NCBI GenBank assembly: GCA_015231955.1
Contig: JADGAN010000002.1
Coordinates: forward strand, 1-64,000
DNA: 64,000 bases
Source of the DNA: Oligoflexia bacterium
Lineage (GTDB): Bacteria > Bdellovibrionota > Bacteriovoracia > Bacteriovoracales > Bacteriovoracaceae
Direction of reading: 5' to 3'
Shown here: one piece after another, positions 1-64,000 of the stretch
Numbering within the stretch: position 1 is the first letter of the stretch
Layout of the letters: every line of letters begins with the position of its first letter
The notes under the pieces: generated by a model
The model's database searches: none
Told to the model about the DNA's origin: nothing
Seen by the model: only the letters and a program-made list of their open reading frames with translations
Made by a program: the position numbers and the translations under genes

Positions 1-54
1 TACTTTGATCAATTTAAACTACCAAGATTGTATGATGAACTTAAACCGCGTTGA
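1..54 (+). CDS. Group II intron reverse transcriptase, C-terminal end (partial)
   Basis: The first 17 codons read as the extreme C-terminus of a group II intron-encoded protein (YFDQFKLPRLYDELKPR, then TGA at 52-54). The rest of the gene lies upstream of the window. The identification rests on what follows: the stop codon runs straight into an intron domain V, the arrangement usual in bacterial class C introns, where the reverse transcriptase frame ends at the start of domain V. The encoded protein would act as maturase and reverse transcriptase for intron splicing and mobility. Whether the full protein is intact cannot be judged from here. Confidence 0.75.
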   Translation, partial: YFDQFKLPRLYDELKPR

Positions 55-125
55 ACCGCCTTGGTACGGACCCGTATGCCAGGTGGTGTGGGAGGGAAAG
101 CCCGCGAGGGCCTACCTATCCCGCT
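53..125 (+). ncRNA. Group II intron domains V and VI (3' end of intron)
   Basis: Bases 55-60 (ACCGCC) pair with 82-87 (GGTGGT), and TGG 62-64 with CCA 79-81. A two-base bulge (77-78) follows, then TACG 65-68 pairs with CGTA 73-76. This is the classic domain V hairpin with its dinucleotide bulge. Domain VI follows: GGGA 90-93 pairs with TCCC 119-122, and an inner GCCC/GGGC stem (100-103/108-111) is closed by a GCGA tetraloop, with an unpaired A in the 3' strand (near 114 or 118) as the likely branch point. The exact 3' splice site is uncertain by a few bases. Class C introns usually sit behind transcription terminators. The intron marks the left side of an AT-rich accessory region. Confidence 0.8.
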
Positions 126-390
126 AACTCCAGTTCCTCGCAGGATAGAAGAAATATGTTTCATGCAATGACCCATTGAGTTCTGTTCATTACAGATTTT
201 ACTTACATATTTTAGTGAATGCTAATGTTACGTTACGCCATATCCCTATAATATTTATATAAAATAAAGGACATGATTTATCTGTAGTGCTTTGGCCCCC
301 TTAAACGCCGTAGTAAAATCTCATTCCCACTATAGTCCATGAAATATCAATATATTAGCACGATTTATATCACTCAAGGTGTAGGATTTT

Positions 391-410
391 TGCATACATG
401 TTTGTATGCA
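391..410. promoter_or_regulatory. Perfect 8-bp inverted repeat in the 126-534 leader (operator candidate)
   Basis: The stretch 126-534 between the intron and the first full gene holds no convincing gene. Its clearest feature is TGCATACA, four bases, TGTATGCA (391-398/403-410), a perfect dyad typical of a dimeric regulator site. A TTGACA hexamer sits at 435-440, but no good -10 box lies at normal distance, so a promoter is only suggested. A TATAAT at 247-252 has no matching -35. The dyad lies about 125 bases upstream of the response regulator start at 535 and could control the whole island operon. Confidence 0.4.
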
Positions 411-534
411 TCAAAAATAAGCCCTCTCTTCCTATTGACAATGCACGTTCGGTTAATGCAAAAGAATAGGTCAAAACAATACTAGATCGTAAGAGTCCAA
501 TATCGTATTAAAGAACCGTTGTGGGGGATGGCAA

Positions 535-1950
535 GTGGTTACTAAAATAAAAGTACTTGTTGTAGAAGATATAGAGGTTTTTAGGCAGAACATCGTTAAG
601 CATGTCTCTAGACATGCAAATCCCATTGCTGTTTCCAATTTTGAAGAGGCCAAACGCGCTCTACTAGAGCAGCACTTCGACATGGCATTAATCGACATTA
701 ATCTCAATGGAGAAGATACCGGGTTTGAACTGCTGAAATTGGCAAAGAGAAAGAATATTTTTTCGGTAGTCTTAACCAATTATGATGATAGCGATTATAT
801 TGCTACTGCATATAAGCTTGGTTGCAACCTTTTTTTAACCAAGGATCAATGTGAAGTAGTTATTGAACATGTAATAAAAGGGCGTATTAGCGAAGAATTA
901 GCAAAAGCTGCCACTCCCAATGCAACTTTTGAGCAGATGGATATTTTCAAAGAAAATTATATATCCATAAACAAACTAATCACCACAGAGATTAATTTAC
1001 TTAAGGCCCGCATGTTTGATAAGCGGCCAATATTCCTTATAGGTGAGACAGGAGTTGGCAAAAATTTACTTGGACAGCTGATTCATCAATCACTCTATCC
1101 TAATAATAATAACTATACCGTATTTAAATGCTCACAGTACTCAGAAAAGGATGTAGATAGTACTCTTTTTGGGAAGATAACTGGCATTGAAAACGGAGTG
1201 GTTGCTTACGATAAAGGTTTGCTTGAACTGGCCCAAAATGGAACTCTTTATATTGAGGAAATAGGCGCCTTAAGTTTATCAGTGCAAAAAAAATTAGCGA
1301 AGGCCTTAGAGGAAAAGTGTTTTATCCCTCAAGGTGCTAGCGAATATAATGCCATAACTCCTATCTCAATTGATTTTCAGTTAATTGCTAGTACTTCTGA
1401 CAATATCTATAAAAAAATAGAAGAAAATCTTTTCTTGGCATCTTTGTTACAGAGGATACACACCATCACACTGGAAATTCCACCGCTAAGGAAAAGAATA
1501 GAAGATGTTAAGTTGCTAATTGAACATTATTTTAGAAACGGTATAGATGGAACAGATATCAATAATATTTCGCTTGGGTCCAGCGCTATTGAGGCCCTTT
1601 GCAGATATGATTTTCCTGGTAATGTTAAAGAGTTAAAGACAATTTTGTTATCCCTTTCATTAAAGAAATTCGGAAATCTTTCTGTAGAAGATTTACCCAA
1701 AAGTCTGCTGCATGTTTATAGGATATATACATCATTTAATGACAGCAGCCGCTTTGCAACTGATGACCAAGTTAAATACATAAAAAAAGTTGGATTCAGA
1801 AAATTCGTGGACAAATTAGAATCTGAGGTGGTCAAAGATTTTATTAAAAAACATGGGCATGCGGAGAAAGCATACAAGGAACTTCGTATAAATAGACATA
1901 AATATTATAAGATAATCAGGATGCTCGGTGAGGAGGCAAAATTATCATGA
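535..1950 (+). CDS. Response regulator, REC plus AAA+ (NtrC-like with degenerate GAFTGA) plus helix-turn-helix
   Basis: This 471-aa cytoplasmic regulator starts with GTG behind a G-rich RBS. Residues 1-120 form a receiver domain with the acidic pair VVED, phospho-acceptor Asp in LIDINL and the Lys in FLTKD. An AAA+ domain follows, with Walker A (GETGVGKN), Walker B-like LYIEEI, an arginine-finger region and the conserved FPGNVKEL. The C-terminus (HGHAEKAYKELRINRHKYYKII) resembles a Fis-type DNA-binding helix-turn-helix. The oddity is the loop that should read GAFTGA to touch sigma-54: here it reads GIENGV. The protein may therefore regulate without sigma-54, as known for some NtrC-family members such as TyrR. 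Its natural input is the hybrid kinase at 8107 or the phosphotransfer-like protein at 1947. Confidence 0.85.
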   Translation: MVTKIKVLVVEDIEVFRQNIVKHVSRHANPIAVSNFEEAKRALLEQHFDMALIDINLNGEDTGFELLKLAKRKNIFSVVLTNYDDSDYIATAYKLGCNLFLTKDQCEVVIEHVIKGRISEELAKAATPNATFEQMDIFKENYISINKLITTEINLLKARMFDKRPIFLIGETGVGKNLLGQLIHQSLYPNNNNYTVFKCSQYSEKDVDSTLFGKITGIENGVVAYDKGLLELAQNGTLYIEEIGALSLSVQKKLAKALEEKCFIPQGASEYNAITPISIDFQLIASTSDNIYKKIEENLFLASLLQRIHTITLEIPPLRKRIEDVKLLIEHYFRNGIDGTDINNISLGSSAIEALCRYDFPGNVKELKTILLSLSLKKFGNLSVEDLPKSLLHVYRIYTSFNDSSRFATDDQVKYIKKVGFRKFVDKLESEVVKDFIKKHGHAEKAYKELRINRHKYYKIIRMLGEEAKLS

Positions 1951-2168
1951 CAGGATCTAATATGGATAATAACAAGGCAATGGAAACTCGAACACTTAGG
2001 CATGATTTGAAAAACAGTTTGCAAGTTGCAAAAATTTTATTTGTGACTATTGAGAATCAAATAAAAGAAGGTGTGTCACTAGATAGCAATCAATTAGATG
2101 ATATGAGTAAAAATCTATCTTTAATGAATGCAAAATGGGAAGAGTTAAAAAATATAATAGTTAAATAG
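1947..2168 (+). CDS. Small orphan DHp (histidine phosphotransfer-like) protein
   Basis: The gene encodes 73 aa and overlaps the regulator stop by four bases (ATGA), so it is probably translationally coupled. An AGGAGG-like site lies 11 bases upstream, and an in-frame ATG at 1962 is an alternative start. The segment RHDLKNSLQVAKI looks like the H-box of a histidine kinase dimerisation domain, where H is phosphorylated. A second amphipathic helix (LDDMSKNLSLMNAKWEELKNI) would complete a two-helix hairpin. No ATP-binding domain follows. By analogy with Spo0B-type or Hpt proteins it could relay phosphate between the hybrid kinase and the neighbouring regulator, or titrate the regulator. The assignment rests on motif reading only. 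Confidence 0.6.
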   Translation: MTGSNMDNNKAMETRTLRHDLKNSLQVAKILFVTIENQIKEGVSLDSNQLDDMSKNLSLMNAKWEELKNIIVK

Positions 2169-2231
2169 ATAAAATAATTAGTAATCACATGAAGATGAAA
2201 TATTAAGTTTATAGAAATTTCTGGGACAGCA

Positions 2232-3425
2232 ATGGGAACACAGTTTTCAAAACATTTTTATATAGTCTGTTTGTTTTTTTTGGTATCTACAGTATTCTCA
2301 TTCATTAACCCTTTAATGATTCCAATATTGGTAGCAAATGGTAGCCAAAGTGCGCAAACGGCATCAATAATTCAAACGATAGCTTTTTTATGTGCAGGCA
2401 TATTTCAACCAATTTTAGGTAGGATGATAGACAGCAAACAGTTTAAACTAGCATCCTTTTCAATTGCAGCATGCATCCTATTCGGCTTAGGAAGTTTTTG
2501 CATAGGTAACCCAATGTTTATCACAATGGGAATGGTCTTTTTTTCGATTGGTTTTGTGTCCCTCTTCACAATGACTATATTTTGCTTGGTTGGTTGTGTA
2601 CATGAAAGCAAAAGAACCAAAGCTTTTACCATTGTCTACATGATTTTAAACATTGGTGGGGCAATTTCTGGTCTAATTGCATATCTGTTTATGGGTAAGT
2701 TCAAGCAACAATTGATCGCCATTGATTTAATTACCACTATACTTGCCACCTTAGTTATTTTTTTAACGATACATCTATCAATAAAAAATAATAATTTTAA
2801 CTATACATTCAAAAAAGAAAAGATTTCCTTTCGAGATGATATTATTCCTAAATGGCATCTGTTTTTGGGATTAATTTTCTTGCAAATACCCATGTTTTCT
2901 CATGTATCAATTTTTCCTTTATATTTTAGTGAAAAAGGGCTTGATGCACAGAAGCTTACTTCACTGATATTCATCGTTAATACTGCGTTTATCATTGTAT
3001 GTGCACCAATTGTATCAAAAATATTTGAAAAGATGGGAATATCGAAGACCTTTTTTATTGGCATGTTTTTTCTGGCAATCGGACAGGCGATCTTTCCTAC
3101 TTTTTTAAATAATTTTGGAATATTTTCTTCCACAGTTTTATGGACTATTGGTGAATTAATAATTTTACCTAAAATTGTAGTATTCATCTACTCCATTGTT
3201 GGCGAAGACAAAAAGGGATTGGCCTCAGGAATAAATACGGGACTGTTATCAATAGCGAAAGTGATGAATCCGCTATTCGGATTGCTGGTACTCAAATCAA
3301 ATGTAGTGGCCATATCACTGTTGCTTTTTGCTATTCCTATAATTGGATACGCATTAACATCACTAGATTATATTTTTAAAACAAAACGCACAATTACAAC
3401 AGCAACCTGTGTTGCCAGTGAATAG
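2232..3425 (+). CDS. MFS transporter, 12 membrane segments (candidate peptide exporter)
   Basis: This 397-aa protein is made almost wholly of hydrophobic helices in two halves of about six, with a polar loop near residues 190-205 (KNNNFNYTFKKEKISFRDD). GRMIDSKQFK at residues 59-68 is the usual MFS loop 2-3 motif. It belongs to the sugar-efflux/multidrug group of the major facilitator superfamily by overall look. The RBS is weak. It lies directly before the 25-aa peptide gene, and a strong hairpin separates the two. In this context it is the only transporter candidate for moving the peptide product across the inner membrane. The substrate is inferred, not shown. Confidence 0.8.
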   Translation: MGTQFSKHFYIVCLFFLVSTVFSFINPLMIPILVANGSQSAQTASIIQTIAFLCAGIFQPILGRMIDSKQFKLASFSIAACILFGLGSFCIGNPMFITMGMVFFSIGFVSLFTMTIFCLVGCVHESKRTKAFTIVYMILNIGGAISGLIAYLFMGKFKQQLIAIDLITTILATLVIFLTIHLSIKNNNFNYTFKKEKISFRDDIIPKWHLFLGLIFLQIPMFSHVSIFPLYFSEKGLDAQKLTSLIFIVNTAFIIVCAPIVSKIFEKMGISKTFFIGMFFLAIGQAIFPTFLNNFGIFSSTVLWTIGELIILPKIVVFIYSIVGEDKKGLASGINTGLLSIAKVMNPLFGLLVLKSNVVAISLLLFAIPIIGYALTSLDYIFKTKRTITTATCVASE

Positions 3426-3432
3426 TGAGTGG

Positions 3433-3460
3433 AAAATATTCTCGATTAAGAGAATATTTT
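3433..3460 (+). terminator. Perfect 11-bp hairpin after the MFS gene
   Basis: AAAATATTCTC (3433-3443), a six-base loop and GAGAATATTTT (3450-3460) form a perfect stem ending in T residues. It lies eight bases past the MFS stop and 27 bases before the peptide gene. It could be an intrinsic terminator or attenuator that uncouples the peptide gene from the regulator and transporter genes. The T tract after the stem is short, so termination may be partial. Confidence 0.55.
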
Positions 3461-3486
3461 TATAAAAACCCAAAAAGGAGAAGAGC

Positions 3487-3564
3487 ATGAAAATCATTCC
3501 TTCGAACAAAAGTAATTCTAGCGCTTATGCCGCAATGAATCCGCTTTCTCGTCCAAGAATGTAA
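3487..3564 (+). CDS. Short peptide gene, candidate RiPP or pheromone precursor (25 aa)
   Basis: A 25-codon frame starts at an ATG with an excellent ribosome binding site (AAGGAG 3475-3480, six-base spacing). It begins MKIIPSNKSN and ends MNPLSRPRM. It has five serines and no cysteine or threonine, with a basic, proline-rich C-terminal stretch. No relative is known to me. Support comes from context: it is bracketed by a hairpin on each side and precedes a YcaO enzyme, a peptidase and a peptide-binding receptor. A leader-core split near Ala-Ala (residues 15-16) is possible, giving a nine-residue core. Serines could be substrates for azoline formation, or the backbone for thioamide or amidine formation. 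The frame is very short, so chance cannot be excluded. Confidence 0.6.
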   Translation: MKIIPSNKSNSSAYAAMNPLSRPRM

Positions 3565-3576
3565 CAGAGAAGCGGA

Positions 3577-3614
3577 AGCTGCCATTTCGCTCTCATAGGG
3601 AGTAAGTGGCAGCT
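3577..3614 (+). promoter_or_regulatory. Stem-loop between peptide gene and YcaO gene (attenuator or 3' stabiliser)
   Basis: AGCTGCCATTT (3577-3587) pairs with AAGTGGCAGCT (3604-3614) over 11 positions with a single U-G wobble. A short inner CTC/GAG stem lies inside the loop. It starts 13 bases after the peptide stop and lacks a U tract. Stem-loops at this place are common in peptide gene clusters, where they raise the amount of precursor message relative to the enzyme genes. Confidence 0.5.
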
Positions 3615-3677
3615 ATCTAGCTAACGTATGCCTTAAATTTAGGAAAAAAGGTAAGTATTATACAGGAGAAATAGCTA

Positions 3678-5537
3678 ATGTTGCGACAAACGAGATCTTA
3701 TAAGGAAGATACACCTTTAAACACAGTTCATAAACTCAGAGGAATCTTACATGACATTGGCATGTATGTTTATGAAAGTGAATGGTACAATCCTTATAAC
3801 AATATTTACTCTGTACGTTTGAGCACAGAAGAAAAAATCTTGTTTGGAACTAATGGCAAGGGTACCAGTAGACAATTTGCTCTTGCTAGTGCTTATGCTG
3901 AGTTTATGGAGAGGTTGCAAAATGGTCTTTTTCATAACATGCCAGCATGTTTATATAACCGAATAAAAGATAAGTGTGGGTTTAATTTTTATCCAGATGA
4001 AGTTCTCTTGGATGCCAACCAAATTGCCCTATTACCTGCTATTGTTTTAAAAGATATTTTTAATGTGAGTGATGAGAACTTAGTATCAAAAATTACCGCA
4101 TATTTTTCTCAATTGGAAAATGAGTCGTGCCCTGGAAAATGTGTTGGTGTTCCTTACTATAACATAAAGAGTGGTGAGATAATTCATCTCCCTTTAAATC
4201 AAATTTTAGAGACGACTGGTTCAAATGGCATGTGCGCCGGTAATACAGAATATGAGGCGGTTTTTCAAGGGCTGTGTGAAATTCTTGAACGTTATGCTGC
4301 AAGTGAGATATTTTATAACAAATTATGTCCTCCAACATTGCCAAGAGAATATTGGGAGCATTGTACTGAAGAGTGCTCAATTATAGATGAAATTGAAGCT
4401 ACTGGTGAATATAAGGTCGTAGTAAAAGATTTTTCAATTGGTAAAAAGCTGCCAGTTTTGGCAGCAATATTAATAGATAAAATGGCCAATACTTATAGGA
4501 TAAAAGTTGGCAGTGATACCTCTTTTAAAGCAGCACTTGGTCGCTGCCTAACAGAGATGTATCAGGGAATAAAATGCAACTCTGAATTCCGAAAAGAGTT
4601 TTTCAAGATCCCTACAAACGAACTGGAAATGTTTATCCATGATGATACCAAATCACAAAAATCCAGAAGTGAAGAGTTTACTAACTTCAATATTGACGGT
4701 CGAGGTCAATTTCCTATGGCTCTTTTCGGAGAAGATCCAGATTACTCAATAGATATTAACTGTTTTACTATCGGCGCTTCATTTAGAGATGAAGTCTGCA
4801 ATATTATAAATTTAATAAAAAATTTGAATTTTGATGTTTATATAAGAAATGTCTCTTTTCTTGGATTTCCATCATTTCATATCTATGTACCAGGAATGTC
4901 ATCGTTAGGTGTGAAAAAAGTATTTGATAACAATAGTGGCGATACCTACACGCAAATAAATTTTTCAAAAATTCGGAAAATATTATATGACTTCGATGCC
5001 AATGCCACTAAAGATCTTATGTGTCTTGCAGAGGAACTACAAAAAGTTAATTATAAAAGTACCATGGCACAAATACTATTGCTGGATGTGAAAAAAACTT
5101 GTGAATGGCATCATATGACAGTGGCACTTTTTTTATCGCTGCTATGGCAACATTTAGGCAATTTTTCAAAAGCAAAACATTTTCTAGAAATACATGTTGC
5201 TGCTAAAACACATGATAACGACTATTACCAGGTAGCGATTGCATATTTACAGATACGACAAACTACCGCTGATGTTAAACATATTCATAATCATTTAACA
5301 CTGCTTGGATATGATAATGAGTTAATAATTGAAATAACCAGAGACTTAAGTAGCAGCGAGGGTAAATTTAAATATATTCGTTTTCCTAAATGTCCCAATT
5401 GTGAAGCATGCTCTTTACGTGGAGAGTGTATTCAAGAGAAAAAAATAGAACACATAATGGCCATGTACTCTAAATTCAATAAGAAGATTCTACCTGTGAA
5501 TTTTATAAATATTAACGCAGATTATACAGCAATTTAA
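3678..5537 (+). CDS. YcaO-domain protein with TPR-like region and C-terminal Cys4 cluster
   Basis: YcaO enzymes use ATP to activate amide backbones, making azolines, thioamides or amidines in peptides. This 619-aa protein follows E. coli YcaO along its length as I remember it: FGTNGKGTSRQFALASAYAEFMERL near residues 55-80, the ATP-site block TGSNGMCAGNTEYEA...EILER (residues 180-205), and a helical TPR-like part around 470-560. It lacks the PxPxP C-terminus of azoline-forming YcaO enzymes. Instead it ends with four cysteines (C572, C575, C578, C584) spaced CX2CX2CX5C, a likely zinc or iron-sulfur site absent from E. coli YcaO. The RBS AGGAG is present. Its place after a tiny peptide gene argues for a peptide substrate, but E. 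coli-type YcaO proteins have no settled peptide substrate. Confidence 0.85.
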   Translation: MLRQTRSYKEDTPLNTVHKLRGILHDIGMYVYESEWYNPYNNIYSVRLSTEEKILFGTNGKGTSRQFALASAYAEFMERLQNGLFHNMPACLYNRIKDKCGFNFYPDEVLLDANQIALLPAIVLKDIFNVSDENLVSKITAYFSQLENESCPGKCVGVPYYNIKSGEIIHLPLNQILETTGSNGMCAGNTEYEAVFQGLCEILERYAASEIFYNKLCPPTLPREYWEHCTEECSIIDEIEATGEYKVVVKDFSIGKKLPVLAAILIDKMANTYRIKVGSDTSFKAALGRCLTEMYQGIKCNSEFRKEFFKIPTNELEMFIHDDTKSQKSRSEEFTNFNIDGRGQFPMALFGEDPDYSIDINCFTIGASFRDEVCNIINLIKNLNFDVYIRNVSFLGFPSFHIYVPGMSSLGVKKVFDNNSGDTYTQINFSKIRKILYDFDANATKDLMCLAEELQKVNYKSTMAQILLLDVKKTCEWHHMTVALFLSLLWQHLGNFSKAKHFLEIHVAAKTHDNDYYQVAIAYLQIRQTTADVKHIHNHLTLLGYDNELIIEITRDLSSSEGKFKYIRFPKCPNCEACSLRGECIQEKKIEHIMAMYSKFNKKILPVNFININADYTAI

Positions 5538-5574
5538 AGATCATAATAACCAATAATGAGAGGGAACTTATTTT

Positions 5575-6645
5575 ATGAATATTGAAAAATTGTTAACTGA
5601 TGTTTTTAATCCTCAAGCAAATGATGTAGCAGTTGTATTATGTGATATCCCTCATACCAATATTGAAGATAATTCTAAGTGGTATGAGAGGCGTATAATG
5701 GCCCAAGAGTGGAGAGAGGCATTTATCTCTTTAAGTCAAAAAATCGGGTTCAAGGTATTACCGTTAATTGAATTCCCTGCATCAGGTGCTCATAGTAAAA
5801 ACGTTCCGATGGAATTAGGTACTCCTCGTTCAATAGATAGTGCATTTGCTCAATCAACATTGGCAGTAGCATTAACCGAATTCTCCATAACACCTTTGCT
5901 AATGAATTACTCCAAACAACGTAAGAATTTTAGATCAGCATCTCTACCTATTGTTGAAAAGAGAATGGAAAAAACAGCTTTAGCTGCTGACTACAAGGAA
6001 GTATACAGGAGATGCTTGGTGGTTGAAGAGCTAATGAAAAACATAAAAGGTGCAAATGTAAAATTCTCAACAGGCCATGATTGCTATTTTGATTTAAGAT
6101 TTAGAACTGTTCGCAAAGACTCCGGGAGACTACATCAAGGAGACTCTCCTGAATTCCCATTTATGAATTTACCCAGTGGGGAAGTATATATGGTTCCTTA
6201 CGAAGGAGAGAAAGATTGCAAATCTGAAACCGCCGGTCTTATTCCTGCATTTATCAACAATGAATCTGTCGTGTTAAAAATAGCAGCGAACAAAATTGTT
6301 GAGGTTAGCGACTTTGAAACTAGTGCCGAAAATTGCAGGAATCTATTTGCACAAGATCCTGCCAGAAGGAATATTGCAGAATTTGCGATAGGGTGCAATC
6401 CTTGGGCAGTAGTTACTGGCAATATCCTAGAAGATGAAAAAGCAGGGTTTCATTGGGCATTCGGAAGAAGTGAACATATTGGCGGTATTATTAAACCAAG
6501 TGACTTTATTTCATCTGAAAATGTATTGCACGTGGATGTAGTTTACGCAAAAGATAGTAAATATCAGGTAGACTTCTTAGAGTTCATTTATGATGACAAT
6601 AGTAAAAAGAACATTATCGAAAATCGGGAATATCTAATTTTTTAA
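5575..6645 (+). CDS. M29-like (AmpS/PepS type) metallo-aminopeptidase
   Basis: The protein has 356 aa, cytoplasmic, with no signal peptide. It shows the marks of the M29 family: NLPSGEVYMVPYEGE (conserved NLPxGEV), then RRNIAEFAIGCNPWAVVTGNILEDEKAGFHWAFG and a terminal HVDVVY, which carry the Glu, His and Asp metal ligands. The N-terminal third also fits the family. M29 enzymes remove N-terminal residues using two metal ions. It follows the YcaO gene by 37 bases in the same direction, so one transcript is likely. In this setting it could trim the leader of the modified peptide after an endopeptidase cut, or degrade the peptide signal. No peptidase with a clear endoproteolytic fold is in the cluster. 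Confidence 0.75.
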   Translation: MNIEKLLTDVFNPQANDVAVVLCDIPHTNIEDNSKWYERRIMAQEWREAFISLSQKIGFKVLPLIEFPASGAHSKNVPMELGTPRSIDSAFAQSTLAVALTEFSITPLLMNYSKQRKNFRSASLPIVEKRMEKTALAADYKEVYRRCLVVEELMKNIKGANVKFSTGHDCYFDLRFRTVRKDSGRLHQGDSPEFPFMNLPSGEVYMVPYEGEKDCKSETAGLIPAFINNESVVLKIAANKIVEVSDFETSAENCRNLFAQDPARRNIAEFAIGCNPWAVVTGNILEDEKAGFHWAFGRSEHIGGIIKPSDFISSENVLHVDVVYAKDSKYQVDFLEFIYDDNSKKNIIENREYLIF

Positions 6646-6674
6646 TTTTTTATTTTTTTATAGGATTTAAAGCT

Positions 6675-8120
6675 ATGAACATAATTTTGAAAAAAATGCT
6701 ACTAACATGTATGGTTTTATCTACCATATTCGTATTCGAAATTTGCAATGCAGAAACTCTTCGGATAAATATTGAAAAATGGCCTTCAGGGCTAGACTTC
6801 GTGAATGGTCTTACCCTAGAGTCAATTGTTATCGGCAATCAAGTTTATGATACATTATTAAAAAAACTCCCATCTGGAGAAATCATTCCAGAACTAGCAG
6901 AGTCATGGGATTACGAGGAGGGGCATAAGGCAATAAGGTTCAAATTAAAAAAAGGTATCTACTTTTCTGATGGAGTTAAATTAAATACTGAGCATATAAG
7001 GTTTATATTCAATAAATATAATAAGCTTAAATTGAAAAAATCAAAGGATACTATCCAGGCCATTGCTCGTTTTGAAAAAATAAATGAGCTAGAGTTTATT
7101 ATTAGATTAGAGCATGAAGATTCCAAGTTTTTAGATAGGTTAACTGATCCTGAAAATATTGTTGCCAGAAGCACAAAAGGAATGCCTTGCGCAATAGGAA
7201 CAGGAGCATACTACATAAGCAATGTTCAAGAAAAAGAAGGAGTAATTATATTAAGTAGGAACCAATACTCAAACATTCCTACTGATTTTTCTACTATAAT
7301 ATTTACTACCAAGAAAACTTCCGATGCAGATATTTCATTTGTTAAACCTAACTCTGATAGTAAGCTGATTGCTCAAAATTATTTTGACACTGAAGTACAC
7401 TATTTAGGAATATTTTCAGATCATCCAGACTATAAGGATCTGAATAAGAGATTATATTTAATCTCATTTTTAACAGAGGATGTACTCAAATCAAGCGAAG
7501 AGGTACATAAATATAAAATAGGAGGTATTATCCCATATGGCCAGTTTGGGCATTCTCAAGATGCTCTATTACCCATAGGCAAGTCACAAAAGATCCATTT
7601 CCCCTCTCCTATAGAAGTTGTTTATTATGCCGATTTTCATCAAAAGATAGCAACAGCATACTGTGATAACTTAAAGAAAAATGGACTGATTTGTAATTTA
7701 CAAAAGATAACTGCTGATGAGTATTTAAAAAAAACAGAGAAAGGAGAGTTACAGGTATACTTTATGAGGCAGAAGTCTACGGGATTTAGCTCAGAGGATA
7801 TATTAAGCTTTTTCACAACTGATAGTATTTTTAACTTTTCTTTCTATCATGACAGCAAAAATCCATTGGCAAAAAAATTAAACAAACTATTTCTTAGCAT
7901 CATTAAAATTCCATTTACGGATCAAGAGCTATTAAAAAAGTATTATATACAAATGGATGAAACTATTATTGCCAATGGATTGGCAAAACCATTTAGATAT
8001 GGCGGGGAAAAATCCGTCTGGCATACTAAAAAAATTATCCTACCCAGAATAGGTACAAATGGCCCATTTGGCATGATGCTCAATGAAGTAAAGCTAGCGA
8101 GGGAAAATGAAAAACGATAG
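6675..8120 (+). CDS. Periplasmic peptide-binding protein (ABC family 5), likely kinase co-receptor
   Basis: This 481-aa protein has a cleavable signal peptide (hydrophobic stretch about residues 8-22, cleavage near CNA-E). The mature part is typical of family 5 binding proteins for oligopeptides and related ligands: ANQVYDTLL-like start, GEIIPELAESWDYEEGHKAIRFKLKKGIYFSDGVKL and the later GTGAYYI. No ABC permease or ATPase gene is nearby. Instead the gene overlaps the start of a membrane histidine kinase by 14 bases. This pairing recalls binding proteins that sense a ligand for a kinase (LuxP-LuxQ is the classic case). I infer that it binds the peptide product of this cluster in the periplasm and presents it to the kinase. 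Confidence 0.85.
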   Translation: MNIILKKMLLTCMVLSTIFVFEICNAETLRINIEKWPSGLDFVNGLTLESIVIGNQVYDTLLKKLPSGEIIPELAESWDYEEGHKAIRFKLKKGIYFSDGVKLNTEHIRFIFNKYNKLKLKKSKDTIQAIARFEKINELEFIIRLEHEDSKFLDRLTDPENIVARSTKGMPCAIGTGAYYISNVQEKEGVIILSRNQYSNIPTDFSTIIFTTKKTSDADISFVKPNSDSKLIAQNYFDTEVHYLGIFSDHPDYKDLNKRLYLISFLTEDVLKSSEEVHKYKIGGIIPYGQFGHSQDALLPIGKSQKIHFPSPIEVVYYADFHQKIATAYCDNLKKNGLICNLQKITADEYLKKTEKGELQVYFMRQKSTGFSSEDILSFFTTDSIFNFSFYHDSKNPLAKKLNKLFLSIIKIPFTDQELLKKYYIQMDETIIANGLAKPFRYGGEKSVWHTKKIILPRIGTNGPFGMMLNEVKLARENEKR

Positions 8121-10455
8121 TAAAATATTGCCTTTTTCACTGCTATTAAATTTGAAATTTAAAAGAATATTTTTCTCAGTAGTACTAATTGGGATGCTGT
8201 TACTGGTACTCATTGATCTCCTATTATCATTCAATAACGAGATAAAAAAGCTTACAACTGATCTTGTGTCTTTTGAGAGGAGTCAGATAAAGAAACTGCA
8301 AAACTATGATTACACTGAGGTCAGTGAAGATCTCTCATCGTTTTATTATGTTAGGCCTTTAAAGGCAATTGCTATGGTAGATAGATATGGGATTACCATA
8401 TCAGAAATTAACAATGTAAAATATAATCACTTATCAAATGATAATGGGAGTTACCTGTACTACGGTAAAGAAGCAATTGCGCTTGTCTATAATAAAAAGA
8501 TCGAGACAAAAAATGGTGAATACTTAGGAGCAGTTATTGTTAATATAGACATCTTTAAACTGCTTATCCCCATTTTGATTCAACTTGGTATACTTTTGCT
8601 GATGCTTGTTACAATGTTTGTTTCATTAAAGATTATTTTAAGTAAAAATATTAAAGCAATGATTTCGCCATTGACGAATTTCACTGAAAATATTTCAAAA
8701 ATGAATAACAATACTGATGTCTCAATAAGTCAATTTGAGTTAAAAAACACTAAAATTGCAGAACTGATATCTTTAAGTAATCAGTTCATCGAATGGCAAC
8801 AACGTTCCTTGGTATATGATAAATTAAAACAAGAAAATACTAAATTAAATGCTATTGCCAGTACCACTCAAATGCTGGCACACGACGTCCGCAAACCCTT
8901 TGCCAGTATAAAGTCAGTTTTAAATATGCTGGATATATTGAAAGATAATCCCTTACAGCTAAAACAGGCAAAAGTTGATATTGAAAAATCAATTAAAAAT
9001 GTAGAGTCGATGATTGCAGATATAATGGATTTTTCTCGAGAAGTAAAATTAGAAACAAAACCGCAATCAGTAGTGTCACTCCTTGATTTCTCTATTAGAC
9101 AAACTGCTCAAGGATACAAAAATGCAGCGATAAATTTCAAATATGAATTGTCTAATCAACACTGTCCCCTCGTTGATGATGAAAGGCTGGCAAGAGTATT
9201 TGGCAATATTATAGGAAATGGTATTGAGGCTATCACAGTAATTGGAGCGAAAGAAAACGGTAATATCTGGATTAAATCCAAAGATTCAGGAGATTGGATA
9301 GAGATTGTTATTGGTAATGATGGACCAGCATTTAAAGAAGAAGATATTCCTAAATTATTTGATTCTTTCTTTACCAAGGGAAAAAAGAAAGGTACAGGTC
9401 TAGGACTTGCTTCCGTCCAAAAAATTATTTATTTACATGGTGGTCAAATAGAAGCAAGAAATGCCTCTAGCGGCTTAGGAGTTGAGTTTATAATAAAACT
9501 CCCTGCATCGGCAGAAAAAGAGTTTCATAATGATGATATTTTACCAAAAAATATTCAAGATATTACGTTTAAAGTAACCACCAAGGATGAATCATTAGTA
9601 AATGATTCCATCAAGAAGATTGCTTCGTCAGGAACTGTCAAAATGCTGCTTTTAGAAGATGAAGCACTCTATCGAGCATCTGTAAGAAATACCATCAAAA
9701 ATGCCCCAGAGTTACATAAAGTATTAACTTTATATGAAGTTCACACAGTAGAAGATGCCATTAAAGTTGTTGAACAAGAAAAAATAGAATGGGCCATAGT
9801 AGATATTGATTTAGGTGAAATTAAAAATGGTTTTGATTTTTTGAGTGAGGCCAGAACAAGGTTTCCAAAGCTAAAGTCTATCGTCCATTCCAATAGATGC
9901 ATAAAAGAAGATAAAGAGCGAGCTAGGAACCTTGGAGCAATTGATTTTGTACCGAAACCCTTGGAGTTGGTTAATTTAATAGATCTATTATCCCATGGAA
10001 GTTGCACCGACAATAAAAAAAAAGATGCCTCCTCATCAAGTGTTAGTGCAAGTGCAACTAGCGATAAATTGACTATTAGCTTGAGTAAATCATCTAAAGA
10101 TAGTAGCACTGATGGAAATATGATCTATGATGCCCTTTTTCTAGATGACGATAAATACCTTCGTATGGGGTGGGATCTTGCTGCTAAAAACAAAAAGATT
10201 AAATTATTAACTATTGCTAAACCAGCAGATTTTTTTAAGCATGAGCACCTTCTATGTAAAGAACAAACGGAAATTTATGTTGATAGCAATCTTGGTGAAG
10301 AAGAAATTAGGGGAGAAGATTTTGCTATTGAACTGCACAGTAAAGGCTATAAAAAGATTTGCATGGCAAGTGGCCATGACAAGGAAAAGTTTGCGCACAT
10401 TGGATCATGGTTGTCCTGTAGGGGGAAAGATAGTCCGTGGGAAGAAGAGTGGTGA
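8107..10455 (+). CDS. Hybrid histidine kinase with two C-terminal receiver domains
   Basis: In 782 aa, a membrane helix at about residues 20-42, a periplasmic segment of about 110 aa and a second helix at about 153-178 are followed by a linker and the kinase core. H259 in MLAHDVRKPF is the phosphorylation site. The N box is GNIIGNGIEAI, and the nucleotide-binding glycines are in GNDGPAF and KGTGLGLASV. Two receiver domains follow: MLLLEDEALY...AIVDIDLG...FVPKP, and a more divergent DALFLDDDKY...EIYVDSNLG, ending in GKDSPW. Translation is probably coupled to the binding protein gene. The short periplasmic part suits contact with a binding protein. Output likely goes through the phosphotransfer-like 73-aa protein and the regulator at 535. 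Confidence 0.88.
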   Translation: MKNDSKILPFSLLLNLKFKRIFFSVVLIGMLLLVLIDLLLSFNNEIKKLTTDLVSFERSQIKKLQNYDYTEVSEDLSSFYYVRPLKAIAMVDRYGITISEINNVKYNHLSNDNGSYLYYGKEAIALVYNKKIETKNGEYLGAVIVNIDIFKLLIPILIQLGILLLMLVTMFVSLKIILSKNIKAMISPLTNFTENISKMNNNTDVSISQFELKNTKIAELISLSNQFIEWQQRSLVYDKLKQENTKLNAIASTTQMLAHDVRKPFASIKSVLNMLDILKDNPLQLKQAKVDIEKSIKNVESMIADIMDFSREVKLETKPQSVVSLLDFSIRQTAQGYKNAAINFKYELSNQHCPLVDDERLARVFGNIIGNGIEAITVIGAKENGNIWIKSKDSGDWIEIVIGNDGPAFKEEDIPKLFDSFFTKGKKKGTGLGLASVQKIIYLHGGQIEARNASSGLGVEFIIKLPASAEKEFHNDDILPKNIQDITFKVTTKDESLVNDSIKKIASSGTVKMLLLEDEALYRASVRNTIKNAPELHKVLTLYEVHTVEDAIKVVEQEKIEWAIVDIDLGEIKNGFDFLSEARTRFPKLKSIVHSNRCIKEDKERARNLGAIDFVPKPLELVNLIDLLSHGSCTDNKKKDASSSSVSASATSDKLTISLSKSSKDSSTDGNMIYDALFLDDDKYLRMGWDLAAKNKKIKLLTIAKPADFFKHEHLLCKEQTEIYVDSNLGEEEIRGEDFAIELHSKGYKKICMASGHDKEKFAHIGSWLSCRGKDSPWEEEW

Positions 10456-10814
10456 AAAAGCTTATTGCCAAGACAATCTGCAAATTTCTGAATAACTGTA
10501 AATTTTTTTTACATAATCTTGTTTATTTATCAAAATATAAAATAGCAATTCGTAGTCTTTGTACGTCTGTGACCTTAAAGCAAGCTAAGATAGGAAATGT
10601 AAGAGATTCATTAGTGTATTCATGGAAGATTCTACAGCTGCGAGAGCTGCTTAAAAGACCTGGATCTGATATTAAGGGGTGTGATAGTTGTAGCTCTAAT
10701 AGAAAGTGCGCTGGAGGATGTAGAGGAGAGGAGCTATTTATTAGTGGGGATGTTTTAGGTAGGACTGCTAGATGCGCTGACCTCAGTGACATACATCATG
10801 GAAACAACGTATAG
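10437..10814 (+). pseudogene. Remnant of a radical SAM enzyme: SPASM domain only
   Basis: An open frame of 125 codons overlaps the kinase end. From about codon 36 it reads as the C-terminal SPASM part of a radical SAM peptide-modifying enzyme: IGNVRDSLVYSWKILQLRELLKRPGSDIKGCDSCSSNRKCAGGCRGE, with the CX2CX5CX3C cysteine pattern and a last Cys in ARCADL. The radical SAM core with its CX3CX2C motif is missing, and the first 35 codons resemble nothing. A deletion between the kinase and this gene, perhaps tied to the nearby IS element, explains it. It implies that the ancestral cluster carried a second modifying enzyme. Expression as a short protein is possible but would lack catalysis. Confidence 0.7.
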
Positions 10815-10887
10815 TATTTTCTAAAATCAAGCCAACTAAATAACTCCGCTATTCCTCTGTTGCTGTTTCCTTTTTAGATATGCTCTT

Positions 10888-10906
10888 ATATCAGGACTTT
10901 CCCAAA
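10888..10906 (+). repeat. Left terminal inverted repeat of the IS element
   Basis: The 19 bases match the complement of 12357-12375 without mismatch. The transposase stop codon is 19 bases inside. Confidence 0.85.
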
Positions 10907-10924
10907 AATCATAAAATCTCAGGT

Positions 10925-12199
10925 CTAGGCAGCAAGCATATCCGAGTGTGATTTCTTTTCCGCAATAGTATCAACGGGCTTACTAACCATGCATTTGCTT
11001 CTTGCTTTTAATTTTAATAATTTCTTAGTGTTTACATTTTTGTCCTCTAAGAAAAAATTAATTGTTTTATTCATATTCTCGTGCCTTATTTTTTTTACCA
11101 TCAACCCAATGCTATCTCTACACAAAAGCTCACATTCCCCTCTGAAGTCTAGCAGCAAGTAGGTATAAATAATAAATGGGATACAGACGGTTAAATCTGA
11201 TCCTTCCTCCCCTCTGCATTCTAACTTCCCCCATGAAAGATTTTGTTTTAGATCTCGAAACATACATTCAATTTTCCATCTCGCTCTACTATATTTCCAA
11301 AGCTCTGCCCCAGACATTGAAAGGTTAGTAGTTGCATAAAAGGCAAATGGTGTAGTGCTGTTTTTCCCATTGTAAACTGCGATGACATTTAACAAGGTTG
11401 GAAGCTTTTTTATGTACAAACTTATCGAACTAAACCACTTCCTCTTTGTTAGATACTTTTTATTATTTGGGTTCAATCTAGCGACAACAGAATATCTCTT
11501 GAGGTGAATAAAAAAATTCCCAATAGTATCCCAGAGTTCTTTTTTGTTAGAGTGTGCATTCCTATTACTTCTCAATTCAACTACAATTTCAAAAACATGA
11601 TCATTGATTTTTTTGATGAATTCGGCCGCACTAAACCACGAGTCTGCAACAACTGGCAGTGTAGTAGGTATGCCATGCTCTCTTGCCTCTAGCACTAAGT
11701 CTGCTGCTAAATCGAGATCTGATAAGTAATCAGCTTCATTTTTTTTAGTCGCAAATCTATAACCCAAGGGAATTGCAAACCCATTCCTGATATCAACAAG
11801 TGCTATGATTATTACCTTTTGTCCAAAACAAATACCTTTACTGCTCTTCCACTTTCCAGTTCTGAAAATATTTTTCCCTGATTTAACATTGTCGGTATCA
11901 TCAATGGCCAAGCAAAAATTTTCTGGGTCTAATTCACCCTTGTACTTTCTCAATACACTGGCCCTTAATCTCTTCATAAATCTATTGCCTTTAAATTCCT
12001 GCACGGCCCTTGAGAGAGAGCTTACAGAGGCAGCATCAGGCACTGCTCTAACAACACCACAAAGGGAGGGGCAATTATAAAGATACATTGTAAAAAAACA
12101 GCAGAGCGAGTTATAGTCGATCTCTAGCATTAAAGAAATATCTTTGAACCGATCCGATAATGTTCTAGAGACTTTACAAAAGCTCAAATTAATTGTCAT
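10925..12199 (-). CDS. IS4/IS701-like DDE transposase
   Basis: The protein has 424 aa. DDE catalytic residues are visible: the first Asp in CLAIDDTDNVKSG, the second in LPVVADSWFSAAEF, and the Glu in YSRARWKIECMFRDLK. This last block gives R-x3-E-x6-K, the IS4-type signature with one extra residue after the Tyr. The gene fills most of the element and appears intact, so the copy may be active. The subfamily cannot be fixed by eye. A 157-base leader inside the right end (12200-12356) would hold its promoter. Confidence 0.85.
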   Translation of the reverse strand: MTINLSFCKVSRTLSDRFKDISLMLEIDYNSLCCFFTMYLYNCPSLCGVVRAVPDAASVSSLSRAVQEFKGNRFMKRLRASVLRKYKGELDPENFCLAIDDTDNVKSGKNIFRTGKWKSSKGICFGQKVIIIALVDIRNGFAIPLGYRFATKKNEADYLSDLDLAADLVLEAREHGIPTTLPVVADSWFSAAEFIKKINDHVFEIVVELRSNRNAHSNKKELWDTIGNFFIHLKRYSVVARLNPNNKKYLTKRKWFSSISLYIKKLPTLLNVIAVYNGKNSTTPFAFYATTNLSMSGAELWKYSRARWKIECMFRDLKQNLSWGKLECRGEEGSDLTVCIPFIIYTYLLLDFRGECELLCRDSIGLMVKKIRHENMNKTINFFLEDKNVNTKKLLKLKARSKCMVSKPVDTIAEKKSHSDMLAA

Positions 12200-12356
12200 A
12201 ATAAAATCATCGTTGTTGTTGTTTTTGGTTATGTTTTGGTCAATATATTCAAATATGACAACAGCGATTTGTCATTAGAAAATAAGGTTGCGGAAAAATC
12301 GATATCTTTACTTTCAATCGTAAAACTCAACTATTTAAACTGTGTCATAGGGAGTG

Positions 12357-12375
12357 TTTGGGAAAGTCCTGATAT
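12357..12375 (-). repeat. Right terminal inverted repeat of the IS element
   Basis: These 19 bases are the exact complement of 10888-10906. The next gene begins at 12397, so its native promoter has been displaced by the insertion. Confidence 0.85.
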
Positions 12376-12396
12376 CTATAAAAACAGGATCACATC

Positions 12397-14727
12397 GTGT
12401 TTGCGAAAATAAAACAGTCACACCTCTACCTCTTTATTGCCTTAGTAGTCGCACTGCTCATGATCATCTATCGTCCTTTCTTTTTCCACCGCCACTTACA
12501 CCTCTATAACGATGTCGGGATTGATTCTATTCAACAAACACTTCCCTTCATTGCCCATCTTGCAGATGCCCTTCGCGCAGGGGAGTGGTCCTCGCTTCTA
12601 TGGTCTTTTAAAAGTGGTATCGGCCAGCAAACTTATCTTTTGTTTCCTGTAGAGTTTACCGATCCCTTTAATCTGCTCTGGGCGCTCTTTGGAAAAGAAC
12701 AGGTCGCCTCTATGTGGATCTATATTCACTCTCTAAGAATTTTAGCCACTAGCGTGCTTTTTTATCTCTATCTTTTAGAACTAGGTCTTAACTTTTTTGC
12801 ACGCACCATTTTTTCGCTACTCTTCTCTTTTTCTGGGTATATGTTTTTACTATCACTATGGCCAAGTCTGGTGCTCATCCCAACCTATTTTGCACTGATG
12901 CTCTTAGGAGTAGAAAAATTTTTCAAACACAAAAATATTTTCCTACTTCCTTTGGCCATTTTTCTTATCAGTATCGTACAAGCGATCTACTGCTACTATT
13001 TTCTGCTCTTATTGCTCCTTTATCTTTTTGCAAGAACCGCTTGCACTTCCTCCTCCTCCTGGCGCCAATCGTTTACTGCTCTATTCCTGTGGGGTATGGG
13101 AGCGCTCTCTAGTGCTATCGTCTCCTTGCCAGTGCTCATGCATGAACTCTCAGGAGCGCGCGCCTCCACAAGTTCTATCTTCCAAAAAATCATTCACGAA
13201 CCGCTGACAACGATAGTCACTCCCCTGGAAGTTTACACTGTTTTTTTTCGACTTTTTTCTACAGACTTTCTCGGAAAATCGTTTGCCTATCAAGGGGCCG
13301 GTAACTATATCGGTGCTCCCGTCCTCTATACTGGAGTCGCCACGCTCATTCTATGCCTTCTCTGTTTTTTCAACTCCTCATGGAGACAAAAAGTGGTCTA
13401 CTTCACACTTTTACTGGTCGCCCTTATGCTACTGCTTCATCCCTACACTCGCCTCCTCTTTCACGCCTTCGCAGGCCCCTACTACCGCCACACTTACTGG
13501 GTAAACTTTGCGCTCCTCTTTTGTGCTATCGCTGGATTTAAGCGCCTCGAACAAAAAGAGCTACCACACAAGTTTACTCCTCTGATCGTCGCCACTCTCA
13601 TCATAGCTCTGCTCCTCCTAGTCTCCTTTACTCACACCTCTAGTGCTTCTTTCGTCAATAAAAGTATCTTGATCAACGTCACCCTTTTACTCGCTCTTTA
13701 CGGCACCCTGTTTTCTTTCTGGCATCAATTTCCTCGCACCAGCAAAATCCTCTTTACTCTTCTCTTGCTCTTTGAACTTTGTGATTTCTCCTATAAGAGC
13801 TCCTTTTATAAGCGTGGTGTACTTCCGTACGAAGACTACCACAATCCCCAATTTGGTTATATTGAAGAGGATACAGGCACAGCGATCGCTTACCTTAAAG
13901 CAACCGACAAACAATTTTATCGCATGGAAAAGCTCTACTTCTCTGCTTCCCCTAACGATTCCATGTATCAAAATTACTATGGAAGCAAGGCCTACTACTC
14001 CTTCACACAAAAAAGTTATATCGATTTTTTAAGTGAACTAAATGACAAACCTTTGCACATTATTTGGTTGGAAGGACCCGATAAGCGGGCGATCAACGAT
14101 CTTTTGGGCATCAAATATTTTCTAAGTAAAGGCGCACTTTCCGAAAGCAGCAGCAAGGGAATGCAGCTGCTAACCTCTATCCATCAAACTTACATCTATA
14201 AAAACCTCCAAGCACGTCCGCTGGGATTTACTTACGACTTAAACGCTGCAATCTCGAAAGAGCAGTTTCTCGCCCTCTCCAAAGAGGATCGAGCAACGAC
14301 ACTACTGGCCCACTTTGTTCCCGAGCAAGATCTCGCAGCTCTTTCTCCTTCTCCCGCTTCCCCTCCCTCTGGCAGCGCCTCACTTGAAATCAGCAGCTTC
14401 TCCCATCGCCATCTCCATGGCAGCATCAACTCCACCGGCCCCGCACTGCTCTTTTTCTCCATCCCTTACGATGCTGGATGGAAGGCCACCGTTAATGGCG
14501 AAGAGGTGCCTTTGCTAAAAGTTAATCTCGGGCTTACGGGAATCCTCCTCCAAGAGAGCGGCCTAAAACAAATTCATATGAGCTTTCTTCCCCGCTATTT
14601 TGCTTTGGGCGCTTTGCTTTCACTACTTGGAATCGTGGCCTTTACCCTTTTTGCCTACTTCTACCTCTACTCCTATTCTCGTTACAACAAATCGAAGACC
14701 TCTCCAATATCGAGATCATTATTGTAG
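12397..14727 (+). CDS. YfhO-family polytopic membrane protein
   Basis: This 776-aa membrane protein starts at GTG after AGGA with seven-base spacing. A first hydrophobic helix (about 8-28) is followed by DVGIDSIQQTLPF, then about ten more helices up to residue 450. A long extracytoplasmic part comes next and a last helix near 735-757. The block FFSIPYDAGWKATVNGEEVP is the typical YfhO C-terminal motif. YfhO proteins resemble GT-C glycosyltransferases and act on cell-wall or lipid-linked sugars (YfhO glycosylates lipoteichoic acid in Bacillus). Only 21 bases separate the start from the IS end, so transcription must come from within the IS. The 3' end overlaps the convergent gene by 46 bases. 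Confidence 0.75.
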   Translation: MFAKIKQSHLYLFIALVVALLMIIYRPFFFHRHLHLYNDVGIDSIQQTLPFIAHLADALRAGEWSSLLWSFKSGIGQQTYLLFPVEFTDPFNLLWALFGKEQVASMWIYIHSLRILATSVLFYLYLLELGLNFFARTIFSLLFSFSGYMFLLSLWPSLVLIPTYFALMLLGVEKFFKHKNIFLLPLAIFLISIVQAIYCYYFLLLLLLYLFARTACTSSSSWRQSFTALFLWGMGALSSAIVSLPVLMHELSGARASTSSIFQKIIHEPLTTIVTPLEVYTVFFRLFSTDFLGKSFAYQGAGNYIGAPVLYTGVATLILCLLCFFNSSWRQKVVYFTLLLVALMLLLHPYTRLLFHAFAGPYYRHTYWVNFALLFCAIAGFKRLEQKELPHKFTPLIVATLIIALLLLVSFTHTSSASFVNKSILINVTLLLALYGTLFSFWHQFPRTSKILFTLLLLFELCDFSYKSSFYKRGVLPYEDYHNPQFGYIEEDTGTAIAYLKATDKQFYRMEKLYFSASPNDSMYQNYYGSKAYYSFTQKSYIDFLSELNDKPLHIIWLEGPDKRAINDLLGIKYFLSKGALSESSSKGMQLLTSIHQTYIYKNLQARPLGFTYDLNAAISKEQFLALSKEDRATTLLAHFVPEQDLAALSPSPASPPSGSASLEISSFSHRHLHGSINSTGPALLFFSIPYDAGWKATVNGEEVPLLKVNLGLTGILLQESGLKQIHMSFLPRYFALGALLSLLGIVAFTLFAYFYLYSYSRYNKSKTSPISRSLL

Positions 14728-16733
14728 AGAATAAAATTAATCGTACGATGAACTTCATCGGAGAAAAGCTCAAAAACATCTTCAGGATAATCGGCCAAAT
14801 GGCGTACTCCTGGAATAAATCTCCCATGCTCCTTCCGATAAAGCAGCCAATCATTGGCACGCTCAATCTCTACCACCTGATAAAGATCCTCTTCGCTTGA
14901 AAATTTCTTAATGATATCCACTGTATCTCTTTGTTTAGCATACCTCTTGAAAATCTCTGTCACCTCTTCCAGCATTTTATAAATGCTTGGACGATACTTT
15001 ACAAAATCCGCCCCCTCCTCTTGATAGAGCCGCTTAATCTGCTTAAAACGCCCCTTGGCCTGCTCAAAATCACGAAGGAAGGCCCATACTGCGAATCCCT
15101 GTCGAAGCGTTCCCTGACAGTGATTCTCTGACAGATGATTGACCTCTACATAAGCGAGGCAAATCTCTTTTCTACTTTTACTAAAAAATTTACTCAAGGC
15201 CGCATCGGAAAAAATGGTCTTAGCGATCAATGACAAATCCCCCAATTTCCGAGAGGGCGTATTGCGCTCATCAAAACGATTGACGTAATTAAAATAGTTA
15301 CCCACCTCGAAATTTTCCGGCAGTAGATTAGTAACACTCTTGCACATCTGCTGAAAGTGCATTTCCGTGGCACCAGGATCGGCAAGCTCTACCACGGCAC
15401 TAACAAACACATCACCTTGATCGTTGACCGAACTAATGTAGTCGATGGTTTTCTTTTGGGAGCGCAGAAAATTCTTGGTGCGCTTACTCCGGATCTCCCG
15501 GTTATAGCAAATCTCCACTCCCGTTTCATGAGTAAGTAGATTTTCATAATCTACAACCGATCGGCGTTCCACATCTCGATATCCAAAGAGATGAAAAAAT
15601 AAAGCATTAAATTTATTACTTCTTATTTTCATCTTACGCTTCTCCAACATTAAATCGTTAGGAATCTGATGTGGGTAGGTAGAAAAGAAGTTGTTCACTA
15701 AAATGTTGGTTTCATTCTTATTTTTTAGATTAAATTGAAAAACACGCTCAAAAAGCGAAAGGCGCAAATGCTCCCAAGTGGCAAAGGGAATCGAAAGTAA
15801 AATACGCAATCCTAACTCTAGCTTGATCTTGGCCTTGTTGATCTTGCCAAAATTCACCAGCATACTTTCATCACTATCTTTTAGTAGCGTCACCCGACTG
15901 ATATTGACTAACTCTCCTTTAAGCTGCAGCTCTACCGATGGATTCAGTGACAATCCTCCCGAGATGGCAGGAGCATTCACGCGCACTCCTCCTTTGGTAC
16001 CTAAATACTTTGAAAGCACGAGCACATCCTCTGACTGCATCTGCTCTAAAAAATCGTGTTTAATACGGCCAAAGGTGAGCAGTGGTAATTTAAAAAGTTT
16101 TTCCGGATCTTTTAAAAACCCTTGTAAATCATCAATAGGTCGCACATTAATGTACTCATAAACAGCAAACAATTGACCACCAATGTTCACTGAAACATAA
16201 GGTGGCACATCCAATCCGAGCAGGGATTGTAAAAACACCCCATTTTCACCAATATTAATCCCCACCCGAAAAACATCGACCACCCAAAACGGCTTCTCCA
16301 CACCACTAGTATCACTTTTGTAATTGGGATTTAAGAGCACGTAGCGAAATGGCAGGAAGAGTCCGGCCCCTGCATCGATCCCCTGAAAGAAACAGTTATT
16401 CTTACACGCTTTCCGCAGAACAACATCGGTAAAACTCATCTCTGTAAATTTGGGGCCACGGGTACTATATCTTAGTTCTGGAGAGATAAACTTTACTAAA
16501 ATTCCCGTCCCATAACTGATAAAACGTAGCGCCTTTAACTTAGATGACTTGGCCAAACGACTATTTACCATTTGCAGATCTTGTCCATTACCATCGCCAT
16601 CGCCATCATAATGGATCAGCTGATCCCTCGGCAAATCGTTCAAGGCCTCATCCATTGCATAGGAGTAAAAACTAGAGAAAGCAAAGTAGTTGACAAAAGC
16701 AACCATCCAATACAGTAGTAATTTTCCTTTCAT
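14682..16733 (-). CDS. Secreted protein of unknown function, 683 aa
   Basis: I chose the start at 16733 (MKGKLLLYWMVAFVNYFAF) because AGAGGTGAGT precedes it closely. An upstream in-frame ATG at 16757 has no RBS. The first 26 residues form a signal peptide. After it come GDGDGNGQ, rich in Asp and Gly, and a long region with many beta-like strands (SFTDVVLRKACKNNCFFQGIDAGAGLFLPFRYVLLNP) that could be an outer-membrane or periplasmic fold. The C-terminal third is helical and charged. I recognise no family. The gene faces the YfhO gene and its 3' end overlaps that gene. Confidence 0.7.
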   Translation of the reverse strand: MKGKLLLYWMVAFVNYFAFSSFYSYAMDEALNDLPRDQLIHYDGDGDGNGQDLQMVNSRLAKSSKLKALRFISYGTGILVKFISPELRYSTRGPKFTEMSFTDVVLRKACKNNCFFQGIDAGAGLFLPFRYVLLNPNYKSDTSGVEKPFWVVDVFRVGINIGENGVFLQSLLGLDVPPYVSVNIGGQLFAVYEYINVRPIDDLQGFLKDPEKLFKLPLLTFGRIKHDFLEQMQSEDVLVLSKYLGTKGGVRVNAPAISGGLSLNPSVELQLKGELVNISRVTLLKDSDESMLVNFGKINKAKIKLELGLRILLSIPFATWEHLRLSLFERVFQFNLKNKNETNILVNNFFSTYPHQIPNDLMLEKRKMKIRSNKFNALFFHLFGYRDVERRSVVDYENLLTHETGVEICYNREIRSKRTKNFLRSQKKTIDYISSVNDQGDVFVSAVVELADPGATEMHFQQMCKSVTNLLPENFEVGNYFNYVNRFDERNTPSRKLGDLSLIAKTIFSDAALSKFFSKSRKEICLAYVEVNHLSENHCQGTLRQGFAVWAFLRDFEQAKGRFKQIKRLYQEEGADFVKYRPSIYKMLEEVTEIFKRYAKQRDTVDIIKKFSSEEDLYQVVEIERANDWLLYRKEHGRFIPGVRHLADYPEDVFELFSDEVHRTINFILYNNDLDIGEVFDLL

Positions 16734-16786
16734 ACTCACCTCTATTTCTTTGATCACTAGATTCGTGAGTAATATAATGAAATAAT

Positions 16787-17047
16787 ATGAAGAAGCAAAA
16801 TACTAAAATAATTATGTTTGGCACTTGGACTTATGAAAGCGGTGCCACCAGGCACATGCGCATCGTAGAAATATTAAAAGTTCCCAAAAACTCCGCGACT
16901 CCAGCAAGCTACACCATCGAAATTGAATCCATCATGGAGCCGGGAACTTTTAATGTGGCCCTTGAAGGTCATGCGACACTTCCAGAGTGCATTAAAAAGG
17001 CAGAAAAGCTCACCGACAAGAAAATTAACTGGTCAAAAAAAGCTTAA
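16787..17047 (+). CDS. Small hypothetical protein, 86 aa
   Basis: The frame encodes a compact basic protein without signal peptide or membrane segment. It contains alternating strand-like segments (IIMFGTWTY, MRIVEILKV, YTIEIESI) and a helix near the end (LPECIKKAEKLTDKKI). The RBS is poor, and an internal ATG at 16817 is an alternative start. Its stop lies inside a seven-base tandem repeat. No family was recognised. It reads in the same direction as the gene at 17086. Confidence 0.55.
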   Translation: MKKQNTKIIMFGTWTYESGATRHMRIVEILKVPKNSATPASYTIEIESIMEPGTFNVALEGHATLPECIKKAEKLTDKKINWSKKA

Positions 17048-17074
17048 AACTTAAAACTTAAAACTTAAAACTTA
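17043..17074 (+). repeat. Tandem repeat of CTTAAAA, about 4.6 copies
   Basis: Four perfect CTTAAAA units and a partial fifth run from 17043 to 17074. They cover the stop codon of the 86-aa gene and end 11 bases before the next start. Copy-number changes would shift the distance or frame between the two genes. Confidence 0.8.
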
Positions 17075-17085
17075 GGCGAATTGCT

Positions 17086-17799
17086 TTGCACTCTCCAATA
17101 CCAGAAACAAGCAACATCAATCTCTATCGTGAAAAATCACTCCACCGTGATCTCAAAACATGGTACTTAGGGCCCAGTGACCGTGTTGAAGTTAATATCC
17201 TCGGAAAAGTTGTCGATATTTTTCGCGACAACTCCATGATCATTGAAATTCAAACTCGCAACCTCTCCTCGCTTAAGCATAAAATTGAACTTTTTCTGGG
17301 AAAAACCAATTATCAAATTCGTATCGTTTTTCCCATGCCTGTTCACACCACCGTGATCACACTAGATAAGCATCTCCAAGAAATCCGCAAAAGAAAGTCT
17401 CCCAAGCACTTTAACCCACTCAACCTCTTTAGCGAAATCATCGGCATCCCTCACTTCCTAAAAAATCCAAGAGTCTCGCTAGAGCTTTTACTCATTAAGC
17501 AAACCGACCTTCGCTGCGCTGATGGAAAAGGTTCTTGGTATCGAAAAGGCAACTCTCTTCTCGATAAAAAACTTCTCTCTGTAGAAAAGCAACTGTTATT
17601 TAACCACCCCAGTGACTTTATGAGCATACTTCCTGCGCCACTCCCTCTCCTTTTTACCAACAAACTTCTCGCTCACACCTTCCGTTGCAACTACTCCACT
17701 GCTGCTAAAATCAGCTATTGCCTCAAGAAAATGGATTTAATTCGTGTTCAGCAAAAGCTAGGCAACTCTTTTCAATATATTCCAAGCTATTTCCAATAA
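17086..17799 (+). CDS. Hypothetical protein with possible PD-(D/E)XK nuclease-like core
   Basis: This 237-aa protein probably starts at TTG (AGG nine bases upstream). Residues 20-70 read DRVEVNILGKVVDIFRDNSMIIEIQTRNLSSLKHKIELFL, followed by YQIRIVFPM. The order Glu, then VVDI, then a strand with IEIQT, then a Ser/Leu-rich helix resembles the PD-(D/E)XK nuclease core, here with Gln-Thr in place of Lys. The C-terminal part (LLAHTFRCNYSTAAKISYCLKKMDLI) looks like a winged helix. This layout fits a little-known family of nuclease-like plus DNA-binding proteins. No partner methylase or toxin gene is adjacent. Function is a fold-level guess. Confidence 0.55.
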   Translation: MHSPIPETSNINLYREKSLHRDLKTWYLGPSDRVEVNILGKVVDIFRDNSMIIEIQTRNLSSLKHKIELFLGKTNYQIRIVFPMPVHTTVITLDKHLQEIRKRKSPKHFNPLNLFSEIIGIPHFLKNPRVSLELLLIKQTDLRCADGKGSWYRKGNSLLDKKLLSVEKQLLFNHPSDFMSILPAPLPLLFTNKLLAHTFRCNYSTAAKISYCLKKMDLIRVQQKLGNSFQYIPSYFQ

Positions 17800-17870
17800 A
17801 AATTATTCCCAAATAGTCATCCCTCGCAGTTTTATGCCGATACGTTCATTAAGTACATTAGGAGTTTTTT

Positions 17871-20060
17871 ATGAAAACTATTTTTAAAGCATTTTCCTCA
17901 CTACTTTTAGTCTTTATACTTTACTGCAACCAAATTGTGTTACCCACTATCTCCATTTCTCCGCAAGGCTTTCACTTCGCCTTTGGTATTGCTTTTCAAG
18001 AAGCCAGCGCCACCGTGGTGCCGAGTGGCACACCCTCCTCCCAAAACATCTGCGACAACATCGATCAAGCACATCGTAAAGATTGCCAAGAATACTCAGT
18101 ACAAGAAGGAAGTGTCTTTACTTATAAGGGAAATAGCGATGAACTTAACATCGGCAACGAAGACACTCGTGCTTATCTCTGGATGATCTACGTTATGCAA
18201 ACAGTGATCTCCACTCTCATATCTTTTATCTTCATGGCCTGCCCTTCATTCATGGCACGCACGTGGACAGCAAGTGCCTTTCTGGCAGCATCCCTCGTAC
18301 CTATTGTAGGAGATACTCTTATCTTTCTTAAGATGAAAAATTTAATGAAAAAACTGAGTGAAGAGGTTAAAGTCCTGCTCTCCGAAAATGGCGGTGAGCA
18401 ATTTTCTCAATCAGCACCACTGCAAGCTTACCGCAAGGCCTTGGCCGACACGAGAACTTTGGTGATTCATAAACGCAACCTCTACTACGCTTCCATGGGT
18501 TTTTTTATTCTTGCAATCGCCATGGCCGTTGCTGAAGTGGCCTATATCGCATCTACCTTCGGCTTAACATTAGCAATGTTCACAGAACCCCTATGTCCGG
18601 CAAAGGCACCCACCATCTCTGGTACCGCGATTGCCCTCACTGGCACAATGTGCGCTGTTGGTGCCATTAGCAGAAGCGTCTCCTTTGGTTTCTTTGGTCT
18701 TGCAGAAGCAACAACACCAATGACTAAACCAGATCCATCAAAAACTACCAGTGATCCCAAACTTGCAATCATCAATCAAATATCTAAGCACCTCTCTCCC
18801 CTATTGCAATTTGATGAACAAACCATAACTAAAATTGCTCTGCAAATTTCCCCTATTCCTAATGCCATGGCCTCTGAAAAGGATAACAGCATATCCAAGC
18901 TCTATTCTGGACTTGGACTCGGAATGGGCCTTACCCTTTGTGTAGTTCTTGTTTTTATTGCTAAGCTTGCACCCATCGTGGCGGTTAAGATGAGTTTACC
19001 TGGTGTGCGCATTGCTGTCGGAGTTATCGGTGCTGTCATCATGGGTGTTGCTGCTGGTGTCTTTGTTCAAAATACCATCGATCGCTTGGAGAAAAGAGTC
19101 TCCGTTCTCGATGCCATCATCGCTGAAATGGATAAAAATAATCAGAAAGCTCTTCCTGTCTCTAATACGTCCCAAAAGATTGTTGATCCGATAAGAACCC
19201 TTCACTCTGAGGCCAACCCAGAGATCAACCCTAACCTCATCCCCTCGAACAACAATGCGGACACCTCTCCACTTCCGGGCACAATCTTTGACGATTTATC
19301 CAAGGTCAGTTGTGGTACCAGCGGAAGTGAAATCTGTTTTAATTCTGCAAACAATCAGACACAGCAAGATCTTCTCTCCTTTCAAAGAAATGGCAACAGC
19401 GTTGCTGGTGGAGTTGGCCTTGCCGCTTCAAGCTCCTATGCTGACAATGAGGCCAAACGCTTTATGTCTGGTAATGGAACTAATGCTGACACAAAAGCAC
19501 TCTTTAACCACGCACTCTCTCTCATGAAGGATAATAAAAAGCGCTTGGCCAATGCCACTAAAGATGCTGCTAAAAATGCCAATACAAAAACACTAGATAA
19601 CTCAAACAAGGACAATAAAGCAAAACTGCCTGATGACGCCATGGCCGCCGGTACAGAGAGTGCAAAACGCTTCTTTAGTGATGCTCAAAAAAGTTTTAAA
19701 AATCTCACCAATGAATTAGGCATGGATGCCATTAACAAAGAGGCCGATGCCCAACTACTAGGTAATATCGATGCCAAAGATAGCAATTACGAAAATATGC
19801 TTAAGGGCAAGATTGATCCTAGCGCAGACAGAGTCATGGCCTCGACCAGCACTGACAGTAACGAAAAAGAAGCAAGTGCCATTGATAACAGCAATTTAGA
19901 ACAGTCTACCTCCGAAGAAAAAATCCAGGCCGATTCCTCAAAGCAATACGATTTCGGAAAAAATGATATCCACAGCAACTCTGAGCGCTCTCTTTGGGAC
20001 ATCATCACCTCTCGCTATAAAAAAACTGCTTATCCCAAATTTCTCAAAAAGAAACAGTAA
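17871..20060 (+). CDS. Large membrane protein of unknown function, 729 aa
   Basis: It begins with a signal-like helix (residues 6-24), then an exported segment with cysteines (NICDNIDQAHRKDCQEY). Membrane helices follow at about 104-126, 132-150, 204-228 and 245-270, plus two near 345-400 (GLGMGLTLCVVLVFIAKLAP, IAVGVIGAVIMGVAAGVFV). The last 320 residues are hydrophilic and rich in Asn, Asp, Lys and Ser with no obvious domain. The RBS TAGGAG is present. It does not match a family I know. It runs in the same direction as the small secreted protein at 20194 and the 20590 protein, which may form one functional group at the envelope. Confidence 0.7.
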   Translation: MKTIFKAFSSLLLVFILYCNQIVLPTISISPQGFHFAFGIAFQEASATVVPSGTPSSQNICDNIDQAHRKDCQEYSVQEGSVFTYKGNSDELNIGNEDTRAYLWMIYVMQTVISTLISFIFMACPSFMARTWTASAFLAASLVPIVGDTLIFLKMKNLMKKLSEEVKVLLSENGGEQFSQSAPLQAYRKALADTRTLVIHKRNLYYASMGFFILAIAMAVAEVAYIASTFGLTLAMFTEPLCPAKAPTISGTAIALTGTMCAVGAISRSVSFGFFGLAEATTPMTKPDPSKTTSDPKLAIINQISKHLSPLLQFDEQTITKIALQISPIPNAMASEKDNSISKLYSGLGLGMGLTLCVVLVFIAKLAPIVAVKMSLPGVRIAVGVIGAVIMGVAAGVFVQNTIDRLEKRVSVLDAIIAEMDKNNQKALPVSNTSQKIVDPIRTLHSEANPEINPNLIPSNNNADTSPLPGTIFDDLSKVSCGTSGSEICFNSANNQTQQDLLSFQRNGNSVAGGVGLAASSSYADNEAKRFMSGNGTNADTKALFNHALSLMKDNKKRLANATKDAAKNANTKTLDNSNKDNKAKLPDDAMAAGTESAKRFFSDAQKSFKNLTNELGMDAINKEADAQLLGNIDAKDSNYENMLKGKIDPSADRVMASTSTDSNEKEASAIDNSNLEQSTSEEKIQADSSKQYDFGKNDIHSNSERSLWDIITSRYKKTAYPKFLKKKQ

Positions 20061-20181
20061 ATCTCCCTATGAAAACAAAATCTATTGCCAAATCACACAC
20101 AAAATTTGCACCCTAAATTTATTTGCATCCCCTATTAACTACTGATCCCGATCACTTACACCACCCGTTGTTTTTTTGCTC

Positions 20182-20187
20182 TATAAT
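20182..20187 (+). promoter_or_regulatory. TATAAT box seven bases before an ATG (leaderless start candidate)
   Basis: TATAAT at 20182-20187 places a transcription start at or next to the A of the ATG at 20194, and no ribosome binding site is present. A leaderless message is therefore possible. The -35 region is unclear (CTTACA at 20155-20160 is too far). Confidence 0.35.
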
Positions 20188-20193
20188 AGAATC

Positions 20194-20481
20194 ATGATCA
20201 CACTAAATCCAACACTCACCTTCGATTACTTGAAAACACTCTTATGGGCATCAACGCTTTTTATTTATACCTTTATTGTTGTGTCCAGTGCTTATGCACA
20301 AACCCTTATGGAGTATACCACCACCACCAATAGCAGTGTTAATAGTGTATCACCACAGACTTTCAGAGGTGGTAGTGAAAAACTAACTCAAACAATTTTT
20401 GATAACATAGAGAAAAACAACACTATCCAAGAGCAAGCACCATCTCAACTCCCCCCCTCTGAACCTGCAGCAGATGAGTGA
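20194..20481 (+). CDS. Small exported Ser/Thr-rich protein, 95 aa
   Basis: A signal peptide (hydrophobic residues about 14-34, cleavage near AYA-Q) is followed by a short polar tail rich in Thr, Ser, Gln and Pro (MEYTTTTNSSVNS, PSQLPPSEPAADE). The ATG at 20194 was chosen over a TTG further up because a TATAAT box ends seven bases before it. No family was recognised. It may be a small envelope protein linked to its large neighbours. Confidence 0.55.
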   Translation: MITLNPTLTFDYLKTLLWASTLFIYTFIVVSSAYAQTLMEYTTTTNSSVNSVSPQTFRGGSEKLTQTIFDNIEKNNTIQEQAPSQLPPSEPAADE

Positions 20482-20589
20482 AACACTTATTTCGCTGTTC
20501 CATTAAGAAATTGTTCCATGGAGTGGTCCTCCTCTATCCTCCAAGGGCCGCACATGTTATAAATTTTATTTTTTGGGGGATTTTAAATC

Positions 20590-21816
20590 GTGAAAATGAA
20601 ATCAAATTTCTTGAGTGCATGCCTGCACCTACGCTTAGCTCTGTGTTTCTGTACTCTTTTAGTATCATTAACTTCCTTTGCTAATACCAAGAGGGAGCTA
20701 CCCTTTGAACAATGGTGTACAGAGTGGGGACTTCTTTGTAATCATGCCACGCCAACTGTTGACGATAAAGTTCTGAGTGGTATTCCGACAGCAATGAACC
20801 TTGTAGAAGCATTTTTGCTGTCAGACTCCATTTTTAAAATAACGGATGCTGATTTAGATGATCCAGCATTGAAATTGGCATTAGAAGAGCTCGGTGGTGA
20901 GAAAATTTTAGATTTTTTATTTACATATCAAAAGCTGCTAGGATTAAACGAAGCACGCAAGCAACAGCAGGAGTTTGTTTTCAATTTTGCCGAAGCCAAA
21001 GAGATACTCACTCCCAGCAACCTTATTTTCCATTATGATCCTGAAGTACGCCTCTCCGTGAATGCACAACATCTTGAAGCAAATCTAAGTGGAGTGTCTC
21101 TGAAAAGTTCCCAATCTCCGTCCACCTATACACAATTACTTAAATACAAAGTTGAGACCACCTCTCACACGACGGCGGCGGCCACTTTCGAAACAGATCA
21201 AGAAATTACCACGGGTGCTCCTCTTAATTTTTTAATAGAAGAGTTTCGACTTGGACTAGAAGAATTGAAATCCAATAAAGATGCAAGTACCGAGTGGTTA
21301 GAAAAGATCATCAAGGTCACTCCGGCACTTGCCACTTGGCTCTTTTGTAGTGACCGTGTTTTAGATTTAGACAGAAATTTCTTGGACACACTCTTACTTG
21401 AATGGCCAACACTTACGACAAACAATTCTAATCTGCAATTTCTAAAAGTTATAACAGAGAGTCTTGATCGATTACAAACACGCACTAACGCAAATGGGTC
21501 TATGATTGCAGCAACCGTGCAACCCAAAAAATATCTTAACTGTAAGTTTAGTGGAAGCAAGGCCACACTCTCCTTTGAATCTAAATTTGGAATCAAAGAT
21601 CTAAAAACTATTGGAGATGAAAACAACGCGATGGAAATTACCCTTTATGGAGTGAAAGCAAAGGTCGGTTTCCTTAGCAAAAAAATCACGCGCGTTGATC
21701 TCTACAAGGACAAAGCAGTGGTGCAAGATATCCCAGTTATCGGTTCTTACACCATCTATCTGAGTGCTACAGATGACAATCAAGGCCAAAACCAAGTTAC
21801 GTGCAGCGTGCGATAA
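20590..21816 (+). CDS. Secreted protein of unknown function, 408 aa
   Basis: The start is GTG at 20590 with GGGGGA nine bases upstream, or ATG at 20596. A signal peptide covers the first 32 residues (LALCFCTLLVSLTSFAN). The mature protein begins with a segment holding two cysteines (WCTEWGLLCNHA), then mostly helical sequence. It ends with a strand-rich part (MEITLYGVKAKVGFLSKKITRVDLYKDKAVVQDIPVIGSYTIYLSATDDNQGQNQVTCSVR) that looks like an Ig-like beta sandwich. No known family was recognised. Position suggests co-transcription with the 20194 gene. Confidence 0.65.
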   Translation: MKMKSNFLSACLHLRLALCFCTLLVSLTSFANTKRELPFEQWCTEWGLLCNHATPTVDDKVLSGIPTAMNLVEAFLLSDSIFKITDADLDDPALKLALEELGGEKILDFLFTYQKLLGLNEARKQQQEFVFNFAEAKEILTPSNLIFHYDPEVRLSVNAQHLEANLSGVSLKSSQSPSTYTQLLKYKVETTSHTTAAATFETDQEITTGAPLNFLIEEFRLGLEELKSNKDASTEWLEKIIKVTPALATWLFCSDRVLDLDRNFLDTLLLEWPTLTTNNSNLQFLKVITESLDRLQTRTNANGSMIAATVQPKKYLNCKFSGSKATLSFESKFGIKDLKTIGDENNAMEITLYGVKAKVGFLSKKITRVDLYKDKAVVQDIPVIGSYTIYLSATDDNQGQNQVTCSVR

Positions 21817-21907
21817 TCTTCGCGTTCAAGTTCAAGTGGCACTTCGGTGTTGAGTGGTATAGATTGGGAGGGTTGGTGAGAAAATAAAAAAACAAAGTGG
21901 TTGAGTT

Positions 21908-23278
21908 ATGTCGATTTTGGAAAAGCAAAGTAGTAGCGTGGTGCTTACTCGTTCTTTGAAACCCATTCATCTTTGGGCATTGGCCGTAGGGCTAGTAATC
22001 TCTGGAAACTATTTTGGATGGAGTTATGGTTACGGCACTGGAGGGCCGCTAGGACTACTGGTTGCGTGCATTCCTGTCACCATCTTTTATGGGACGTTTA
22101 TTCTTTGCTATTCAGAGATGGCCACTGCCATTCCTCACGCAGGCGGCCCTTCCGCTTACGCACGGCGCGCGTTTGGCCCCTTTATGGGCCACCTTGCAGG
22201 CTTTTCTTGCCTTGTAGAGTTTTTGTTTGCTCCTCCCGCCATTGCCATTGCCATTGGACAATATATTCACTTCATGATTCCAGCAGTACCCGCCATCGCG
22301 GCCACAGTCATTGCCATCTCCGTCTTTGTTGCCATTAACATGATTGGCATGCACACCTCCGCCGTCTTCGAACTCATTGTCACGGTGATTGCACTGCTTG
22401 GCCTTTGCCTCTTTTGGGGGGCCGCAATTCCTCATTTTAATTTCGACGGCATTACAAGGTGGTCCTACGGCAACAGCACCAGTGAGCTGGGCCTTAGCTT
22501 TGCAGGAGTCATGGCCTCTGTCCCCTTTGCGATCTGGTTTTACCTAGCTCTCGAAGGAGGCGCAATGGCGGCCGAAGAGATGGTTCATCCACAAAAAGAT
22601 ATTCCCAAAGGTTTTCTTTCAGGAATGGCCACGCTCTTTGTGATGATGATGCTGACGTGTACGCTTACAGCAGGAATAGCAGATTACAATTTAGTGAAGG
22701 CCGTAGACTTCCCTCTACCCATTGCTATGGCACAAATTTTTGGAGAGAAGGGAACCATTACCCTGCTGGTTAATTTTATCGGCCTCTTCGGATTAGTTGC
22801 CAGCTTGCATGGAATTTTAATGGGCTCCTCTCGCCAATTGTATGCAATGTCGCGAACCGGATATCTTCCAAAATTTCTCTCGCAACTTCACCATAAATAC
22901 CATACGCCCTACTGGGCCCTCATTACCTCGGGAGTTATCTGTTTAGTTACAGCGATCACCGGTCTCACTGCAGTCGTCATCTCCATCTCGGTTATCGGCT
23001 CTGTTGCACTCTATTTCTTTTCTCTCCTCTCCTTTTTCAAACTGCGAATCAGCGAACCGACGCTAAAGCGTCCCTTCAAAGTCAGTGGGGGGATTGCTGT
23101 CGCCTCGATCTCGATGATTCTTTGCCTCTTTTGCCTTTATAGCGTACTCTTTTACGCCGACTATAAATTAGCTGTCCTCTGCTCTTTGATCATCTATGCA
23201 CTCGGTATTCTCTGGTATTTTGTAAAAGGCCGTAAAAATATTCGTCCTTTTGAAGAAGAGTTTGGAATAACTTTATAA
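21908..23278 (+). CDS. eat: Ethanolamine permease (APC superfamily)
   Basis: The 456-aa polytopic protein has about 12 membrane helices. Helix 1 carries the APC substrate-site glycines (AVGLVISGNYFGWSYGYGTGGPLG), and EMATAIPHAGGPSAYARRAFGPFMGHLAGF is a strong match for the ethanolamine permease branch. It takes up ethanolamine, probably by proton symport. The gene is followed after 18 bases by eutB, and gene order supports the role. The RBS is weak. No cobalamin riboswitch or EutV-type target hairpin was seen in the 91 bases before it. Confidence 0.88.
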   Translation: MSILEKQSSSVVLTRSLKPIHLWALAVGLVISGNYFGWSYGYGTGGPLGLLVACIPVTIFYGTFILCYSEMATAIPHAGGPSAYARRAFGPFMGHLAGFSCLVEFLFAPPAIAIAIGQYIHFMIPAVPAIAATVIAISVFVAINMIGMHTSAVFELIVTVIALLGLCLFWGAAIPHFNFDGITRWSYGNSTSELGLSFAGVMASVPFAIWFYLALEGGAMAAEEMVHPQKDIPKGFLSGMATLFVMMMLTCTLTAGIADYNLVKAVDFPLPIAMAQIFGEKGTITLLVNFIGLFGLVASLHGILMGSSRQLYAMSRTGYLPKFLSQLHHKYHTPYWALITSGVICLVTAITGLTAVVISISVIGSVALYFFSLLSFFKLRISEPTLKRPFKVSGGIAVASISMILCLFCLYSVLFYADYKLAVLCSLIIYALGILWYFVKGRKNIRPFEEEFGITL

Positions 23279-23296
23279 GCACAACATAAGCACAAT

Positions 23297-24688
23297 ATGA
23301 GTACAATGAACAATTTAACCATTAAACTCTTTAATACCCACTTTACTTTTCACTCGATCAAAGAGGTTTTATCAAAGGCAAATGAACTTCGCAGTGGAGA
23401 CTTGCAAGCAAAAGTTGCTGCCTCCGATATGCGCGAGCGCGTGGCAGCAAAAATGCTTTTAAGTGAAATTCCTCTGGGCGAGCTACGCAAACACCCCTCC
23501 GTTGCTTACGAGGAGTGCGAACTCAGCCGCCTCTTCGAAGAGTCACTCTCCGAGCGCGCCTTCAAACGAGTGGCCTCCATGACAGTTGGAGAGTTTCGAG
23601 AGTGGATCTTAAATGACAAGACAACAGGTGAAGAAATTTTAGAGATCTCACCCGGGCTGACACCTGAGATGGTAGCGGCAGTTGCTAAACTTATGTCCAA
23701 TATGGACCTCATCATCGGCGCACGCAAAATTCGCGTGATTGTAAAATGCAACTCGACCCTTGGACTTCCTGGGCGCATCTCTTCTCGCCTACAACCCAAT
23801 CACCCACGTGACGAAGTGGCGGGTGTGCTGGCATCTGTACGCGAAGGCCTTAGCTATGGCAATGGCGATGCGGTCATCGGTGTAAATCCATCGACAGAAT
23901 CACTCGATGCCACTTGCGAGATCTTATCGGAAGTAAAAAACTTCATGCGACGCTATCGCATTCCCACTCAAAATTGCGTTCTTGCCCACATCACCACACA
24001 GATGCAAGCACTCTCTAAGCGCAAAGTTCCCATCGATCTTATGTTTCAAAGTTTAGCGGGCACAGAGAAGGCCAATCGCAATTTTGGAATTTCCATTGCA
24101 CTTCTTGATGAGGCCTATGCCATGATGAAGGAAGAGGGGAGTGCTATAGGCCCAAATCGCATGTATTTTGAGACGGGACAAGGAACCGCGCTCTCAGCAG
24201 ACGCTCACTACAATACCGACCAAGTAACCATGGAAGCTCGCACCTATGGACTTGCCCGCAGGTATAAACCGTTTCTCGTCAACAGTGTCGTTGGTTTTAT
24301 CGGACCCGAATACTTATATGATGGAAAGCAAATCACACGCGCAGGGCTTGAAGACCACTTCATGGGAAAGCTCTCCGGCATCTCCATGGGGTGTGATGCT
24401 TGCTACACCAACCATGCGGTCGCTGACCAAAACGACCAAGAAAATTTAGAGATTTTACTAGCAACTGCAGGAGTGAATTTTCTCATGGGTATTCCCATGG
24501 GTGACGACGTGATGTTAAATTATCAAACCACCTCATTTCACAACAACGCCTGCTTGCGCTCCCTCTTACATTTCAAACCCACACCTGAATTTGAGGAGTG
24601 GCTCGAACGCATGGGCCTTTGGCGTAATGGAGCGCTCACCACCAAGGCCGGTGACCCCACAATTTTCGATGCAGTAGGATTGCGATAA
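23297..24688 (+). CDS. eutB: Ethanolamine ammonia-lyase large subunit
   Basis: The protein has 463 aa, near the usual 453. It holds the TIM-barrel subunit that binds ethanolamine and, with EutC, adenosylcobalamin, producing acetaldehyde and ammonia. Recognisable blocks are KCNSTLGLPGRISSRLQPNHPRDE, GLSYGNGDAVIGVNPSTES, MYFETGQGTALSADAHYNTDQVTMEARTYGLARRY and GIPMGDDVMLNYQTTSFHNN. It overlaps eutC by one base (TAATG). No EutA reactivase or acetaldehyde dehydrogenase gene is adjacent. The product would therefore be processed by enzymes encoded elsewhere. Confidence 0.95.
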   Translation: MSTMNNLTIKLFNTHFTFHSIKEVLSKANELRSGDLQAKVAASDMRERVAAKMLLSEIPLGELRKHPSVAYEECELSRLFEESLSERAFKRVASMTVGEFREWILNDKTTGEEILEISPGLTPEMVAAVAKLMSNMDLIIGARKIRVIVKCNSTLGLPGRISSRLQPNHPRDEVAGVLASVREGLSYGNGDAVIGVNPSTESLDATCEILSEVKNFMRRYRIPTQNCVLAHITTQMQALSKRKVPIDLMFQSLAGTEKANRNFGISIALLDEAYAMMKEEGSAIGPNRMYFETGQGTALSADAHYNTDQVTMEARTYGLARRYKPFLVNSVVGFIGPEYLYDGKQITRAGLEDHFMGKLSGISMGCDACYTNHAVADQNDQENLEILLATAGVNFLMGIPMGDDVMLNYQTTSFHNNACLRSLLHFKPTPEFEEWLERMGLWRNGALTTKAGDPTIFDAVGLR

Positions 24689-25482
24689 TGAAAAAAACAG
24701 TAAAACCCCAAATTGCACGTTGGCTTAGTGACTCCTCCTACACTCCTCTTACTCCCTCGCAAAAAAGGAGTATAACTTACGATCGTGGCGATCTCTTGCG
24801 AGAACGACTTATCAGTGCCACTCCCTCGAGAATTGCCGTTGGCCGCACCGGCACTCGCTACCGTACAGAAACCTACCTCAAAATGCGTGCCGATCACGCT
24901 ATTGCCAAAGATGCCGTTTACAGCGAAGTATCTATCGACTTTGTCAAAAAATTTAATCTTCTCCCTCTCAAAAGCTTATGCACTGACCGAGAAGAGTATC
25001 TACTCTTTCCCAATCATGGCCGCCGCTTGGAAGAGAGTTCACTAGCACTGCTCCACTCTCATGCGATCATGAATCCCGACGTCCAAATCATCGTCGGCGA
25101 TGGACTCTCTGCCTGGGCCACCGAAGAGAATTTAAACGAACTCCTTCCCTGCTTAGAACAAGATCTTCGAGCGGCAGGTTTCTCTCTGGGAGCACGCCTC
25201 TTTGTTAAATTTGCACGCGTAGGGGTACAAGACCACATTGGTGTGGCGGTGAAGGCCAAGGCCACTTTGATTTTAGTGGGTGAACGTCCAGGACTTGGTA
25301 GTGGCGACTCGCTCTCCATCTACATCGCTTACGGCCCTAAACTCGATCAAGATAATGCTGAAAAAAATTGTATCTCCAATATTCGTAAACTGGGATTACT
25401 ACCAGCAGAAGCATCACGAGAGGCCTTACGAATTTTAAAACACGCTTTCCTTCATGGACGCGGAGGTGTTGCCAATGTTTAA
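24688..25482 (+). CDS. eutC: Ethanolamine ammonia-lyase small subunit
   Basis: This 264-aa partner of EutB helps bind the adenosyl-B12 cofactor. Typical stretches are ARIAVGRTGTRYRTETYLKMRADHAIAKDAVYSEV, NPDVQIIVGDGLSAWA and LILVGERPGLGSGDSLSIYIAYGP. Start ATG overlaps the eutB stop. The N-terminal extension present in some EutC proteins, involved in microcompartment targeting, is short here (about 45 residues before the conserved part). The gene overlaps the start of eutL by eight bases. Confidence 0.93.
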   Translation: MKKTVKPQIARWLSDSSYTPLTPSQKRSITYDRGDLLRERLISATPSRIAVGRTGTRYRTETYLKMRADHAIAKDAVYSEVSIDFVKKFNLLPLKSLCTDREEYLLFPNHGRRLEESSLALLHSHAIMNPDVQIIVGDGLSAWATEENLNELLPCLEQDLRAAGFSLGARLFVKFARVGVQDHIGVAVKAKATLILVGERPGLGSGDSLSIYIAYGPKLDQDNAEKNCISNIRKLGLLPAEASREALRILKHAFLHGRGGVANV

Positions 25483-26143
25483 GCTTTATCCTATCAAACC
25501 TAAAATTTTATCGTGCAAAATAGTTCCAGCGATGAATGCGGCCTTAGCAAAATCACTGATTGGCCCAAACATCAAATACAATAACGGCCACTGCTCCATT
25601 GGGCTCATTACCTGTGATCAAGATGACTCTTTATATGCGGCACTCGATCATGCTACCAAATTTGCAAAAGTCGAAGTCATCTATGCTAAATCTTTTTATG
25701 CAGGCTCCGCTCACGCTTCAGGTCCACTCTCTGGAGAAATTTTAGGAGTAATCGCCGCCGAAGATCCCGACCACATTAAAGCGGGATTGGCCGCACTTAG
25801 GAATGCACTCCTTGAAGAGATCTCTTTTTATGGCATCGAAGGCCGTGAAGGATTAAGCTTCTTCCCTCATGTCATCCCTAGCATCGGTCACTATCTTGCG
25901 GCCCAAAGCGGCCTTCCCCTCGGAAGTGCTCTCGCTTATTTAATCGCACCTCCCATCGAATCAGTCATCGCCCTCGACCACGCCCTCAAAAGCGCCAATG
26001 TAACACTAGTAAAATATTTCGGCCCTCCGACAGAAACCAACTTTGGTGGTGCCTACCTCACTGGAGAAATCGACGCCGTTGAAGCTGCTGCAAGAGCATT
26101 CACAGAGGCCATCGCCGAGGTTCACAGGCACCCTCTGCTCTAA
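25475..26143 (+). CDS. eutL: Ethanolamine microcompartment shell protein EutL
   Basis: The start at 25475 (MFKLYPIKPK) has GGAGG eight bases upstream; an in-frame ATG at 25454 lies inside eutC and lacks one. The 222-aa protein matches EutL over its whole length, with two tandem BMC domains: PNIKYNNGHCSIGLITCDQDDSLYAALDHATKFAKVEV...YAGSAHASGPLSGE, and PLGSALAYLIAPPIESVIALDHALKSANV...GPPTETNFGGAYLTG. EutL forms trimers with a gated pore in the shell and binds ethanolamine. It is the only shell gene in the window, which is unusual because a shell needs hexameric EutM/K/S and pentameric EutN types. Confidence 0.92.
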   Translation: MFKLYPIKPKILSCKIVPAMNAALAKSLIGPNIKYNNGHCSIGLITCDQDDSLYAALDHATKFAKVEVIYAKSFYAGSAHASGPLSGEILGVIAAEDPDHIKAGLAALRNALLEEISFYGIEGREGLSFFPHVIPSIGHYLAAQSGLPLGSALAYLIAPPIESVIALDHALKSANVTLVKYFGPPTETNFGGAYLTGEIDAVEAAARAFTEAIAEVHRHPLL

Positions 26144-26249
26144 ACAGCACTTCTCTTCTATACCTCATTAAATCTATATTCTATTCAATATGTTCTAGGA
26201 AGAAAATGACATTCCGCCTATCAACAAATACAAATTCTTATTTATTTAT

Positions 26250-26756
26250 TTGTATTTTATCCGAAAACAAAAGGTACAAAAAAAATCCAATGTAAAAAAA
26301 TATTTCAAAAAGGATTTCATTTTGTTGCAGTTTATAATTGAAACCTTCGTGTACTTTTCTCTGCTTTTTATCCTCTATTATGGTTATCATATTTTTTGGG
26401 GTCAACACGAAAACCCAGATCATAAACTTCAAAAAAAAGATGAAATTGCAAAAGAAAATTTATTTGAATTACCACAAAAAGATAGCAAGAAAATCCTTGA
26501 TGAATTAAATTCTCCTAAAATCAGAAGGCAATTAATAGAAAAAGAAAAGGAGAAAGAGGAAGAGGAAGATAGCATAGAAGAAGATGGCGATGAAAATCCA
26601 GAGCAGGGAGATGAGGAAATGACCTCAAAAGAAAATATTGAACCAGAAGTTGACCCTTATATCCAAGAGCAGGAGCTTGAATGGTTAAGAGAGCGAAATC
26701 TACAAAAGCAACAAGCAAAAAACAACAATGAATACAACGAGGAAGAAAACTTATGA
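26250..26756 (+). CDS. Single-pass membrane protein with Glu-rich coiled-coil tail
   Basis: The likely product has a basic N-terminus, one membrane helix (FIIETFVYFSLLFILYYGYHIFW) and a long cytoplasmic or periplasmic tail dominated by Glu, Lys and Gln (EKEKEKEEEEDSIEEDGDE). The start is unsure: TTG at 26250 lacks an RBS, and TTG at 26322 has AAGGA at good distance. It overlaps the next gene by four bases (ATGA), so the pair is co-translated. Base composition is more AT-rich than in the eut operon. No family was recognised. Confidence 0.55.
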   Translation: MYFIRKQKVQKKSNVKKYFKKDFILLQFIIETFVYFSLLFILYYGYHIFWGQHENPDHKLQKKDEIAKENLFELPQKDSKKILDELNSPKIRRQLIEKEKEKEEEEDSIEEDGDENPEQGDEEMTSKENIEPEVDPYIQEQELEWLRERNLQKQQAKNNNEYNEEENL

Positions 26757-27187
26757 ACCTACCTTTCAATCGGAGAAAAAACTACCTTATCAATCCTGAA
26801 TTTCAATTAAAATTTATCCTCTATTTTGTGCTTTTAAACTTATGCGTCTGTTTTATCTTCTATTGTTCCTTGTACGTTTTTTTTATCAAACTAAATTCCT
26901 TTGGATTAGATCTGGGATTGGCCAAGGATCATGCCTATTTTTTATTAATTCAAAGCCAAAAAAAAATGATGGTAATGATCTTTCTTGTCCTGATATTGAC
27001 AATATCTGTATTCACAATCATTTTTGGATTATTTTTATCCCACCGAATTGCAGGCCCTATTCATAGGCTTAAACTTTATTTTTCAACCTTGGATATAGAA
27101 AAAACTCCTCCCATATTACAATTTAGAAAAAATGATTTTTTTTCAGAACTTCCACAAATCATCAATGAATCTTTAAGAAAAAAATAA
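26753..27187 (+). CDS. Membrane protein with truncated HAMP-like segment, 144 aa
   Basis: Two membrane helices (about 20-45 and 72-97) flank a short loop. The second runs into LFLSHRIAGPIHRLKLYFSTLD, the start of a HAMP-type linker seen in chemoreceptors and kinases. The protein then stops after about 30 residues, without a signalling domain. Stand-alone proteins of this shape occur in deltaproteobacterial-type genomes. It is translationally coupled to the upstream single-pass protein. A role in sensing or as an assembly factor is possible but not shown. Confidence 0.65.
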   Translation: MNLPFNRRKNYLINPEFQLKFILYFVLLNLCVCFIFYCSLYVFFIKLNSFGLDLGLAKDHAYFLLIQSQKKMMVMIFLVLILTISVFTIIFGLFLSHRIAGPIHRLKLYFSTLDIEKTPPILQFRKNDFFSELPQIINESLRKK

Positions 27188-27235
27188 ATAAACCCATCTA
27201 ACCTCCAATTTTTTTTCTTTCTTATTTCACCCCGC

Positions 27236-27262
27236 TAACTCAGGTAACTCAGGTAACTCAGG
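27236..27262 (+). repeat. Three tandem copies of TAACTCAGG
   Basis: Three perfect nine-base units lie 35 bases before the sigma-54 promoter at 27297. They could be binding sites for an activator or simple slippage. Confidence 0.7.
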
Positions 27263-27296
27263 TGCCATGCACTCCAGTACGCTCCTCGTCTATTTC

Positions 27297-27314
27297 TTGG
27301 CACTCTGATTGCAT
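27297..27314 (+). promoter_or_regulatory. Sigma-54 (RpoN) promoter for the subtilisin-like lipoprotein gene
   Basis: TTGGCAC, five bases, TTGCAT matches the -24/-12 consensus, with GG and GC separated by the required ten bases (27299-27300 and 27311-27312). The start of transcription would fall near 27324, 36 bases before the ATG at 27360. Such promoters need an NtrC-type activator. Confidence 0.75.
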
Positions 27315-27359
27315 TTCAATTCACAATTCTTAATCCCACAAACGAGGAAGAGATCATCG

Positions 27360-30300
27360 ATGCGAAGGAAACTGTCTCTAATTTTCAAGCAGTTGGCATG
27401 TTTTATGCTGTTACTAAGCGTGCTTCTCTTCTCCCTACTCTCCTGTTCAAAAAATGAACAGTCGTCTACTCCCGAAGAGAGTAGTGTAGGCCGGCCCTAT
27501 ACATCTTTTGATGATAGCATTCTTGGCGAAAGCAAAAAATTGCAATTCAACTTAGGCAACTTTATTACATACTGGCGGTATCCTTGTAATTGGCCAATCT
27601 CCATTAACAGTGCGCGCACCATCTCCTACCAAGGATGTTCCTCTCTCACACCAAAGGAGGGGACACACTCCACTATGACTGCAGAATCACTTGTTCTTCC
27701 TAAAATCGCCTTATCGTTACAGCGCGGGGCCAATGAAACTTTGCAAATCAGAGACATTAAACCGCTACTAGCAACAGAACTAAAACGCTCCCAATACGAT
27801 AGCATCGAGTTCACTCCGATTGAGAGTAGTAATCTGACCTTAGTAAAACACACTTGTGGTGCACAGTTCAGACCATCACTCACCATCCAGTGCTCCGTAG
27901 AAATCAAACTCCCGACATCCGTTTCAAGCAGCAGTGCTCACTCCTTTTTAAACTACAAACTCACTTTAATTAAAAAAAATGGTGAACGTATCGAAAGCCA
28001 AAAAATGGGCAGCATTGAAATTAAAATACTAGACATCAATACAAAGCCGTCTGTAGCAGAAAATATTTTTTCAATCCTTTTGCCTGATGAAAATATTGGC
28101 ACGATTGATTTTGCATCCTCGGAAATTTATAGCGATGCTGAGGGTGATGCGATTGTCAGTGTGGACATCTTAAACTGCAAGAGCGGCCCCAAAATCATCT
28201 GGGGCGAGAGTAATAATACCAAGATTTTTTGCAAAAATGCTCATCAATGCCAGGTCGAATATCGCTTTGAATCGACCCCAGCAGCAGGAGAAAAACGCAA
28301 GGCCTTCTGTACTTATCAGGCAACAAGCGTTGATGGAACAACCTCAAACCAAGGATACCTGCAAATCGATGATCTGCAAATTTCACACAATCCTTTAGCG
28401 CTCAAGGCCTCTTCTGATGACCAATGGATTAAAGCAAGTATAAAAATAAGTAGCAATTTTTTATGGCGCTACAGTATAAGCGAAGTGAATAAAATCGAAG
28501 TCACCAGTGATGGTGTTGATAGTAGTAAAATTAAAATTGAGGATTGCCAAGAAGAGTATCATAAAAAAGGTCTCTCGTGCGCTATTACGCTACCAGTTCC
28601 CTCCTTGGAAAGTAGTAGCGGCAATAACGTTATTTTTTCCTATAAACTTAAAAGTTCCAACCAATCTTTACAAAAATTTATTGACCAGCAACCTAAAGGG
28701 GTCATCACACTAGAGATCTCATCGACAACTCTAAACATAAGTGAGGACAACAGTGAATCGCTCTTTTTTACGCTAAAAGGAAAACATCCCATCTCCATAA
28801 CCCCACCCACTACACTAGGAAGTAAAGTTAAAATTGAGATTAAGCACGCTCAGGGAGGACAAATTCTTGAACAAAATTGGAAGTGTGAACATAATGAAAG
28901 TAGCGTTTTTGTGTGCACAAACTTTTTTGAGTTCGCCCAAAATGCATTAAGTGCTAAAATCATTTATCAACTTTCCAACCATGAACAGAAATTGCTTCAA
29001 CAAATTCATATTCTGCCCCTTATTGATAAAGAATTCTCCGACTTAAGTATTTTTTCCAACACACGCCTAACTATCAACAAAGGGGCTGATTACGATCATG
29101 CACTTGGAGATGCTAACAGCATAAAAGTGGAGGGCCTTATTGGAGCAGAATTTTTATTGCCGCAAAAACAATCTATCTTCTCTTGGCTTTCCCAATTATT
29201 CGATATGGTAGATCCTTTCCACTGTACCAAAGGTCTCTGCTACAGCACTATCATTCCACACCTACAACCTAAGAAAACTAGCGCAAGCTTTAATGCTATA
29301 GTGCTGGCGGACAAAAAAATCTTAAGCAAAGTGCGATTTAATTTAAATTATAAAAATGATGTGAGTTCTCTCTTGAAAAATGCCACCATGGTAGTTGATG
29401 CCCTAGAAGATACTCCGCTTGTAGTGACTCTTCCACGAACAACCACTTCCAGCAAACTCCGCTTACTACGACAACATGGAATTAGTTCCATCAGCGAGTT
29501 TGTCTGCCATAAAGAAAATTGCACAACCAAAATTGTATTCAATCAGAATCTTTATGGAAAGGCCCAGGCGTATTTTAGCTTTAGCGAAGAGGGTGGCGCT
29601 GGTGATCAGCGTTTCATTAAAAACGTTGTATTCAATATCAAGGCGGTTGATGATGCTCCTTTCGCAAGCTCAATTTATCAACAGTTCTCCCTTCCAGAGA
29701 ATCAAAGCAAGCTCTCGCTTCCACTGGCCATGGGAGAAGGACTTGGCATCATAGATATTGACGGAGGAATACTCTCCGAGATTGAAACTAAAAATTTACA
29801 AGGAGGAAGCCTGGTCGAAGTAGATCCTGTGGCGGCAATGATACACATCTCCTTTCCTCCAACCACTAAAACAATCAAAATGGATTACAGAGTAAAAACC
29901 AACCAACTTTGGTCTTCCAATTGGGGAAGAATAGAGATCCATCTTGAATCTTCTGCCACCTCAGATCTCTTGAATACCCAAAACAGTGAAATTGGGTTTA
30001 TCTTAGATCAAAAAACAGTAATGAAAAATCTAACAGTTCCCGGTGGTCTCTATACTAGCATACGCATTGCTTTATTTGATAAAACCACCGGAAATGAAAT
30101 AACCAAAGATGGCCACTTCTCTTTTCGCATTTCCGATCTGCCTGCTGAAATTAATTTTGCGAAGAATACCTTATCTGGGATATTTAATGATGAACAAGAT
30201 ATAACCATTAGTCTGTGGAATAATACCCATAAAATCCTGGAACAAAAGCGTAAAATCAGCTTAAGCAGTGATCCCCTTTTCCCCTTTCAATGGCACCTGC

Positions 30301-31898
30301 AAAACGATGGCAATACAACTCTCTCCATGTATAGCGGACTCATCGATCAAGATATCAACATCAAAGCAGCTTACGCTCAAGGGATTACAGGTAAAGGAGT
30401 CACCATTGTTATCTCTGACAGTGGGATGCAGATTAAACACCCAGACCTAAGTCCAAATGTGCTCATCAGTAAGTCTAGAAATTATCAGCATAAGATTTAT
30501 GGTGGAGCAGCAGACAACGTAGACATGCATGACCCTGTACCTAAAGAAGGCCTTGAATCCTCAATGGGAGATCATGGGACTAGCGTAGCAGGAATCGCGG
30601 CCTCTAAAGGGTGGAATAACATGGGAGGGAGAGGGGTGGCCCCTCATGCATCCATCATCGGATTAAACTACATCTCTTATCAAAGCAATGAGAGCGCAAA
30701 GTTTGATCAAATTGCCGTTGATGCTGATGCCGCTATCTACAATCAAAGCTATGGCAATAGTGGCACGATAGTTTATCCTATTGACAAAAAATATGAGGCC
30801 GCCTTAATGAAAGGTGTGCAAGAGTTCAGAGGCAATAAAGGGGCACTTTATATCAAGGCCGCTGGAAACGATTTTGAGAAAGGAGAAAATGCTAGTCTTG
30901 CGGCAGTAAATGCCTCTCCATGGTTTATTATTGTAGGAGCTTTAAATGCTAATGGAGTCAAAAGCAGCTACTCAACTATTGGGTCCACACTCTGGATCAG
31001 TGCTCCTGGCGGTGAGTATGGCGCTGACGAGAAAGATTACGAATATAAATCGAACAATCACAAGGAACAACTTGGGGCCATGATCCTAGGCTCTCCAGCG
31101 CTTATCACCACTGATATTTTATCGTGCGACTCTGGTTATGCGAAAAGTACATCTTTTGGTCGCTTTAACAGCGGATCTTTATCCTATAATAATCAGTGCG
31201 ACTACACTTCCACCTTTAGCGGAACCTCGTCGGCCACACCCATCATATCGGGAGTCGCAGCACTGCTCTTAGAAAAAAACCCCCATTTAAGCTGGAGAGA
31301 GGTCAAAGATATCCTGGCCAAATCGGCACGAAAAGTTGATCCCAACTTCCCCAAGCTATCCATAAAGTTGCAAGATGGATCATACACTTATGAAGAGGGT
31401 TGGGTAAAAAATGCGGCCGGTTTTAATTTTCATCATTGGTACGGTTTTGGAGGCGTTGATGTTGGCCGTGCCCTTGAATTGGCCAATCCAAAAACATATC
31501 ACCCCATGCCCTCATATATCTATAATCCAAAGCAATATACAGTAAAAAAAGAGATAGCTATTCCAGATTTTAGCACCACCGGGGCAGAGTTATCTTTAGT
31601 GATCGATGAAGAATATGTGGTTGAGAATGCGCAAGTCATGATTGATCTCGAACACCAGTTCCCAAGAGATCTTTCCATAGAACTCCTCTCTCCTAGTGGC
31701 ACCAAAAGTATTTTACTACAGATGGACAACGCTTTATCGGACGAGATCCTTTATGAAATGCGCTTATTAAGTAACGCCTTTTATGGTGAAAATAGTGCTG
31801 GTGAGTGGAAATTACGAGTGGTAGATACCTCTTCAGAGTCTACAGGAAAACTTTTAAAATGGAGTCTTAGACTATATGGACACAAAAACAAAAATTAA
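27360..31898 (+). CDS. Large subtilisin/kexin-like protease lipoprotein (S8 plus P-domain)
   Basis: I start at 27360 (MRRKLSLIFKQ): the upstream in-frame TTG at 27309 lies inside the sigma-54 promoter. The 1512-aa protein has a lipoprotein signal (LLLSVLLFSLLSC). About 950 residues of repeated beta-rich, cadherin-like modules follow, with DINTKPSV- and DDAPF-type motifs. The S8 domain has D1020 in VISDSG, H1072 in DHGTSVAG and S1290 in GTSSATP. The C-terminal 120 residues are a P-domain (LDLEHQFPRDLSIELLSPSGT, GEWKLRVVD). It should be anchored to a membrane and process or degrade proteins outside the cytoplasm. The next gene overlaps it by 23 bases. Confidence 0.85.
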   Translation: MRRKLSLIFKQLACFMLLLSVLLFSLLSCSKNEQSSTPEESSVGRPYTSFDDSILGESKKLQFNLGNFITYWRYPCNWPISINSARTISYQGCSSLTPKEGTHSTMTAESLVLPKIALSLQRGANETLQIRDIKPLLATELKRSQYDSIEFTPIESSNLTLVKHTCGAQFRPSLTIQCSVEIKLPTSVSSSSAHSFLNYKLTLIKKNGERIESQKMGSIEIKILDINTKPSVAENIFSILLPDENIGTIDFASSEIYSDAEGDAIVSVDILNCKSGPKIIWGESNNTKIFCKNAHQCQVEYRFESTPAAGEKRKAFCTYQATSVDGTTSNQGYLQIDDLQISHNPLALKASSDDQWIKASIKISSNFLWRYSISEVNKIEVTSDGVDSSKIKIEDCQEEYHKKGLSCAITLPVPSLESSSGNNVIFSYKLKSSNQSLQKFIDQQPKGVITLEISSTTLNISEDNSESLFFTLKGKHPISITPPTTLGSKVKIEIKHAQGGQILEQNWKCEHNESSVFVCTNFFEFAQNALSAKIIYQLSNHEQKLLQQIHILPLIDKEFSDLSIFSNTRLTINKGADYDHALGDANSIKVEGLIGAEFLLPQKQSIFSWLSQLFDMVDPFHCTKGLCYSTIIPHLQPKKTSASFNAIVLADKKILSKVRFNLNYKNDVSSLLKNATMVVDALEDTPLVVTLPRTTTSSKLRLLRQHGISSISEFVCHKENCTTKIVFNQNLYGKAQAYFSFSEEGGAGDQRFIKNVVFNIKAVDDAPFASSIYQQFSLPENQSKLSLPLAMGEGLGIIDIDGGILSEIETKNLQGGSLVEVDPVAAMIHISFPPTTKTIKMDYRVKTNQLWSSNWGRIEIHLESSATSDLLNTQNSEIGFILDQKTVMKNLTVPGGLYTSIRIALFDKTTGNEITKDGHFSFRISDLPAEINFAKNTLSGIFNDEQDITISLWNNTHKILEQKRKISLSSDPLFPFQWHLQNDGNTTLSMYSGLIDQDINIKAAYAQGITGKGVTIVISDSGMQIKHPDLSPNVLISKSRNYQHKIYGGAADNVDMHDPVPKEGLESSMGDHGTSVAGIAASKGWNNMGGRGVAPHASIIGLNYISYQSNESAKFDQIAVDADAAIYNQSYGNSGTIVYPIDKKYEAALMKGVQEFRGNKGALYIKAAGNDFEKGENASLAAVNASPWFIIVGALNANGVKSSYSTIGSTLWISAPGGEYGADEKDYEYKSNNHKEQLGAMILGSPALITTDILSCDSGYAKSTSFGRFNSGSLSYNNQCDYTSTFSGTSSATPIISGVAALLLEKNPHLSWREVKDILAKSARKVDPNFPKLSIKLQDGSYTYEEGWVKNAAGFNFHHWYGFGGVDVGRALELANPKTYHPMPSYIYNPKQYTVKKEIAIPDFSTTGAELSLVIDEEYVVENAQVMIDLEHQFPRDLSIELLSPSGTKSILLQMDNALSDEILYEMRLLSNAFYGENSAGEWKLRVVDTSSESTGKLLKWSLRLYGHKNKN

Positions 31899-32547
31899 AA
31901 ACAATACAGTTATCACTTCACTCTGCATTGTTTGCTTGCTCCATGCTAATGTGATCACAACAAGTGTTGCAGAAGAACCTCCGCATCCTGAACAATCACT
32001 GCAAGCTGTGGCCAAAGCTGCATTGGCCATGAAAAAGATGATCTCCAATATCCGTGCACAAAAGCAAGAGCTGATTGCCAAAGAGCTCAAGGGCGATTCT
32101 TTAGTTATTCAAGAAAAAAAATACACTCTCCTACCACAAATCTATGCTGCCATAGAAAGCGAGTGGAACAATCAGGGGAAGCATCCAGAACAAGTGGTGA
32201 AAATCAAAGACGGATTAGTTTTTTTCAAACCTCTTGCATCAACATCCCTAATATCCTCTTTTCCCGTAGTCTACGATAGCAATAACTGGAATTTATATGC
32301 TCTCAATCGTTCTTTTACTATCAGCTTTTCTAAAAACATGAACCTCACACAGCTAGAATCACTCATCCATTCACTACCACTAAAGATTGTGAGCGTAAAT
32401 CAACTGCTACAGATGCTCCACTTCTCCTTTACCGACGATGTCGTAAGCGGTAAACAGATGATCACCGTGTTGAGCAAATTAAAAAGTATTCACCCCATCT
32501 TCCAATCAGCAGAGATAGCTCTTTTGCAATTAAATCAGAACTACTAA
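31876..32547 (+). CDS. Secreted protein with a protease-prodomain-like C-terminus
   Basis: This 223-aa protein has a signal peptide (VITSLCIVCLLHANVITTSVA), a helical section and a final 70 residues. The end reads FTISFSKNMNLTQLESLIHSLPLKIVSVNQLLQMLHFSFTDDVVSGKQMITVLSKLKSIHPIFQSAEIAL. That beta-alpha-beta-beta-alpha-beta pattern resembles the prodomains of fervidolysin-like subtilases, which fold and inhibit the protease. It overlaps the protease gene and has no RBS of its own, so it is coupled to it. I infer a stand-alone chaperone or inhibitor for that protease. The similarity is by pattern only. Confidence 0.6.
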   Translation: MDTKTKIKNNTVITSLCIVCLLHANVITTSVAEEPPHPEQSLQAVAKAALAMKKMISNIRAQKQELIAKELKGDSLVIQEKKYTLLPQIYAAIESEWNNQGKHPEQVVKIKDGLVFFKPLASTSLISSFPVVYDSNNWNLYALNRSFTISFSKNMNLTQLESLIHSLPLKIVSVNQLLQMLHFSFTDDVVSGKQMITVLSKLKSIHPIFQSAEIALLQLNQNY

Positions 32548-32576
32548 TCCAGTAGTGCACAAAAAACTGCTTTTTC

Positions 32577-33842
32577 CTATATCTTTATCTCTCGTATCCT
32601 AGGTATCGCTAGCGATAGAGGTGCATGCAACAACATGATTACCGCACAAGCAAGAGCAATCCCTGATAAAGGCAACAATTGCACTACGCTGCCGACAACA
32701 AGCATGGAAAGTGGCACAGAAGAGATGGTAATAAAGTTGGCCAAAGTCATTACAGAAGAGACTTCATCTGGCCGAACCTCTTTTTGAAAAAAATTGATGA
32801 TAATAATATTTGCAAATTGCACTGATAGGCCAATAAACAATACCGATACCGCCGATAACCATAAAATCTTAGAAACTACAAAAATGATATAAAAAACTCC
32901 AATACAGCCCAGTGAAAGCAGTAATTTTTGCCAAAATTTTCCTGGAGGAGCAAAGAGCGAGAGCAAAAACGATCCTGAAATCATCCCAATACCCATCGCG
33001 GTTTCCAGCACAACAAAGGCATCCAAATTTCCTCCAAAGAAATTTTTTGCATATAAAGGAAAAAATAAAAGAATTGGCACCAAAAAGAAATTAAGTCCTA
33101 AAAAGGTTAACAACATATAGCGAATAGTAAGATTATTTTTAAATATCGCAAAAGGGCGGGCCTTAAAAGATGCCTTTTCCTCCTCTTCATCCTTTTTAGG
33201 ATTAACCTCTAATGGACGCATTGTAATAAATAGCTCCAAGATACCTGCAAAAATAAAGCTTAACCCTGCGAGGTAAATCAATCCAACAATCCCAAGTTTT
33301 GCGAATAAGAGCGCGGCCAAGAGTGGACCTAAAACATTGGCAATAGAAAAACATCCATTGACCATCGCAGATAACTGCTGCACGTATTCTGGAGCGGCCA
33401 CTCTAGTGGGAAGGGTGTAAATAGCAGCATTAAAGTAAGCACCTCCGACACTGCTTAAAAAGTTTAATCCCATCAGTAAAAAAATTAAATCCCTTCCCAT
33501 ACTATCTTCTAGCTTTAGAAAATAAATGATCGAAGCAACCACCATAAATAGAATTCCACGCACAAAATCGCAAAGGTAAGTGGTTTTTAGTGGGCCAAAG
33601 TATTCAATGACTTTGGGAATATGCTGAATGAGAAGAACATAAGGAAGTCCACCGGCCAACAGAAACCACGGCGTATACTCTTCTCCTCCTTTAGTAGTAA
33701 TGATCCAAACCATACCCAGCGCAAGTAGTTTATCGCACACTTGAGCGAACAGCTGTGCTAAAAAAAGAGTAACACTATTCCTATCCTTCCAGGGATGAAT
33801 TGCAGTAGTAGCTGGTAGGGTAGCTATCGAATGCGTAGTCAT
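32577..33842 (-). CDS. MFS transporter (EntS/MFS_3-like)
   Basis: The 421-aa protein has 12 predicted membrane helices and a polar central loop (NPKKDEEEEKASFKARP). Phrases such as PWKDRNSVTLFLAQLFAQVCDKLLALGMVW, NGCFSIANVLGPLLAALLFA and VLETAMGIGMISGSFLLS fit the transmembrane secretion effector group (enterobactin-exporter-like). The substrate is unknown. It is transcribed away from the radical SAM gene; the 268-base gap between them holds an AGGCGAT/ATCGCCT dyad near 33846-33890 and other short hairpins. Confidence 0.8.
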   Translation of the reverse strand: MTTHSIATLPATTAIHPWKDRNSVTLFLAQLFAQVCDKLLALGMVWIITTKGGEEYTPWFLLAGGLPYVLLIQHIPKVIEYFGPLKTTYLCDFVRGILFMVVASIIYFLKLEDSMGRDLIFLLMGLNFLSSVGGAYFNAAIYTLPTRVAAPEYVQQLSAMVNGCFSIANVLGPLLAALLFAKLGIVGLIYLAGLSFIFAGILELFITMRPLEVNPKKDEEEEKASFKARPFAIFKNNLTIRYMLLTFLGLNFFLVPILLFFPLYAKNFFGGNLDAFVVLETAMGIGMISGSFLLSLFAPPGKFWQKLLLSLGCIGVFYIIFVVSKILWLSAVSVLFIGLSVQFANIIIINFFQKEVRPDEVSSVMTLANFITISSVPLSMLVVGSVVQLLPLSGIALACAVIMLLHAPLSLAIPRIREIKI

Positions 33843-34020
33843 AAAGGCGATCCTCGATTATTTAACAAGCCATTAGCTTCTATCGCCTCTGAACCTCTTG
33901 TCAAGCTGGAACCACCTCTTTAAGCAGTAGTTAAGTTATGGTAGCAGATTGCTACTGCTGCTTAACAGAGGCTTTTCCTCTTTTACAATAGAACAAATCA
34001 CTTAGGTTCATACCCATACT

Positions 34021-34038
34021 TTGGCCTTTTGTATGCAT
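34021..34038 (+). promoter_or_regulatory. Weak sigma-54-like promoter before the radical SAM gene
   Basis: TTGGCC, then ATGCAT, has GG and GC at the correct ten-base distance but three departures from consensus. The right half also contains TTTGTATGCAT, an 11-mer shared with the dyad at 391-410. It lies 73 bases before the first ATG. Confidence 0.3.
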
Positions 34039-34110
34039 ATATCAAAATTCTGAGGACTGATTTGCTCCCATACAACACGGAGATTTTTTGAAAAGTTATA
34101 CTCCCCTCCA

Positions 34111-35343
34111 ATGCCTGAAAACAATGCCATTTATGACATTGTTTGTGACAGTTTACAGACAGAAAATGTCGTCTTGGAGTTTGATACTTTTCAACAATCC
34201 CTTCTTTTAATCAGGAGTGATACCATGTCTTCTGTTATATCAAAATTTTATCTTACTACAGATAGAGAGTTAAGTAAGGAAGAGAGAATGATGACACAAA
34301 AACTTAAACCTCATACGGTTATTCTTGAAATCACTTCCCAATGTAATATGCAATGTGCACATTGTAGAGCAGTTTGCAAAAACAAACAAGGCGAAGAACT
34401 CTCGCTTCGTGAACATATCACACTAGCAGATGAATTAGTAAAACTTGGGCCCAAGCACCTTTTCCTATCCGGAGGAGAAGCACTCTTAAGTCCTCACTGG
34501 AAGACACTTGCTCACTATTATCACCATCGCGGAGTACGCATCATTCTTCTCTCCAATGGCCTGCTCATTCCTAAATGTATTGATGATATTGTAAAATCAC
34601 CTATTTCTCAGATTGCTATCAGTATAGATGGACTAAAAAAAACCCACGAAATGATTCGAGGGGTTCGTGAATCTTTTGAAATTGCTTTATCTTCACTTGA
34701 TTTAATTAAACAGAAGGGACAAGGGAGGATTATCACTTCGGTCATTACGACGGTATCAAAGTGGAATATTGATGAACTAGAGGATCTTTACCAGGTTTTA
34801 AGCAGTAGAGGGATAATACTCTGGCAAATACAAAGGCCTTCTCCTCATGGACAAATAGATCGAAATTTTATGCTAGATTCTACTGATATTTCACGTTTAT
34901 ATCAATTTATTCATGCCAAAAGAGAGTTGAGAAAAAATAATCCATCTATAAACGTGATGGGGGTTACTGCTGCCTGCAATGTCACTCCTTTTTATAAAGA
35001 GAACACTCGCAGTATTGGCAACGATTATACTGGTTGCCCCGCTGGTCTTTTTTGCTTAGGCATTGAGGCCAATGGCAACGTTAAGGGATGCCTAACTCAA
35101 TCCAGTGAATTCATCGAAGGTAATATTCGCGAACGTCCGCTCTCAACTATTTGGAATGATCCCCACAATTTTGCATACAATCGCTTCTTTTACGAAGACA
35201 AAATCAAGGGTAGCTGCCAAAGTTGTAACTTTGTCGAGAGTGATGATCATTACAATCAAAGCTACTGCTTACACTTATGTCCTCTGGATTGGCATAGCAT
35301 GAAGGTTGCTACGAATTTAGCAAGACCTAATGCAAGCGCCTAA
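34111..35343 (+). CDS. Radical SAM/SPASM-type enzyme
   Basis: The 410-aa protein has the radical SAM motif CNMQCAHC (C78, C82, C85), which binds the [4Fe-4S] cluster. The GGE block is LFLSGGEALL. The C-terminal extension carries cysteines (CPAGLFCLG, GCLTQ, CQSCNF, YCLHLC) like a SPASM or twitch domain with extra clusters. The start is doubtful: ATG 34111 lacks an RBS, while ATG 34225 has AGGAG with seven-base spacing and would remove 38 residues. The longer form has a plausible strand-helix N-terminal segment. Such enzymes modify peptides or proteins. No precursor gene is convincing nearby. A subtilase gene overlaps its 3' end by 17 bases, tail to tail. Confidence 0.8.
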   Translation: MPENNAIYDIVCDSLQTENVVLEFDTFQQSLLLIRSDTMSSVISKFYLTTDRELSKEERMMTQKLKPHTVILEITSQCNMQCAHCRAVCKNKQGEELSLREHITLADELVKLGPKHLFLSGGEALLSPHWKTLAHYYHHRGVRIILLSNGLLIPKCIDDIVKSPISQIAISIDGLKKTHEMIRGVRESFEIALSSLDLIKQKGQGRIITSVITTVSKWNIDELEDLYQVLSSRGIILWQIQRPSPHGQIDRNFMLDSTDISRLYQFIHAKRELRKNNPSINVMGVTAACNVTPFYKENTRSIGNDYTGCPAGLFCLGIEANGNVKGCLTQSSEFIEGNIRERPLSTIWNDPHNFAYNRFFYEDKIKGSCQSCNFVESDDHYNQSYCLHLCPLDWHSMKVATNLARPNASA

Positions 35344-37009
35344 CAACACTATTGAGTTCAGCAGGCGTAGGTGTCTTCCAATGAGTGTAACCCTGGTTTC
35401 CAGGAGCTAAGGCCATTTTTCTAAATTCAACAAGAGGAGTCTTCAAACTACTACGCATCACTTTTGGTATCAACAGCCATCGCTCTCTCATCAAATCATA
35501 GGCCAAAATATCATCATCCAAAGATCGCCTCATATTGGCACGTCGAGGGGCCTCCAAAGAGAAGGGATCTTCTCTGGTGAGAATAACATAGTGATGAGTT
35601 AAACGATGAAGCAGCACTTTACTTCCAACTGGCATAAGCTGGCCAAGTCGGGGTACGCTAGTCACTGGATCATAGATTAAAGGTTCCAGGTCAGCGTCGC
35701 TTGCATTGGCAGTCGGTTGTTGAGCACTTTTACAAAGAGTGCGCAAGTGTTCTATTCTCACACCGCTGTTAAAGGCCTTCATTACCGTGACAATGCCTGC
35801 AAAGATGGCCGCTGCATTGGAGGAGCCTCGAAACTCTAGCCCATTGGAAAATGCAATACGTGCATCTTGGATTAATGTGTCTGGTTTTGGTCGCCCATCT
35901 GCCGTGGGACCAACAGAGGAAATCTTTTCTGCCTCACCCACAGTTATAGCAAAAGGGTTGTCTGCAGGGGGCATAATTTCACCATCGCTTGTATGATCGA
36001 GAAAGGAAATTGTGCCCTCTCGCTCCTCTTTGATCACTATTCGAAAGCGATCTTGAGGAACAAAGTTGTTGGAATTCATTTTAACCTTAATATGATAAAT
36101 CCCTTTATCCAAATCTTCAAGCGTGGCAACCTCCCTTGCATGACTGGATAAAAGTGGATCTTTTCCAGGGCCAGGGGCTTCTCCTCGCTGAATCAGTGTA
36201 GAGGAGGTCACTAAATTTCCACTATCATCATAGACCAAGAGATCGAGATCTTTTTTGGTATTATAATTTTCATCACTTGTGAAATCGCTCCAACTAAGCG
36301 TGATGGTTGCACTACCTTCATCAAATTTATTATCAAATCGTAGAAAATCAGCTGCACGAAAAAATAGAAATGGAGCTGGAGCTGAAGATGGAGATGGAGG
36401 TGTTGGCACTCTAGTTTCTTTGATCTTTCCATTATAAACCATATTCCCATAGTTTCCAGCAGCGTTGATCCAGATTACCCCAGAGCGCACCGCTTTTGTC
36501 ACCAAATCATTGATGAAACCAGAGCCATCCAAGTTTCCACCAAAAGGCCACACTTGACTATAAAGAACAATATCGATCTTCTTATCAATAACAAATTGTA
36601 CTGCGGCCTTGAAATTGGAAAAACCGTTGGTGTTGATTAAATAAAAGGAGGGGCCTGCAGTTGACTTTCCAGTTAGCGCCCACACGATTTGCGCCATTCC
36701 CAATCCATGCTTAGTTGGCGCAGGTGCAATCTCTGTGAGCTCTACAACTTGGGTACTAGGAGGTAATAGATTTTTCTCAGCAGCATAATCTGCAAATCCA
36801 TTATCCAGAATAGCTACTTTAACATTTTGTAAATTTTGATCATTCAAGTGAAAGGAGGTCATTCCAAATTTTTGCATAAGAGACTCCCATCCCACAACTT
36901 CGCTGGCGCTCCAAGCTGATCGAATGAACCATGAGCTAAAAAAAATGGTCGCTAGCACTGAGTATATTAAGAGATAGTAATCCCTAATGTTTTTGGTATT
37001 CATCTTCAA
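35327..37009 (-). CDS. Secreted subtilisin-like serine protease (S8)
   Basis: The 560-aa protein has a signal peptide (residues about 12-35). The S8 triad is readable: D69 in VAILDNG, H101 in KHGLGMAQIV, the oxyanion Asn in NAAGNYG and Ser in GSSNAAAIFAG. Between them lies a pre-peptidase-like beta region (ATITLSWSDFTSDENYNTKKDLDLLVYDDSGNLV). The C-terminus (DPFSLEAPRRANMRRSLDDDILAYDLMRERWLLIPKVMRS) looks like an extra small domain. The His and Ser motifs are weaker than in classical subtilisins. It shares a 3' overlap with the radical SAM gene, which may be only gene packing. Confidence 0.8.
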   Translation of the reverse strand: MKMNTKNIRDYYLLIYSVLATIFFSSWFIRSAWSASEVVGWESLMQKFGMTSFHLNDQNLQNVKVAILDNGFADYAAEKNLLPPSTQVVELTEIAPAPTKHGLGMAQIVWALTGKSTAGPSFYLINTNGFSNFKAAVQFVIDKKIDIVLYSQVWPFGGNLDGSGFINDLVTKAVRSGVIWINAAGNYGNMVYNGKIKETRVPTPPSPSSAPAPFLFFRAADFLRFDNKFDEGSATITLSWSDFTSDENYNTKKDLDLLVYDDSGNLVTSSTLIQRGEAPGPGKDPLLSSHAREVATLEDLDKGIYHIKVKMNSNNFVPQDRFRIVIKEEREGTISFLDHTSDGEIMPPADNPFAITVGEAEKISSVGPTADGRPKPDTLIQDARIAFSNGLEFRGSSNAAAIFAGIVTVMKAFNSGVRIEHLRTLCKSAQQPTANASDADLEPLIYDPVTSVPRLGQLMPVGSKVLLHRLTHHYVILTREDPFSLEAPRRANMRRSLDDDILAYDLMRERWLLIPKVMRSSLKTPLVEFRKMALAPGNQGYTHWKTPTPAELNSVVRRLH

Positions 37010-37104
37010 ATCATCTTTTATTGTTAGAAGGCCCCTATCCTGACTATCAAGACAGGAGCTTTCTAATATTAAAATTTAGTTTTAGTTAAGCTTGCACTTC
37101 CTTT

Positions 37105-37641
37105 TTATCTCCACCCACGATTCCTGTCATGGTGGCGATCACGTCGATTGTCTCTAAAATCACGGTGGTGGCCACGATCATAATAGTTTCGATAGGAGTC
37201 TCTATTGTAGTAATAATTGTAGCAATCACGCCCACGATAGTACGAATGTGATGGGTAGTAGTTGTAATTTCTTCCATGGTTATAGTAACCATAGTTGAAA
37301 TAACCTCCAATTGTAGAGATTGCGTTCCAGGCCCAATTCCAAGACTCATCCGAGGAGACTTGATCAAGCTCAGAGAGTGGAGCAACACTTTCAATCAAAT
37401 TTTCCTCTTTAAGAGAGTCTAAGAGCACCGCCTCTGCAGCAGCATCATCCTCCACCACACCTTCATTAAGCGTGGCCTTGAAAACTTCACGCCTGCCATC
37501 AGCAGTAATGTGAACGACAAGACCTTGAGGAACATCCTTATCCATAGTAGAAACTGGATCTAGTTCCGACGCACCTGCTTCAAAATTTATGAATGGGTTT
37601 GCGAAGAACGCCATCAAGAACATTAAAGTTAACCTCTTCAT
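37105..37641 (-). CDS. Secreted protein with Tyr/Asn/Arg-rich tail, 178 aa
   Basis: The start at 37641 (MKRLTLMFLMAF) has AAAGGA six bases upstream. A signal peptide is followed by an acidic middle. The last 70 residues are built of Tyr, Asn, His, Arg and Asp (GGYFNYGYYNHGRNYNYYPSHSYYRGRD, then RDNRRDRHHDRNRGWR). Low-complexity tyrosine-rich tails like this occur in surface or matrix proteins. No family was recognised. It lies between two other secreted-protein genes on the same strand. Confidence 0.65.
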   Translation of the reverse strand: MKRLTLMFLMAFFANPFINFEAGASELDPVSTMDKDVPQGLVVHITADGRREVFKATLNEGVVEDDAAAEAVLLDSLKEENLIESVAPLSELDQVSSDESWNWAWNAISTIGGYFNYGYYNHGRNYNYYPSHSYYRGRDCYNYYYNRDSYRNYYDRGHHRDFRDNRRDRHHDRNRGWR

Positions 37642-37675
37642 AGACAATCCTTTGGTTATGACTGCTTGATAATAA

Positions 37676-37719
37676 ATAAAAAAGCGAAGAGGAGTGTTGC
37701 AGTCTTAACTCCTCTTCGC
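37676..37719 (-). terminator. Intrinsic terminator of the 37741-38196 gene
   Basis: On the minus strand GCGAAGAGGAG, a 14-base loop and CTCCTCTTCGC form a perfect 11-bp stem (arms 37709-37719 and 37684-37694), followed by six T residues. It ends transcription before the Tyr-rich protein gene, so that gene needs its own promoter. Confidence 0.85.
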
Positions 37720-37740
37720 AAATTTGCACGATAATTTCAC

Positions 37741-38196
37741 TTATTGGCCTAAAAATTCATAAAGTGATTGCCTGACCTGTAAATAGCGTTGATAGATATG
37801 AGGATAATCGTAATAGGTGTCATAAAGGTATCGCTCAACAGGCATCCACGCGCTCCGTATTTTTTGTAACGTGTATTCACAATTATCAGAATTGTGGTCA
37901 AAGGGTTGAATAATTAAGTTAGGTCGAATGGGATCATCTGAAGGAGTTAACAGAGAGCAATAGCGTAAGCGACTAACCTCCGATGCAAATTTAGCAACAG
38001 ATGCCTTCACTGGAACTCTTAAAGAACTAACCTGCACTTGATAGTTTAGTGCTTCGCTAGCATTTTGAAGTGTAGCTGCCAACTCTTCATCAAAACTTCC
38101 ATCTGGATTGTTATGATCCGCAAAAGAGAAGTTGACACTAAAGAGAGCAATAAAAAGGGTAACCGCCGTACTAAAAATAATTTGTTGCAAGTTCAT
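37741..38196 (-). CDS. Small secreted protein of unknown function, 151 aa
   Basis: The start at 38196 (MNLQQIIFSTAVTLF) follows AAGGAGACAAA, a good RBS; the longer frame to 38250 has none. A signal peptide ends near SFA-D. The mature part is helical and ends in a Tyr-rich region (YLYDTYYDYPHIYQRYLQVRQSLYEFLGQ). It contains two cysteines (RYCSLLT, NCEYTL) that could pair in the periplasm. No family was recognised. Confidence 0.65.
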   Translation of the reverse strand: MNLQQIIFSTAVTLFIALFSVNFSFADHNNPDGSFDEELAATLQNASEALNYQVQVSSLRVPVKASVAKFASEVSRLRYCSLLTPSDDPIRPNLIIQPFDHNSDNCEYTLQKIRSAWMPVERYLYDTYYDYPHIYQRYLQVRQSLYEFLGQ

Positions 38197-38509
38197 TTTG
38201 TCTCCTTGAGATGAAGTTCTTAATAAGCTTTGATGCAAAAAATATTCCACGCAATTTCACTCTTCACCACTCTCTGCAATTGCCACTTCTCCTCTTAAAA
38301 CTACGATTAAGCAGGCAGTGCGATTGGATACTTAAAAAAATAAACGGGGACAAAAAGATACTAAAAATGCAAGTTGCGTTTTTTGGATGTATTTGTTCCT
38401 TCATTGATTATCCCTTCATCGAAAATTTTTATTGGTTTGTTGATGTTTCGCCAGTAGTCTTATGGCGAATTGGATAACCTTATCCTACTATAAAGCAAAA
38501 GGAATTTTT
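38197..38509. other. Divergent intergenic region, no convincing gene
   Basis: The 313 bases separate two divergent genes. An 88-codon open frame on the plus strand (38211-38477) has no RBS and an atypical composition, and I do not call it. A short dyad GGATAA-CC-TTATCC lies at 38473-38486, followed by TACTATAAA, which may be part of the promoter of the 38510 gene. Confidence 0.5.
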
Positions 38510-39073
38510 ATGGCACTCACACAATCAAAAGACCTCCCGATGGGAACGCTTGCCCCAAGCTTTAAGCTACTAGAGGTTTCTTCAAAGCAGATGCTTGACC
38601 TGGAAAAGATAAGATCCCCGAAGGCGACCGTCATTATGTTTATCTGCAACCATTGCCCTTATGTCATCCATATCCAAAAAGAGTTGTTGCGCTTAGTTTA
38701 CAACTATCAGTCCCAAGGAGTGAGTTTTTGTGGTATCTCTGCAAACGATCCTATCCATTACCCAGATGATGCACCAGAAAAGATGCAAGAAATAGCAGAA
38801 AAATTTCACTACCCATTCCCTTACCTTTTTGATGAAGATCAAAAAGTGGCCAAGGCCTATGGTGCCGAATGCACTCCCGAATTTTTTGTTTTTGATAAAA
38901 ATTTACAACTACGTTATCACGGCCGTTTTGATGACTCCTCTCCAGGAAAAAAGATCCTTCCTTCAGGGAAGGATCTTGCTCACGTATTAGATTGCCTACT
39001 TCGTGGAGAAGCGAAAGAGTTTAAAACCATGCCCTCAATGGGATGTAGTATTAAGTGGAAGGCCAAAGCGTAA
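38510..39073 (+). CDS. Thioredoxin-fold protein (AhpC/TSA-like peroxiredoxin family)
   Basis: The start at 38510 (MALTQSKDLPMGTLAP) has AAGGA six bases upstream; the longer frame has no RBS. The 187-aa protein holds CNHCPYV in the place of the peroxiredoxin or thioredoxin active site. It then shows VSFCGISANDPIHYPDDAPEKMQEIAEKFHYPFPYLFDEDQKVAKAYGAECTPEFFVFD, including the cis-Pro TPE motif. This is the usual pattern of small cytoplasmic thioredoxin-family proteins of unknown substrate. Its 3' end overlaps the acyl-CoA dehydrogenase gene by 39 bases, tail to tail. Confidence 0.85.
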   Translation: MALTQSKDLPMGTLAPSFKLLEVSSKQMLDLEKIRSPKATVIMFICNHCPYVIHIQKELLRLVYNYQSQGVSFCGISANDPIHYPDDAPEKMQEIAEKFHYPFPYLFDEDQKVAKAYGAECTPEFFVFDKNLQLRYHGRFDDSSPGKKILPSGKDLAHVLDCLLRGEAKEFKTMPSMGCSIKWKAKA

Positions 39074-40744
39074 AATATTATGAGCAATTCCTAAATTTTG
39101 AGTCAGCAAGTGGCGACAGAAAATTCTAAAATCGAGAAGTTTGCTTTGTAGATAATGCTTATTCTCTTCGTCTTCAGGGCCTCTGCTTAATTGTGTGGCC
39201 GCCACATTTGCATGACAAAGCAATTGCCAACCAACAATGAGATGTCCACAAAAGGTGAGTGTGTCCGAGGCATAGGCCAAAATCGTCTCAGGAGAAATTT
39301 GGGCAAATTTTTTAAGAATCAACTGCAACTCTTGCAAGACGGTTTTAAAGAGTTGCAACTCTTCGCTCCATTGTTGCGCCCCAAATTGCTTCCCAAATTG
39401 CTCCGCAAGTGTTACTTCCTTTGTAATTTTTTCCAATAAAGCTTGCAGACCACTACCTTTATCGCGCAAAATTTTTCTCATCACAAAATCAAGCGCCTGA
39501 ATACCATTCGTGCCTTCATAAACGGCAGCAACCTTAGTATCGCGTACATATTGTTCAATGCCATAGTCACGACAAAGACCATAACCACCATGAACCTGAA
39601 TCGCATCTAAAGCAACATTAACTCCATGGTCACTACAATAGGCCTTGCAAATAGGAGTCAGTAACGCAATCTCAGTATTGACCTCAGGATTTTTATCAGC
39701 GTGATCAAAAAGATTGGCCACATATAAAATAAGTGCACGCATTCCACGAGAAGTCGCCTGCATTTTCAATAGCAGACGAGAAACATCGGGATGTTTATAG
39801 ATCTCCTTTGCAAATTGTACACGTTCTCTGGCGTACTTCAAAGACAGCAGAGTTGCACTATTGGCCTGTGACTCCCCTTGAATCCCACAGAGCAGTCGCG
39901 CCTCGTTCATTAGCAAAAACATATTGACCATGCCATCCATCTCATTACCAAGCAACTCACCCACACATTCACCAAACTCACCAAAGGTCATTTCACAAGT
40001 AGCAGAACTATGAATGCCTATCTTGTCTTCCACTTTGGTGCAAATCACATTATTGCTTTTACCAGTCTCAACATCAAAACGGGGAACAATGAAAAGCGAT
40101 AGCCCCTTCGTGCCCTCAATCGCAGCAGAGGTGCGTGCCAAAACTAAGTGAATGTTATTGCAGTAAAGATCACTTTCACCTGAAGTAATGAAAGTTTTAG
40201 TCCCTTTGATCGAGTATTTTCCACTAGGCAGTTTTTCCGCACTGGTTACCACCGCCCCCACATCACTTCCCGCCCCGGCCTCCGTTAGGCACATTGTCCC
40301 TCCCCAGGTACCAGAGATCATTTTATCCACATAGATCGATTTCTGTGTTGCCGTTCCCAACTTCAAAATCAAGTTCAGTGCACCTTTAGAAAGTGCAAGA
40401 TAGTTATTAAAGGCAACATTGGCGCCATTCATACAAGAGGAGCAAGCGACTGTTACTGCATTTGGAACATCCATACCACCCACATCTTCCGGCATGCCCA
40501 GAGCAAACCAACCATTATCATAGAACAATTTTTTTATGTGATGGTAGCAGTGAGGAGCTTTTACACCCTCTGGAGTTAATGTGGTTCCCTCTTTGTCCCC
40601 TATCGCTCTTGTCGGCCACACTTCCGTTGCTACAAATTTGTAAAATTGTGCTAGCACCTCTTTTAATTCGTCAGAGGCCTCCATCCCTAAAACCTCAAAT
40701 AGTCCAAAGTGCAGATCACGCGTGTCATAAAGGTATTCTGACAT
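39035..40744 (-). CDS. Acyl-CoA dehydrogenase (DmdC-like, long form)
   Basis: The start at 40744 (MSEYLYDTRDLHFGLFEV) has AAGGG six bases upstream. The 569-aa flavoenzyme carries CLTEAGAGSDVGAVVTSA, KTFITSGE and QVHGGYGLCRDYGIEQYVRDTKVAAVYEGTNGIQALDFVMRKI, the family flavin- and substrate-binding blocks. The long C-terminal helical region and the N-terminal YLYDTRD segment point to the DmdC (3-methylmercaptopropionyl-CoA dehydrogenase)-like branch. That branch also acts on other acyl-CoAs in beta-oxidation, so the exact substrate is open. The acyl-CoA ligase at 56914 could supply substrate. Confidence 0.9.
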   Translation of the reverse strand: MSEYLYDTRDLHFGLFEVLGMEASDELKEVLAQFYKFVATEVWPTRAIGDKEGTTLTPEGVKAPHCYHHIKKLFYDNGWFALGMPEDVGGMDVPNAVTVACSSCMNGANVAFNNYLALSKGALNLILKLGTATQKSIYVDKMISGTWGGTMCLTEAGAGSDVGAVVTSAEKLPSGKYSIKGTKTFITSGESDLYCNNIHLVLARTSAAIEGTKGLSLFIVPRFDVETGKSNNVICTKVEDKIGIHSSATCEMTFGEFGECVGELLGNEMDGMVNMFLLMNEARLLCGIQGESQANSATLLSLKYARERVQFAKEIYKHPDVSRLLLKMQATSRGMRALILYVANLFDHADKNPEVNTEIALLTPICKAYCSDHGVNVALDAIQVHGGYGLCRDYGIEQYVRDTKVAAVYEGTNGIQALDFVMRKILRDKGSGLQALLEKITKEVTLAEQFGKQFGAQQWSEELQLFKTVLQELQLILKKFAQISPETILAYASDTLTFCGHLIVGWQLLCHANVAATQLSRGPEDEENKHYLQSKLLDFRIFCRHLLTQNLGIAHNILRFGLPLNTTSH

Positions 40745-40962
40745 AATTATCCCTTTGTAGGCGTTAAGATTAAGATCCCTTGCCACTATAGAGCAACTTA
40801 ATTGGACTCTGCCACCAAATTATTGCTTATCATTCTATCACCAAATTCTAATAACCGTATTTAATGGATCACTATGATCCAATCTGTCCGCTTATATTAT
40901 TTAAGACAAGCATCTCGATACTAAGGTAGATAGAAATTCAAACAACCAATGAGGAGGTTTGT

Positions 40963-41925
40963 ATGATAAAAATGTCCACCCTCTTTACACTCATTCTATT
41001 TTCAATTAGTAGCTTTAGTAGTTTTCATCTTGCGAATGCCTTTGCTAATCACCATAAGAATCTCACACCGCAAGTAATGAATTTCTATAATCAAAGTGAC
41101 ATCTACTTAACTGCTAATGAAAAATTAAAATTACAAAAATATCATATTATTTTTGTTCCTGGCATGCTCTCTGGCTTAGGTAAATTGGTATTTGAAAAAA
41201 ATTTCAATCAACAAAAAAAATTTTTCAATCAAATAATGGAGGATCCCTTGTTTTCAGTGATTGCTGATACTAACACTGCTACTGCCATTTCGGTTAATCT
41301 CCCTTATTTGAAAAAGCTCATTGATAAAAGTGATCACCCCGTGATTCTTTGGGGCCACAGTAAAGGCGGATTAGAGTGTTTGGAATTACTCATTTTATAT
41401 CCAGAACTTATGAAAAAGGTTAAAGGCATAATCACCTTTCAGGCACCCTTTCATGGTTCTGAGGCGGCCGACTATATCTCTGGCCGTCTCATTTTAAGAA
41501 CACTGATGACTACACTTTTTAAGTCCTTAGGGGGTTCCTATCAAGTAATGAGAGATTTTGAAACCGCACCTAGGAAAGAGTTTTTACAGTTGTATCGCAA
41601 TGAGATCAATGAGCTTATCTCGAAAATTCCCTTTATCACTTTGGTAGGATGGCTAGATCAATTAGAGCAGCAAACTTATTTCTTAAGCTGGGGTGGATTG
41701 TTTTCGGGAATAATCTTCCCCTTTGGAAAAATTGTACGAAAACAAGGTGAGATTGAAAATGACTATCTAGTGACAAGATATTCCCAAAGGTTGGGCAATG
41801 CTGATTATGTTGAACATGATAGTGTCGATCATATCTCGCTTGTTATGTCTTCCGGACACAACAGTGTAGATAAAGTGAAATTTTCTTTGGCCATCTTAAA
41901 AGTGATGCTAACAAAGTTACCTTAA
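40963..41925 (+). CDS. Secreted lipase-like alpha/beta hydrolase
   Basis: The 320-aa protein has a signal peptide (MSTLFTLILFSISSFSSFHLANA) and a strong RBS (GAGGAGG). The strand IIFVPGMLSGLG supplies the oxyanion region. The nucleophile elbow is GHSKGG, followed by GIITFQAPFHGSEAADYI, a segment typical of triacylglycerol lipases. A final His is available in VEHDSVDHISLV, near a plausible catalytic Asp. It likely hydrolyses lipids or esters in the periplasm or outside. It is convergent with the C25 protease gene, with five bases between the stops. Confidence 0.8.
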   Translation: MIKMSTLFTLILFSISSFSSFHLANAFANHHKNLTPQVMNFYNQSDIYLTANEKLKLQKYHIIFVPGMLSGLGKLVFEKNFNQQKKFFNQIMEDPLFSVIADTNTATAISVNLPYLKKLIDKSDHPVILWGHSKGGLECLELLILYPELMKKVKGIITFQAPFHGSEAADYISGRLILRTLMTTLFKSLGGSYQVMRDFETAPRKEFLQLYRNEINELISKIPFITLVGWLDQLEQQTYFLSWGGLFSGIIFPFGKIVRKQGEIENDYLVTRYSQRLGNADYVEHDSVDHISLVMSSGHNSVDKVKFSLAILKVMLTKLP

Positions 41926-41930
41926 CTCCT

Positions 41931-43814
41931 CTATCTTTTAGCTTTTACCGATAATGCTGGATCACCAAAAAAGTTTGCGGCCCAGATTACCCAACGTGCT
42001 TCCTGATGATCGATATAAATCAAGATATCTTCTTTAGATTTCTGATGAGCAAGTGCAAACTTCATTTCGTTTTCCATAAGCAAGCGATGAATAAAGAAGC
42101 GGTTAAGAATTTGTGAAGTTCCTGGCGTTTTAGTGGAAGTGGGTTCAGGATCTTCCGGACCCAAACCATAGCTAGAATTAGAAATCGTTGCAAAGGCACC
42201 TTTCTCTCCTGTAAAAAAATGTTCAATAATAGAATCATCTGTAGGAAAATTTCCAGGAAAACATCCTTGGGTGTAATAAAAGAATGGCCGGGCATTTTTA
42301 AATTCACGATAAGACCATCCCCCATTAATTCTCATATTGTAGGTTTTGCTTGAATGCCCTAAATGATTGATCACTAGATAATCTTTAGCATTAACCTCAG
42401 TAGATGCTTCTACACCTGTCCACTTGCTTCTTGCATTGGAATCGTACATTTTCTTTATTGTCCAGGAAGTATCAAATCCCTTGCTGGTAAAACCGTGATC
42501 ATTCACTTCTCCAATCAGATCATCCATATAATCCCCACCCCAAAGGTTCAATTCTTTGAATAATTCCTCGCCTAGTAAAAACGCGTTGGGGTCTCTTGTG
42601 CCAGCATTATAATTATAAACATCAAGGCCTTTTTTAATCACGTTTGCTAGCTCTGTTGCATTATCAACCGGCATACGTCCAACGGTCACCTCACATAGAA
42701 AGTCCACATCCCCACCATTGGCACCATCGTTTGCTTCTCCCCAAATACCATTGCCATTGCCATCAAAATCACCATCAAGACAACCATAATAAAAATCAGC
42801 GGGGATCTGTTCACTGATATCCATCCAGCGACCATTATATCCACGAATTTTAGCATAGAGTTTACGATAAGGGATCATGGGGGCACGCTCATCAGCATCC
42901 CCTGCTAGGAGTACAAAGCGGATGTTACTTGCGGCATACTCCTTTTTAATAAAATTTCTTAATTTCTGAGCATTATCAACTCCTCTTTCCTGCGAAATTG
43001 CGGTCGCCACATCGACAATCTTTACCTTAAGCCCTCTCTTTTGTTCTAAATACTCTTTAAAGGCATTTAAATTATACGCATTACTAGAGCGAATTAAATT
43101 AGCGGTACTGATGATAAGATAATCGTAAGTGTTACTTTTTTCTCCACTTTTTTCTGAAAAATGGTAGTAGTTATCAATGGCATCCTTGTTATCAATCATC
43201 GCCCAAACATCATCAGCATGATCCGCCAAATGCTTTAGGCCCTTCTCGTTTCCACCATTTGCTTTATCAAAAGTGTAGACAATTTCTAACTCAATGGTTG
43301 ATGCGAAGTGGACTTCATTAGTGGCATTAATAAAAATCGGATGAATTTTACTAAGAAGGAGAGTGTATCCATGATATTTTTGTAGGGAATGATAAGATGA
43401 TGCCTCCGGGTAATCGCTAGTCGTTTCAAACTTCTGACTTTTGCTGAGCAATTTATTAAAGTTCCTTGGAAAAGAGAGTGGCAACATTGAGTTTGCAATT
43501 TTAATATTAAAATTATTTCCAAGTTTCTTAAGATTCATTCTTTTAACAACAACTGATTTTACTCTGCTATTATAAGGTAATAAAAGGCGTACCATTCTAA
43601 AAGGGAGCACCGGCTTGCCACTGGCAATAGACTGATAGGTATCCTCCATCTCAAACTGATCAAATCCCTGGGTTGTTACTATTTTGGGATCACTAAAAAA
43701 ATAGGAGTATGTTATTTTCTCCTCGTTTGCTTGCACATTCACCAATGCCAACAAAATCATCAAACACAAACAACGATACAAAATCGAACAATAAAATCTA
43801 TAGTAAAATTTCAT
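41931..43814 (-). CDS. Gingipain-like cysteine protease (peptidase family C25)
   Basis: The 627-aa protein has a signal peptide (residues about 10-28) and a prodomain-like N-terminal 200 residues with VKSVVVKRMNLKKL. The catalytic region begins at DYLIISTANLIRSSNAYNLNAFKEYLEQKRGLKVKIVDV. It contains RFVLLAGDADE, VGRMPVDNATELANVI, the catalytic His in NHLGHSS and Cys in YYTQGCFPGNF, all in family order. Known C25 enzymes are secreted by Bacteroidota for protein degradation. This copy ends right after the protease domain, without the Bacteroidota type IX sorting domain. The RBS GAGGAG is good. Confidence 0.85.
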   Translation of the reverse strand: MKFYYRFYCSILYRCLCLMILLALVNVQANEEKITYSYFFSDPKIVTTQGFDQFEMEDTYQSIASGKPVLPFRMVRLLLPYNSRVKSVVVKRMNLKKLGNNFNIKIANSMLPLSFPRNFNKLLSKSQKFETTSDYPEASSYHSLQKYHGYTLLLSKIHPIFINATNEVHFASTIELEIVYTFDKANGGNEKGLKHLADHADDVWAMIDNKDAIDNYYHFSEKSGEKSNTYDYLIISTANLIRSSNAYNLNAFKEYLEQKRGLKVKIVDVATAISQERGVDNAQKLRNFIKKEYAASNIRFVLLAGDADERAPMIPYRKLYAKIRGYNGRWMDISEQIPADFYYGCLDGDFDGNGNGIWGEANDGANGGDVDFLCEVTVGRMPVDNATELANVIKKGLDVYNYNAGTRDPNAFLLGEELFKELNLWGGDYMDDLIGEVNDHGFTSKGFDTSWTIKKMYDSNARSKWTGVEASTEVNAKDYLVINHLGHSSKTYNMRINGGWSYREFKNARPFFYYTQGCFPGNFPTDDSIIEHFFTGEKGAFATISNSSYGLGPEDPEPTSTKTPGTSQILNRFFIHRLLMENEMKFALAHQKSKEDILIYIDHQEARWVIWAANFFGDPALSVKAKR

Positions 43815-44180
43815 TAAATCTCCTCGCGCAAAATCTAAATACTTATTTTCCCTAACATTTCCTAGTATTTCCTATTATGAAATCAAACAAACTCTTTAGG
43901 AACTATTACTATCTTACATTTTAATTCAATCACTTTGCATATTCCCTTGGTAAAATGGAACAAATGGATCCAAATTAAATTTATCCCCCCTTTCGCCTTC
44001 CTTTCGCCTGTTTTATCAGGCAGTCTCTCTTATATCATGTAAGGAGGAAGTCGCCGTAACCCCTTGCTTTACATGGCCTTTTAAAGAAAAGCGAACTTTG
44101 TGAACAGTGAATATAAAAAAAGGTGGGATACTATAAGAAGTTCCCTAGGAACCGTCTGTTGAAATAAAAGTGAGGCCTCA
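43815..44180. other. Intergenic region of 366 bases, short dyads only
   Basis: No gene is supported. There is a GCCTG-TTTTAT-CAGGC hairpin near 44006-44021, two ATTTCCTA units near 43857, and a GTTCC-CTA-GGAAC dyad at 44140-44152. The dyad sits just before the zinc ribbon gene and may be its control site. TACTAT at 44129-44134 is a possible -10 box. Confidence 0.4.
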
Positions 44181-44399
44181 ATGAAAAAAACACCTGTCCC
44201 TTTTTGCGAATGCCCTAAATGTGGATACACCTCTGCCCGTGGTAAAAAATGTGCAATGTGCGGGAAACAGCTCATCCCTCCAGTAGAAAAAACAAAAAAG
44301 GTTGCTACCGAGGTTGTTGTTCATAAAGATGCGGAAAGTGCTAAGGCCATGTCGCCCGCAGAGTACGACCTGCTTTTCTCCGTACCTAAAAAAAAATAG
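44181..44399 (+). CDS. Small zinc-ribbon protein, 72 aa
   Basis: Two cysteine pairs (CPKC and CAMC) 15 residues apart make a rubredoxin-like or zinc-ribbon knuckle. The remainder is basic with a short helix (SPAEYDLLFSV). GAGG lies five bases before the ATG. Proteins of this kind bind nucleic acid or protein partners. It stands alone on the plus strand. Confidence 0.7.
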   Translation: MKKTPVPFCECPKCGYTSARGKKCAMCGKQLIPPVEKTKKVATEVVVHKDAESAKAMSPAEYDLLFSVPKKK

Positions 44400-44533
44400 G
44401 CATGCCTTTCTAAAACATGCTGATTTACCTTGGTTAAACATTGAGGCAGAGCGAGCATTACCCAGAATCCGCACTTGGATAATCTATAGCTCCGGTGAAG
44501 AATAATCGCTGTACATACGCTCATTTTTTTAAA

Positions 44534-44606
44534 CCGACCGCATTTAGGAGTTATCGCGGTTGTCGTGTTTATCGCGTTTAATCCCAAAAGTCAGCCGGCA
44601 CTAATT
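44534..44606 (+). repeat. Direct repeat copy 1 flanking the toxin-antitoxin segment
   Basis: The 73-base copy matches 45531-45595 base for base apart from a nine-base insertion (44566-44574) and a few substitutions. Both begin CCGACCG, contain TTTAGGAGTTATCGCGGTTGTCG and CCCAAAAGTC, and end GCCGGCA. The ends are partly complementary, so the unit can fold. Confidence 0.85.
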
Positions 44607-44677
44607 GGCCTCTTCTTGACTTAGTTCAATGACTAGACTAATTTGAAAGAACGTCTATGGCAGAGGAGGATTGAATT

Positions 44678-44902
44678 ATGAAAACCGTAAATATTCATCA
44701 GGCCAAAACGCATCTATCTCGATTGATCGAGGATGTGTTGAATGGAGAAGATGTCTTTATTGCAAAAGGGAATAGACCTCTGGTTAAGTTGACTCTTATT
44801 GAAAACAATAAGACTCGTGAAATTGGCCGCCTCAAAGGGAAGATCCAAATCAACTCCGATTTTGATGAACCTTTGGACGATTTTAAGGAGTATGAAAAAT
44901 GA
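44678..44902 (+). CDS. Antitoxin of the Phd/YefM type
   Basis: The 74-aa protein starts MKTVNIHQAKTHLSRLIEDVLNGEDVFIAKGNRPLVKL, the standard Phd fold N-terminus that binds operator DNA. The C-terminal half (RLKGKIQINSDFDEPLDDFKEYE) is the flexible part that blocks the toxin. It overlaps the toxin start by four bases. A GAGGA site precedes the ATG. It should repress its own operon together with the toxin. Confidence 0.9.
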   Translation: MKTVNIHQAKTHLSRLIEDVLNGEDVFIAKGNRPLVKLTLIENNKTREIGRLKGKIQINSDFDEPLDDFKEYEK

Positions 44903-45291
44903 ACTTTCTTCTAGACACTCATGCTCTACTATGGATCAGCAATAACAGCAAAGAGCTTTCTAAGAGATTAAAAAAAGATTTTGAGAACAGAGAAAACGAT
45001 TTTTTCATTAGCATTGCTTCCCTTTGGGAAATGACCATCAAGATTTCTTTAAAAAAGTTAGAGCTACCTTGTTCCCTTGAAAAATATGTCAAAACTGAGG
45101 TAGTCCAAAATGGCATTAAGATCTTACCTATCTCCCTCAAGCACCTTGCTCTGCTAGAAGAACTTCCCTTTCACCATAGAGATCCTTTTGATCGCCTTAT
45201 CATCACTCAGGCCATAACAGAAGATCTAACAATCTATTCCAAAGATAAAATTTTCTCTCGCTATGATGTTGCGCTTAAATGGCGCACTTGA
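44899..45291 (+). CDS. PIN-domain toxin (VapC-like RNase)
   Basis: The 130-aa protein has the PIN acidic residues: D in LLDTHALLWI, E in ASLWEMTIK, and D in HHRDPFDRLIITQA. The terminal ITADLTIYSKD-like motif (EDLTIYSKDKIFSRYDV) closes the fold. PIN toxins cleave RNA with magnesium and are held inactive by the antitoxin. This Phd plus PIN pairing is a common type II module. It sits between two near-identical direct repeats, which suggests mobility. Confidence 0.92.
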   Translation: MNFLLDTHALLWISNNSKELSKRLKKDFENRENDFFISIASLWEMTIKISLKKLELPCSLEKYVKTEVVQNGIKILPISLKHLALLEELPFHHRDPFDRLIITQAITEDLTIYSKDKIFSRYDVALKWRT

Positions 45292-45401
45292 ATTCATCTA
45301 ACCATCTTAAGTACTCAAGAGTCCCGAGTTCTTTAGAATAAAATTTGATAGGAAAGTGGCCTTTACCCTTTGAGCGTTATCACTAAGATTAAATAAAAAG
45401 C

Positions 45402-45507
45402 GTAACTGCTCACACCCCTCAACCTTCACCTCTCAACCAAATGCTGTTAGCTAAGCAACTTTCAGCATCCGGTAGAGGGTAGATGGCTGAAGGGTGTGAG
45501 CAGTTAC
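45402..45507. mobile_element. 106-bp MITE-like inverted-repeat element with 8-bp target duplication
   Basis: The arms GTAACTGCTCACACCC (45402-45417) and GGGTGTGAGCAGTTAC (45492-45507) are exact complements. Pairing continues imperfectly inward for about 20 more bases. The core folds again (ATGCTG 45441-45446 with CAGCAT 45463-45468). Both sides are flanked by the perfect direct repeat TAAAAAGC (45394-45401 and 45508-45515), the mark of insertion by a transposase. There is no coding capacity. The ends do not match the IS at 10888-12375. Confidence 0.8.
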
Positions 45508-45530
45508 TAAAAAGCATGGTAAAAAAAATG

Positions 45531-45595
45531 CCGACCGTATTTAGGAGTTATCGCGGTTGTCGCGTTTAGTCCCAAAAGTCGGCCGGCACCTAATT
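45531..45595 (+). repeat. Direct repeat copy 2, next to the gdhA 3' end
   Basis: This 65-base partner of 44534-44606 is in the same orientation. On the minus strand it forms GCCGAC...GTCGGC followed by eight T residues, so it may also serve as the terminator of gdhA. Confidence 0.85.
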
Positions 45596-45605
45596 AGCTA
45601 ATTAA

Positions 45606-46970
45606 TCACACAACTCCGTGGCTCATCATTGCGCGAGCAACTTTCATGAAGCCAGCGATGTTTGCACCAATGACGTAGTTGCCTGGTTGGCCATACTCTT
45701 TAGAAGCATCCACACATGATTGATGGATGCTCTTCATGATCCACTTCAGTTTGTTATCAACTTCTTCACGTGACCAGCTCATACGTAGGCTGTTTTGTGA
45801 CATTTCAAGACCGGAGGTCGCAACACCACCAGCGTTAGCAGCTTTGCCAGGTCCATAAAGAAGTTTGCTATCGGTGAAAATGCGAACAGCTTCTGGAGTA
45901 GATGGCATGTTTGCGCCTTCAGAGATAACGAATACACCATTCTTAACCAAATTCTGAGCGTCTTTCTCATTGATTTCATTTTGAGTTGCACTTGGGAAAG
46001 CACAATCAGCTTTATGGTTCCAAAGTGGGTTGAAACCTTTTGATGAATCAATAGCAATGTAAGTAGCTGAACGATACTTGTCAGCATACTCTTTCATTCT
46101 TCCGCGACGTACATTTTTAAGATCCATAATGAAAGCAAGTTTATCACGATCAATACCTTGCTCATCATAGATGTAACCATCAGAATCGGAAGCTGTTAGA
46201 GGAATAGCACCAAGTTGTAACAATTTTTCAATTGTATATTGAGCAACGTTACCGGAAGCGGAAACGAGACAACGCTTACCACTTAAAGATTGTCCGCGAG
46301 TTGCGAGCATCTCTTGTGCAAAATAAACAGCGCCGTAACCAGTTGCTTCTGGACGAATTAAGCTACCGCCCCAATCAATGCCTTTACCAGTAAGAACGCC
46401 GGTAAATTCATTTTTCAATTTCTTATACATACCAAACATGTAACCAATTTCACGACCGCCAACACCTATATCACCAGCTGGTACATCTGTGTCTGCGCCA
46501 ATGTGACGGAAAAGTTCACTCATGAAAGCTTGGCAGAATTTCATAACTTCATTGTCGGTCTTGCCTTTTGGATCAAAGTCAGAACCGCCCTTACCACCAC
46601 CCATAGGAAGTGTGGTTAGGGAGTTTTTGAAAACTTGCTCAAAAGCTAAGAATTTTAAAACACCAAGATTAACAGAAGGGTGAAAACGTAAGCCCCCTTT
46701 GTATGGACCAATGGCGCTGTTCATTTCAATTCTGAAACCACGGTTTACTTGAACGTTTCCACGATCATCAACCCATGGAACACGAAAAGTAATCACTCTT
46801 TCTGGCTCGACCATTCTTTCAAGAATGCGAGCTTTTCTCATCTCTGGGTTTTTTTCAATCACAGGAGCAATTGCTTCTACAACTTCCATTGCAGCTTGAT
46901 GGAATTCTGGTTGACCTGGATCGCGTGCTTCGATAATGGATTTAATTTCATTAACGATTGAATGACTCAT
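45606..46970 (-). CDS. gdhA: Glutamate dehydrogenase, hexameric (probably NADP-specific)
   Basis: The 454-aa enzyme interconverts glutamate with 2-oxoglutarate and ammonia. The active-site block is GPYKGGLRFHPSVNLGVLKFLAFEQVFKNSLTTLPMGGGKGGSDFDPKGK, with the catalytic Lys-rich region. Then come DVPAGDIGVGGREIGYMFGMYKKL and the Rossmann strand CLVSASGNVAQYTIEKLL. Length and motifs are those of the E. coli GdhA class. AGGAGG precedes the ATG. The gene follows the PEP-synthase-like gene after 22 bases on the same strand. Ammonia from the ethanolamine lyase could feed it. Confidence 0.95.
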   Translation of the reverse strand: MSHSIVNEIKSIIEARDPGQPEFHQAAMEVVEAIAPVIEKNPEMRKARILERMVEPERVITFRVPWVDDRGNVQVNRGFRIEMNSAIGPYKGGLRFHPSVNLGVLKFLAFEQVFKNSLTTLPMGGGKGGSDFDPKGKTDNEVMKFCQAFMSELFRHIGADTDVPAGDIGVGGREIGYMFGMYKKLKNEFTGVLTGKGIDWGGSLIRPEATGYGAVYFAQEMLATRGQSLSGKRCLVSASGNVAQYTIEKLLQLGAIPLTASDSDGYIYDEQGIDRDKLAFIMDLKNVRRGRMKEYADKYRSATYIAIDSSKGFNPLWNHKADCAFPSATQNEINEKDAQNLVKNGVFVISEGANMPSTPEAVRIFTDSKLLYGPGKAANAGGVATSGLEMSQNSLRMSWSREEVDNKLKWIMKSIHQSCVDASKEYGQPGNYVIGANIAGFMKVARAMMSHGVV

Positions 46971-46992
46971 TAGAGAACCTCCTAAAGAAAAT

Positions 46993-49900
46993 CTATACAG
47001 TTAAAATTCCTTGACCGCTTTTACTATCGATCTTGATAACTAGCGGAGAAGGAATCAAGATGTGACGAATATAATTCGTTTCACGAATAATTTTTTGTTT
47101 CAATAACCAATTCCTGTCAAGAAAATCCTCCTTCGTGTAAATAGTCAAGTAAATTACCCCCGAAGAAGTTATATTTTGAAAGAAATGCGTTCCCTGCGAA
47201 GGGTCTATCTTCATCGACTTATAGGGTGTTTCCACAATACCCTTCACACCAGAGATATCTTCCCACGTCACCGGAATACCAAGATTCGAATCGGATGAAC
47301 CCCAACGTCCAGGTCCAATTAAAATGTACGGACGCTTTTCATTCACCAAATGAGCATTGAATTCCGAAATCTCTCTGGCCACCGCCACACTATACTGGAA
47401 AGTAAAATTATTTTCTTTGACAAAAATCAGATCGCAAATTCTTATTGATAACCCTCTGCCGAGTGCACTGGTCGAATAGCACACTGCACGTGCCTTATCC
47501 TCCTGGGTTACACACATCTCCTCCTCATCAAAGCGATGGGTCATCGGGCGAATTTGTAACAACTTAAACTGATGTTGTAAGCGTGTATCAAAGGGTTGAG
47601 AGGAGGTGAGTGGCAAAAGCTCGCGGTTTAAGTTTAGAGCATACTCAATCTCCACATCACGGCCTAGACCCTCTTGCCCTATTTCTAAGAGGTCAGTAAT
47701 AATTTCCGGCAATGGCAACATCTCATGCTTCAAGATGTTGGCAAAAGTTAAGATGGGAGCACTCCCTCCTCCATGAAGTTTATGATCAACTAAGCGATGA
47801 TCATCTTCAACATAATAACTCACGAGTGAATCGATGGCCCCTTCATTGGCACTAATCGCAGAGTAAACAGAACGCTTTACCAAATTAACCGTATCATCAA
47901 GCCAGAGTTCTCTATATCCTGGACGATTATTCTGATCATGCTTTATATTGAGCGCCCAAAAGAATTGCTGAGCATTGTGCAAGATTGCTTCGACTGTAGA
48001 GAAGTGCGGAAGAAATTGTGGGTGTTTTGGAAAAAAACTAAGAGACTGCCCTCCCTCCACTACCGTCTTTCCCAGTCCTAAACTGATACGTGCAACACCT
48101 TCACTGGCGCGTGCATGTCCGAGTGGATAGTAGTTCAAGCTCTGTGCTGTTCCTGAAATCGAAGGGTAAAAATAGTCTCCATGACACTCGCCCAACACTC
48201 GTTGAATCGTGATCGCCATCTTCTCTTCTTCCATTCTTTGCATGGAGACCTTGGCAAAAATACGAGGGGCCTGATAAAACATCGAGGCATAAACTAACTT
48301 GATCGCCCGGAGCAGGTTGCGCATGCGCTCTTGTGATTCTAACTGATTGTTTGGAAGCATATAGGTTTTATAAAGACCTGCACACGACTGGTATTGACTA
48401 TCTTCGAGAAGCCCGGAGGAGCGAACTGCTAGTGGATCTCGCACCTTTTCTAAAAAAATTTTAACATCACGAACCAAGGCCGCAGGGAGACGGGCCTCAA
48501 TAAAACGTGCTGCTACTATCTCATCAGGACAGTCGGCCTTTACAAACTCTTCTAGGCGATTTTCGTGAATGAACTGATCAAAGATATCGGTTGCAATCAC
48601 TAATGTTTGAGGAATGCTGATATTGATATTTTTATATTTTTGAAACTTGTTGTCGTATCTTTGAATGTTTTTCAACATAAAGGCGAGTCCACGCGCCTTA
48701 CCTCCAAGTGAACCTTTGCCGATCTTTAAAAACTCCGATTCCGGATCAAATTGCCCAGAGACAAAAGAGCTCACCACTCCTCGCTGTTGCCTAAGTCGCG
48801 ATTCGCGAATTTTAGTGATTAAAAATTTTCGGATCTCTCCCATATTAAAAAAATCTTTATACTCTGCCTGCCTAACTTCGGCCGCAAGCTCGGTATGAGA
48901 GCGTGCCAAAAACCAACTTGCAAAGTGGTGCCCACTGCTAGCATGGTAAAGCAGGCACTCATCAGGGATATATTGTAGTGTTCGCTCCATTGCAGCGAGT
49001 GTTGTAACTCTGGCCACCTCCTCACTCGCAGAACGCCGAAAAATAAAATCTCCAAAACCAAGATAGTCACGAAAAAATTGTCGCATCTCTTGTAATAATG
49101 AAGGAGAATTTTTATCAAAGAAAAAAACCTCTAACTCTCGAGCACGCTCTTGATTATTTTTTTCCGAACTTAAAAGACACATGGGAAGATAAGGCGACTC
49201 CTCTTTTATTTTTCTAATAAGTTCTAATCCTGCACTCTCATCAATTTTGCCACCTTTGGGAAAGCGTACATCAGAGAGGAGGCACAAGACGTGCTGCCGA
49301 AATTTACAACTAATCTCGTAGGCCTGTTCGTAATTGTGAGCAAGCAGTAACTTAGGACGCGCTTGTAATTTAAGCAATCGATGCTCTTCATTTAGGCCGT
49401 CCTCCAAGAGACTTTGCGTTTGATGCTCAATCTCTTGATACAGCATGGGGAGCATTGAGGAGTAGTGCCGAGGAGAATCGTCCACTAAGATCAACACCTG
49501 TACCATGGCCTCCTGAGTATCGTGCTCAACATTCATCCGATCTTCAATAGATCTAATGATGGCCCATAGGATATTGCGATTACCAGACCATATAAATACG
49601 TTATCAAGATGAGAGTTTTCTACGTGCAGTGTACGTGATTTTTCATCGATCTCTTCATAATTGCCATGATGATAAAGCAAAACTACCGCTACCTTATCAT
49701 TCCCCGATTGCTCCTTTAATTGCTTGGAAAAGGAGAGTGCATCGACTTGCAAATAGCGAGGCATGATCACCACCAAATCAAAAAATTGCATTTTAATCAT
49801 CTCTAGTGCATTTTCTGTCGTAGAAGCGATAGTAAATCGAGGTAAATTTCCCAGCGCAATTCCTCCATCGCGACTAGAAAGAACATAAGTCATTAATCCA

Positions 49901-50010
49901 CCATCCTCTTCCATGGTAAAGGCATCGTAATAACTTGAGACAATTAGAATGTCTTTTACTTTGTATGGCATTAATTTACGGTACAGCTTAAAATCTTGGT
50001 ATTGACTCAT
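46993..50010 (-). CDS. Receiver-like plus PEP/pyruvate-binding (PPDK N-terminal) domain protein
   Basis: The 1005-aa protein begins with two receiver-like domains (KDILIVSSYYDAF... and VQVLILVDDSPRHYSS...LCLLSDVRFPKGGKIDESAGLELIRKI). After a linker comes a PPDK/PEP-synthase ATP-grasp-type domain: KGSLGGKARGLAFMLKNI, DPLAVRSSGLLEDSQYQSCAGLYKTY, and the later ISLGLGKTVVEGG, RPGYRELWLDD and LLQIRPM. The phospho-histidine swivel and PEP barrel domains of true PEP synthases are missing, so it cannot be a complete synthase. Similar fused proteins occur in several phyla without a settled role. It shares an operon with gdhA, so control of central carbon-nitrogen balance is a fair guess. Confidence 0.75.
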   Translation of the reverse strand: MSQYQDFKLYRKLMPYKVKDILIVSSYYDAFTMEEDGGLMTYVLSSRDGGIALGNLPRFTIASTTENALEMIKMQFFDLVVIMPRYLQVDALSFSKQLKEQSGNDKVAVVLLYHHGNYEEIDEKSRTLHVENSHLDNVFIWSGNRNILWAIIRSIEDRMNVEHDTQEAMVQVLILVDDSPRHYSSMLPMLYQEIEHQTQSLLEDGLNEEHRLLKLQARPKLLLAHNYEQAYEISCKFRQHVLCLLSDVRFPKGGKIDESAGLELIRKIKEESPYLPMCLLSSEKNNQERARELEVFFFDKNSPSLLQEMRQFFRDYLGFGDFIFRRSASEEVARVTTLAAMERTLQYIPDECLLYHASSGHHFASWFLARSHTELAAEVRQAEYKDFFNMGEIRKFLITKIRESRLRQQRGVVSSFVSGQFDPESEFLKIGKGSLGGKARGLAFMLKNIQRYDNKFQKYKNINISIPQTLVIATDIFDQFIHENRLEEFVKADCPDEIVAARFIEARLPAALVRDVKIFLEKVRDPLAVRSSGLLEDSQYQSCAGLYKTYMLPNNQLESQERMRNLLRAIKLVYASMFYQAPRIFAKVSMQRMEEEKMAITIQRVLGECHGDYFYPSISGTAQSLNYYPLGHARASEGVARISLGLGKTVVEGGQSLSFFPKHPQFLPHFSTVEAILHNAQQFFWALNIKHDQNNRPGYRELWLDDTVNLVKRSVYSAISANEGAIDSLVSYYVEDDHRLVDHKLHGGGSAPILTFANILKHEMLPLPEIITDLLEIGQEGLGRDVEIEYALNLNRELLPLTSSQPFDTRLQHQFKLLQIRPMTHRFDEEEMCVTQEDKARAVCYSTSALGRGLSIRICDLIFVKENNFTFQYSVAVAREISEFNAHLVNEKRPYILIGPGRWGSSDSNLGIPVTWEDISGVKGIVETPYKSMKIDPSQGTHFFQNITSSGVIYLTIYTKEDFLDRNWLLKQKIIRETNYIRHILIPSPLVIKIDSKSGQGILTV

Positions 50011-50054
50011 CCCCTCTCTCCTGCTTTCTTGCTGCGTGCGTCTGATATTTGCTA

Positions 50055-50119
50055 GCGAAAATTAGCAAAAATTCGCTCATCTTTGCAATTACTATATGTT
50101 AGTATTTGCACTCTAACAT
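50055..50119. promoter_or_regulatory. Two operator-like dyads in a divergent promoter region
   Basis: The 183 bases between the divergent genes at 50010 and 50194 hold ATGTTAG, ten bases, CTAACAT (50096-50102/50113-50119), a perfect dyad. They also hold AGCGAA...TTCGCT near 50055-50078. Either could bind a regulator that controls both operons. No certain promoter boxes were found. Confidence 0.4.
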
Positions 50120-50193
50120 CGACAATTTATTCAATTATTTTTTATCTCGATATCATTCATGAAGAAAAGAAAAAAAGTGGAGGTTTGTTAGTC

Positions 50194-50898
50194 ATGAAAA
50201 AAGCAAAGGCAAAAGCTAGGCCTAAAACAAAAGCAAAACCTGTTGCAAAAAAAGTAACGAAGAAAGTCGCTGCAAAAAAAGTTGCTACAAAAGTTGCTAA
50301 AAAAGTTGCTCCGAAAATTGCTAAAAAGATCACAGCAAGTAAGAAGGTGATAAAAACAGCGGCAAAAAAGCACGTCTGCAAATGTGCTGAGGCCATCGAC
50401 AAAAATCAACCAAAAATTGATCTAGAGCTAATCCTCAAGTGGATTAAAAAGCATGGAAAAGAGTCCTCTGCAGCAGTTCCAATTTTACAAGAGATCCAAG
50501 GCCAGTATGGATACCTTCCAAGAGAGGCCATGGATTTTGTGGTCGCAAAGACCAACATTAGCGCCAGTCAACTTTATGGTGTTGCCACCTTTTATGCACA
50601 GTTTAGGCTAAAGCCAGTGGGTCGCCACCTCATCCGTGTTTGCCATGGAACTGCTTGCCACGTTTCAGGGGCCGATCGCTTGAACACTTCAGTCCGTAAC
50701 TATCTTAAGATTAAAGATAAAGAGGATACAACGATAGACAACGCTTACACCATGGAAGATGTTGCTTGCCTTGGTTGTTGTAGTTTGGCACCTGTGATGA
50801 CCATCGGTGAAGAGGTTCATGGCAACTTAACCGGGCCTATGGCACAAAAAGCACTTAAGCGTCACGCAGAAGCAAATGGTGAAAAAATTTCAGAATAA
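50194..50898 (+). CDS. NuoE-like [2Fe-2S] subunit with histone-like Lys/Ala tail
   Basis: The start at 50194 has GGAGG ten bases upstream, while the longer frame reads into non-coding sequence. The 234-aa protein opens with about 60 residues of Lys, Ala, Val and Pro (KKAKAKARPKTKAKPVAKKVTKKV...), like histone H1 or AlgP tails. The NuoE/HndA fold follows: IQGQYGYLPREAMDFVA-type start, CHGTACHVSGADRL and EDVACLGCCSLAPVM, which hold the four cysteines of a [2Fe-2S] cluster. It passes electrons in NADH-dependent dehydrogenases. It heads a three-gene operon. The tail is not normal for the family. Confidence 0.88.
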   Translation: MKKAKAKARPKTKAKPVAKKVTKKVAAKKVATKVAKKVAPKIAKKITASKKVIKTAAKKHVCKCAEAIDKNQPKIDLELILKWIKKHGKESSAAVPILQEIQGQYGYLPREAMDFVVAKTNISASQLYGVATFYAQFRLKPVGRHLIRVCHGTACHVSGADRLNTSVRNYLKIKDKEDTTIDNAYTMEDVACLGCCSLAPVMTIGEEVHGNLTGPMAQKALKRHAEANGEKISE

Positions 50899-50959
50899 TC
50901 AGAGTAATAAGTATAATTAATAAAAACTTTTAATACTATATCGAACATGAGGCCCATTT

Positions 50960-52750
50960 ATGAGTCAATTTGGACAAAACATTGAAGTCATTGTTGGTGA
51001 AGGAACGTGTGGGATCGCTGCAGGCTCAAAAGAAGTCATGACAGCTTTTCGAACCTTGCTTCCTAATGCCAAAATTAGAAGTGTTGGATGCAAAGGTATT
51101 TGCCACCAGGAGGTGGTTGCAGAGGTGATTGACCAAGAACAAGGCAAAAGTTTCTTTTATGGGAAACTTAATAAAAAAAATGTAAGTAATGTTGTTGATT
51201 TTCACCTTGGAAAAGCAGCACTTCCTAGCAATCTTCTGGTTAATTCTAGTGATGATCCTAACACCGATGCTGGGGCTTACTTAAAAAAACAAACACGCCT
51301 AGCGCTTCGAAATGTTGGTGAACTCGATCCTACATCTATTGAAGAGTATATTGCTCGTGGTGGCTATCAGGCCATTCGCAAAATTATCGAGCGTAACTTA
51401 AGTCAAGACGATGTGATTGCAGAGGTGAAAATCTCTGGAATCAGAGGTCGTGGCGGCGCTGGTTTTCCCACCGCAACCAAGTGGCAATTTGCGAGAAATG
51501 AGAAATCGGAAGTAAAATATTTAATCTGTAACGGCGATGAAGGAGATCCTGGTGCTTTTATGGATCGCTCGCTTCTTGAAGGTGACCCCCATAGTGTGCT
51601 AGAAGGAATGCTCATCGCAGCGTATGCGATTGGTGCCACCGACGGTTACGCTTACATTCGTGCAGAGTATCCTTTGGCCGTCAAAAATTTTGGCAAAGCG
51701 ATCGAAGATGCCACCCATGCAAAATTTTTAGGAGACAACATCCTTGGCAGTAAATTCTCTTTTCACTTAAAAATCAAACAAGGCGCTGGCGCTTTCGTCT
51801 GTGGTGAAGAGACGGCACTTATCGCCTCTGTTGAGGGACAACGAGGCATGCCTCGCATTCGCCCGCCCTTTCCTGCAATTAGTGGTGCTTTTGGAAAACC
51901 AACCATCATTAATAACGTGGAAACGCTTTCAAACCTTCCATGGATCATCGTTAATGGTGGGGCCAAATACGCCGAGTATGGTACAGAAAAATCCAAAGGC
52001 ACAAAAGTGTTTGCACTGGCAGGTGCCATCGCTCGTGGCGGCCTAGTAGAAATCCCTATGGGAATGACCATCGAACAAGTGATTTACGAAATTGGTGGTG
52101 GATCAAAAACCGGTCGCCCCATCAAAGCAGTTCAGCTAGGCGGCCCCTCTGGTGGCTGTATTCCGGCCTCTCTCTTTCATACTATCATTGACTATGATGC
52201 CATCAGTGCTACTGGGGCCATCATGGGTTCTGGTGGGATGATTGTAATGGACGACAAAACCTGTATGGTTGACCTTGCTCGCTACTTTCTAGAGTTCACG
52301 CAAGTTGAATCGTGTGGAAAGTGTACCTTTTGCCGAATCGGCTCTCTTCGCTTAAAAGAGTTGCTCACACGTATCTGTGCTGGTGAAGGGAAGATGGAAG
52401 ATATTGACACACTCGAAAATCTAGCGAACCAAGTTAGATCCACCAGCCTTTGTGGCCTTGGCCAATCAGCACCCAACCCTGTGCTCACCACCATTCGTTA
52501 TTTTAAAGACGAATATGTTGAACACATCAAGGATCATCGTTGCCGCGCCGGTGTTTGTAAAAAATTAATTACCCATAACATTTTACCAGAAAAGTGTATC
52601 GCTTGTGATCTTTGCAAAAAGGCCTGTCCAGTCACCGCCATTACCGGAACTATTCGCGAACGCGGATCGTACGCGATCAACCACACAACATGCATTAACT
52701 GTGGCATGTGCCTCGATTCGTGTCGAAGCAATGCCATTTTAGTGAAGTAG
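50960..52750 (+). CDS. NuoF-like NADH-binding subunit with extra ferredoxin domains (HndC/HydB type)
   Basis: In 596 aa, a thioredoxin-like [2Fe-2S] domain at the start (GEGTCGIAAGS, VGCKGICHQEV) precedes the NuoF core. That core has GRGGAGFPTATKW for NADH/FMN, CNGDEGDPGAFMDRSLLEGDPH, GAGAFVCGEETALIASVEGQRGMPRIRPPFPA, and the cluster cysteines in ESCGKCTFCRIG with a later Cys in TSLCGLG. The C-terminus adds a two-[4Fe-4S] ferredoxin (CIACDLCKKACPVTAI, CINCGMCLDSCRS). This layout is that of electron-bifurcating or NAD(P)-linked hydrogenase and transhydrogenase subunits, where it oxidises or reduces NADH. Confidence 0.92.
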   Translation: MSQFGQNIEVIVGEGTCGIAAGSKEVMTAFRTLLPNAKIRSVGCKGICHQEVVAEVIDQEQGKSFFYGKLNKKNVSNVVDFHLGKAALPSNLLVNSSDDPNTDAGAYLKKQTRLALRNVGELDPTSIEEYIARGGYQAIRKIIERNLSQDDVIAEVKISGIRGRGGAGFPTATKWQFARNEKSEVKYLICNGDEGDPGAFMDRSLLEGDPHSVLEGMLIAAYAIGATDGYAYIRAEYPLAVKNFGKAIEDATHAKFLGDNILGSKFSFHLKIKQGAGAFVCGEETALIASVEGQRGMPRIRPPFPAISGAFGKPTIINNVETLSNLPWIIVNGGAKYAEYGTEKSKGTKVFALAGAIARGGLVEIPMGMTIEQVIYEIGGGSKTGRPIKAVQLGGPSGGCIPASLFHTIIDYDAISATGAIMGSGGMIVMDDKTCMVDLARYFLEFTQVESCGKCTFCRIGSLRLKELLTRICAGEGKMEDIDTLENLANQVRSTSLCGLGQSAPNPVLTTIRYFKDEYVEHIKDHRCRAGVCKKLITHNILPEKCIACDLCKKACPVTAITGTIRERGSYAINHTTCINCGMCLDSCRSNAILVK

Positions 52751-52789
52751 AGTAGATTGTTATGATGATTACGTATGAAGGAGTTTAAT

Positions 52790-55700
52790 ATGTATAGAGA
52801 AGCAAATAAAGAGACCAGTAATAACCCTAAGACCTCGGCGCTTTCAGCATCGCTGATTACGATCACCGTTAACGGTCAAGAGGTACAAGTTCCCAGTGAC
52901 ATCACCATCCTAGAAGCGGCAAGACGCCAAGGAATTACCATCCCTACCCTCTGTCACAACAGTCGCACCAAACCCTTTACCAGTTGTTTTCTTTGTGTAG
53001 TCGAAGTCGCCAACTCCAAAAGTGGTCTTGTGCCCTCCTGTAGTGCTAAGGTTGCACCAGGGATGGCAATCATCACTGATAGTGAAAAAATTCATAAAGC
53101 ACGCAAGATGGCCTTAGACCTTATGTTGTCCGATCACGCTGGTGATTGCGTGGCCCCTTGTAGTTCAAGTTGTCCAGCACAGACCGATGTACAAGGGTAC
53201 GTCGCCCACATTGCCAATGGCGATCCCGATGCTGCTGTTCGCTTGATTAAAACAAGGCTTGCACTTCCTGTTGTGTGTGGAACTGTTTGTCCTAACCCTT
53301 GTGAACACCAATGCCGTCGCGGTCTTGTAGATGAACCAGTGGCCATTCGTGCACTTAAGCGTTTTGCAGCTGAACACGATTTAACCTCGGGTCCCTTTCT
53401 TCCAACCGTTGCCTCTGCCTCTGGAAAAAAAGTTGCCGTTGTGGGTGGAGGGCCTGCTGGCCTTGCCGCCGCCTACTATCTTCGCCAAGATGGCCACGAA
53501 GTGCACCTCTATGAAGCACTTCCAGAGCTTGGAGGAATGACCCGATATGGAATTCCTCGCTTTAGACTTCCATGGGATAAACTAGATGCTGAAATCAAGT
53601 CGATCACCGATTTAGGAGTACAAGTTCACACCAATAAAAGATTGGGTCGTGACTTTACTATTGCCGATTTAAAACATGAAGGCGCTGATGCTGTCGTGCT
53701 CGCTATCGGTGCTCACGGCTCAAAGTCGATGGGCGTAGAAAACGAGAAAGGCCCTGGCGTGATGGGCGGTGTAGATTTCTTACGTAAAGTTGTCTTAGGC
53801 GAGGCCGTTCACGCTGGAAAAAAAGTTGCCGTCATTGGTGGTGGTGATGTGGCCATGGATTGCGCGCGCGTTGCTCGCCGCCTTGGTGCTGAAGTCACCC
53901 TCCTTTATCGCCGTTCCCAAGAGGAGATGCCCGCACTCGAGCATGAGCAACACCAAACCCACGAAGAGGGAGTGGAGTTTCGTTTTTTAACAGCACCAAC
54001 CGCCATCATTCGCGATAACGACGAGACCAAGCAAGCACGCGCGCTGCGAGTGGTGCGCATGGAATTAGGGGAACCCGACAGTTCCGGTCGTCGTCGTCCT
54101 GTGCAAGTCCCAGGGAGTGAAGAAGATCTTGCTTTTGATCTTATCATCAGTGCTATCGGACAAGATCCAGAGATCTCTTGTCTCGATAGCGAAGGCCCTG
54201 AGAGCAAGCCAGAAGTAAGCAAATGGAAAACCATTATCTATGATCCAAAAACGATGCGCACCTCGATTGAAGGCGTATTCACCGCTGGTGACTGCTCCTT
54301 TGGCCCTGACACCGCCGTTCGCGCTCTCGGAGAAGGTTTTACTGCTGCCAGAGCAATCTCTCTCTACTTCTCAGGAGCAGATATAAAATTCAACAGCGAG
54401 TATCGCATCTCCCGTGGCCGCGTAGAAGAGCTAAATAGTGACGACTTTGCTCCACGCTTTGCTGCTCAAAAACGCGCAGAGGAGATGGTTCACGAAGCAA
54501 AAAAACGCCTCGCTGCTGGTGGATATGCCCCCATTAGTTTGGCCTTCCCTGAAGCCAAGGCCACTGCAGAGGCCTCTCGTTGTATTGAGTGTGGTTGCCA
54601 AGCACGCTACAGCTGTGACCTTCGCAAATGGGCCACGGAGTATGCTGCCGATGAAAAAGTGTTCAAAGGGGATAAACGCCACTACGATGTTGATAAGCGC
54701 CACCCACTCATTCGTTTTGAAAACGATAAGTGTATCACTTGTGGTAACTGCGTTCGCCTTTGCCGTGAAGTTCGCGAAGTTTCTGCGCTCACTTTTGTCA
54801 ATCGCGGATTTAAAACTCACATCGCTCCAAACTTTGAGGATGCTCTCCAAAAAACCGATTGTGACTCTTGTGGCATGTGTATCGATGTTTGTCCAACAGG
54901 GACGATCAACAGTAACACGGGAAAAGAGGAAGGCCCTTGGGCCGATGCTGATGAAACCATCACTACTTGCACTTCATGCGGTCGTGGCTGTGCCCTAGTG
55001 GTGCAATCGATCGAAGGACGTATTCGTAAAGTTTCCAGTCTTGATGGTGATCCGGTCAACAACGCTTGCATCTGTGCCGAAGGTCGTTTTGCTTATCAGC
55101 TTCTTGGTAAACATCACAAACCCATCTCTCCGAAAGAGTTACAAAAACGCATTAAAGAGGCACGCACTCTGCTGGAGAAAGAGGCCAAAAAGAAAAAACT
55201 TGCGGTGATTGTGTCCCCATGGCTTTCGCTTGAAGATTTAATGGCAGCAAAAGAACTTGCAGATAGCTACAATGGAACGTTCTATTACCTTACCACGAAA
55301 GAAAAGAGTACTGCGAACAAGAGTTTTCCACACGCTAAACTAAGTGGTGAGGCCAATGTTGCTTTCCTTAAAGCACTAAAAGCAAAAGCACTTGAAAGCA
55401 GCAAAGTTGCCCAAACTATTTCCAAGCAACTCATCGTCTCTATTGGCGCTTACTTACCACAAAATCTCGGTGCTGCTGCAAACGTGATCGCATTCACCAA
55501 TTTTGCTATCTCGGCCAATAAAGCACTAAAAGCAAAAGTATCGTTCCCTTTTGCAGACCAACTTGAAAGTAAAGGAAGCTATCTTACTACCGATGATAGG
55601 ATTGCATTTCTCAATACAAAAGTTCCCGCAAATGAACTAAGTGTTGCCTGCCTTGTAAGCAACATCTGTGAACTGCCAGAACTCTCTAATATTGAATCGA

Positions 55701-55888
55701 TTCGTGCAAAAATTGCGACCATGCATCCTGAACTCAAAGCGATTGCAAGCGAAGAAGAGCACAAGCAAAGATTGCAACCTTGTGGTTTCAAAACCCAAGT
55801 TGCAAAAGTTGCCGCCGATGCTCGTGAAGTGGCCTTTGCCGCTCACTACCAGCAACTCTTTGTGGCCGCAAATAAGCAACTCTCCTAA
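52790..55888 (+). CDS. NuoG-like / GltD-like fusion subunit of a bifurcating-type oxidoreductase
   Basis: The start at 52790 has AAGGAG six bases upstream. In 1032 aa: a [2Fe-2S] domain (CHNSRTKPFTSCFLCVVEV); a His/Cys-type linker; a GltD/NfnB-like FAD and NAD(P) module (CGTVCPNPCEHQCRR, VAVVGGGPAGLAAAYYLRQDGHEVHLYEA, VAVIGGGDVAMDCARVARRLGAEVTLLYRR, GVFTAGDCSFGPDTAVRALGEG); [4Fe-4S] sites (CITCGNCVRLCREV, CDSCGMCIDVCPTG); and a cluster site CTSCGRGC. A short remnant of the molybdopterin-type fold follows, with no cofactor site seen. With its two neighbours this resembles the Sporomusa-type Nfn (Stn) transhydrogenase linking NADH, NADPH and ferredoxin. No hydrogenase or formate dehydrogenase subunit is adjacent. 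Confidence 0.88.
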   Translation: MYREANKETSNNPKTSALSASLITITVNGQEVQVPSDITILEAARRQGITIPTLCHNSRTKPFTSCFLCVVEVANSKSGLVPSCSAKVAPGMAIITDSEKIHKARKMALDLMLSDHAGDCVAPCSSSCPAQTDVQGYVAHIANGDPDAAVRLIKTRLALPVVCGTVCPNPCEHQCRRGLVDEPVAIRALKRFAAEHDLTSGPFLPTVASASGKKVAVVGGGPAGLAAAYYLRQDGHEVHLYEALPELGGMTRYGIPRFRLPWDKLDAEIKSITDLGVQVHTNKRLGRDFTIADLKHEGADAVVLAIGAHGSKSMGVENEKGPGVMGGVDFLRKVVLGEAVHAGKKVAVIGGGDVAMDCARVARRLGAEVTLLYRRSQEEMPALEHEQHQTHEEGVEFRFLTAPTAIIRDNDETKQARALRVVRMELGEPDSSGRRRPVQVPGSEEDLAFDLIISAIGQDPEISCLDSEGPESKPEVSKWKTIIYDPKTMRTSIEGVFTAGDCSFGPDTAVRALGEGFTAARAISLYFSGADIKFNSEYRISRGRVEELNSDDFAPRFAAQKRAEEMVHEAKKRLAAGGYAPISLAFPEAKATAEASRCIECGCQARYSCDLRKWATEYAADEKVFKGDKRHYDVDKRHPLIRFENDKCITCGNCVRLCREVREVSALTFVNRGFKTHIAPNFEDALQKTDCDSCGMCIDVCPTGTINSNTGKEEGPWADADETITTCTSCGRGCALVVQSIEGRIRKVSSLDGDPVNNACICAEGRFAYQLLGKHHKPISPKELQKRIKEARTLLEKEAKKKKLAVIVSPWLSLEDLMAAKELADSYNGTFYYLTTKEKSTANKSFPHAKLSGEANVAFLKALKAKALESSKVAQTISKQLIVSIGAYLPQNLGAAANVIAFTNFAISANKALKAKVSFPFADQLESKGSYLTTDDRIAFLNTKVPANELSVACLVSNICELPELSNIESIRAKIATMHPELKAIASEEEHKQRLQPCGFKTQVAKVAADAREVAFAAHYQQLFVAANKQLS

Positions 55889-55893
55889 ATTGG

Positions 55894-56430
55894 TCATCCA
55901 TTTTTTTTCCTGTTAACACGCTCAAGTTGTAAACTAACAATTGTTGTAAGCTCATTTAAATACTCAAAGCGCTTATCTAAATCCATATTCTCTACGGCCG
56001 GATCATAAGCAATGCCTAGACAATCATGCAATGTTTGAATCAATTGTTGTTCTGACATCCGTGCTCTTCTCACCTTAATCGCATTTTTCACTCGGTGTAC
56101 CACAATCTCTTGATCAAAGGGTTTATTTAAAAAATCGAGAGCACCAATCCTTAGTGCATTCAACATATTTTCCTTATCATTAAAAGCAGTGATATAAATA
56201 ATAGGTAAATCATGATCAAATTTCCTGACCTCTTCGCCTAAAGTGATCCCATCCATCCGCGGCATCTTGATATCTGTAACCAGAACCCAAATATCTTCTC
56301 TTCGTAAAATCTCCAAGGCATCTTCACCATCGTTTGCCTTGAGAATATTTACGTTTAGTGAACGAAGATAATACTCCAATACATCTTGAATCTCCTCTTC
56401 ATCATCAACGATTAAAATAGATGGTTTCAT
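55894..56430 (-). CDS. Response regulator with receiver domain and short C-terminal helix region
   Basis: The start at 56430 (MKPSILIVDDEEEIQDVL) has GAGG five bases upstream; a longer frame lacks one. The 178-aa protein has a receiver domain with acidic DDE, acceptor Asp in VTDIKMPRMDG, Thr in YITAFND and Lys in LNKPF. The final 55 residues are helical (SEQQLIQTLHDCLGIAYDP...LNELTTIVSLQLERVNRK) with no DNA-binding motif, so output is by protein contact. It lies tail to tail with the redox operon, five bases between stops. No kinase is adjacent; a PAS protein is divergent. Confidence 0.88.
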   Translation of the reverse strand: MKPSILIVDDEEEIQDVLEYYLRSLNVNILKANDGEDALEILRREDIWVLVTDIKMPRMDGITLGEEVRKFDHDLPIIYITAFNDKENMLNALRIGALDFLNKPFDQEIVVHRVKNAIKVRRARMSEQQLIQTLHDCLGIAYDPAVENMDLDKRFEYLNELTTIVSLQLERVNRKKNG

Positions 56431-56572
56431 TAAAACCTCTTTTTTTGTCATATACCATACGCTCCAATATTTTTGTTAATAGATTTTATTAATTATATCC
56501 CATTTCTTGTTTTTGTGAGTACAATATTAATATAGTTTTAAGATCAAGTTATAAGAAAAGGAAACTGCTCCT

Positions 56573-56917
56573 ATGAAAACTGATTGGCACCAAGACTTAC
56601 CCTTTGCAATCACTGTCTGTGATTTAAATGGCATCATCATTTATATGAATGAGATGTCGATCACCACTTTCGAAAAGTACGGTGGTAAAAAATTAATAGG
56701 AACAGATCTGGCCCATTGCCATCCAGAACCCTCAAAAAGCAAATTAAAAGAGCTACTTAAAAGCGGCAAAAAAAATGTTTACACTATTGAAAAAAATGGC
56801 ATTCGTAAAATGATCTATCAATCGCCATGGTATAAAGATGGTGTTTTTAGCGGGCTCATTGAGATCTCCTTGCCACTGCCTGCGGCCGAAGAGATGCCTC
56901 ACTTCGTTCGAAATTAA
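56573..56917 (+). CDS. Single PAS-domain protein, 114 aa
   Basis: The protein is one PAS fold: FAITVCDLNGIIIYMNEMSITTFEKYGGKKLIGTDLAHCHPEPSKSKLKELL, then KMIYQSPWYKDGVFSGLIEISLPL. It has no output domain. Family members bind small ligands or haem; HCHPEP is a feature of a subgroup in which the His may ligate a cofactor. AAGGA lies upstream of the ATG. It is divergent from the response regulator at 56430 and may provide its input. Its end overlaps the acyl-CoA ligase end by four bases. Confidence 0.85.
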   Translation: MKTDWHQDLPFAITVCDLNGIIIYMNEMSITTFEKYGGKKLIGTDLAHCHPEPSKSKLKELLKSGKKNVYTIEKNGIRKMIYQSPWYKDGVFSGLIEISLPLPAAEEMPHFVRN

Positions 56918-58719
56918 TATAGCGATTCAATCAACTCTTTATATTTTGCATACACCTGTTGACGACGAACCTTAAGTGTAGGAGTCATTAATCCACTCTC
57001 AATTGACCAATCATCATTCACTAAAGCAAATTTTCGCGGATACTCATAATGTTTTACCATCTCTTTGAGATGATCCAACTCCTTTTGAAATAGATCTTTT
57101 ACTCGCAAGTCTTGAAGTAGCGCCTCCCCTTTTTTTGAAATCCCATGCTCACTTGCCCACTTTTCAAGCCCTACCATTTCAGGAACAAGCAAAACGATAT
57201 TATACTCTTTGTTGGTACCATACACAAAACTGTTACTGATCAAAGGATGGAGTTTTAATTGATCCTCCATTACATTGGGGACAACATATTTTCCATTTTC
57301 TAACTTGTACTGCTCTTTAATTCTTCCCGTGATATACAAAAAGCCATCTTGATCAAATCGACCAAGATCACCCGTGCGAAAACCACCATCCTCTGTCATC
57401 ACCGCCTTAGTCTCTAAAGGACGATTATAGTACCCCTTCATCACATTGGGCCCATAGACGATAACTTCTCCATCCTCACAACTTTGCACACTCTCTCCTA
57501 AAACACTATAATCGATCTCCACTCTCACTCGAGCATACTCGTTACTCGCTACTTTCCCTACACTTCCAAAGCGCCGCTCTCGAATGTTGTTGCTAGTAAT
57601 AAGCGGACTCGTTTCACTAAGACCATAGGCCTCTAATACAGTGATCCCTAACGTATCCACAAATTTTCCAATTTTAGGGTTTAATGCTGAAGCACCACTG
57701 ACTGCAAATTGCAGACGGCCTCCAAACTTTCTTAATATCGCTTTAAATAACGTTTTCTCTGCAATTCGCAAAAGCAGCAAATCTTTCAGCGGAATATCTT
57801 CTCCATCGCGGATTCTCTCGCCAATATCAATGGCCTTATAGAAAAATTTACGAACTGGCGACGGTGCTGCATCCATCTTCGCCCTAATCCCATCATAAAT
57901 TCTATTGTAGAGACGAGGTACCGCAAACAAGATAGTTGGTCTTATCTCTGCAATATTATCAACGATGGTATTGGCCCCCTCTGCGATTCCCGCAGAAAAA
58001 CCCAAACAAAGCAGAGCATGTACCTCTGCCGTCTGCCCAAAAACGTGCGCCCAAGGCAAAATCGAAAGCGAGCGATCCTTGGGCCCAAAATCGATCAGAT
58101 CAGTAATCACAAAAAGATTTGCTAAAATATTTCCATGGGAAAGCTCCACCCCTTTGGGTTTCCCTGTTGTTCCAGAGGTATAAATCAACCCCATAGTGTC
58201 CGTGGAAGAAGGGTAGAGGGGCTCAACAAATTTTTCTGCCCCTTTGTTCAAAAGCTGCTTAAAGGTCAAAACTTTTTTATTGTTTACATAGTGCTCTTCA
58301 TTTACAAGTACAACATGCTTTAAAGTTGCAATTTTTCCAACTAGAGTAATCACTTCATCATAAATTTTTTCATTATGAACAAAGACCACTTTACAAGTCG
58401 AATCCTCTATAATGAAATGCCAATCCTCAATGGTCTGATTCTCATACATCGATACAAAGTGGGCCTTCCTACCAAAAGTAGCATAACAACAGACGCTCCA
58501 TTCTACGCTATTGCGCGAGATGATTCCCACTTTATCTTCTGGCTCAACACCAAGCCCTGTAAGCGCCGAACGCATCTGATCTACCATTGTTTTGTATTGT
58601 CCAAACGTTATCCAGTGATATTTGCCATCGCTTTCCTTCCTCCCATACATTTCCATTTCGTGATGTTTTTTACAAGAATACTCTTGCATCTCAACTAAGC
58701 TTTTAAAGATGTGCTTCAC
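56914..58719 (-). CDS. Long-chain acyl-CoA synthetase (AMP-binding, FadD15-like)
   Basis: The protein has 601 aa, with GTG start after AAGGA at seven bases. The AMP-binding core is LIYTSGTTGKPKGVELSH, then FAVPRLYNRIYDGI, AYGLSETSPLIT and the adenylation hinge FRTGDLGRFDQDGFLYITGRIKEQYKLENGKYV. It activates fatty acids to acyl-CoA in two steps at the inner membrane, with no transmembrane segment of its own. The class is the bacterial and eukaryotic long-chain ligase group. It could feed the acyl-CoA dehydrogenase encoded at 39035. Confidence 0.92.
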   Translation of the reverse strand: MKHIFKSLVEMQEYSCKKHHEMEMYGRKESDGKYHWITFGQYKTMVDQMRSALTGLGVEPEDKVGIISRNSVEWSVCCYATFGRKAHFVSMYENQTIEDWHFIIEDSTCKVVFVHNEKIYDEVITLVGKIATLKHVVLVNEEHYVNNKKVLTFKQLLNKGAEKFVEPLYPSSTDTMGLIYTSGTTGKPKGVELSHGNILANLFVITDLIDFGPKDRSLSILPWAHVFGQTAEVHALLCLGFSAGIAEGANTIVDNIAEIRPTILFAVPRLYNRIYDGIRAKMDAAPSPVRKFFYKAIDIGERIRDGEDIPLKDLLLLRIAEKTLFKAILRKFGGRLQFAVSGASALNPKIGKFVDTLGITVLEAYGLSETSPLITSNNIRERRFGSVGKVASNEYARVRVEIDYSVLGESVQSCEDGEVIVYGPNVMKGYYNRPLETKAVMTEDGGFRTGDLGRFDQDGFLYITGRIKEQYKLENGKYVVPNVMEDQLKLHPLISNSFVYGTNKEYNIVLLVPEMVGLEKWASEHGISKKGEALLQDLRVKDLFQKELDHLKEMVKHYEYPRKFALVNDDWSIESGLMTPTLKVRRQQVYAKYKELIESLY

Positions 58720-58759
58720 TCTTCAATCCTTCTGTTGCTGGTTTTTTTGTTAGATTGCT

Positions 58760-59293
58760 CTATTTTTTCTTCAACCGTTTCAAGGTAGGACGCTCCTTCG
58801 CACCTTTCTGCTTAAGCATCTCTTCAATCCCTAAATACCCCACACTAATAGCAACATCAATGGGATAAATTCCAGCAACAGCATAATTAGGATTCGCTTT
58901 ATAATCAAGAAGCAATTTGACTAGGGTTACTTGATTTCTCGTCACTGCTAAAAACAAAGGAGTTATTCCATTGCTCATCTTTGTCTCTACACTAGCGCCT
59001 CTTTTTAACAATAGCTCTGCGATAGCGAAATTATCGTTATAAACCGCCAGCATCAGCGGACCTCCCATAGAGTTAGTCTGTACATTAACATTTGCTTTTG
59101 AGGCAAGCTTACTTACCAATTGAAAGTCGTTTGCAATCACTGCATTTTCCAGTGGTGTTGGCGCTTTCATTTGACTAAAATCGATATTCGTCTGCCCTAT
59201 CTTTGCACTACCATCAGCTCTAACGAAAGTAATGAGCGGAAGAAATAACATCATTACAAGCATCACTTTCTCTAATATTGCCTTCATTTTCAT
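58760..59293 (-). CDS. Secreted ankyrin-repeat protein, 177 aa
   Basis: A signal peptide (LEKVMLVMMLFLPLITFVRA) is followed by about four ankyrin repeats: TPLENAVIANDFQLVSKLASKA, GGPLMLAVYNDNFAIAELLLKRGASVE, ITPLFLAVTRNQVTLVKLLLDYKANPN, IYPIDVAISVGYLGIEEMLKQKGA. It would be a periplasmic or surface binding protein. Ankyrin proteins often bind partner proteins. No partner gene is obvious; the upstream acyl-CoA ligase is on the same strand. Confidence 0.88.
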   Translation of the reverse strand: MKMKAILEKVMLVMMLFLPLITFVRADGSAKIGQTNIDFSQMKAPTPLENAVIANDFQLVSKLASKANVNVQTNSMGGPLMLAVYNDNFAIAELLLKRGASVETKMSNGITPLFLAVTRNQVTLVKLLLDYKANPNYAVAGIYPIDVAISVGYLGIEEMLKQKGAKERPTLKRLKKK

Positions 59294-59583
59294 TTACTCT
59301 TCTCTCCTGTATTCATTTATTCCTTCTTACTTCATCATCTTTTATTTTAACTTAACTTTTTTATTGGCAGTAGATAGGCCATGTCTATCATAAATGCCTT
59401 ATTGTCTACTTCTTTAGTCGGAAATGTTGATCACGTGAACATACTTAGCATTGTGATTTCAATGCATTAGATTTTTTACAAGCAGAACGTTCTCCACGCG
59501 GTTAAGTATTTTAAGTTGCTAGTTAATATACTATTCCCTTTCACAATCCTTTAAGTTATAGCTCTAAATGTAGATGACGAAGA
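59294..59583. other. Intergenic sequence, no gene seen
   Basis: The region between the ankyrin gene and the pseudoknot-like segment shows no open frame with an RBS. A CACGTG-centred dyad (GTTGATCACGTGAACAT, near 59426-59442) and a TATACT box at 59527-59532 are the only items noted. Confidence 0.4.
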
Positions 59584-59707
59584 CTTGAACACGGTTAAAA
59601 GCATCCCTAACTTTAGCATCTAAAACTTTTCCATCCTCCATGAAGAGTTTTTCCCTCCCCCCCCCCCCGTATTAGAATGTGTTCAAGATAAAGGGATGCT
59701 TTTTTTT
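59584..59707 (+). ncRNA. Possible structured RNA: two interleaved pairings ending in a T run
   Basis: CTTGAACAC (59584-59592) is complementary to GTGTTCAAG (59679-59687), and AAAAGCATCCCT (59597-59608) to AGGGATGCTTTT (59692-59703). Both pairings are perfect, but their order is interleaved, so together they would make a pseudoknot rather than one hairpin. The second pairing runs into eight T residues (59700-59707), as in a terminator. The segment encloses a run of 12 C. It could be a small RNA or the leader of the 59752 gene. No promoter is certain. Confidence 0.35.
59657..59668 (+). repeat. Homopolymer run of 12 C
   Basis: Twelve consecutive C lie 83 bases before the Nudix-NadD start. Runs of this length slip during replication and may vary between cells. 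Confidence 0.85.
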
Positions 59708-59751
59708 GCCTTCTTTTCCCTTTTTTCCAGCTTTATTGTAACGTTAAACTT

Positions 59752-60813
59752 ATGAAAGGAAATTTTCACCATACCCCCAAAGTCACAACCGATGCAGTAG
59801 TCCTCCATGGACAGGGCAAGGAGATGAAGCTTCTCGTTGTCGAGAGAAAAAATCCTCCCTTTGCATCTCACCTTGCACTCCCAGGCGGTTTTATCGATGC
59901 CCATGAACCTCCTATTATTGCCGCCACTCGTGAGCTCTATGAAGAGACTACCTTAAAACTACTCCCAAACGAGGCCATTCCTCTGCGTGCAAGAGGCGTG
60001 AAAGGCCGCGATCCTCGTGGGCCGACTATCACCCTGCCTTTTCTTTTTCAACTAAGTAGCAATCATCCTCCTCCTGCTGTAAAAGGGCGTGACGATGCTA
60101 AACGTGCACTATGGATTCCTCTACAGCAATTAACTCAAGAGTTGGCGTTTGACCATGGGGCCATCCTCTGTGAGGCCCAGGCCCTCTATTGGAAACTCTT
60201 TCCCTCGGAAGCAACCCTTCATTACGATCTTTGTGGGCAAACAATCTTTGCACCCACCCAAGAATGGTACCAATCATCAGAAGAGATCATCTTCTATGGG
60301 GGAAGTTTTCGCCCGTGGCACCTTGGCCATATGGCATGTATTCACGCCATACCCAGCTGTAAGCAACATCGTATTGTAGTGATCCCTGATAAAAATCCCT
60401 TTAAAGAAAAAAATGGGCACGCTCTAAGTGAACACCACTGTGCTTGGGCCTTTTACTTAAAGCTTCGTCACGAATTGCAAGATACGGCCTGTGCTATTTA
60501 TCCCGGTTTTCTATCCAAGGAGAGCAATAATCCTACAAGTAGCTGGTTAAAGCATATTCGCCAAAACTACTCTTTGCTTCTAGGAGATGACTCCTTTGTT
60601 TCGCTGGCAAAATGGGTCGATGTTCACGCCTTTATCGCTCCTCCAACATTGCTCCAAAATATCTATGTGGTGCCACGTGAAGCGACAAAAGACACTATTG
60701 ATGAGAGCACTCGCTGGATTCACTCTCTAAATCCCCATGTTAAAGTTACACTATTAGAACACCATCCTTATAGGCACCTCTCCTCTACAAAAATCAGAAA
60801 TCATCTGCAATAA
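59752..60813 (+). CDS. Nudix hydrolase fused to a NadD-like nucleotidyltransferase
   Basis: The protein has 353 aa. Residues 1-150 form a Nudix domain with the box GGFIDAHEPPIIAATRELYEET (GX5EX7REUXEE). Residues 170-353 are a nicotinate-nucleotide adenylyltransferase-like domain: FYGGSFRPWHLGH (for GGxFxPxHxGH), LLGDDSF, and the final SSTKIR. Known bifunctional proteins (NadM-Nudix of Francisella and Synechocystis) have the two domains in the opposite order. The likely role is NAD synthesis combined with hydrolysis of ADP-ribose or a related nucleotide. The neighbouring J-domain gene follows in the same direction. Confidence 0.88.
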   Translation: MKGNFHHTPKVTTDAVVLHGQGKEMKLLVVERKNPPFASHLALPGGFIDAHEPPIIAATRELYEETTLKLLPNEAIPLRARGVKGRDPRGPTITLPFLFQLSSNHPPPAVKGRDDAKRALWIPLQQLTQELAFDHGAILCEAQALYWKLFPSEATLHYDLCGQTIFAPTQEWYQSSEEIIFYGGSFRPWHLGHMACIHAIPSCKQHRIVVIPDKNPFKEKNGHALSEHHCAWAFYLKLRHELQDTACAIYPGFLSKESNNPTSSWLKHIRQNYSLLLGDDSFVSLAKWVDVHAFIAPPTLLQNIYVVPREATKDTIDESTRWIHSLNPHVKVTLLEHHPYRHLSSTKIRNHLQ

Positions 60814-60850
60814 TAAAATAACAAATACCCCTAACAGAGGAAAATTGCCC

Positions 60851-61960
60851 ATGCCTAATATTTTTGAATTAGTCATGAAAAAACAAGAGTATTTCATCTT
60901 TTTAATTATCTCTATTGCAACTTCAGTCTATTTTTTTTTGAAGATAGCTCGCTCATTAACACACGATCTCTATGAGCGTTTTTATTCCAAGTCCAATAAA
61001 TACGACATTGACGAAAAAAATTTCCAACAAATGGTCGAGAATGCCAAAAGTTCAGTACGCTCCACTTGCGCCTCCAGGGCATCTGATCAACAAGAGATCC
61101 AAGGAGAACATCAAGAATCACAATTGATCAAAGACCTCAAATGGGGCCAGGGTAAACTTATAGAGGAACTAAAAATGAATGTTCTCTCTATGCTAAAAAT
61201 AGCTCCTTCCAAAGCAGCAGAAGTGATCGATGCACGCGATTTCAACTCCATTATCAGCAAAAGTGTTAGCGATCCTCTCTTCATTCAACTAGAAAAGCAA
61301 AATGGTTTAGAGCAACTAAATCCCATACTCCTAGGAGTTAGCGCGCTCACCCTGCTGATTCACGAATCTGTCAATGCTGCAAAGGCTTCCGCACCTTTGC
61401 TTGAAAACTTAGCACAAAGTTGGCAACAACCTGTAAGTGAAGTTCTACTGGGCCTTTCCATTATCATTAAACTCTACCAAGGACACTCTCCCAAAGATAT
61501 TGCTACTCAAGTAATCTCTGCTCTCATCGAACAAAAAAATCTTCCACGAGAAAAAAACCTTCCCACCACTGCTTCTGCGATTGCACTACTACTACTAAAA
61601 AAGGAACTCTCCTCACCCAGTAAATGTGCACTAATCACTAAATTACACAACTGCTGTAACACCATCCAAACACTCGCACTCTCCCGTAGAAACAAAAAGG
61701 AGAAGTGGCCCTCTTGGCCCGATCTCATCCACTCCTATAAAATACTCGATGAAGTACCTGGTGCTCCTTTGGAAAAGGTGAAGAAAAAATATAATCAGAT
61801 GGTGATGCGCTACCACCCCGATCGCCTTGCCAGCGAGGCCAAGGCAGAAGAGATGTCACGACTAAATCAAAAATTGATTGATATTAATAATGCTTATGCA
61901 ATTGTTGGCAAGTTTGAAGAAAAGCGAACAGTGGTGCAAAAATTTCTATTACAGCTGTAG
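60851..61960 (+). CDS. Membrane-anchored J-domain protein (DjlA-like layout)
   Basis: The start at 60851 was chosen over a TTG at 60845; GAGG lies ten bases upstream. The 369-aa protein has one N-terminal membrane helix (YFIFLIISIATSVYFFLKIA), a helical TerB-like middle part, and a C-terminal J domain (SYKILDEVPGAPLEKVKKKYNQMVMRYHPDRLASE) with the HPD motif that stimulates DnaK. This order (membrane helix, middle domain, J domain at the C-terminus) matches DjlA co-chaperones. It overlaps the trxB end by 12 bases, tail to tail. Confidence 0.88.
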   Translation: MPNIFELVMKKQEYFIFLIISIATSVYFFLKIARSLTHDLYERFYSKSNKYDIDEKNFQQMVENAKSSVRSTCASRASDQQEIQGEHQESQLIKDLKWGQGKLIEELKMNVLSMLKIAPSKAAEVIDARDFNSIISKSVSDPLFIQLEKQNGLEQLNPILLGVSALTLLIHESVNAAKASAPLLENLAQSWQQPVSEVLLGLSIIIKLYQGHSPKDIATQVISALIEQKNLPREKNLPTTASAIALLLLKKELSSPSKCALITKLHNCCNTIQTLALSRRNKKEKWPSWPDLIHSYKILDEVPGAPLEKVKKKYNQMVMRYHPDRLASEAKAEEMSRLNQKLIDINNAYAIVGKFEEKRTVVQKFLLQL

Positions 61961-62881
61961 TTGTTGTAAGAATTTTTCTGCATCTATAGCGGCCATACAG
62001 CCAGATCCCGCAGAGGTAATCGCCTGGCGATAGTGAGAATCTTGAACATCCCCACAGGCAAAGACACCCTCAATGTTGGTTTTACTTCCATGATTGGTTA
62101 TAATAAAACCGTTTTCATCAAGAGTTAATTGCCCACCTAAGAAGGCCGTATTAGGAGTATGCCCAATCGCTACAAACAGCCCATCAGTTGCACGCTCCTC
62201 CAGCGCCCCTCCACTTACCACGTTTTTCAAGGTAATCGCGTTCACACCCTGTTCATCAGCGTGAATTTTAGTGACAGCACTATTCCAGATAAATTCGATT
62301 TTAGGATTCTTTCGCGCATGCTCTTGCATGATTTTACTTGCACGCAGTTGATCCCGACGATGAACTAAGTAAACCTTTTTGGCAAATTTTGTAATGAACA
62401 TAGAATCTTCAAGTGCGGTATCTCCGCCACCTACGACGTGCACAATTTTATCACGGTAGAAAAACCCATCGCACGTAGCACAAGTACTAACACCTCTGCC
62501 AATCAAGGCCCGCTCTTCAGGAAGCCCTAGAAGGCGCGCACTCGCTCCGCTTGCAACCACCAAAGTGTGTGTCTCATACTTTTTTCCAGCATCACTCTCC
62601 AGGCAAAAAGGGCGCTTTCCGAGGTCGCACTTTACAATCGACTCTTGAACAAAGGTTGTTCCAAAATGTGCCGCCTGTTGTTTCATGCGATCCATAAGCT
62701 CCGGGCCCATGATCCCCTCTGGAAAGCCTGGAAAATTTTCTACCATCGTGGTCATCGTGAGCTGTCCCCCTGGTTGCCCACCCTCAAATACAACCGGAGC
62801 TAACCCGGCGCGTGCAGCATATAAAGCGGCAGTATAACCCGAAGGTCCCGTTCCTATGATAATAATCTTTGCCACACTCAT
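61949..62881 (-). CDS. trxB: Thioredoxin reductase
   Basis: The 310-aa flavoprotein moves electrons from NADPH to thioredoxin. It shows the FAD site GTGPSGYTAALYAARAGLAPVVFEG, the redox CATC motif in CATCDGFFYRDK, the NADPH site VVGGGDTALEDSMFI and FACGDVQDSHYRQAITSAGSGCMAA. The length is normal. It overlaps the upstream small gene by four bases (ATGA), so the two form an operon. Confidence 0.96.
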   Translation of the reverse strand: MSVAKIIIIGTGPSGYTAALYAARAGLAPVVFEGGQPGGQLTMTTMVENFPGFPEGIMGPELMDRMKQQAAHFGTTFVQESIVKCDLGKRPFCLESDAGKKYETHTLVVASGASARLLGLPEERALIGRGVSTCATCDGFFYRDKIVHVVGGGDTALEDSMFITKFAKKVYLVHRRDQLRASKIMQEHARKNPKIEFIWNSAVTKIHADEQGVNAITLKNVVSGGALEERATDGLFVAIGHTPNTAFLGGQLTLDENGFIITNHGSKTNIEGVFACGDVQDSHYRQAITSAGSGCMAAIDAEKFLQQLQL

Positions 62882-63147
62882 CGCTTAGACTCCCCTGGTG
62901 ATTTACTGGATCCGCCCCCTTTGGGATGCACACCAAGAGTGGCCAGCATCTCCTCCCTCAGGGACTTCTCCTGCTTCTTCTTCATCACAATCGCCTCTGG
63001 GCGATCATCTTTTTCCGGGTGCATTTCATAATAAGCATCGACAGAGATCAGCTCATTAGGTTTTGCTGCTTCTCTGGTGGTCTTAAACGACTCACCCGTC
63101 ATCGTGCACTCATAAGTGTGAAACTGTTTCATCCTCTTTTTTGACAT
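62878..63147 (-). CDS. Small conserved-looking hypothetical protein, 89 aa
   Basis: The start at 63147 (MSKKRMKQFHTYECTMTGESF) follows AGGAGCTTTCCA. The protein is short and basic, with one segment (YECTMTGESFKTTREAAKPNELISVDAYYEMHPEKDDRP) that looks folded and a charged tail ending in SSKSPGESKR. It overlaps trxB by four bases. No family was recognised. Co-transcription with trxB suggests a redox or translation-associated role, but this is a guess. Confidence 0.65.
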   Translation of the reverse strand: MSKKRMKQFHTYECTMTGESFKTTREAAKPNELISVDAYYEMHPEKDDRPEAIVMKKKQEKSLREEMLATLGVHPKGGGSSKSPGESKR

Positions 63148-63282
63148 TGGAAAGCTCCTATGGGGGCCACTTCTTGCTTGGCCAGAATTTTTCATGCTTA
63201 GTGGTATTATAAAAAGTGGGCTTAGTCAGGCCAAACTTTCATTTAAGGCCCTAAGAGTCTATTAGTTCAAAGGAGTTTGCTT

Positions 63283-64000
63283 ATGAGTAGAAAAGGCAGA
63301 GAAGGCCTACTTACAATCTTATCCCTCTTTTTTGCTATAAGCTCTGCCTTTGCCGTATCGGAAGGACGTATTCTTGATCACTCCCAAAGTCACACAACCT
63401 TTATTATCAATCATGGAAGTAACGATAATATTCTAGTCCATGATGAGGCCGATTTTTACCTTGGAACCAAACAAAAACATCTGCGCAAACTTGGCCGGGC
63501 CAAGGTCACAAAAATTTTTCCCACGTACTCTACCTGGATGCTTAAGCAACCAGACCTTATCAGTAAGGATTTGATCACCAAGGGTGCCCTCGTGCTCTTT
63601 TTCTCTTATCACCGCTACGATCCCCACTATTTTAAAAAGGAGTACATTCCCGCAAACAAAATAGTGCTCCCTTATCACAGTAATTATCAAATGGCCGAGT
63701 TATACGATAGAAATGGAAATGATCAACCTAACAAGCTTGTTAAAAACCCTGAACGCCATCCCGCCTCTGCTGCTTTGAACCTGGTTTCGAAAAAGATCTT
63801 GGCCACCGTACCGGCCACTGGACTAGCAAAATGGGAAGAAAAGAGCATTATCGAAATTGATGAGAATGATCAATGGGGAACTCGAGGCAGCGACGTTATT
63901 GTCAACGAACTTTTTCCTGTACCCGACAATTCAGAAAAACAAAAACATTTTCGATTTAAACGAATCCAGAGTAAAATTGATAATCATGTAGAGAATGCAA
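63283..64000 (+). CDS. Secreted protein, N-terminal part (runs off the window)
   Basis: An ATG with AAAGGAG seven bases upstream opens a frame that stays open to the window end (239 full codons). A signal peptide covers residues 9-25 (LLTILSLFFAISSAFA). The mature part shows short strand segments (FIINHGSNDNILVHDEADFYLG, KVTKIFPTYSTWMLKQPD, GALVLFFSYHRYDPHYFKKEYI). I do not recognise a domain. It may be a periplasmic or surface protein of this group. The 3' end lies outside. Confidence 0.75.
   Translation, partial: MSRKGREGLLTILSLFFAISSAFAVSEGRILDHSQSHTTFIINHGSNDNILVHDEADFYLGTKQKHLRKLGRAKVTKIFPTYSTWMLKQPDLISKDLITKGALVLFFSYHRYDPHYFKKEYIPANKIVLPYHSNYQMAELYDRNGNDQPNKLVKNPERHPASAALNLVSKKILATVPATGLAKWEEKSIIEIDENDQWGTRGSDVIVNELFPVPDNSEKQKHFRFKRIQSKIDNHVENA

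Follow-up and report, generated by a model that had tools for sequence, protein, structure and literature searches.

In the LuxP-LuxQ system, a periplasmic binding protein reports a small ligand to a membrane hybrid kinase, and a phosphorelay carries the signal to a sigma-54-type regulator. Agr, ComQXPA and nisin/NisRK are Gram-positive systems whose signal is a ribosomal peptide; it undergoes modification and export and is then detected by a histidine kinase encoded with it. Opp-dependent pheromones (Phr, PapR, PrgZ) are secreted, have an active C-terminus and are recognized by an OppA-like binding protein; they are imported and unmodified.

The locus described here lies at one end of a 64-kb stretch of DNA from an Oligoflexia bacterium (the window), which its relatives place in the Bdellovibrionota, probably in the family Bacteriovoracaceae. 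It has in common with LuxP-LuxQ and similar pairs the binding-protein/hybrid-kinase layout, but differs from them in that the binding protein (SBP) is of family 5 (peptide-type) and that the operon also encodes a peptide and a RiPP maturase. The proposed logic of making, modifying, exporting and sensing a peptide is similar to that of Agr, ComQXPA and NisRK. In those systems, however, the kinase binds the peptide directly, the modifying enzymes are other ones and there is no binding protein. The likeness to Opp-dependent pheromones lies in the OppA-like binding protein, with OppA-PhrE found among the fold matches of the window SBP. Unlike in those systems, neither a permease nor an ABC ATPase gene was found near the SBP gene in the window, and it is the kinase that is proposed to read the SBP.

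In the open-access literature, no account was found of a circuit in Gram-negative bacteria that combines a RiPP maturase with a family-5 SBP and a histidine kinase. We regard it as probable that the locus belongs to a family of Bdellovibrionota signalling modules in which a RiPP maturase is coupled to a dedicated periplasmic sensor.

Layout of the locus

The first-pass annotation had described a one-strand set of about 10 kb comprising a precursor, a YcaO enzyme, a peptidase, an MFS protein, an SBP, a kinase, a phosphotransfer-like protein and a REC-AAA+ regulator. All of these parts are in place: positions 535-10455 hold eight ORFs plus a 25-aa ORF on the forward strand, at the coordinates given there (Table 1). 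The SBP and hybrid kinase genes overlap by 14 nt, which, together with the missing permease, fits a binding-protein/kinase sensor pair as proposed earlier; the gene of the 73-aa protein overlaps the regulator gene by 4 nt. A radical SAM/SPASM tail at the end of the locus had been overlooked. Over 81 aa it shares 40% identity with the C-terminal end of the radical SAM gene beside another module of the same genome (C27). The GC-rich hairpin after the peptide ORF might be a processing or a stabilising element.

Table 1. Features of the locus in the window.
Feature	Position	Strand	Basis
REC-AAA+ response regulator, NtrC-like	535..1950	+	Pfam Response_reg 44.6 bits, Sigma54_activat 105.5 bits
73-aa two-helix protein, phosphotransfer-like	1947..2168	+	sequence and positional analogues
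MFS transporter, candidate exporter	2232..3425	+	Pfam MFS_1 90.2 bits
AU-rich 12-bp hairpin, between MFS gene and peptide ORF	3432..3461	+	fold of 3426-3680, z = -4.2
Candidate precursor, 25 aa, MKIIPSNKSNSSAYAAMNPLSRPRM	3487..3564	+	AAGGAG 6 nt before ATG
GC-rich stable hairpin without U-tract, between peptide ORF and YcaO gene	3574..3616	+	RNA fold
E. coli-type YcaO, 619 aa	3678..5537	+	Pfam 152 bits
Divergent M29-like (aminopeptidase T-like) protein, candidate trimming peptidase	5575..6645	+	Pfam PF02073 24.3 bits (cut-off 27)
Orphan family-5 periplasmic binding protein (SBP_bac_5)	6675..8120	+	Pfam 83.4 bits
Hybrid histidine kinase, HisKA-HATPase-REC and second C-terminal receiver-like domain	8107..10455	+	Pfam
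Radical SAM maturase remnant (SPASM tail only)	10437..10814	+	TIGR04085 27.0 bits, equal to cut-off
IS transposase (DDE_Tnp_1), right boundary of locus	10925..12199	-	DDE_Tnp_1 match

Related modules across the Bdellovibrionota

Of 369 genomes from the phylum Bdellovibrionota, 108 gave matches to a profile built from five short YcaO proteins (~320 aa). Forty loci outside the seeds were then fetched by YcaO score alone. A family-5 SBP gene lies beside YcaO in 36 of these, and an SBP and a histidine kinase on the same strand accompany it in 35, although the profile came from SBP-YcaO-HK modules and its top matches may therefore favour that context. A REC-AAA+ regulator is often present as well, and two gene orders are seen, [RR]-small-SBP-YcaO-HK and YcaO-small-SBP-HK-RR. 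With the seeds included, the YcaO form occurs in 36 genomes from 9 families. The earlier expectation that YcaO, a family-5 SBP, a kinase and a small gene would be found together is borne out by most loci, but their enzyme is a short SagD-like YcaO; the E. coli-type enzyme that had been expected is confined, in this kind of module, to the window.

In 40 of 42 YcaO modules a small ORF of the Sec type lies directly against the start of the SBP gene, compared to 15 of 181 other genes (p = 3e-29, a value that overstates independence since the loci share ancestry). An ORF of this kind with a cysteine in its last 12 residues occurs in 23/42 modules and at 1/181 other genes; it should be mentioned that this 12-residue limit and the abutting position were chosen once the data had been seen, and that an earlier measure, cysteine over the last 25 residues, gave a weaker difference (23/39 against 58/194). 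As the small gene abuts the SBP gene, and the YcaO gene in most modules adjoins or overlaps that of the SBP or kinase, the genes for synthesis and sensing form one unit. The first-pass annotation had named homologous loci lacking a small gene as evidence against its reading. Such loci are rare among the YcaO modules, but none of seven YcaO-free SBP-HK modules has an abutting small ORF, so that not every such pair is a peptide circuit.

The modules resemble the YcaO RiPP clusters of linear azole peptides and thioamides (SagD) in a YcaO domain above the Pfam cut-off with both ExxER motifs, and in a small gene with a Cys/Ser/Thr tail. They differ in the sensor link and in their scores against the SagD-type cyclodehydratase model TIGR03604, which are 35-49 for the module enzymes and 45.7 for the window YcaO against a cut-off of 219. 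An E1-like or TfuA partner is usual for YcaO enzymes; no E1-like/ocin-ThiF or TfuA gene is present in the window, and none recurs in the module gene strings as read.

In other modules the place of YcaO is taken by a different maturase. A radical SAM/SPASM enzyme, accompanied by a Sec-type gene of 86 or 105 aa, is found in C63 (also L103) of the source genome and in L211. An aKG-HExxH peptide hydroxylase with an MFS gene takes this place in others; the enzyme of L106 scores 43.5 bits against TIGR04267 (cut-off 40). This form has a 26-32-aa peptide of the pattern NLDIxxDEVIGExRGSxx, conserved in 5 genomes of 3 families. The short peptide directly before the enzyme in L106 is also a feature of described aKG-HExxH peptide beta-hydroxylase clusters, from which these modules differ by the coupled SBP, kinase, regulator and MFS protein. 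Known peptide-modifying families, each with a small gene nearby, are represented by YcaO, radical SAM/SPASM and TIGR04267 enzymes. The source genome alone carries three modules (window, C63 and C27) with three different maturase types.

Sensor, kinase and regulator

The AF2 model of the window SBP (pLDDT 78.8) has its best PDB matches in MppA, NikA, DppA and OppA, with TM values up to 0.79, a set that counts in favour of the main reading. Ligands of family-5 binding proteins also include nickel chelates, opines and murein peptides, and MppA, the best match, binds murein tripeptide. The presence of MppA and NikA among the top matches speaks against a self-made ligand, as do YcaO-free SBP-HK-RR-hydrolase modules without a small gene. 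Both observations would fit an SBP/kinase pair that senses outside ligands such as prey oligopeptides or murein peptides, the maturase genes making an antimicrobial or other peptide merely regulated by the pair. We judge this unlikely, given the near-constant small gene at the SBP start and the YcaO gene mostly adjoining or overlapping SBP or HK; furthermore, genes for immunity or for dedicated export of a toxin do not recur in the modules.

The C-terminal domain of the window kinase is 58% identical to that of the kinase in the C63 module. The window regulator has lost the GAFTGA loop, which reads GIENGV, and in this differs from NtrC-type sigma-54 activators; most regulators of sister modules keep GAFTGA, and rpoN is present in the genome. 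The 73-aa protein has analogues by position and sequence in six modules (L103, L154, L190, L196, L092 and L206). Its histidine in LRHDLKN is invariant (H19 in alignment A6), and its AF2 model (pLDDT 83.7) consists of two helices, for which a fold search returned a helical hairpin and nothing specific. The protein may be phosphotransfer-like.

The small genes

The usual precursor candidate is a Sec-type protein of 48-171 aa, often with a C-terminal cysteine in motifs such as GGTICF or NPTCWTK; L094, L095, L141, L142, L166 and L172 lack the Cys motif or carry it away from the end. In two of the small genes most of the variation falls on the third codon position (27 against 6 and 4; 85 against 27 and 14), which shows purifying selection over the length of each gene. 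This selection, and an upper size above the usual precursor length, could also be expected of a periplasmic sensor subunit or inhibitor, on which, or on the SBP, the maturase would make a cofactor-like change. Such a role is distinctly unlikely, as C-termini are alike (GTICF, GTVCI, TGTICV) on divergent bodies, and the very short peptides of the HExxH form have no signal sequence. A ligand precursor is the preferred reading of the small genes.

The window candidate is of another kind. When the 252-nt gap was shuffled with dinucleotides preserved, 15 of 5000 sequences contained an ORF of this kind with such a ribosome site (p = 0.003); across the two strands of the 64-kb window there are 3. The 25-aa ORF noted earlier is present, with a strong ribosome site, but as a precursor it is unlike the usual form: it has no cysteine and no Sec signal, and searches for a homologue or family were empty, which counts against the main reading. 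The ORF and the hairpins are single-copy in the genome, and an origin as dispersed repeats was rejected. The MFS protein ends in ...TITTATCVASE; its tail TTATCVASE was considered as the core peptide of the window and set aside, likeness being all that favoured it.

The enzymes of the window

With an E. coli-type YcaO, an M29-like protein, an MFS protein and this peptide, the window is a singleton variant, which is a further point against the main reading. Its YcaO keeps both ExxER ATP/Mg motifs and the C-terminal CX2CX2CX5C claimed earlier (C572, C575, C578 and C584), and it matches PDB 4q84 with E = 8e-37. It is homologous to E. coli YcaO, the S12 methylthiotransferase accessory factor, over residues 16-411, but differs in operon context and in the Cys tail beyond the aligned part. 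An identity as S12 accessory factor was rejected, as the enzyme scores 211 bits with NF040716, whose cut-off is 700 (839 for the true member L027; 457 for a second YcaO copy in C35). The nearest relative, G021, is 34% identical, has the Cys tail in common and was the sole match, to itself, when the genome collection was scanned with both sequences.

The M29-like protein retains, as judged by eye, the His/Asp motif HVDVVY and falls below the PF02073 cut-off. Genes 48% identical to it occur in G104 and G294 on short contigs (3.8-6.1 kb) that carry no YcaO, so it was rejected as an obligate YcaO partner. A trimming peptidase, as first annotated, is therefore uncertain; what is present is an M29-like ORF.

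It is very unlikely that the genes of the locus came together by chance at an AT-rich, IS-bounded contig end, a housekeeping YcaO beside an M29-like protein and a sensor unconnected with it, since the lone-gene context of G021, the YcaO-free M29-like relatives and the contig edge with its IS flank are outweighed by the low S12-factor score and by a regulator, His protein, maturase, MFS protein, SBP and kinase that correspond part for part to sister modules.

Proposed circuit

For the coupled maturase-sensor module that we favour, we propose that the small peptide gene is translated and that the maturase, in the window the E. coli-type YcaO, would modify the peptide in the cytoplasm. In the common form Sec would carry the product out of the cytoplasm; in the window, as in the HExxH modules, the MFS protein would do so. 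In the periplasm the product may be captured by the orphan SBP. The co-encoded hybrid kinase would read the loaded SBP and hand phosphate on to the REC-AAA+ regulator, with the 73-aa His protein as the probable intermediate. The earlier reading of make, modify, trim, export, sense and respond thus gains a recurrent unit; its modification and sensing steps are suggested by gene content, and its trimming step is uncertain.

A broader proposal, for which the case is evenly balanced, is that of phylum-wide RiPP-pheromone circuits with interchangeable maturases (short YcaO, E. coli-type YcaO, radical SAM, aKG-HExxH hydroxylase) and a private ligand for each orphan OppA-type SBP/kinase, perhaps gauging growth inside closed prey. 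If true, predatory bacteria would communicate or monitor themselves via post-translationally modified peptides, dozens of YcaO, radical SAM and HExxH enzymes would gain a predicted substrate and receptor, and a direct test of predator growth timing in prey would be opened.

Flanks and base composition

The first-pass annotation had seen the locus as an AT-rich island flanked by mobile elements. Its GC content is indeed 31-37%, compared to about 40-50% further along the window, with an IS transposase on the right and a repeated contig end on the left. The first 127 bp recur, whole or in part, at 8 other sites of the genome with 96-100% identity, and 3 of these copies begin at base 1 of a contig. 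An Rfam search of 1-13000, the contig-end repeat included, found no known RNA element, and a plasmid search left the module YcaO unmatched and gave weak matches only for the M29-like protein. The circuit, however, is not tied to a mobile island, as the module is phylum-wide, the HExxH form adding 2 GTDB families to the 9 of the YcaO form. One module, L177, sits in G040, a single-contig genome of 2,657,893 bp.

The Window Locus and Its Enzymes

All ORFs that the first-pass annotation had assembled into a modified-peptide signalling circuit were confirmed, on a single strand (see table). After the kinase gene comes the tail of a radical SAM (rSAM)/SPASM gene, followed by an IS. This tail shares 40% identity with the C-terminus of an intact rSAM/SPASM enzyme elsewhere in the genome, and suggests that the window module formerly had a second maturase (peptide-modifying enzyme) or adjoins one. 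The left edge of the window is an end of contig C37, inside a 127-bp repeat that has 8 other full or partial sites, in three cases at the very first base of a contig. The repeat has no match in Rfam and resembles a mobile-element end.

Features of the window locus and of further loci in the same genome
Feature	Location	Remarks
Contig-end repeat	1-127	left edge of window
REC-AAA+ regulator	535-1950	same strand as the other locus ORFs
73-aa protein		4-nt overlap with regulator gene
MFS protein		same strand
MFS C-terminus	3410-3425	TITTATCVASE
25-aa ORF		same strand; ideal ribosome site
YcaO, 619 aa		same strand
M29-like protein, divergent		same strand
Family-5 binding protein		same strand
Hybrid kinase		gene overlaps binding-protein gene by 14 nt
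rSAM/SPASM tail	10437-10814	after kinase gene
L206, sister module	C27:77000-91600	
L103, short ORF	L103:3266-3430, on C63	MAIKKGPKMLEEIVKRRASGPQWSK
L024, second E. coli-type YcaO	L024:9499-18058, on C35	564 aa, with following cluster
L025, YcaO gene	L025:9671-10708, on C19	345 aa; strand opposite to REC/kinase pair

No homologue of the 25-aa ORF, the candidate precursor, was found. A similar ORF arises in 15 of 5000 dinucleotide shuffles of its 252-nt gap, which folds far more strongly than its shuffles do (z = -4.2).

The window YcaO aligns with E. coli YcaO (4q84, E = 8e-37) and keeps both ExxER motifs. A role as S12 methylthiotransferase accessory factor was rejected, based on a score of 211 bits against the NF040716 cut-off of 700; a true member scores 839, and the other copy in this genome, on C35, 457. 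Downstream of the latter is a cluster with two radical SAM genes among its members. The closest relative of the window YcaO, a gene in genome G021, stands alone, and a Cys tail is common to both. G104 and G294 encode relatives of the M29-like protein (48%) on short contigs that carry no YcaO gene.

YcaO Modules across the Phylum

A search of the genome's family, judged from kinship to be Bacteriovoracaceae, with the window's binding protein (SBP) revealed SBP genes adjoining kinase genes, with enzymes that vary from locus to locus. In five loci a ~300-aa protein encoded between or beside the SBP and kinase genes matches Pfam YcaO above cut-off, and a profile (A2) built from these five seeds, run against 369 genomes of the phylum Bdellovibrionota, has matches in 108. 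Forty non-seed loci were taken by YcaO score alone and annotated with local HMMs. An SBP gene lies on the same strand as the YcaO gene in 36 of them, and both SBP and kinase genes in 35; neither accompanies YcaO in L155, L161, L170 and L175, and L163 may be truncated by its contig end. Two gene orders occur, [RR]-small-SBP-YcaO-HK and YcaO-small-SBP-HK-RR, where HK is the histidine kinase and RR the REC-AAA+ regulator. Including seeds, the modules span 36 genomes and 9 families, and additional loci are consistent with these findings. At L025, the YcaO gene neighbours an acetyltransferase-like gene and one resembling B12-type radical SAM; SBP is absent there.

Immediately upstream of the SBP gene, the YcaO modules carry their small gene, which encodes a protein of 48-171 aa with a Sec-type N-terminus. 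Its presence and a C-terminal Cys were counted by one fixed rule across three gene groups. Such an ORF accompanies 40/42 YcaO-module SBPs, 0/7 SBPs of YcaO-free SBP-HK modules and 15/181 other genes of the same loci; the counts with Cys within the last 12 residues are 23/42, 0/7 and 1/181. Because the loci share ancestry, and the 42 SBPs count in all five seeds as well as a second SBP from L140, the evidence is weaker than the p-values (3e-29, 8e-19) imply. Otherwise dissimilar small proteins end in RGGTICF, NGTVCI, TGTICV, EGTVCI, GNPTCWTK, SPSCWTEPI or GGSCE. For two small genes, changes between relatives fall mostly at third codon positions (27 versus 6 and 4; 85 versus 27 and 14), and these genes are therefore translated and constrained. 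The C-terminus of the window MFS protein resembles the Cys motifs of the Sec-type proteins. A YcaO-free flavour (L098, L101, L104, L093, L099) comprises SBP, kinase, regulator and alpha/beta hydrolase; its tested SBP genes have no small gene upstream.

Other Maturases

Five modules in 5 genomes and 3 families (L092, L106, L190, L191, L192) carry an aKG-HExxH peptide hydroxylase and an MFS gene; against a cut-off of 40, the hydroxylase scores 43.5 in L106 and 33.6 in L092. Each holds a 26-32-aa peptide (MDSYDFDLDIHQDEVIGELRGSELGH, MNSGITFNLDIHRDPVLGEIRGSVDIGGGGY, MNGENVDVLVNLDVLTDEVIGETRGSADW, MTTLEQNEQLEDVIINLDIFDDEIMSEARVSA, MNRNKKMRVKRRTFNLSLLKNKLIGEVRASYP), preceded by a strong AAGGAGG-type site in 4/5, and in L092 and L106 the peptide ORF overlaps the stop codon of the SBP gene. 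The window is a fourth flavour of module, which we liken to the HExxH form in that both combine an MFS protein with a short peptide that lacks a signal sequence.

L103, on C63 of the window's genome, and L211, in G021, share the order RR-rSAM/SPASM-small gene-SBP-HK, with a His protein after RR in L103 only; their Sec-type small genes encode 86 and 105 aa, respectively. L206 is a complete sister module, RR-His protein (69 aa)-Sec-type gene (108 aa)-SBP-SBP-YcaO-like-HK, with divergent rSAM and MFS genes next to it; its YcaO-like protein scores 20.3 bits in Pfam, under cut-off. The window, C63 and C27 modules therefore make three modules with three maturase types in one genome. Upstream of the C63 module, a short ORF has a strong ribosome site and, in its +1 frame, the 8-aa repeats VALNGAND, VALHQGNS, VALNGRNM and VALNAGNS; it may encode a frameshifted repeat peptide.

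Proposed Circuit, Sensor and Output

Gene sets, order, overlaps, recurrence and constraint are demonstrated. We infer all chemical and physical steps of the circuit that the window and sister modules probably encode, in which a peptide would be made, modified, exported and bound, and the signal passed on. A natural putative use would be signalling within an invaded prey cell, an enclosed compartment. No such system was found in the open-access literature; subscription papers and preprints could hold one.

The model of the window SBP (pLDDT 78.8) has a family-5 fold, nearest to MppA, DppA, NikA and OppA (TM at most 0.79), and its gene has neither permease nor ABC ATPase in its surroundings. The 73-aa protein is modelled as two helices, as in a phosphotransfer hairpin, with no specific match among solved folds; a His is invariant in it and six relatives beside regulators. 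The sigma-54 GAFTGA loop is kept in most sister regulators and is absent in those of the window, L092, L103 and L106; rpoN is present in the window's genome.

Follow-up and report, generated by a model that had tools for sequence, protein, structure and literature searches.

A 25-codon reading frame in front of a YcaO gene in a Bacteriovoracaceae genome, a candidate precursor of a modified peptide

Results

The window, the 64,000-nt stretch of DNA analyzed here, is the start of contig C37 in the 5.6-Mb genome of an Oligoflexia bacterium of the Bacteriovoracaceae (GCA_015231955.1). Bases 1-12300 have a GC content of 34%, compared with 42% in the rest of the window, and this low-GC island is bounded by a transposase-like ORF (Table 1). 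Encoded in one direction within the island are, in order, a response regulator, a DHp-like protein, an MFS transporter, a 25-aa ORF, a YcaO protein, an M29-fold protein, a solute-binding protein (SBP), a hybrid kinase and the remnant of a radical-SAM maturase. Also present near the contig start is a group II intron-like match (54-124; 28 bits, cut-off 40).

Table 1 Features of the low-GC island and of the sister cluster on contig C27. Positions given without a locus name refer to the window.
Feature	Position	Strand	Basis
Response regulator, REC and AAA sigma-54-type domains	535..1950	+	Pfam PF00072, PF00158
73-aa DHp-like protein (RHDLKNSLQ)	1947..2168	+	No Pfam match
MFS transporter, candidate exporter	2232..3425	+	PF07690, 90.2 bits
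Perfect AT-rich stem of 11 bp with a 6-nt loop, before the peptide	3433..3460	+	-12.8 kcal/mol, z -4.8
AAGGAG ribosome-binding site, spacing 6 to the ATG of the 25-aa ORF	3475..3480	+	
25-aa ORF, candidate RiPP precursor	3487..3564	+	ORF list, shuffle test, layout parallel on C27
Strong stem-loop between peptide and YcaO, without T-run	3577..3614	+	-25.7 kcal/mol, z -5.2
YcaO protein, 619 aa, C-terminal CxxCxxCx5C motif, presumed maturase	3678..5537	+	PF02624, 152.4 bits
M29-fold metalloprotein, 356 aa	5575..6645	+	PF02073, 24.3 bits, below the gathering cut-off of 27; fold matches
SBP, SBP_bac_5, peptide/nickel type	6675..8120	+	PF00496, 83.4 bits
Hybrid histidine kinase with receiver domain(s)	8107..10455	+	PF02518, PF00512, PF00072
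Radical-SAM maturase remnant, SPASM end only	10467..10814	+	TIGR04085, 27.0 bits, at cut-off
Transposase-like ORF, bounding the low-GC island	10925..12199	-	Family assigned by eye
C27 sister cluster	L123 7757-15994 and L124 546-4858 (G000)		Own-genome search with the SPASM remnant
41-aa ORF between MFS and regulator, C27	L123 10526-10651	-	AAGGAG at spacing 6, as for the 25-aa ORF

The response regulator lacks the GAFTGA motif (LFGKITGIENG). Given this and the reduction of the radical-SAM maturase to its SPASM end, the island may be partly decayed. The DHp-like protein is possibly a phosphotransfer or docking protein. Pfam and NCBIfam scans of the island proteins, which use general rather than dedicated RRE models, identified no RRE-like domain, and no E1-like or TfuA family is among the Pfam matches of the eight island proteins scanned. 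A defence system was considered and rejected; PADLOC returned sigma-54-regulator models only, for the response regulator.

The 25-aa ORF encodes MKIIPSNKSNSSAYAAMNPLSRPRM, which contains no cysteine, and the YcaO gene starts 113 nt downstream of it. Its AAGGAG is better placed than the ribosome-binding site of any other of the eight island genes; that of the DHp-like gene, AGGAGG, lies at a spacing of 10. The initial annotation had proposed this cysteine-free frame, its superior ribosome-binding site, the YcaO gene behind it and a stem on either side, the upstream one perfect over 11 bp. All are borne out, respectively by re-reading of the coordinates and translation, by comparison of the eight genes, by the PF02624 match and by complementarity and folding.

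We compared the ORF with dinucleotide shuffles of the 252-nt gap in which it lies (3426-3677). An ATG-initiated ORF of at least 15 aa behind a 6-nt SD match at a spacing of 5-9 occurred in 0.53% of 20,000 shuffles; the frequency was 2.1% with a 5-nt SD match and 4.5% with a 5-nt SD match and any start codon. Across 451 kb of the same genome, 6 of the 106 gaps of at least 100 nt, its own gap included, hold a comparable SD and ORF on either strand, and thus the pattern is not rare genome-wide. The 25-aa ORF is therefore favoured locally and is not exceptional for the genome. Its codon usage is neutral (log-odds of 0.24 bits over 24 codons), with a per-codon score that is equalled or exceeded by 23% of 168 intergenic ORFs. 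We found no known peptide family for the ORF, and no relative of the peptide outside its own genome among 129 genomes of the order, its own included (best other match, E 0.395). Peptide matches in other genomes at E values of 0.39-1.23 fall in stretches that, as examined, are unlike small peptide genes, and we read them as chance; plasmid matches (E 8) were also rejected.

The arms of the upstream stem (3433-3443 and 3450-3460) are 100% complementary and those of the downstream stem (3577-3587 and 3604-3614) are 91% complementary. A terminator-like scan of the plus strand identified no terminator at either, and no T-run follows either stem. Folding indicates that the downstream stem leaves the YcaO ribosome-binding site uncovered. 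The 3′ arm of this stem coincides in part with a weak sigma-54-like match (3607-3621, 8/10), the like of which occurred in 0 of 500 shuffles of the gap; the island regulator is itself without GAFTGA. No Rfam family was found at the site of the ORF and stems. A repeat-element origin of the stems was rejected: an own-genome search with 3421-3680 turned up no convincing further copy (best other match 27 bases long, E 0.015), and the window contains a single occurrence of the palindrome, with 0.55 expected at three mismatches.

The YcaO protein exceeds the cut-off of the general domain model TIGR00702 only and falls below those of the specific subfamilies. Its best NCBIfam match is the S12 accessory factor NF040716 (211.4 bits, cut-off 700), and its best sequence match in the PDB is the E. 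coli-type YcaO, a ribosomal protein S12 accessory factor. The model of the SagD-type azoline maturase, TIGR03604, gives 45.7 bits against a cut-off of 219.25. Unlike the E. coli-type protein, the island protein has its tail replaced by CxxCxxCx5C, a motif that occurs in 2 of the 41 proteins compared (the island YcaO and its nearest relative, L003) and is absent from the other 39. In a tree, an 11-row S12 group and 27 other rows are separated, with support of 100/100, from the YcaO and its one relative; branch lengths near 9 make this placement loose. On score, C-terminal tail and this loosely placed tree position, a housekeeping S12 YcaO was rejected as the default assignment.

The best other match to the YcaO among 368 genomes of the phylum is in genome G021 (34% identity). 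There the gene lies 41 nt after a cold-shock-like gene, a gap too short for a peptide ORF immediately before the YcaO. None of the genomes searched has the same YcaO in the same context, and no relative of the island MFS transporter at E 1e-15 was found among the 129 genomes of the order, its own included. A single-sequence structure model of the YcaO reached a pLDDT of 33.1.

The M29-fold protein has six candidate metal ligands (E203, E269, E288, H293, H319 and D321), whose order matches that of the CgnB zinc ligands by eye. Its structure model is modest (pLDDT 61.6, residues 269-327 below 50). With this model, the fold matches include the M29 aminopeptidases AmpT, AmpS and PepS (Z 11.6-13.0) and the dihydroxypyridine dioxygenase 7cn3 (Z 16.9), which scores above the crocagin proteins CgnE (Z 9.6) and CgnB (Z 8.5). 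The protein may be an aminopeptidase or a CgnB-like precursor-binding partner, and a function in oxidation would fit as well. M29-like relatives were identified in genome G104, of the same family as the window genome (48% identity), and in the Thermoplasmatales MAG CP070836 (L052 8980-10026; 41% identity), in both cases with no YcaO nearby in the stretch examined; the contigs of G293 and G294 in this comparison are under 4 kb. The L052 gene adjoins a dipeptidase-like gene.

The same genome encodes a sister cluster on contig C27. Its gene set comprises an intact radical-SAM/SPASM enzyme, an MFS transporter, a 41-aa ORF, a regulator, a DHp-like protein, two SBPs, a YcaO-like protein and a hybrid kinase. 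Also present is a 108-aa secreted-looking protein. Identity between island and C27 counterparts is 39.5% over 81 aa for the SPASM remnant and the intact radical-SAM/SPASM enzyme, 35% over 459 aa for the response regulators and 23% over 559 aa for the hybrid kinases. The DHp-like protein shows weak similarity (32.5% over 40 aa, E 0.002) to a 69-aa C27 protein in the same position. The C27 radical-SAM/SPASM enzyme matches the mycofactocin enzyme model best, scoring 138.9 bits against a cut-off of 265, and the C27 YcaO-like protein, at 286 aa, scores 20.3 bits with PF02624, below the cut-off of 25.7.

The 41-aa ORF with its start signal was matched in 0.92% of 5,000 shuffles. A sigma-54-like site (9/10; 0.2% of 500 shuffles) lies 62 nt upstream of its ATG, and the regulator beside this site has an intact GAFTGA. 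Between the ORF and the MFS gene is a stem-loop (-15.6 kcal/mol, z -3.5) at which the terminator scan identified no terminator. No sequence likeness between the 41-aa and 25-aa peptides is visible, and the likeness is one of layout. The surroundings of the 25-aa ORF had been described in the initial annotation as the usual arrangement of a separately dosed precursor gene. The arrangement is supported, because the paralogous cluster repeats the order of peptide, stem-loop and processing gene; separate dosing is plausible, and against it stands the lack of a T-run at the stems.

SBP/kinase modules were compared in related genomes at all 14 SBP matches, which come from 13 other genomes and include some short contigs. 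At six of these loci (L126, L127, L128, L130, L132 and L136) an SBP/kinase module includes a YcaO-like ORF of ~300 aa; in L126 the ORF belongs to another module, close to the one containing the SBP by which the locus was picked up. The Pfam match of these short genes begins near model position 114. It is above the YcaO cut-off in four of the five loci scanned (L127, L128, L132 and L136) and below it in L126, L130 being outside the scan. Six of the seven strong matches in the YcaO-like search had also gone into building its profile, which leaves L130 as the only independent profile match. Independent support otherwise comes from the Pfam YcaO matches, above the cut-off for L127, L128, L132 and L136 and below it for L126 and the C27 protein. 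In L125, an aKG-HExxH peptide hydroxylase-like gene (3706-4572; 33.4 bits, cut-off 40) and an MFS-like gene (28.6 bits, cut-off 33.4) lie between the SBP and the kinase. L125 also has a 69-aa ORF after the regulator. The other seven loci have no YcaO-like or HExxH-hydroxylase-like gene in the stretches examined.

Common to L128 (9998-10192), L130 (9710-9904) and L136 (8548-8742) is a 64-aa secreted-looking peptide encoded before the SBP. Between L128 and L136, 20 of its 29 changed codons are synonymous, so constraint can act on small genes of such modules. The 64-aa peptides differ from the 25-aa peptide of the window.

Discussion

The 25-aa ORF is probably a real gene, and we lean, by somewhat more than an even chance, towards its being a RiPP precursor for the adjacent YcaO. 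The ORF taken alone is weak evidence for this, and its neighbourhood, with the sister cluster on C27 and the YcaO-like genes at 6 of 14 SBP loci, is better evidence. The cluster as a whole would most likely be a previously undescribed form of RiPP cluster that includes a sensing module. From gene content and order we infer translation, modification, export and sensing of the peptide. The strong ribosome-binding site would give high peptide output, and the stem-loop past the stop codon may lower or uncouple expression of the downstream enzymes. The standalone YcaO could then modify the peptide, in an ATP-dependent reaction, at a backbone amide or at a serine, the site being a guess. The M29-fold protein might trim the N-terminus or, like CgnB, stand in for an RRE domain by holding the peptide for the YcaO. 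A precursor-holding role is possible because CgnB and CgnE are described as binding the 21-aa crocagin precursor and as being without aminopeptidase activity (PMC10070186). The product would leave the cell via the MFS transporter. The ligand sensed by the SBP and kinase may be peptide-like, and is perhaps the product itself, with the signal passing via the response regulator.

The ORF could instead have arisen by chance, in which case the substrate of the YcaO would be a cellular protein, as for S12-type YcaO, or a peptide encoded elsewhere. The peptide has no homologue and neutral codon usage, similar ORFs occur in 6 of 106 gaps, NCBIfam matches the YcaO best to the S12 accessory factor (211 bits, cut-off 700), and no peptide is encoded directly ahead of the nearest YcaO relative. 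We nevertheless consider a chance ORF unlikely, as such an ORF and start signal are infrequent in the local shuffles (0.53%) and the YcaO differs from the S12 group both in its C-terminus and in the tree (100/100, with very long branches). Furthermore, the MFS/SBP/kinase context and the layout repeated on C27 do not suit a housekeeping S12 factor.

Alternatively, translation of the short ORF may control the downstream stem-loop and hence the YcaO and later genes, the peptide having no role as a product. The stem is suitably placed for a regulatory leader of this kind, starting 12 nt past the stop codon and ending 63 nt before the YcaO start. However, no run of regulatory codons is apparent by eye, the scan identified no T-run or terminator, and the YcaO ribosome-binding site is outside the stem, and we find this explanation improbable. 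We give similarly little credence to a peptide pheromone, unmodified or no more than trimmed, that leaves the cell and is then sensed by the SBP and kinase, with the YcaO serving another step: an SBP of the peptide/nickel type does adjoin the kinase and regulator, and SBP-kinase modules recur in relatives, but the peptide has no signal peptide by eye, the next gene is the YcaO, and these modules are repeatedly accompanied by radical-SAM, YcaO-like or HExxH-hydroxylase-like genes.

If the 25-aa ORF is a RiPP precursor, a wider and more tentative reading can be considered. Bacteriovoracaceae and their relatives may share an unnamed family of clusters in which a peptide-type SBP, a hybrid kinase and a regulator are combined with interchangeable RiPP maturases and small peptide genes, so that one operon both produces a modified peptide and senses it. 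Of the two copies seen in this genome, one would have the 25-aa ORF as its precursor gene. The interchangeable maturases would be a full YcaO, a short, N-terminally truncated YcaO-like protein, a radical-SAM/SPASM enzyme and an HExxH hydroxylase-like protein. We hold this reading, maturases included, to be possible rather than probable. If these proposals are right, modified ribosomal peptides are made by relatives of predatory bacteria, and the clusters responsible would escape gene annotation, since their precursors have 25-41 aa and several of the enzymes score below curated cut-offs. A standalone YcaO with an M29-fold partner and an SBP/kinase/regulator module would be a compact, testable case of how a YcaO without an E1-like partner or RRE finds its peptide. 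The same case bears on whether such products are weapons or signals.

Parts of this arrangement have parallels in described systems. The crocagin precursor CgnA is described as an 18-aa leader with a 3-aa core, Ile-Tyr-Trp, on which a dioxygenase acts (PMC10070186). The island is similar in its very short candidate precursor and, by fold matches, in the M29-fold proteins encoded alongside. It differs in that YcaO has 0 occurrences in the main text of that paper, and in that the island M29-fold protein, for which the model is modest, is ~50 aa longer. The account in PMC8442711 has bottromycin YcaOs functioning without a partner protein, and streptamidine-family precursors that are not Ser/Thr/Cys-rich; the peptides of its network are 31-89 aa long and are from Actinobacteria and a few Firmicutes. 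As described, these systems and the island have in common a short precursor, a candidate one in the island, near a standalone YcaO, and the island is without a second YcaO. Mycofactocin and other radical-SAM/SPASM systems are comparable to the C27 cluster, in which a small peptide ORF is near the maturase, the window having only the SPASM remnant. The open-access literature searched yielded no publication linking YcaO to M29, to Halobacteriovorax or to an SBP/kinase module in the way seen here.

A further SPASM remnant, on contig C114 of the same genome (L121 14600-14854; G000 C114:40596-40916), lies at the end of a small-molecule-like gene set in which we saw no copy of the peptide system. 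It contains stops and is 62% identical to the remnant in the window.
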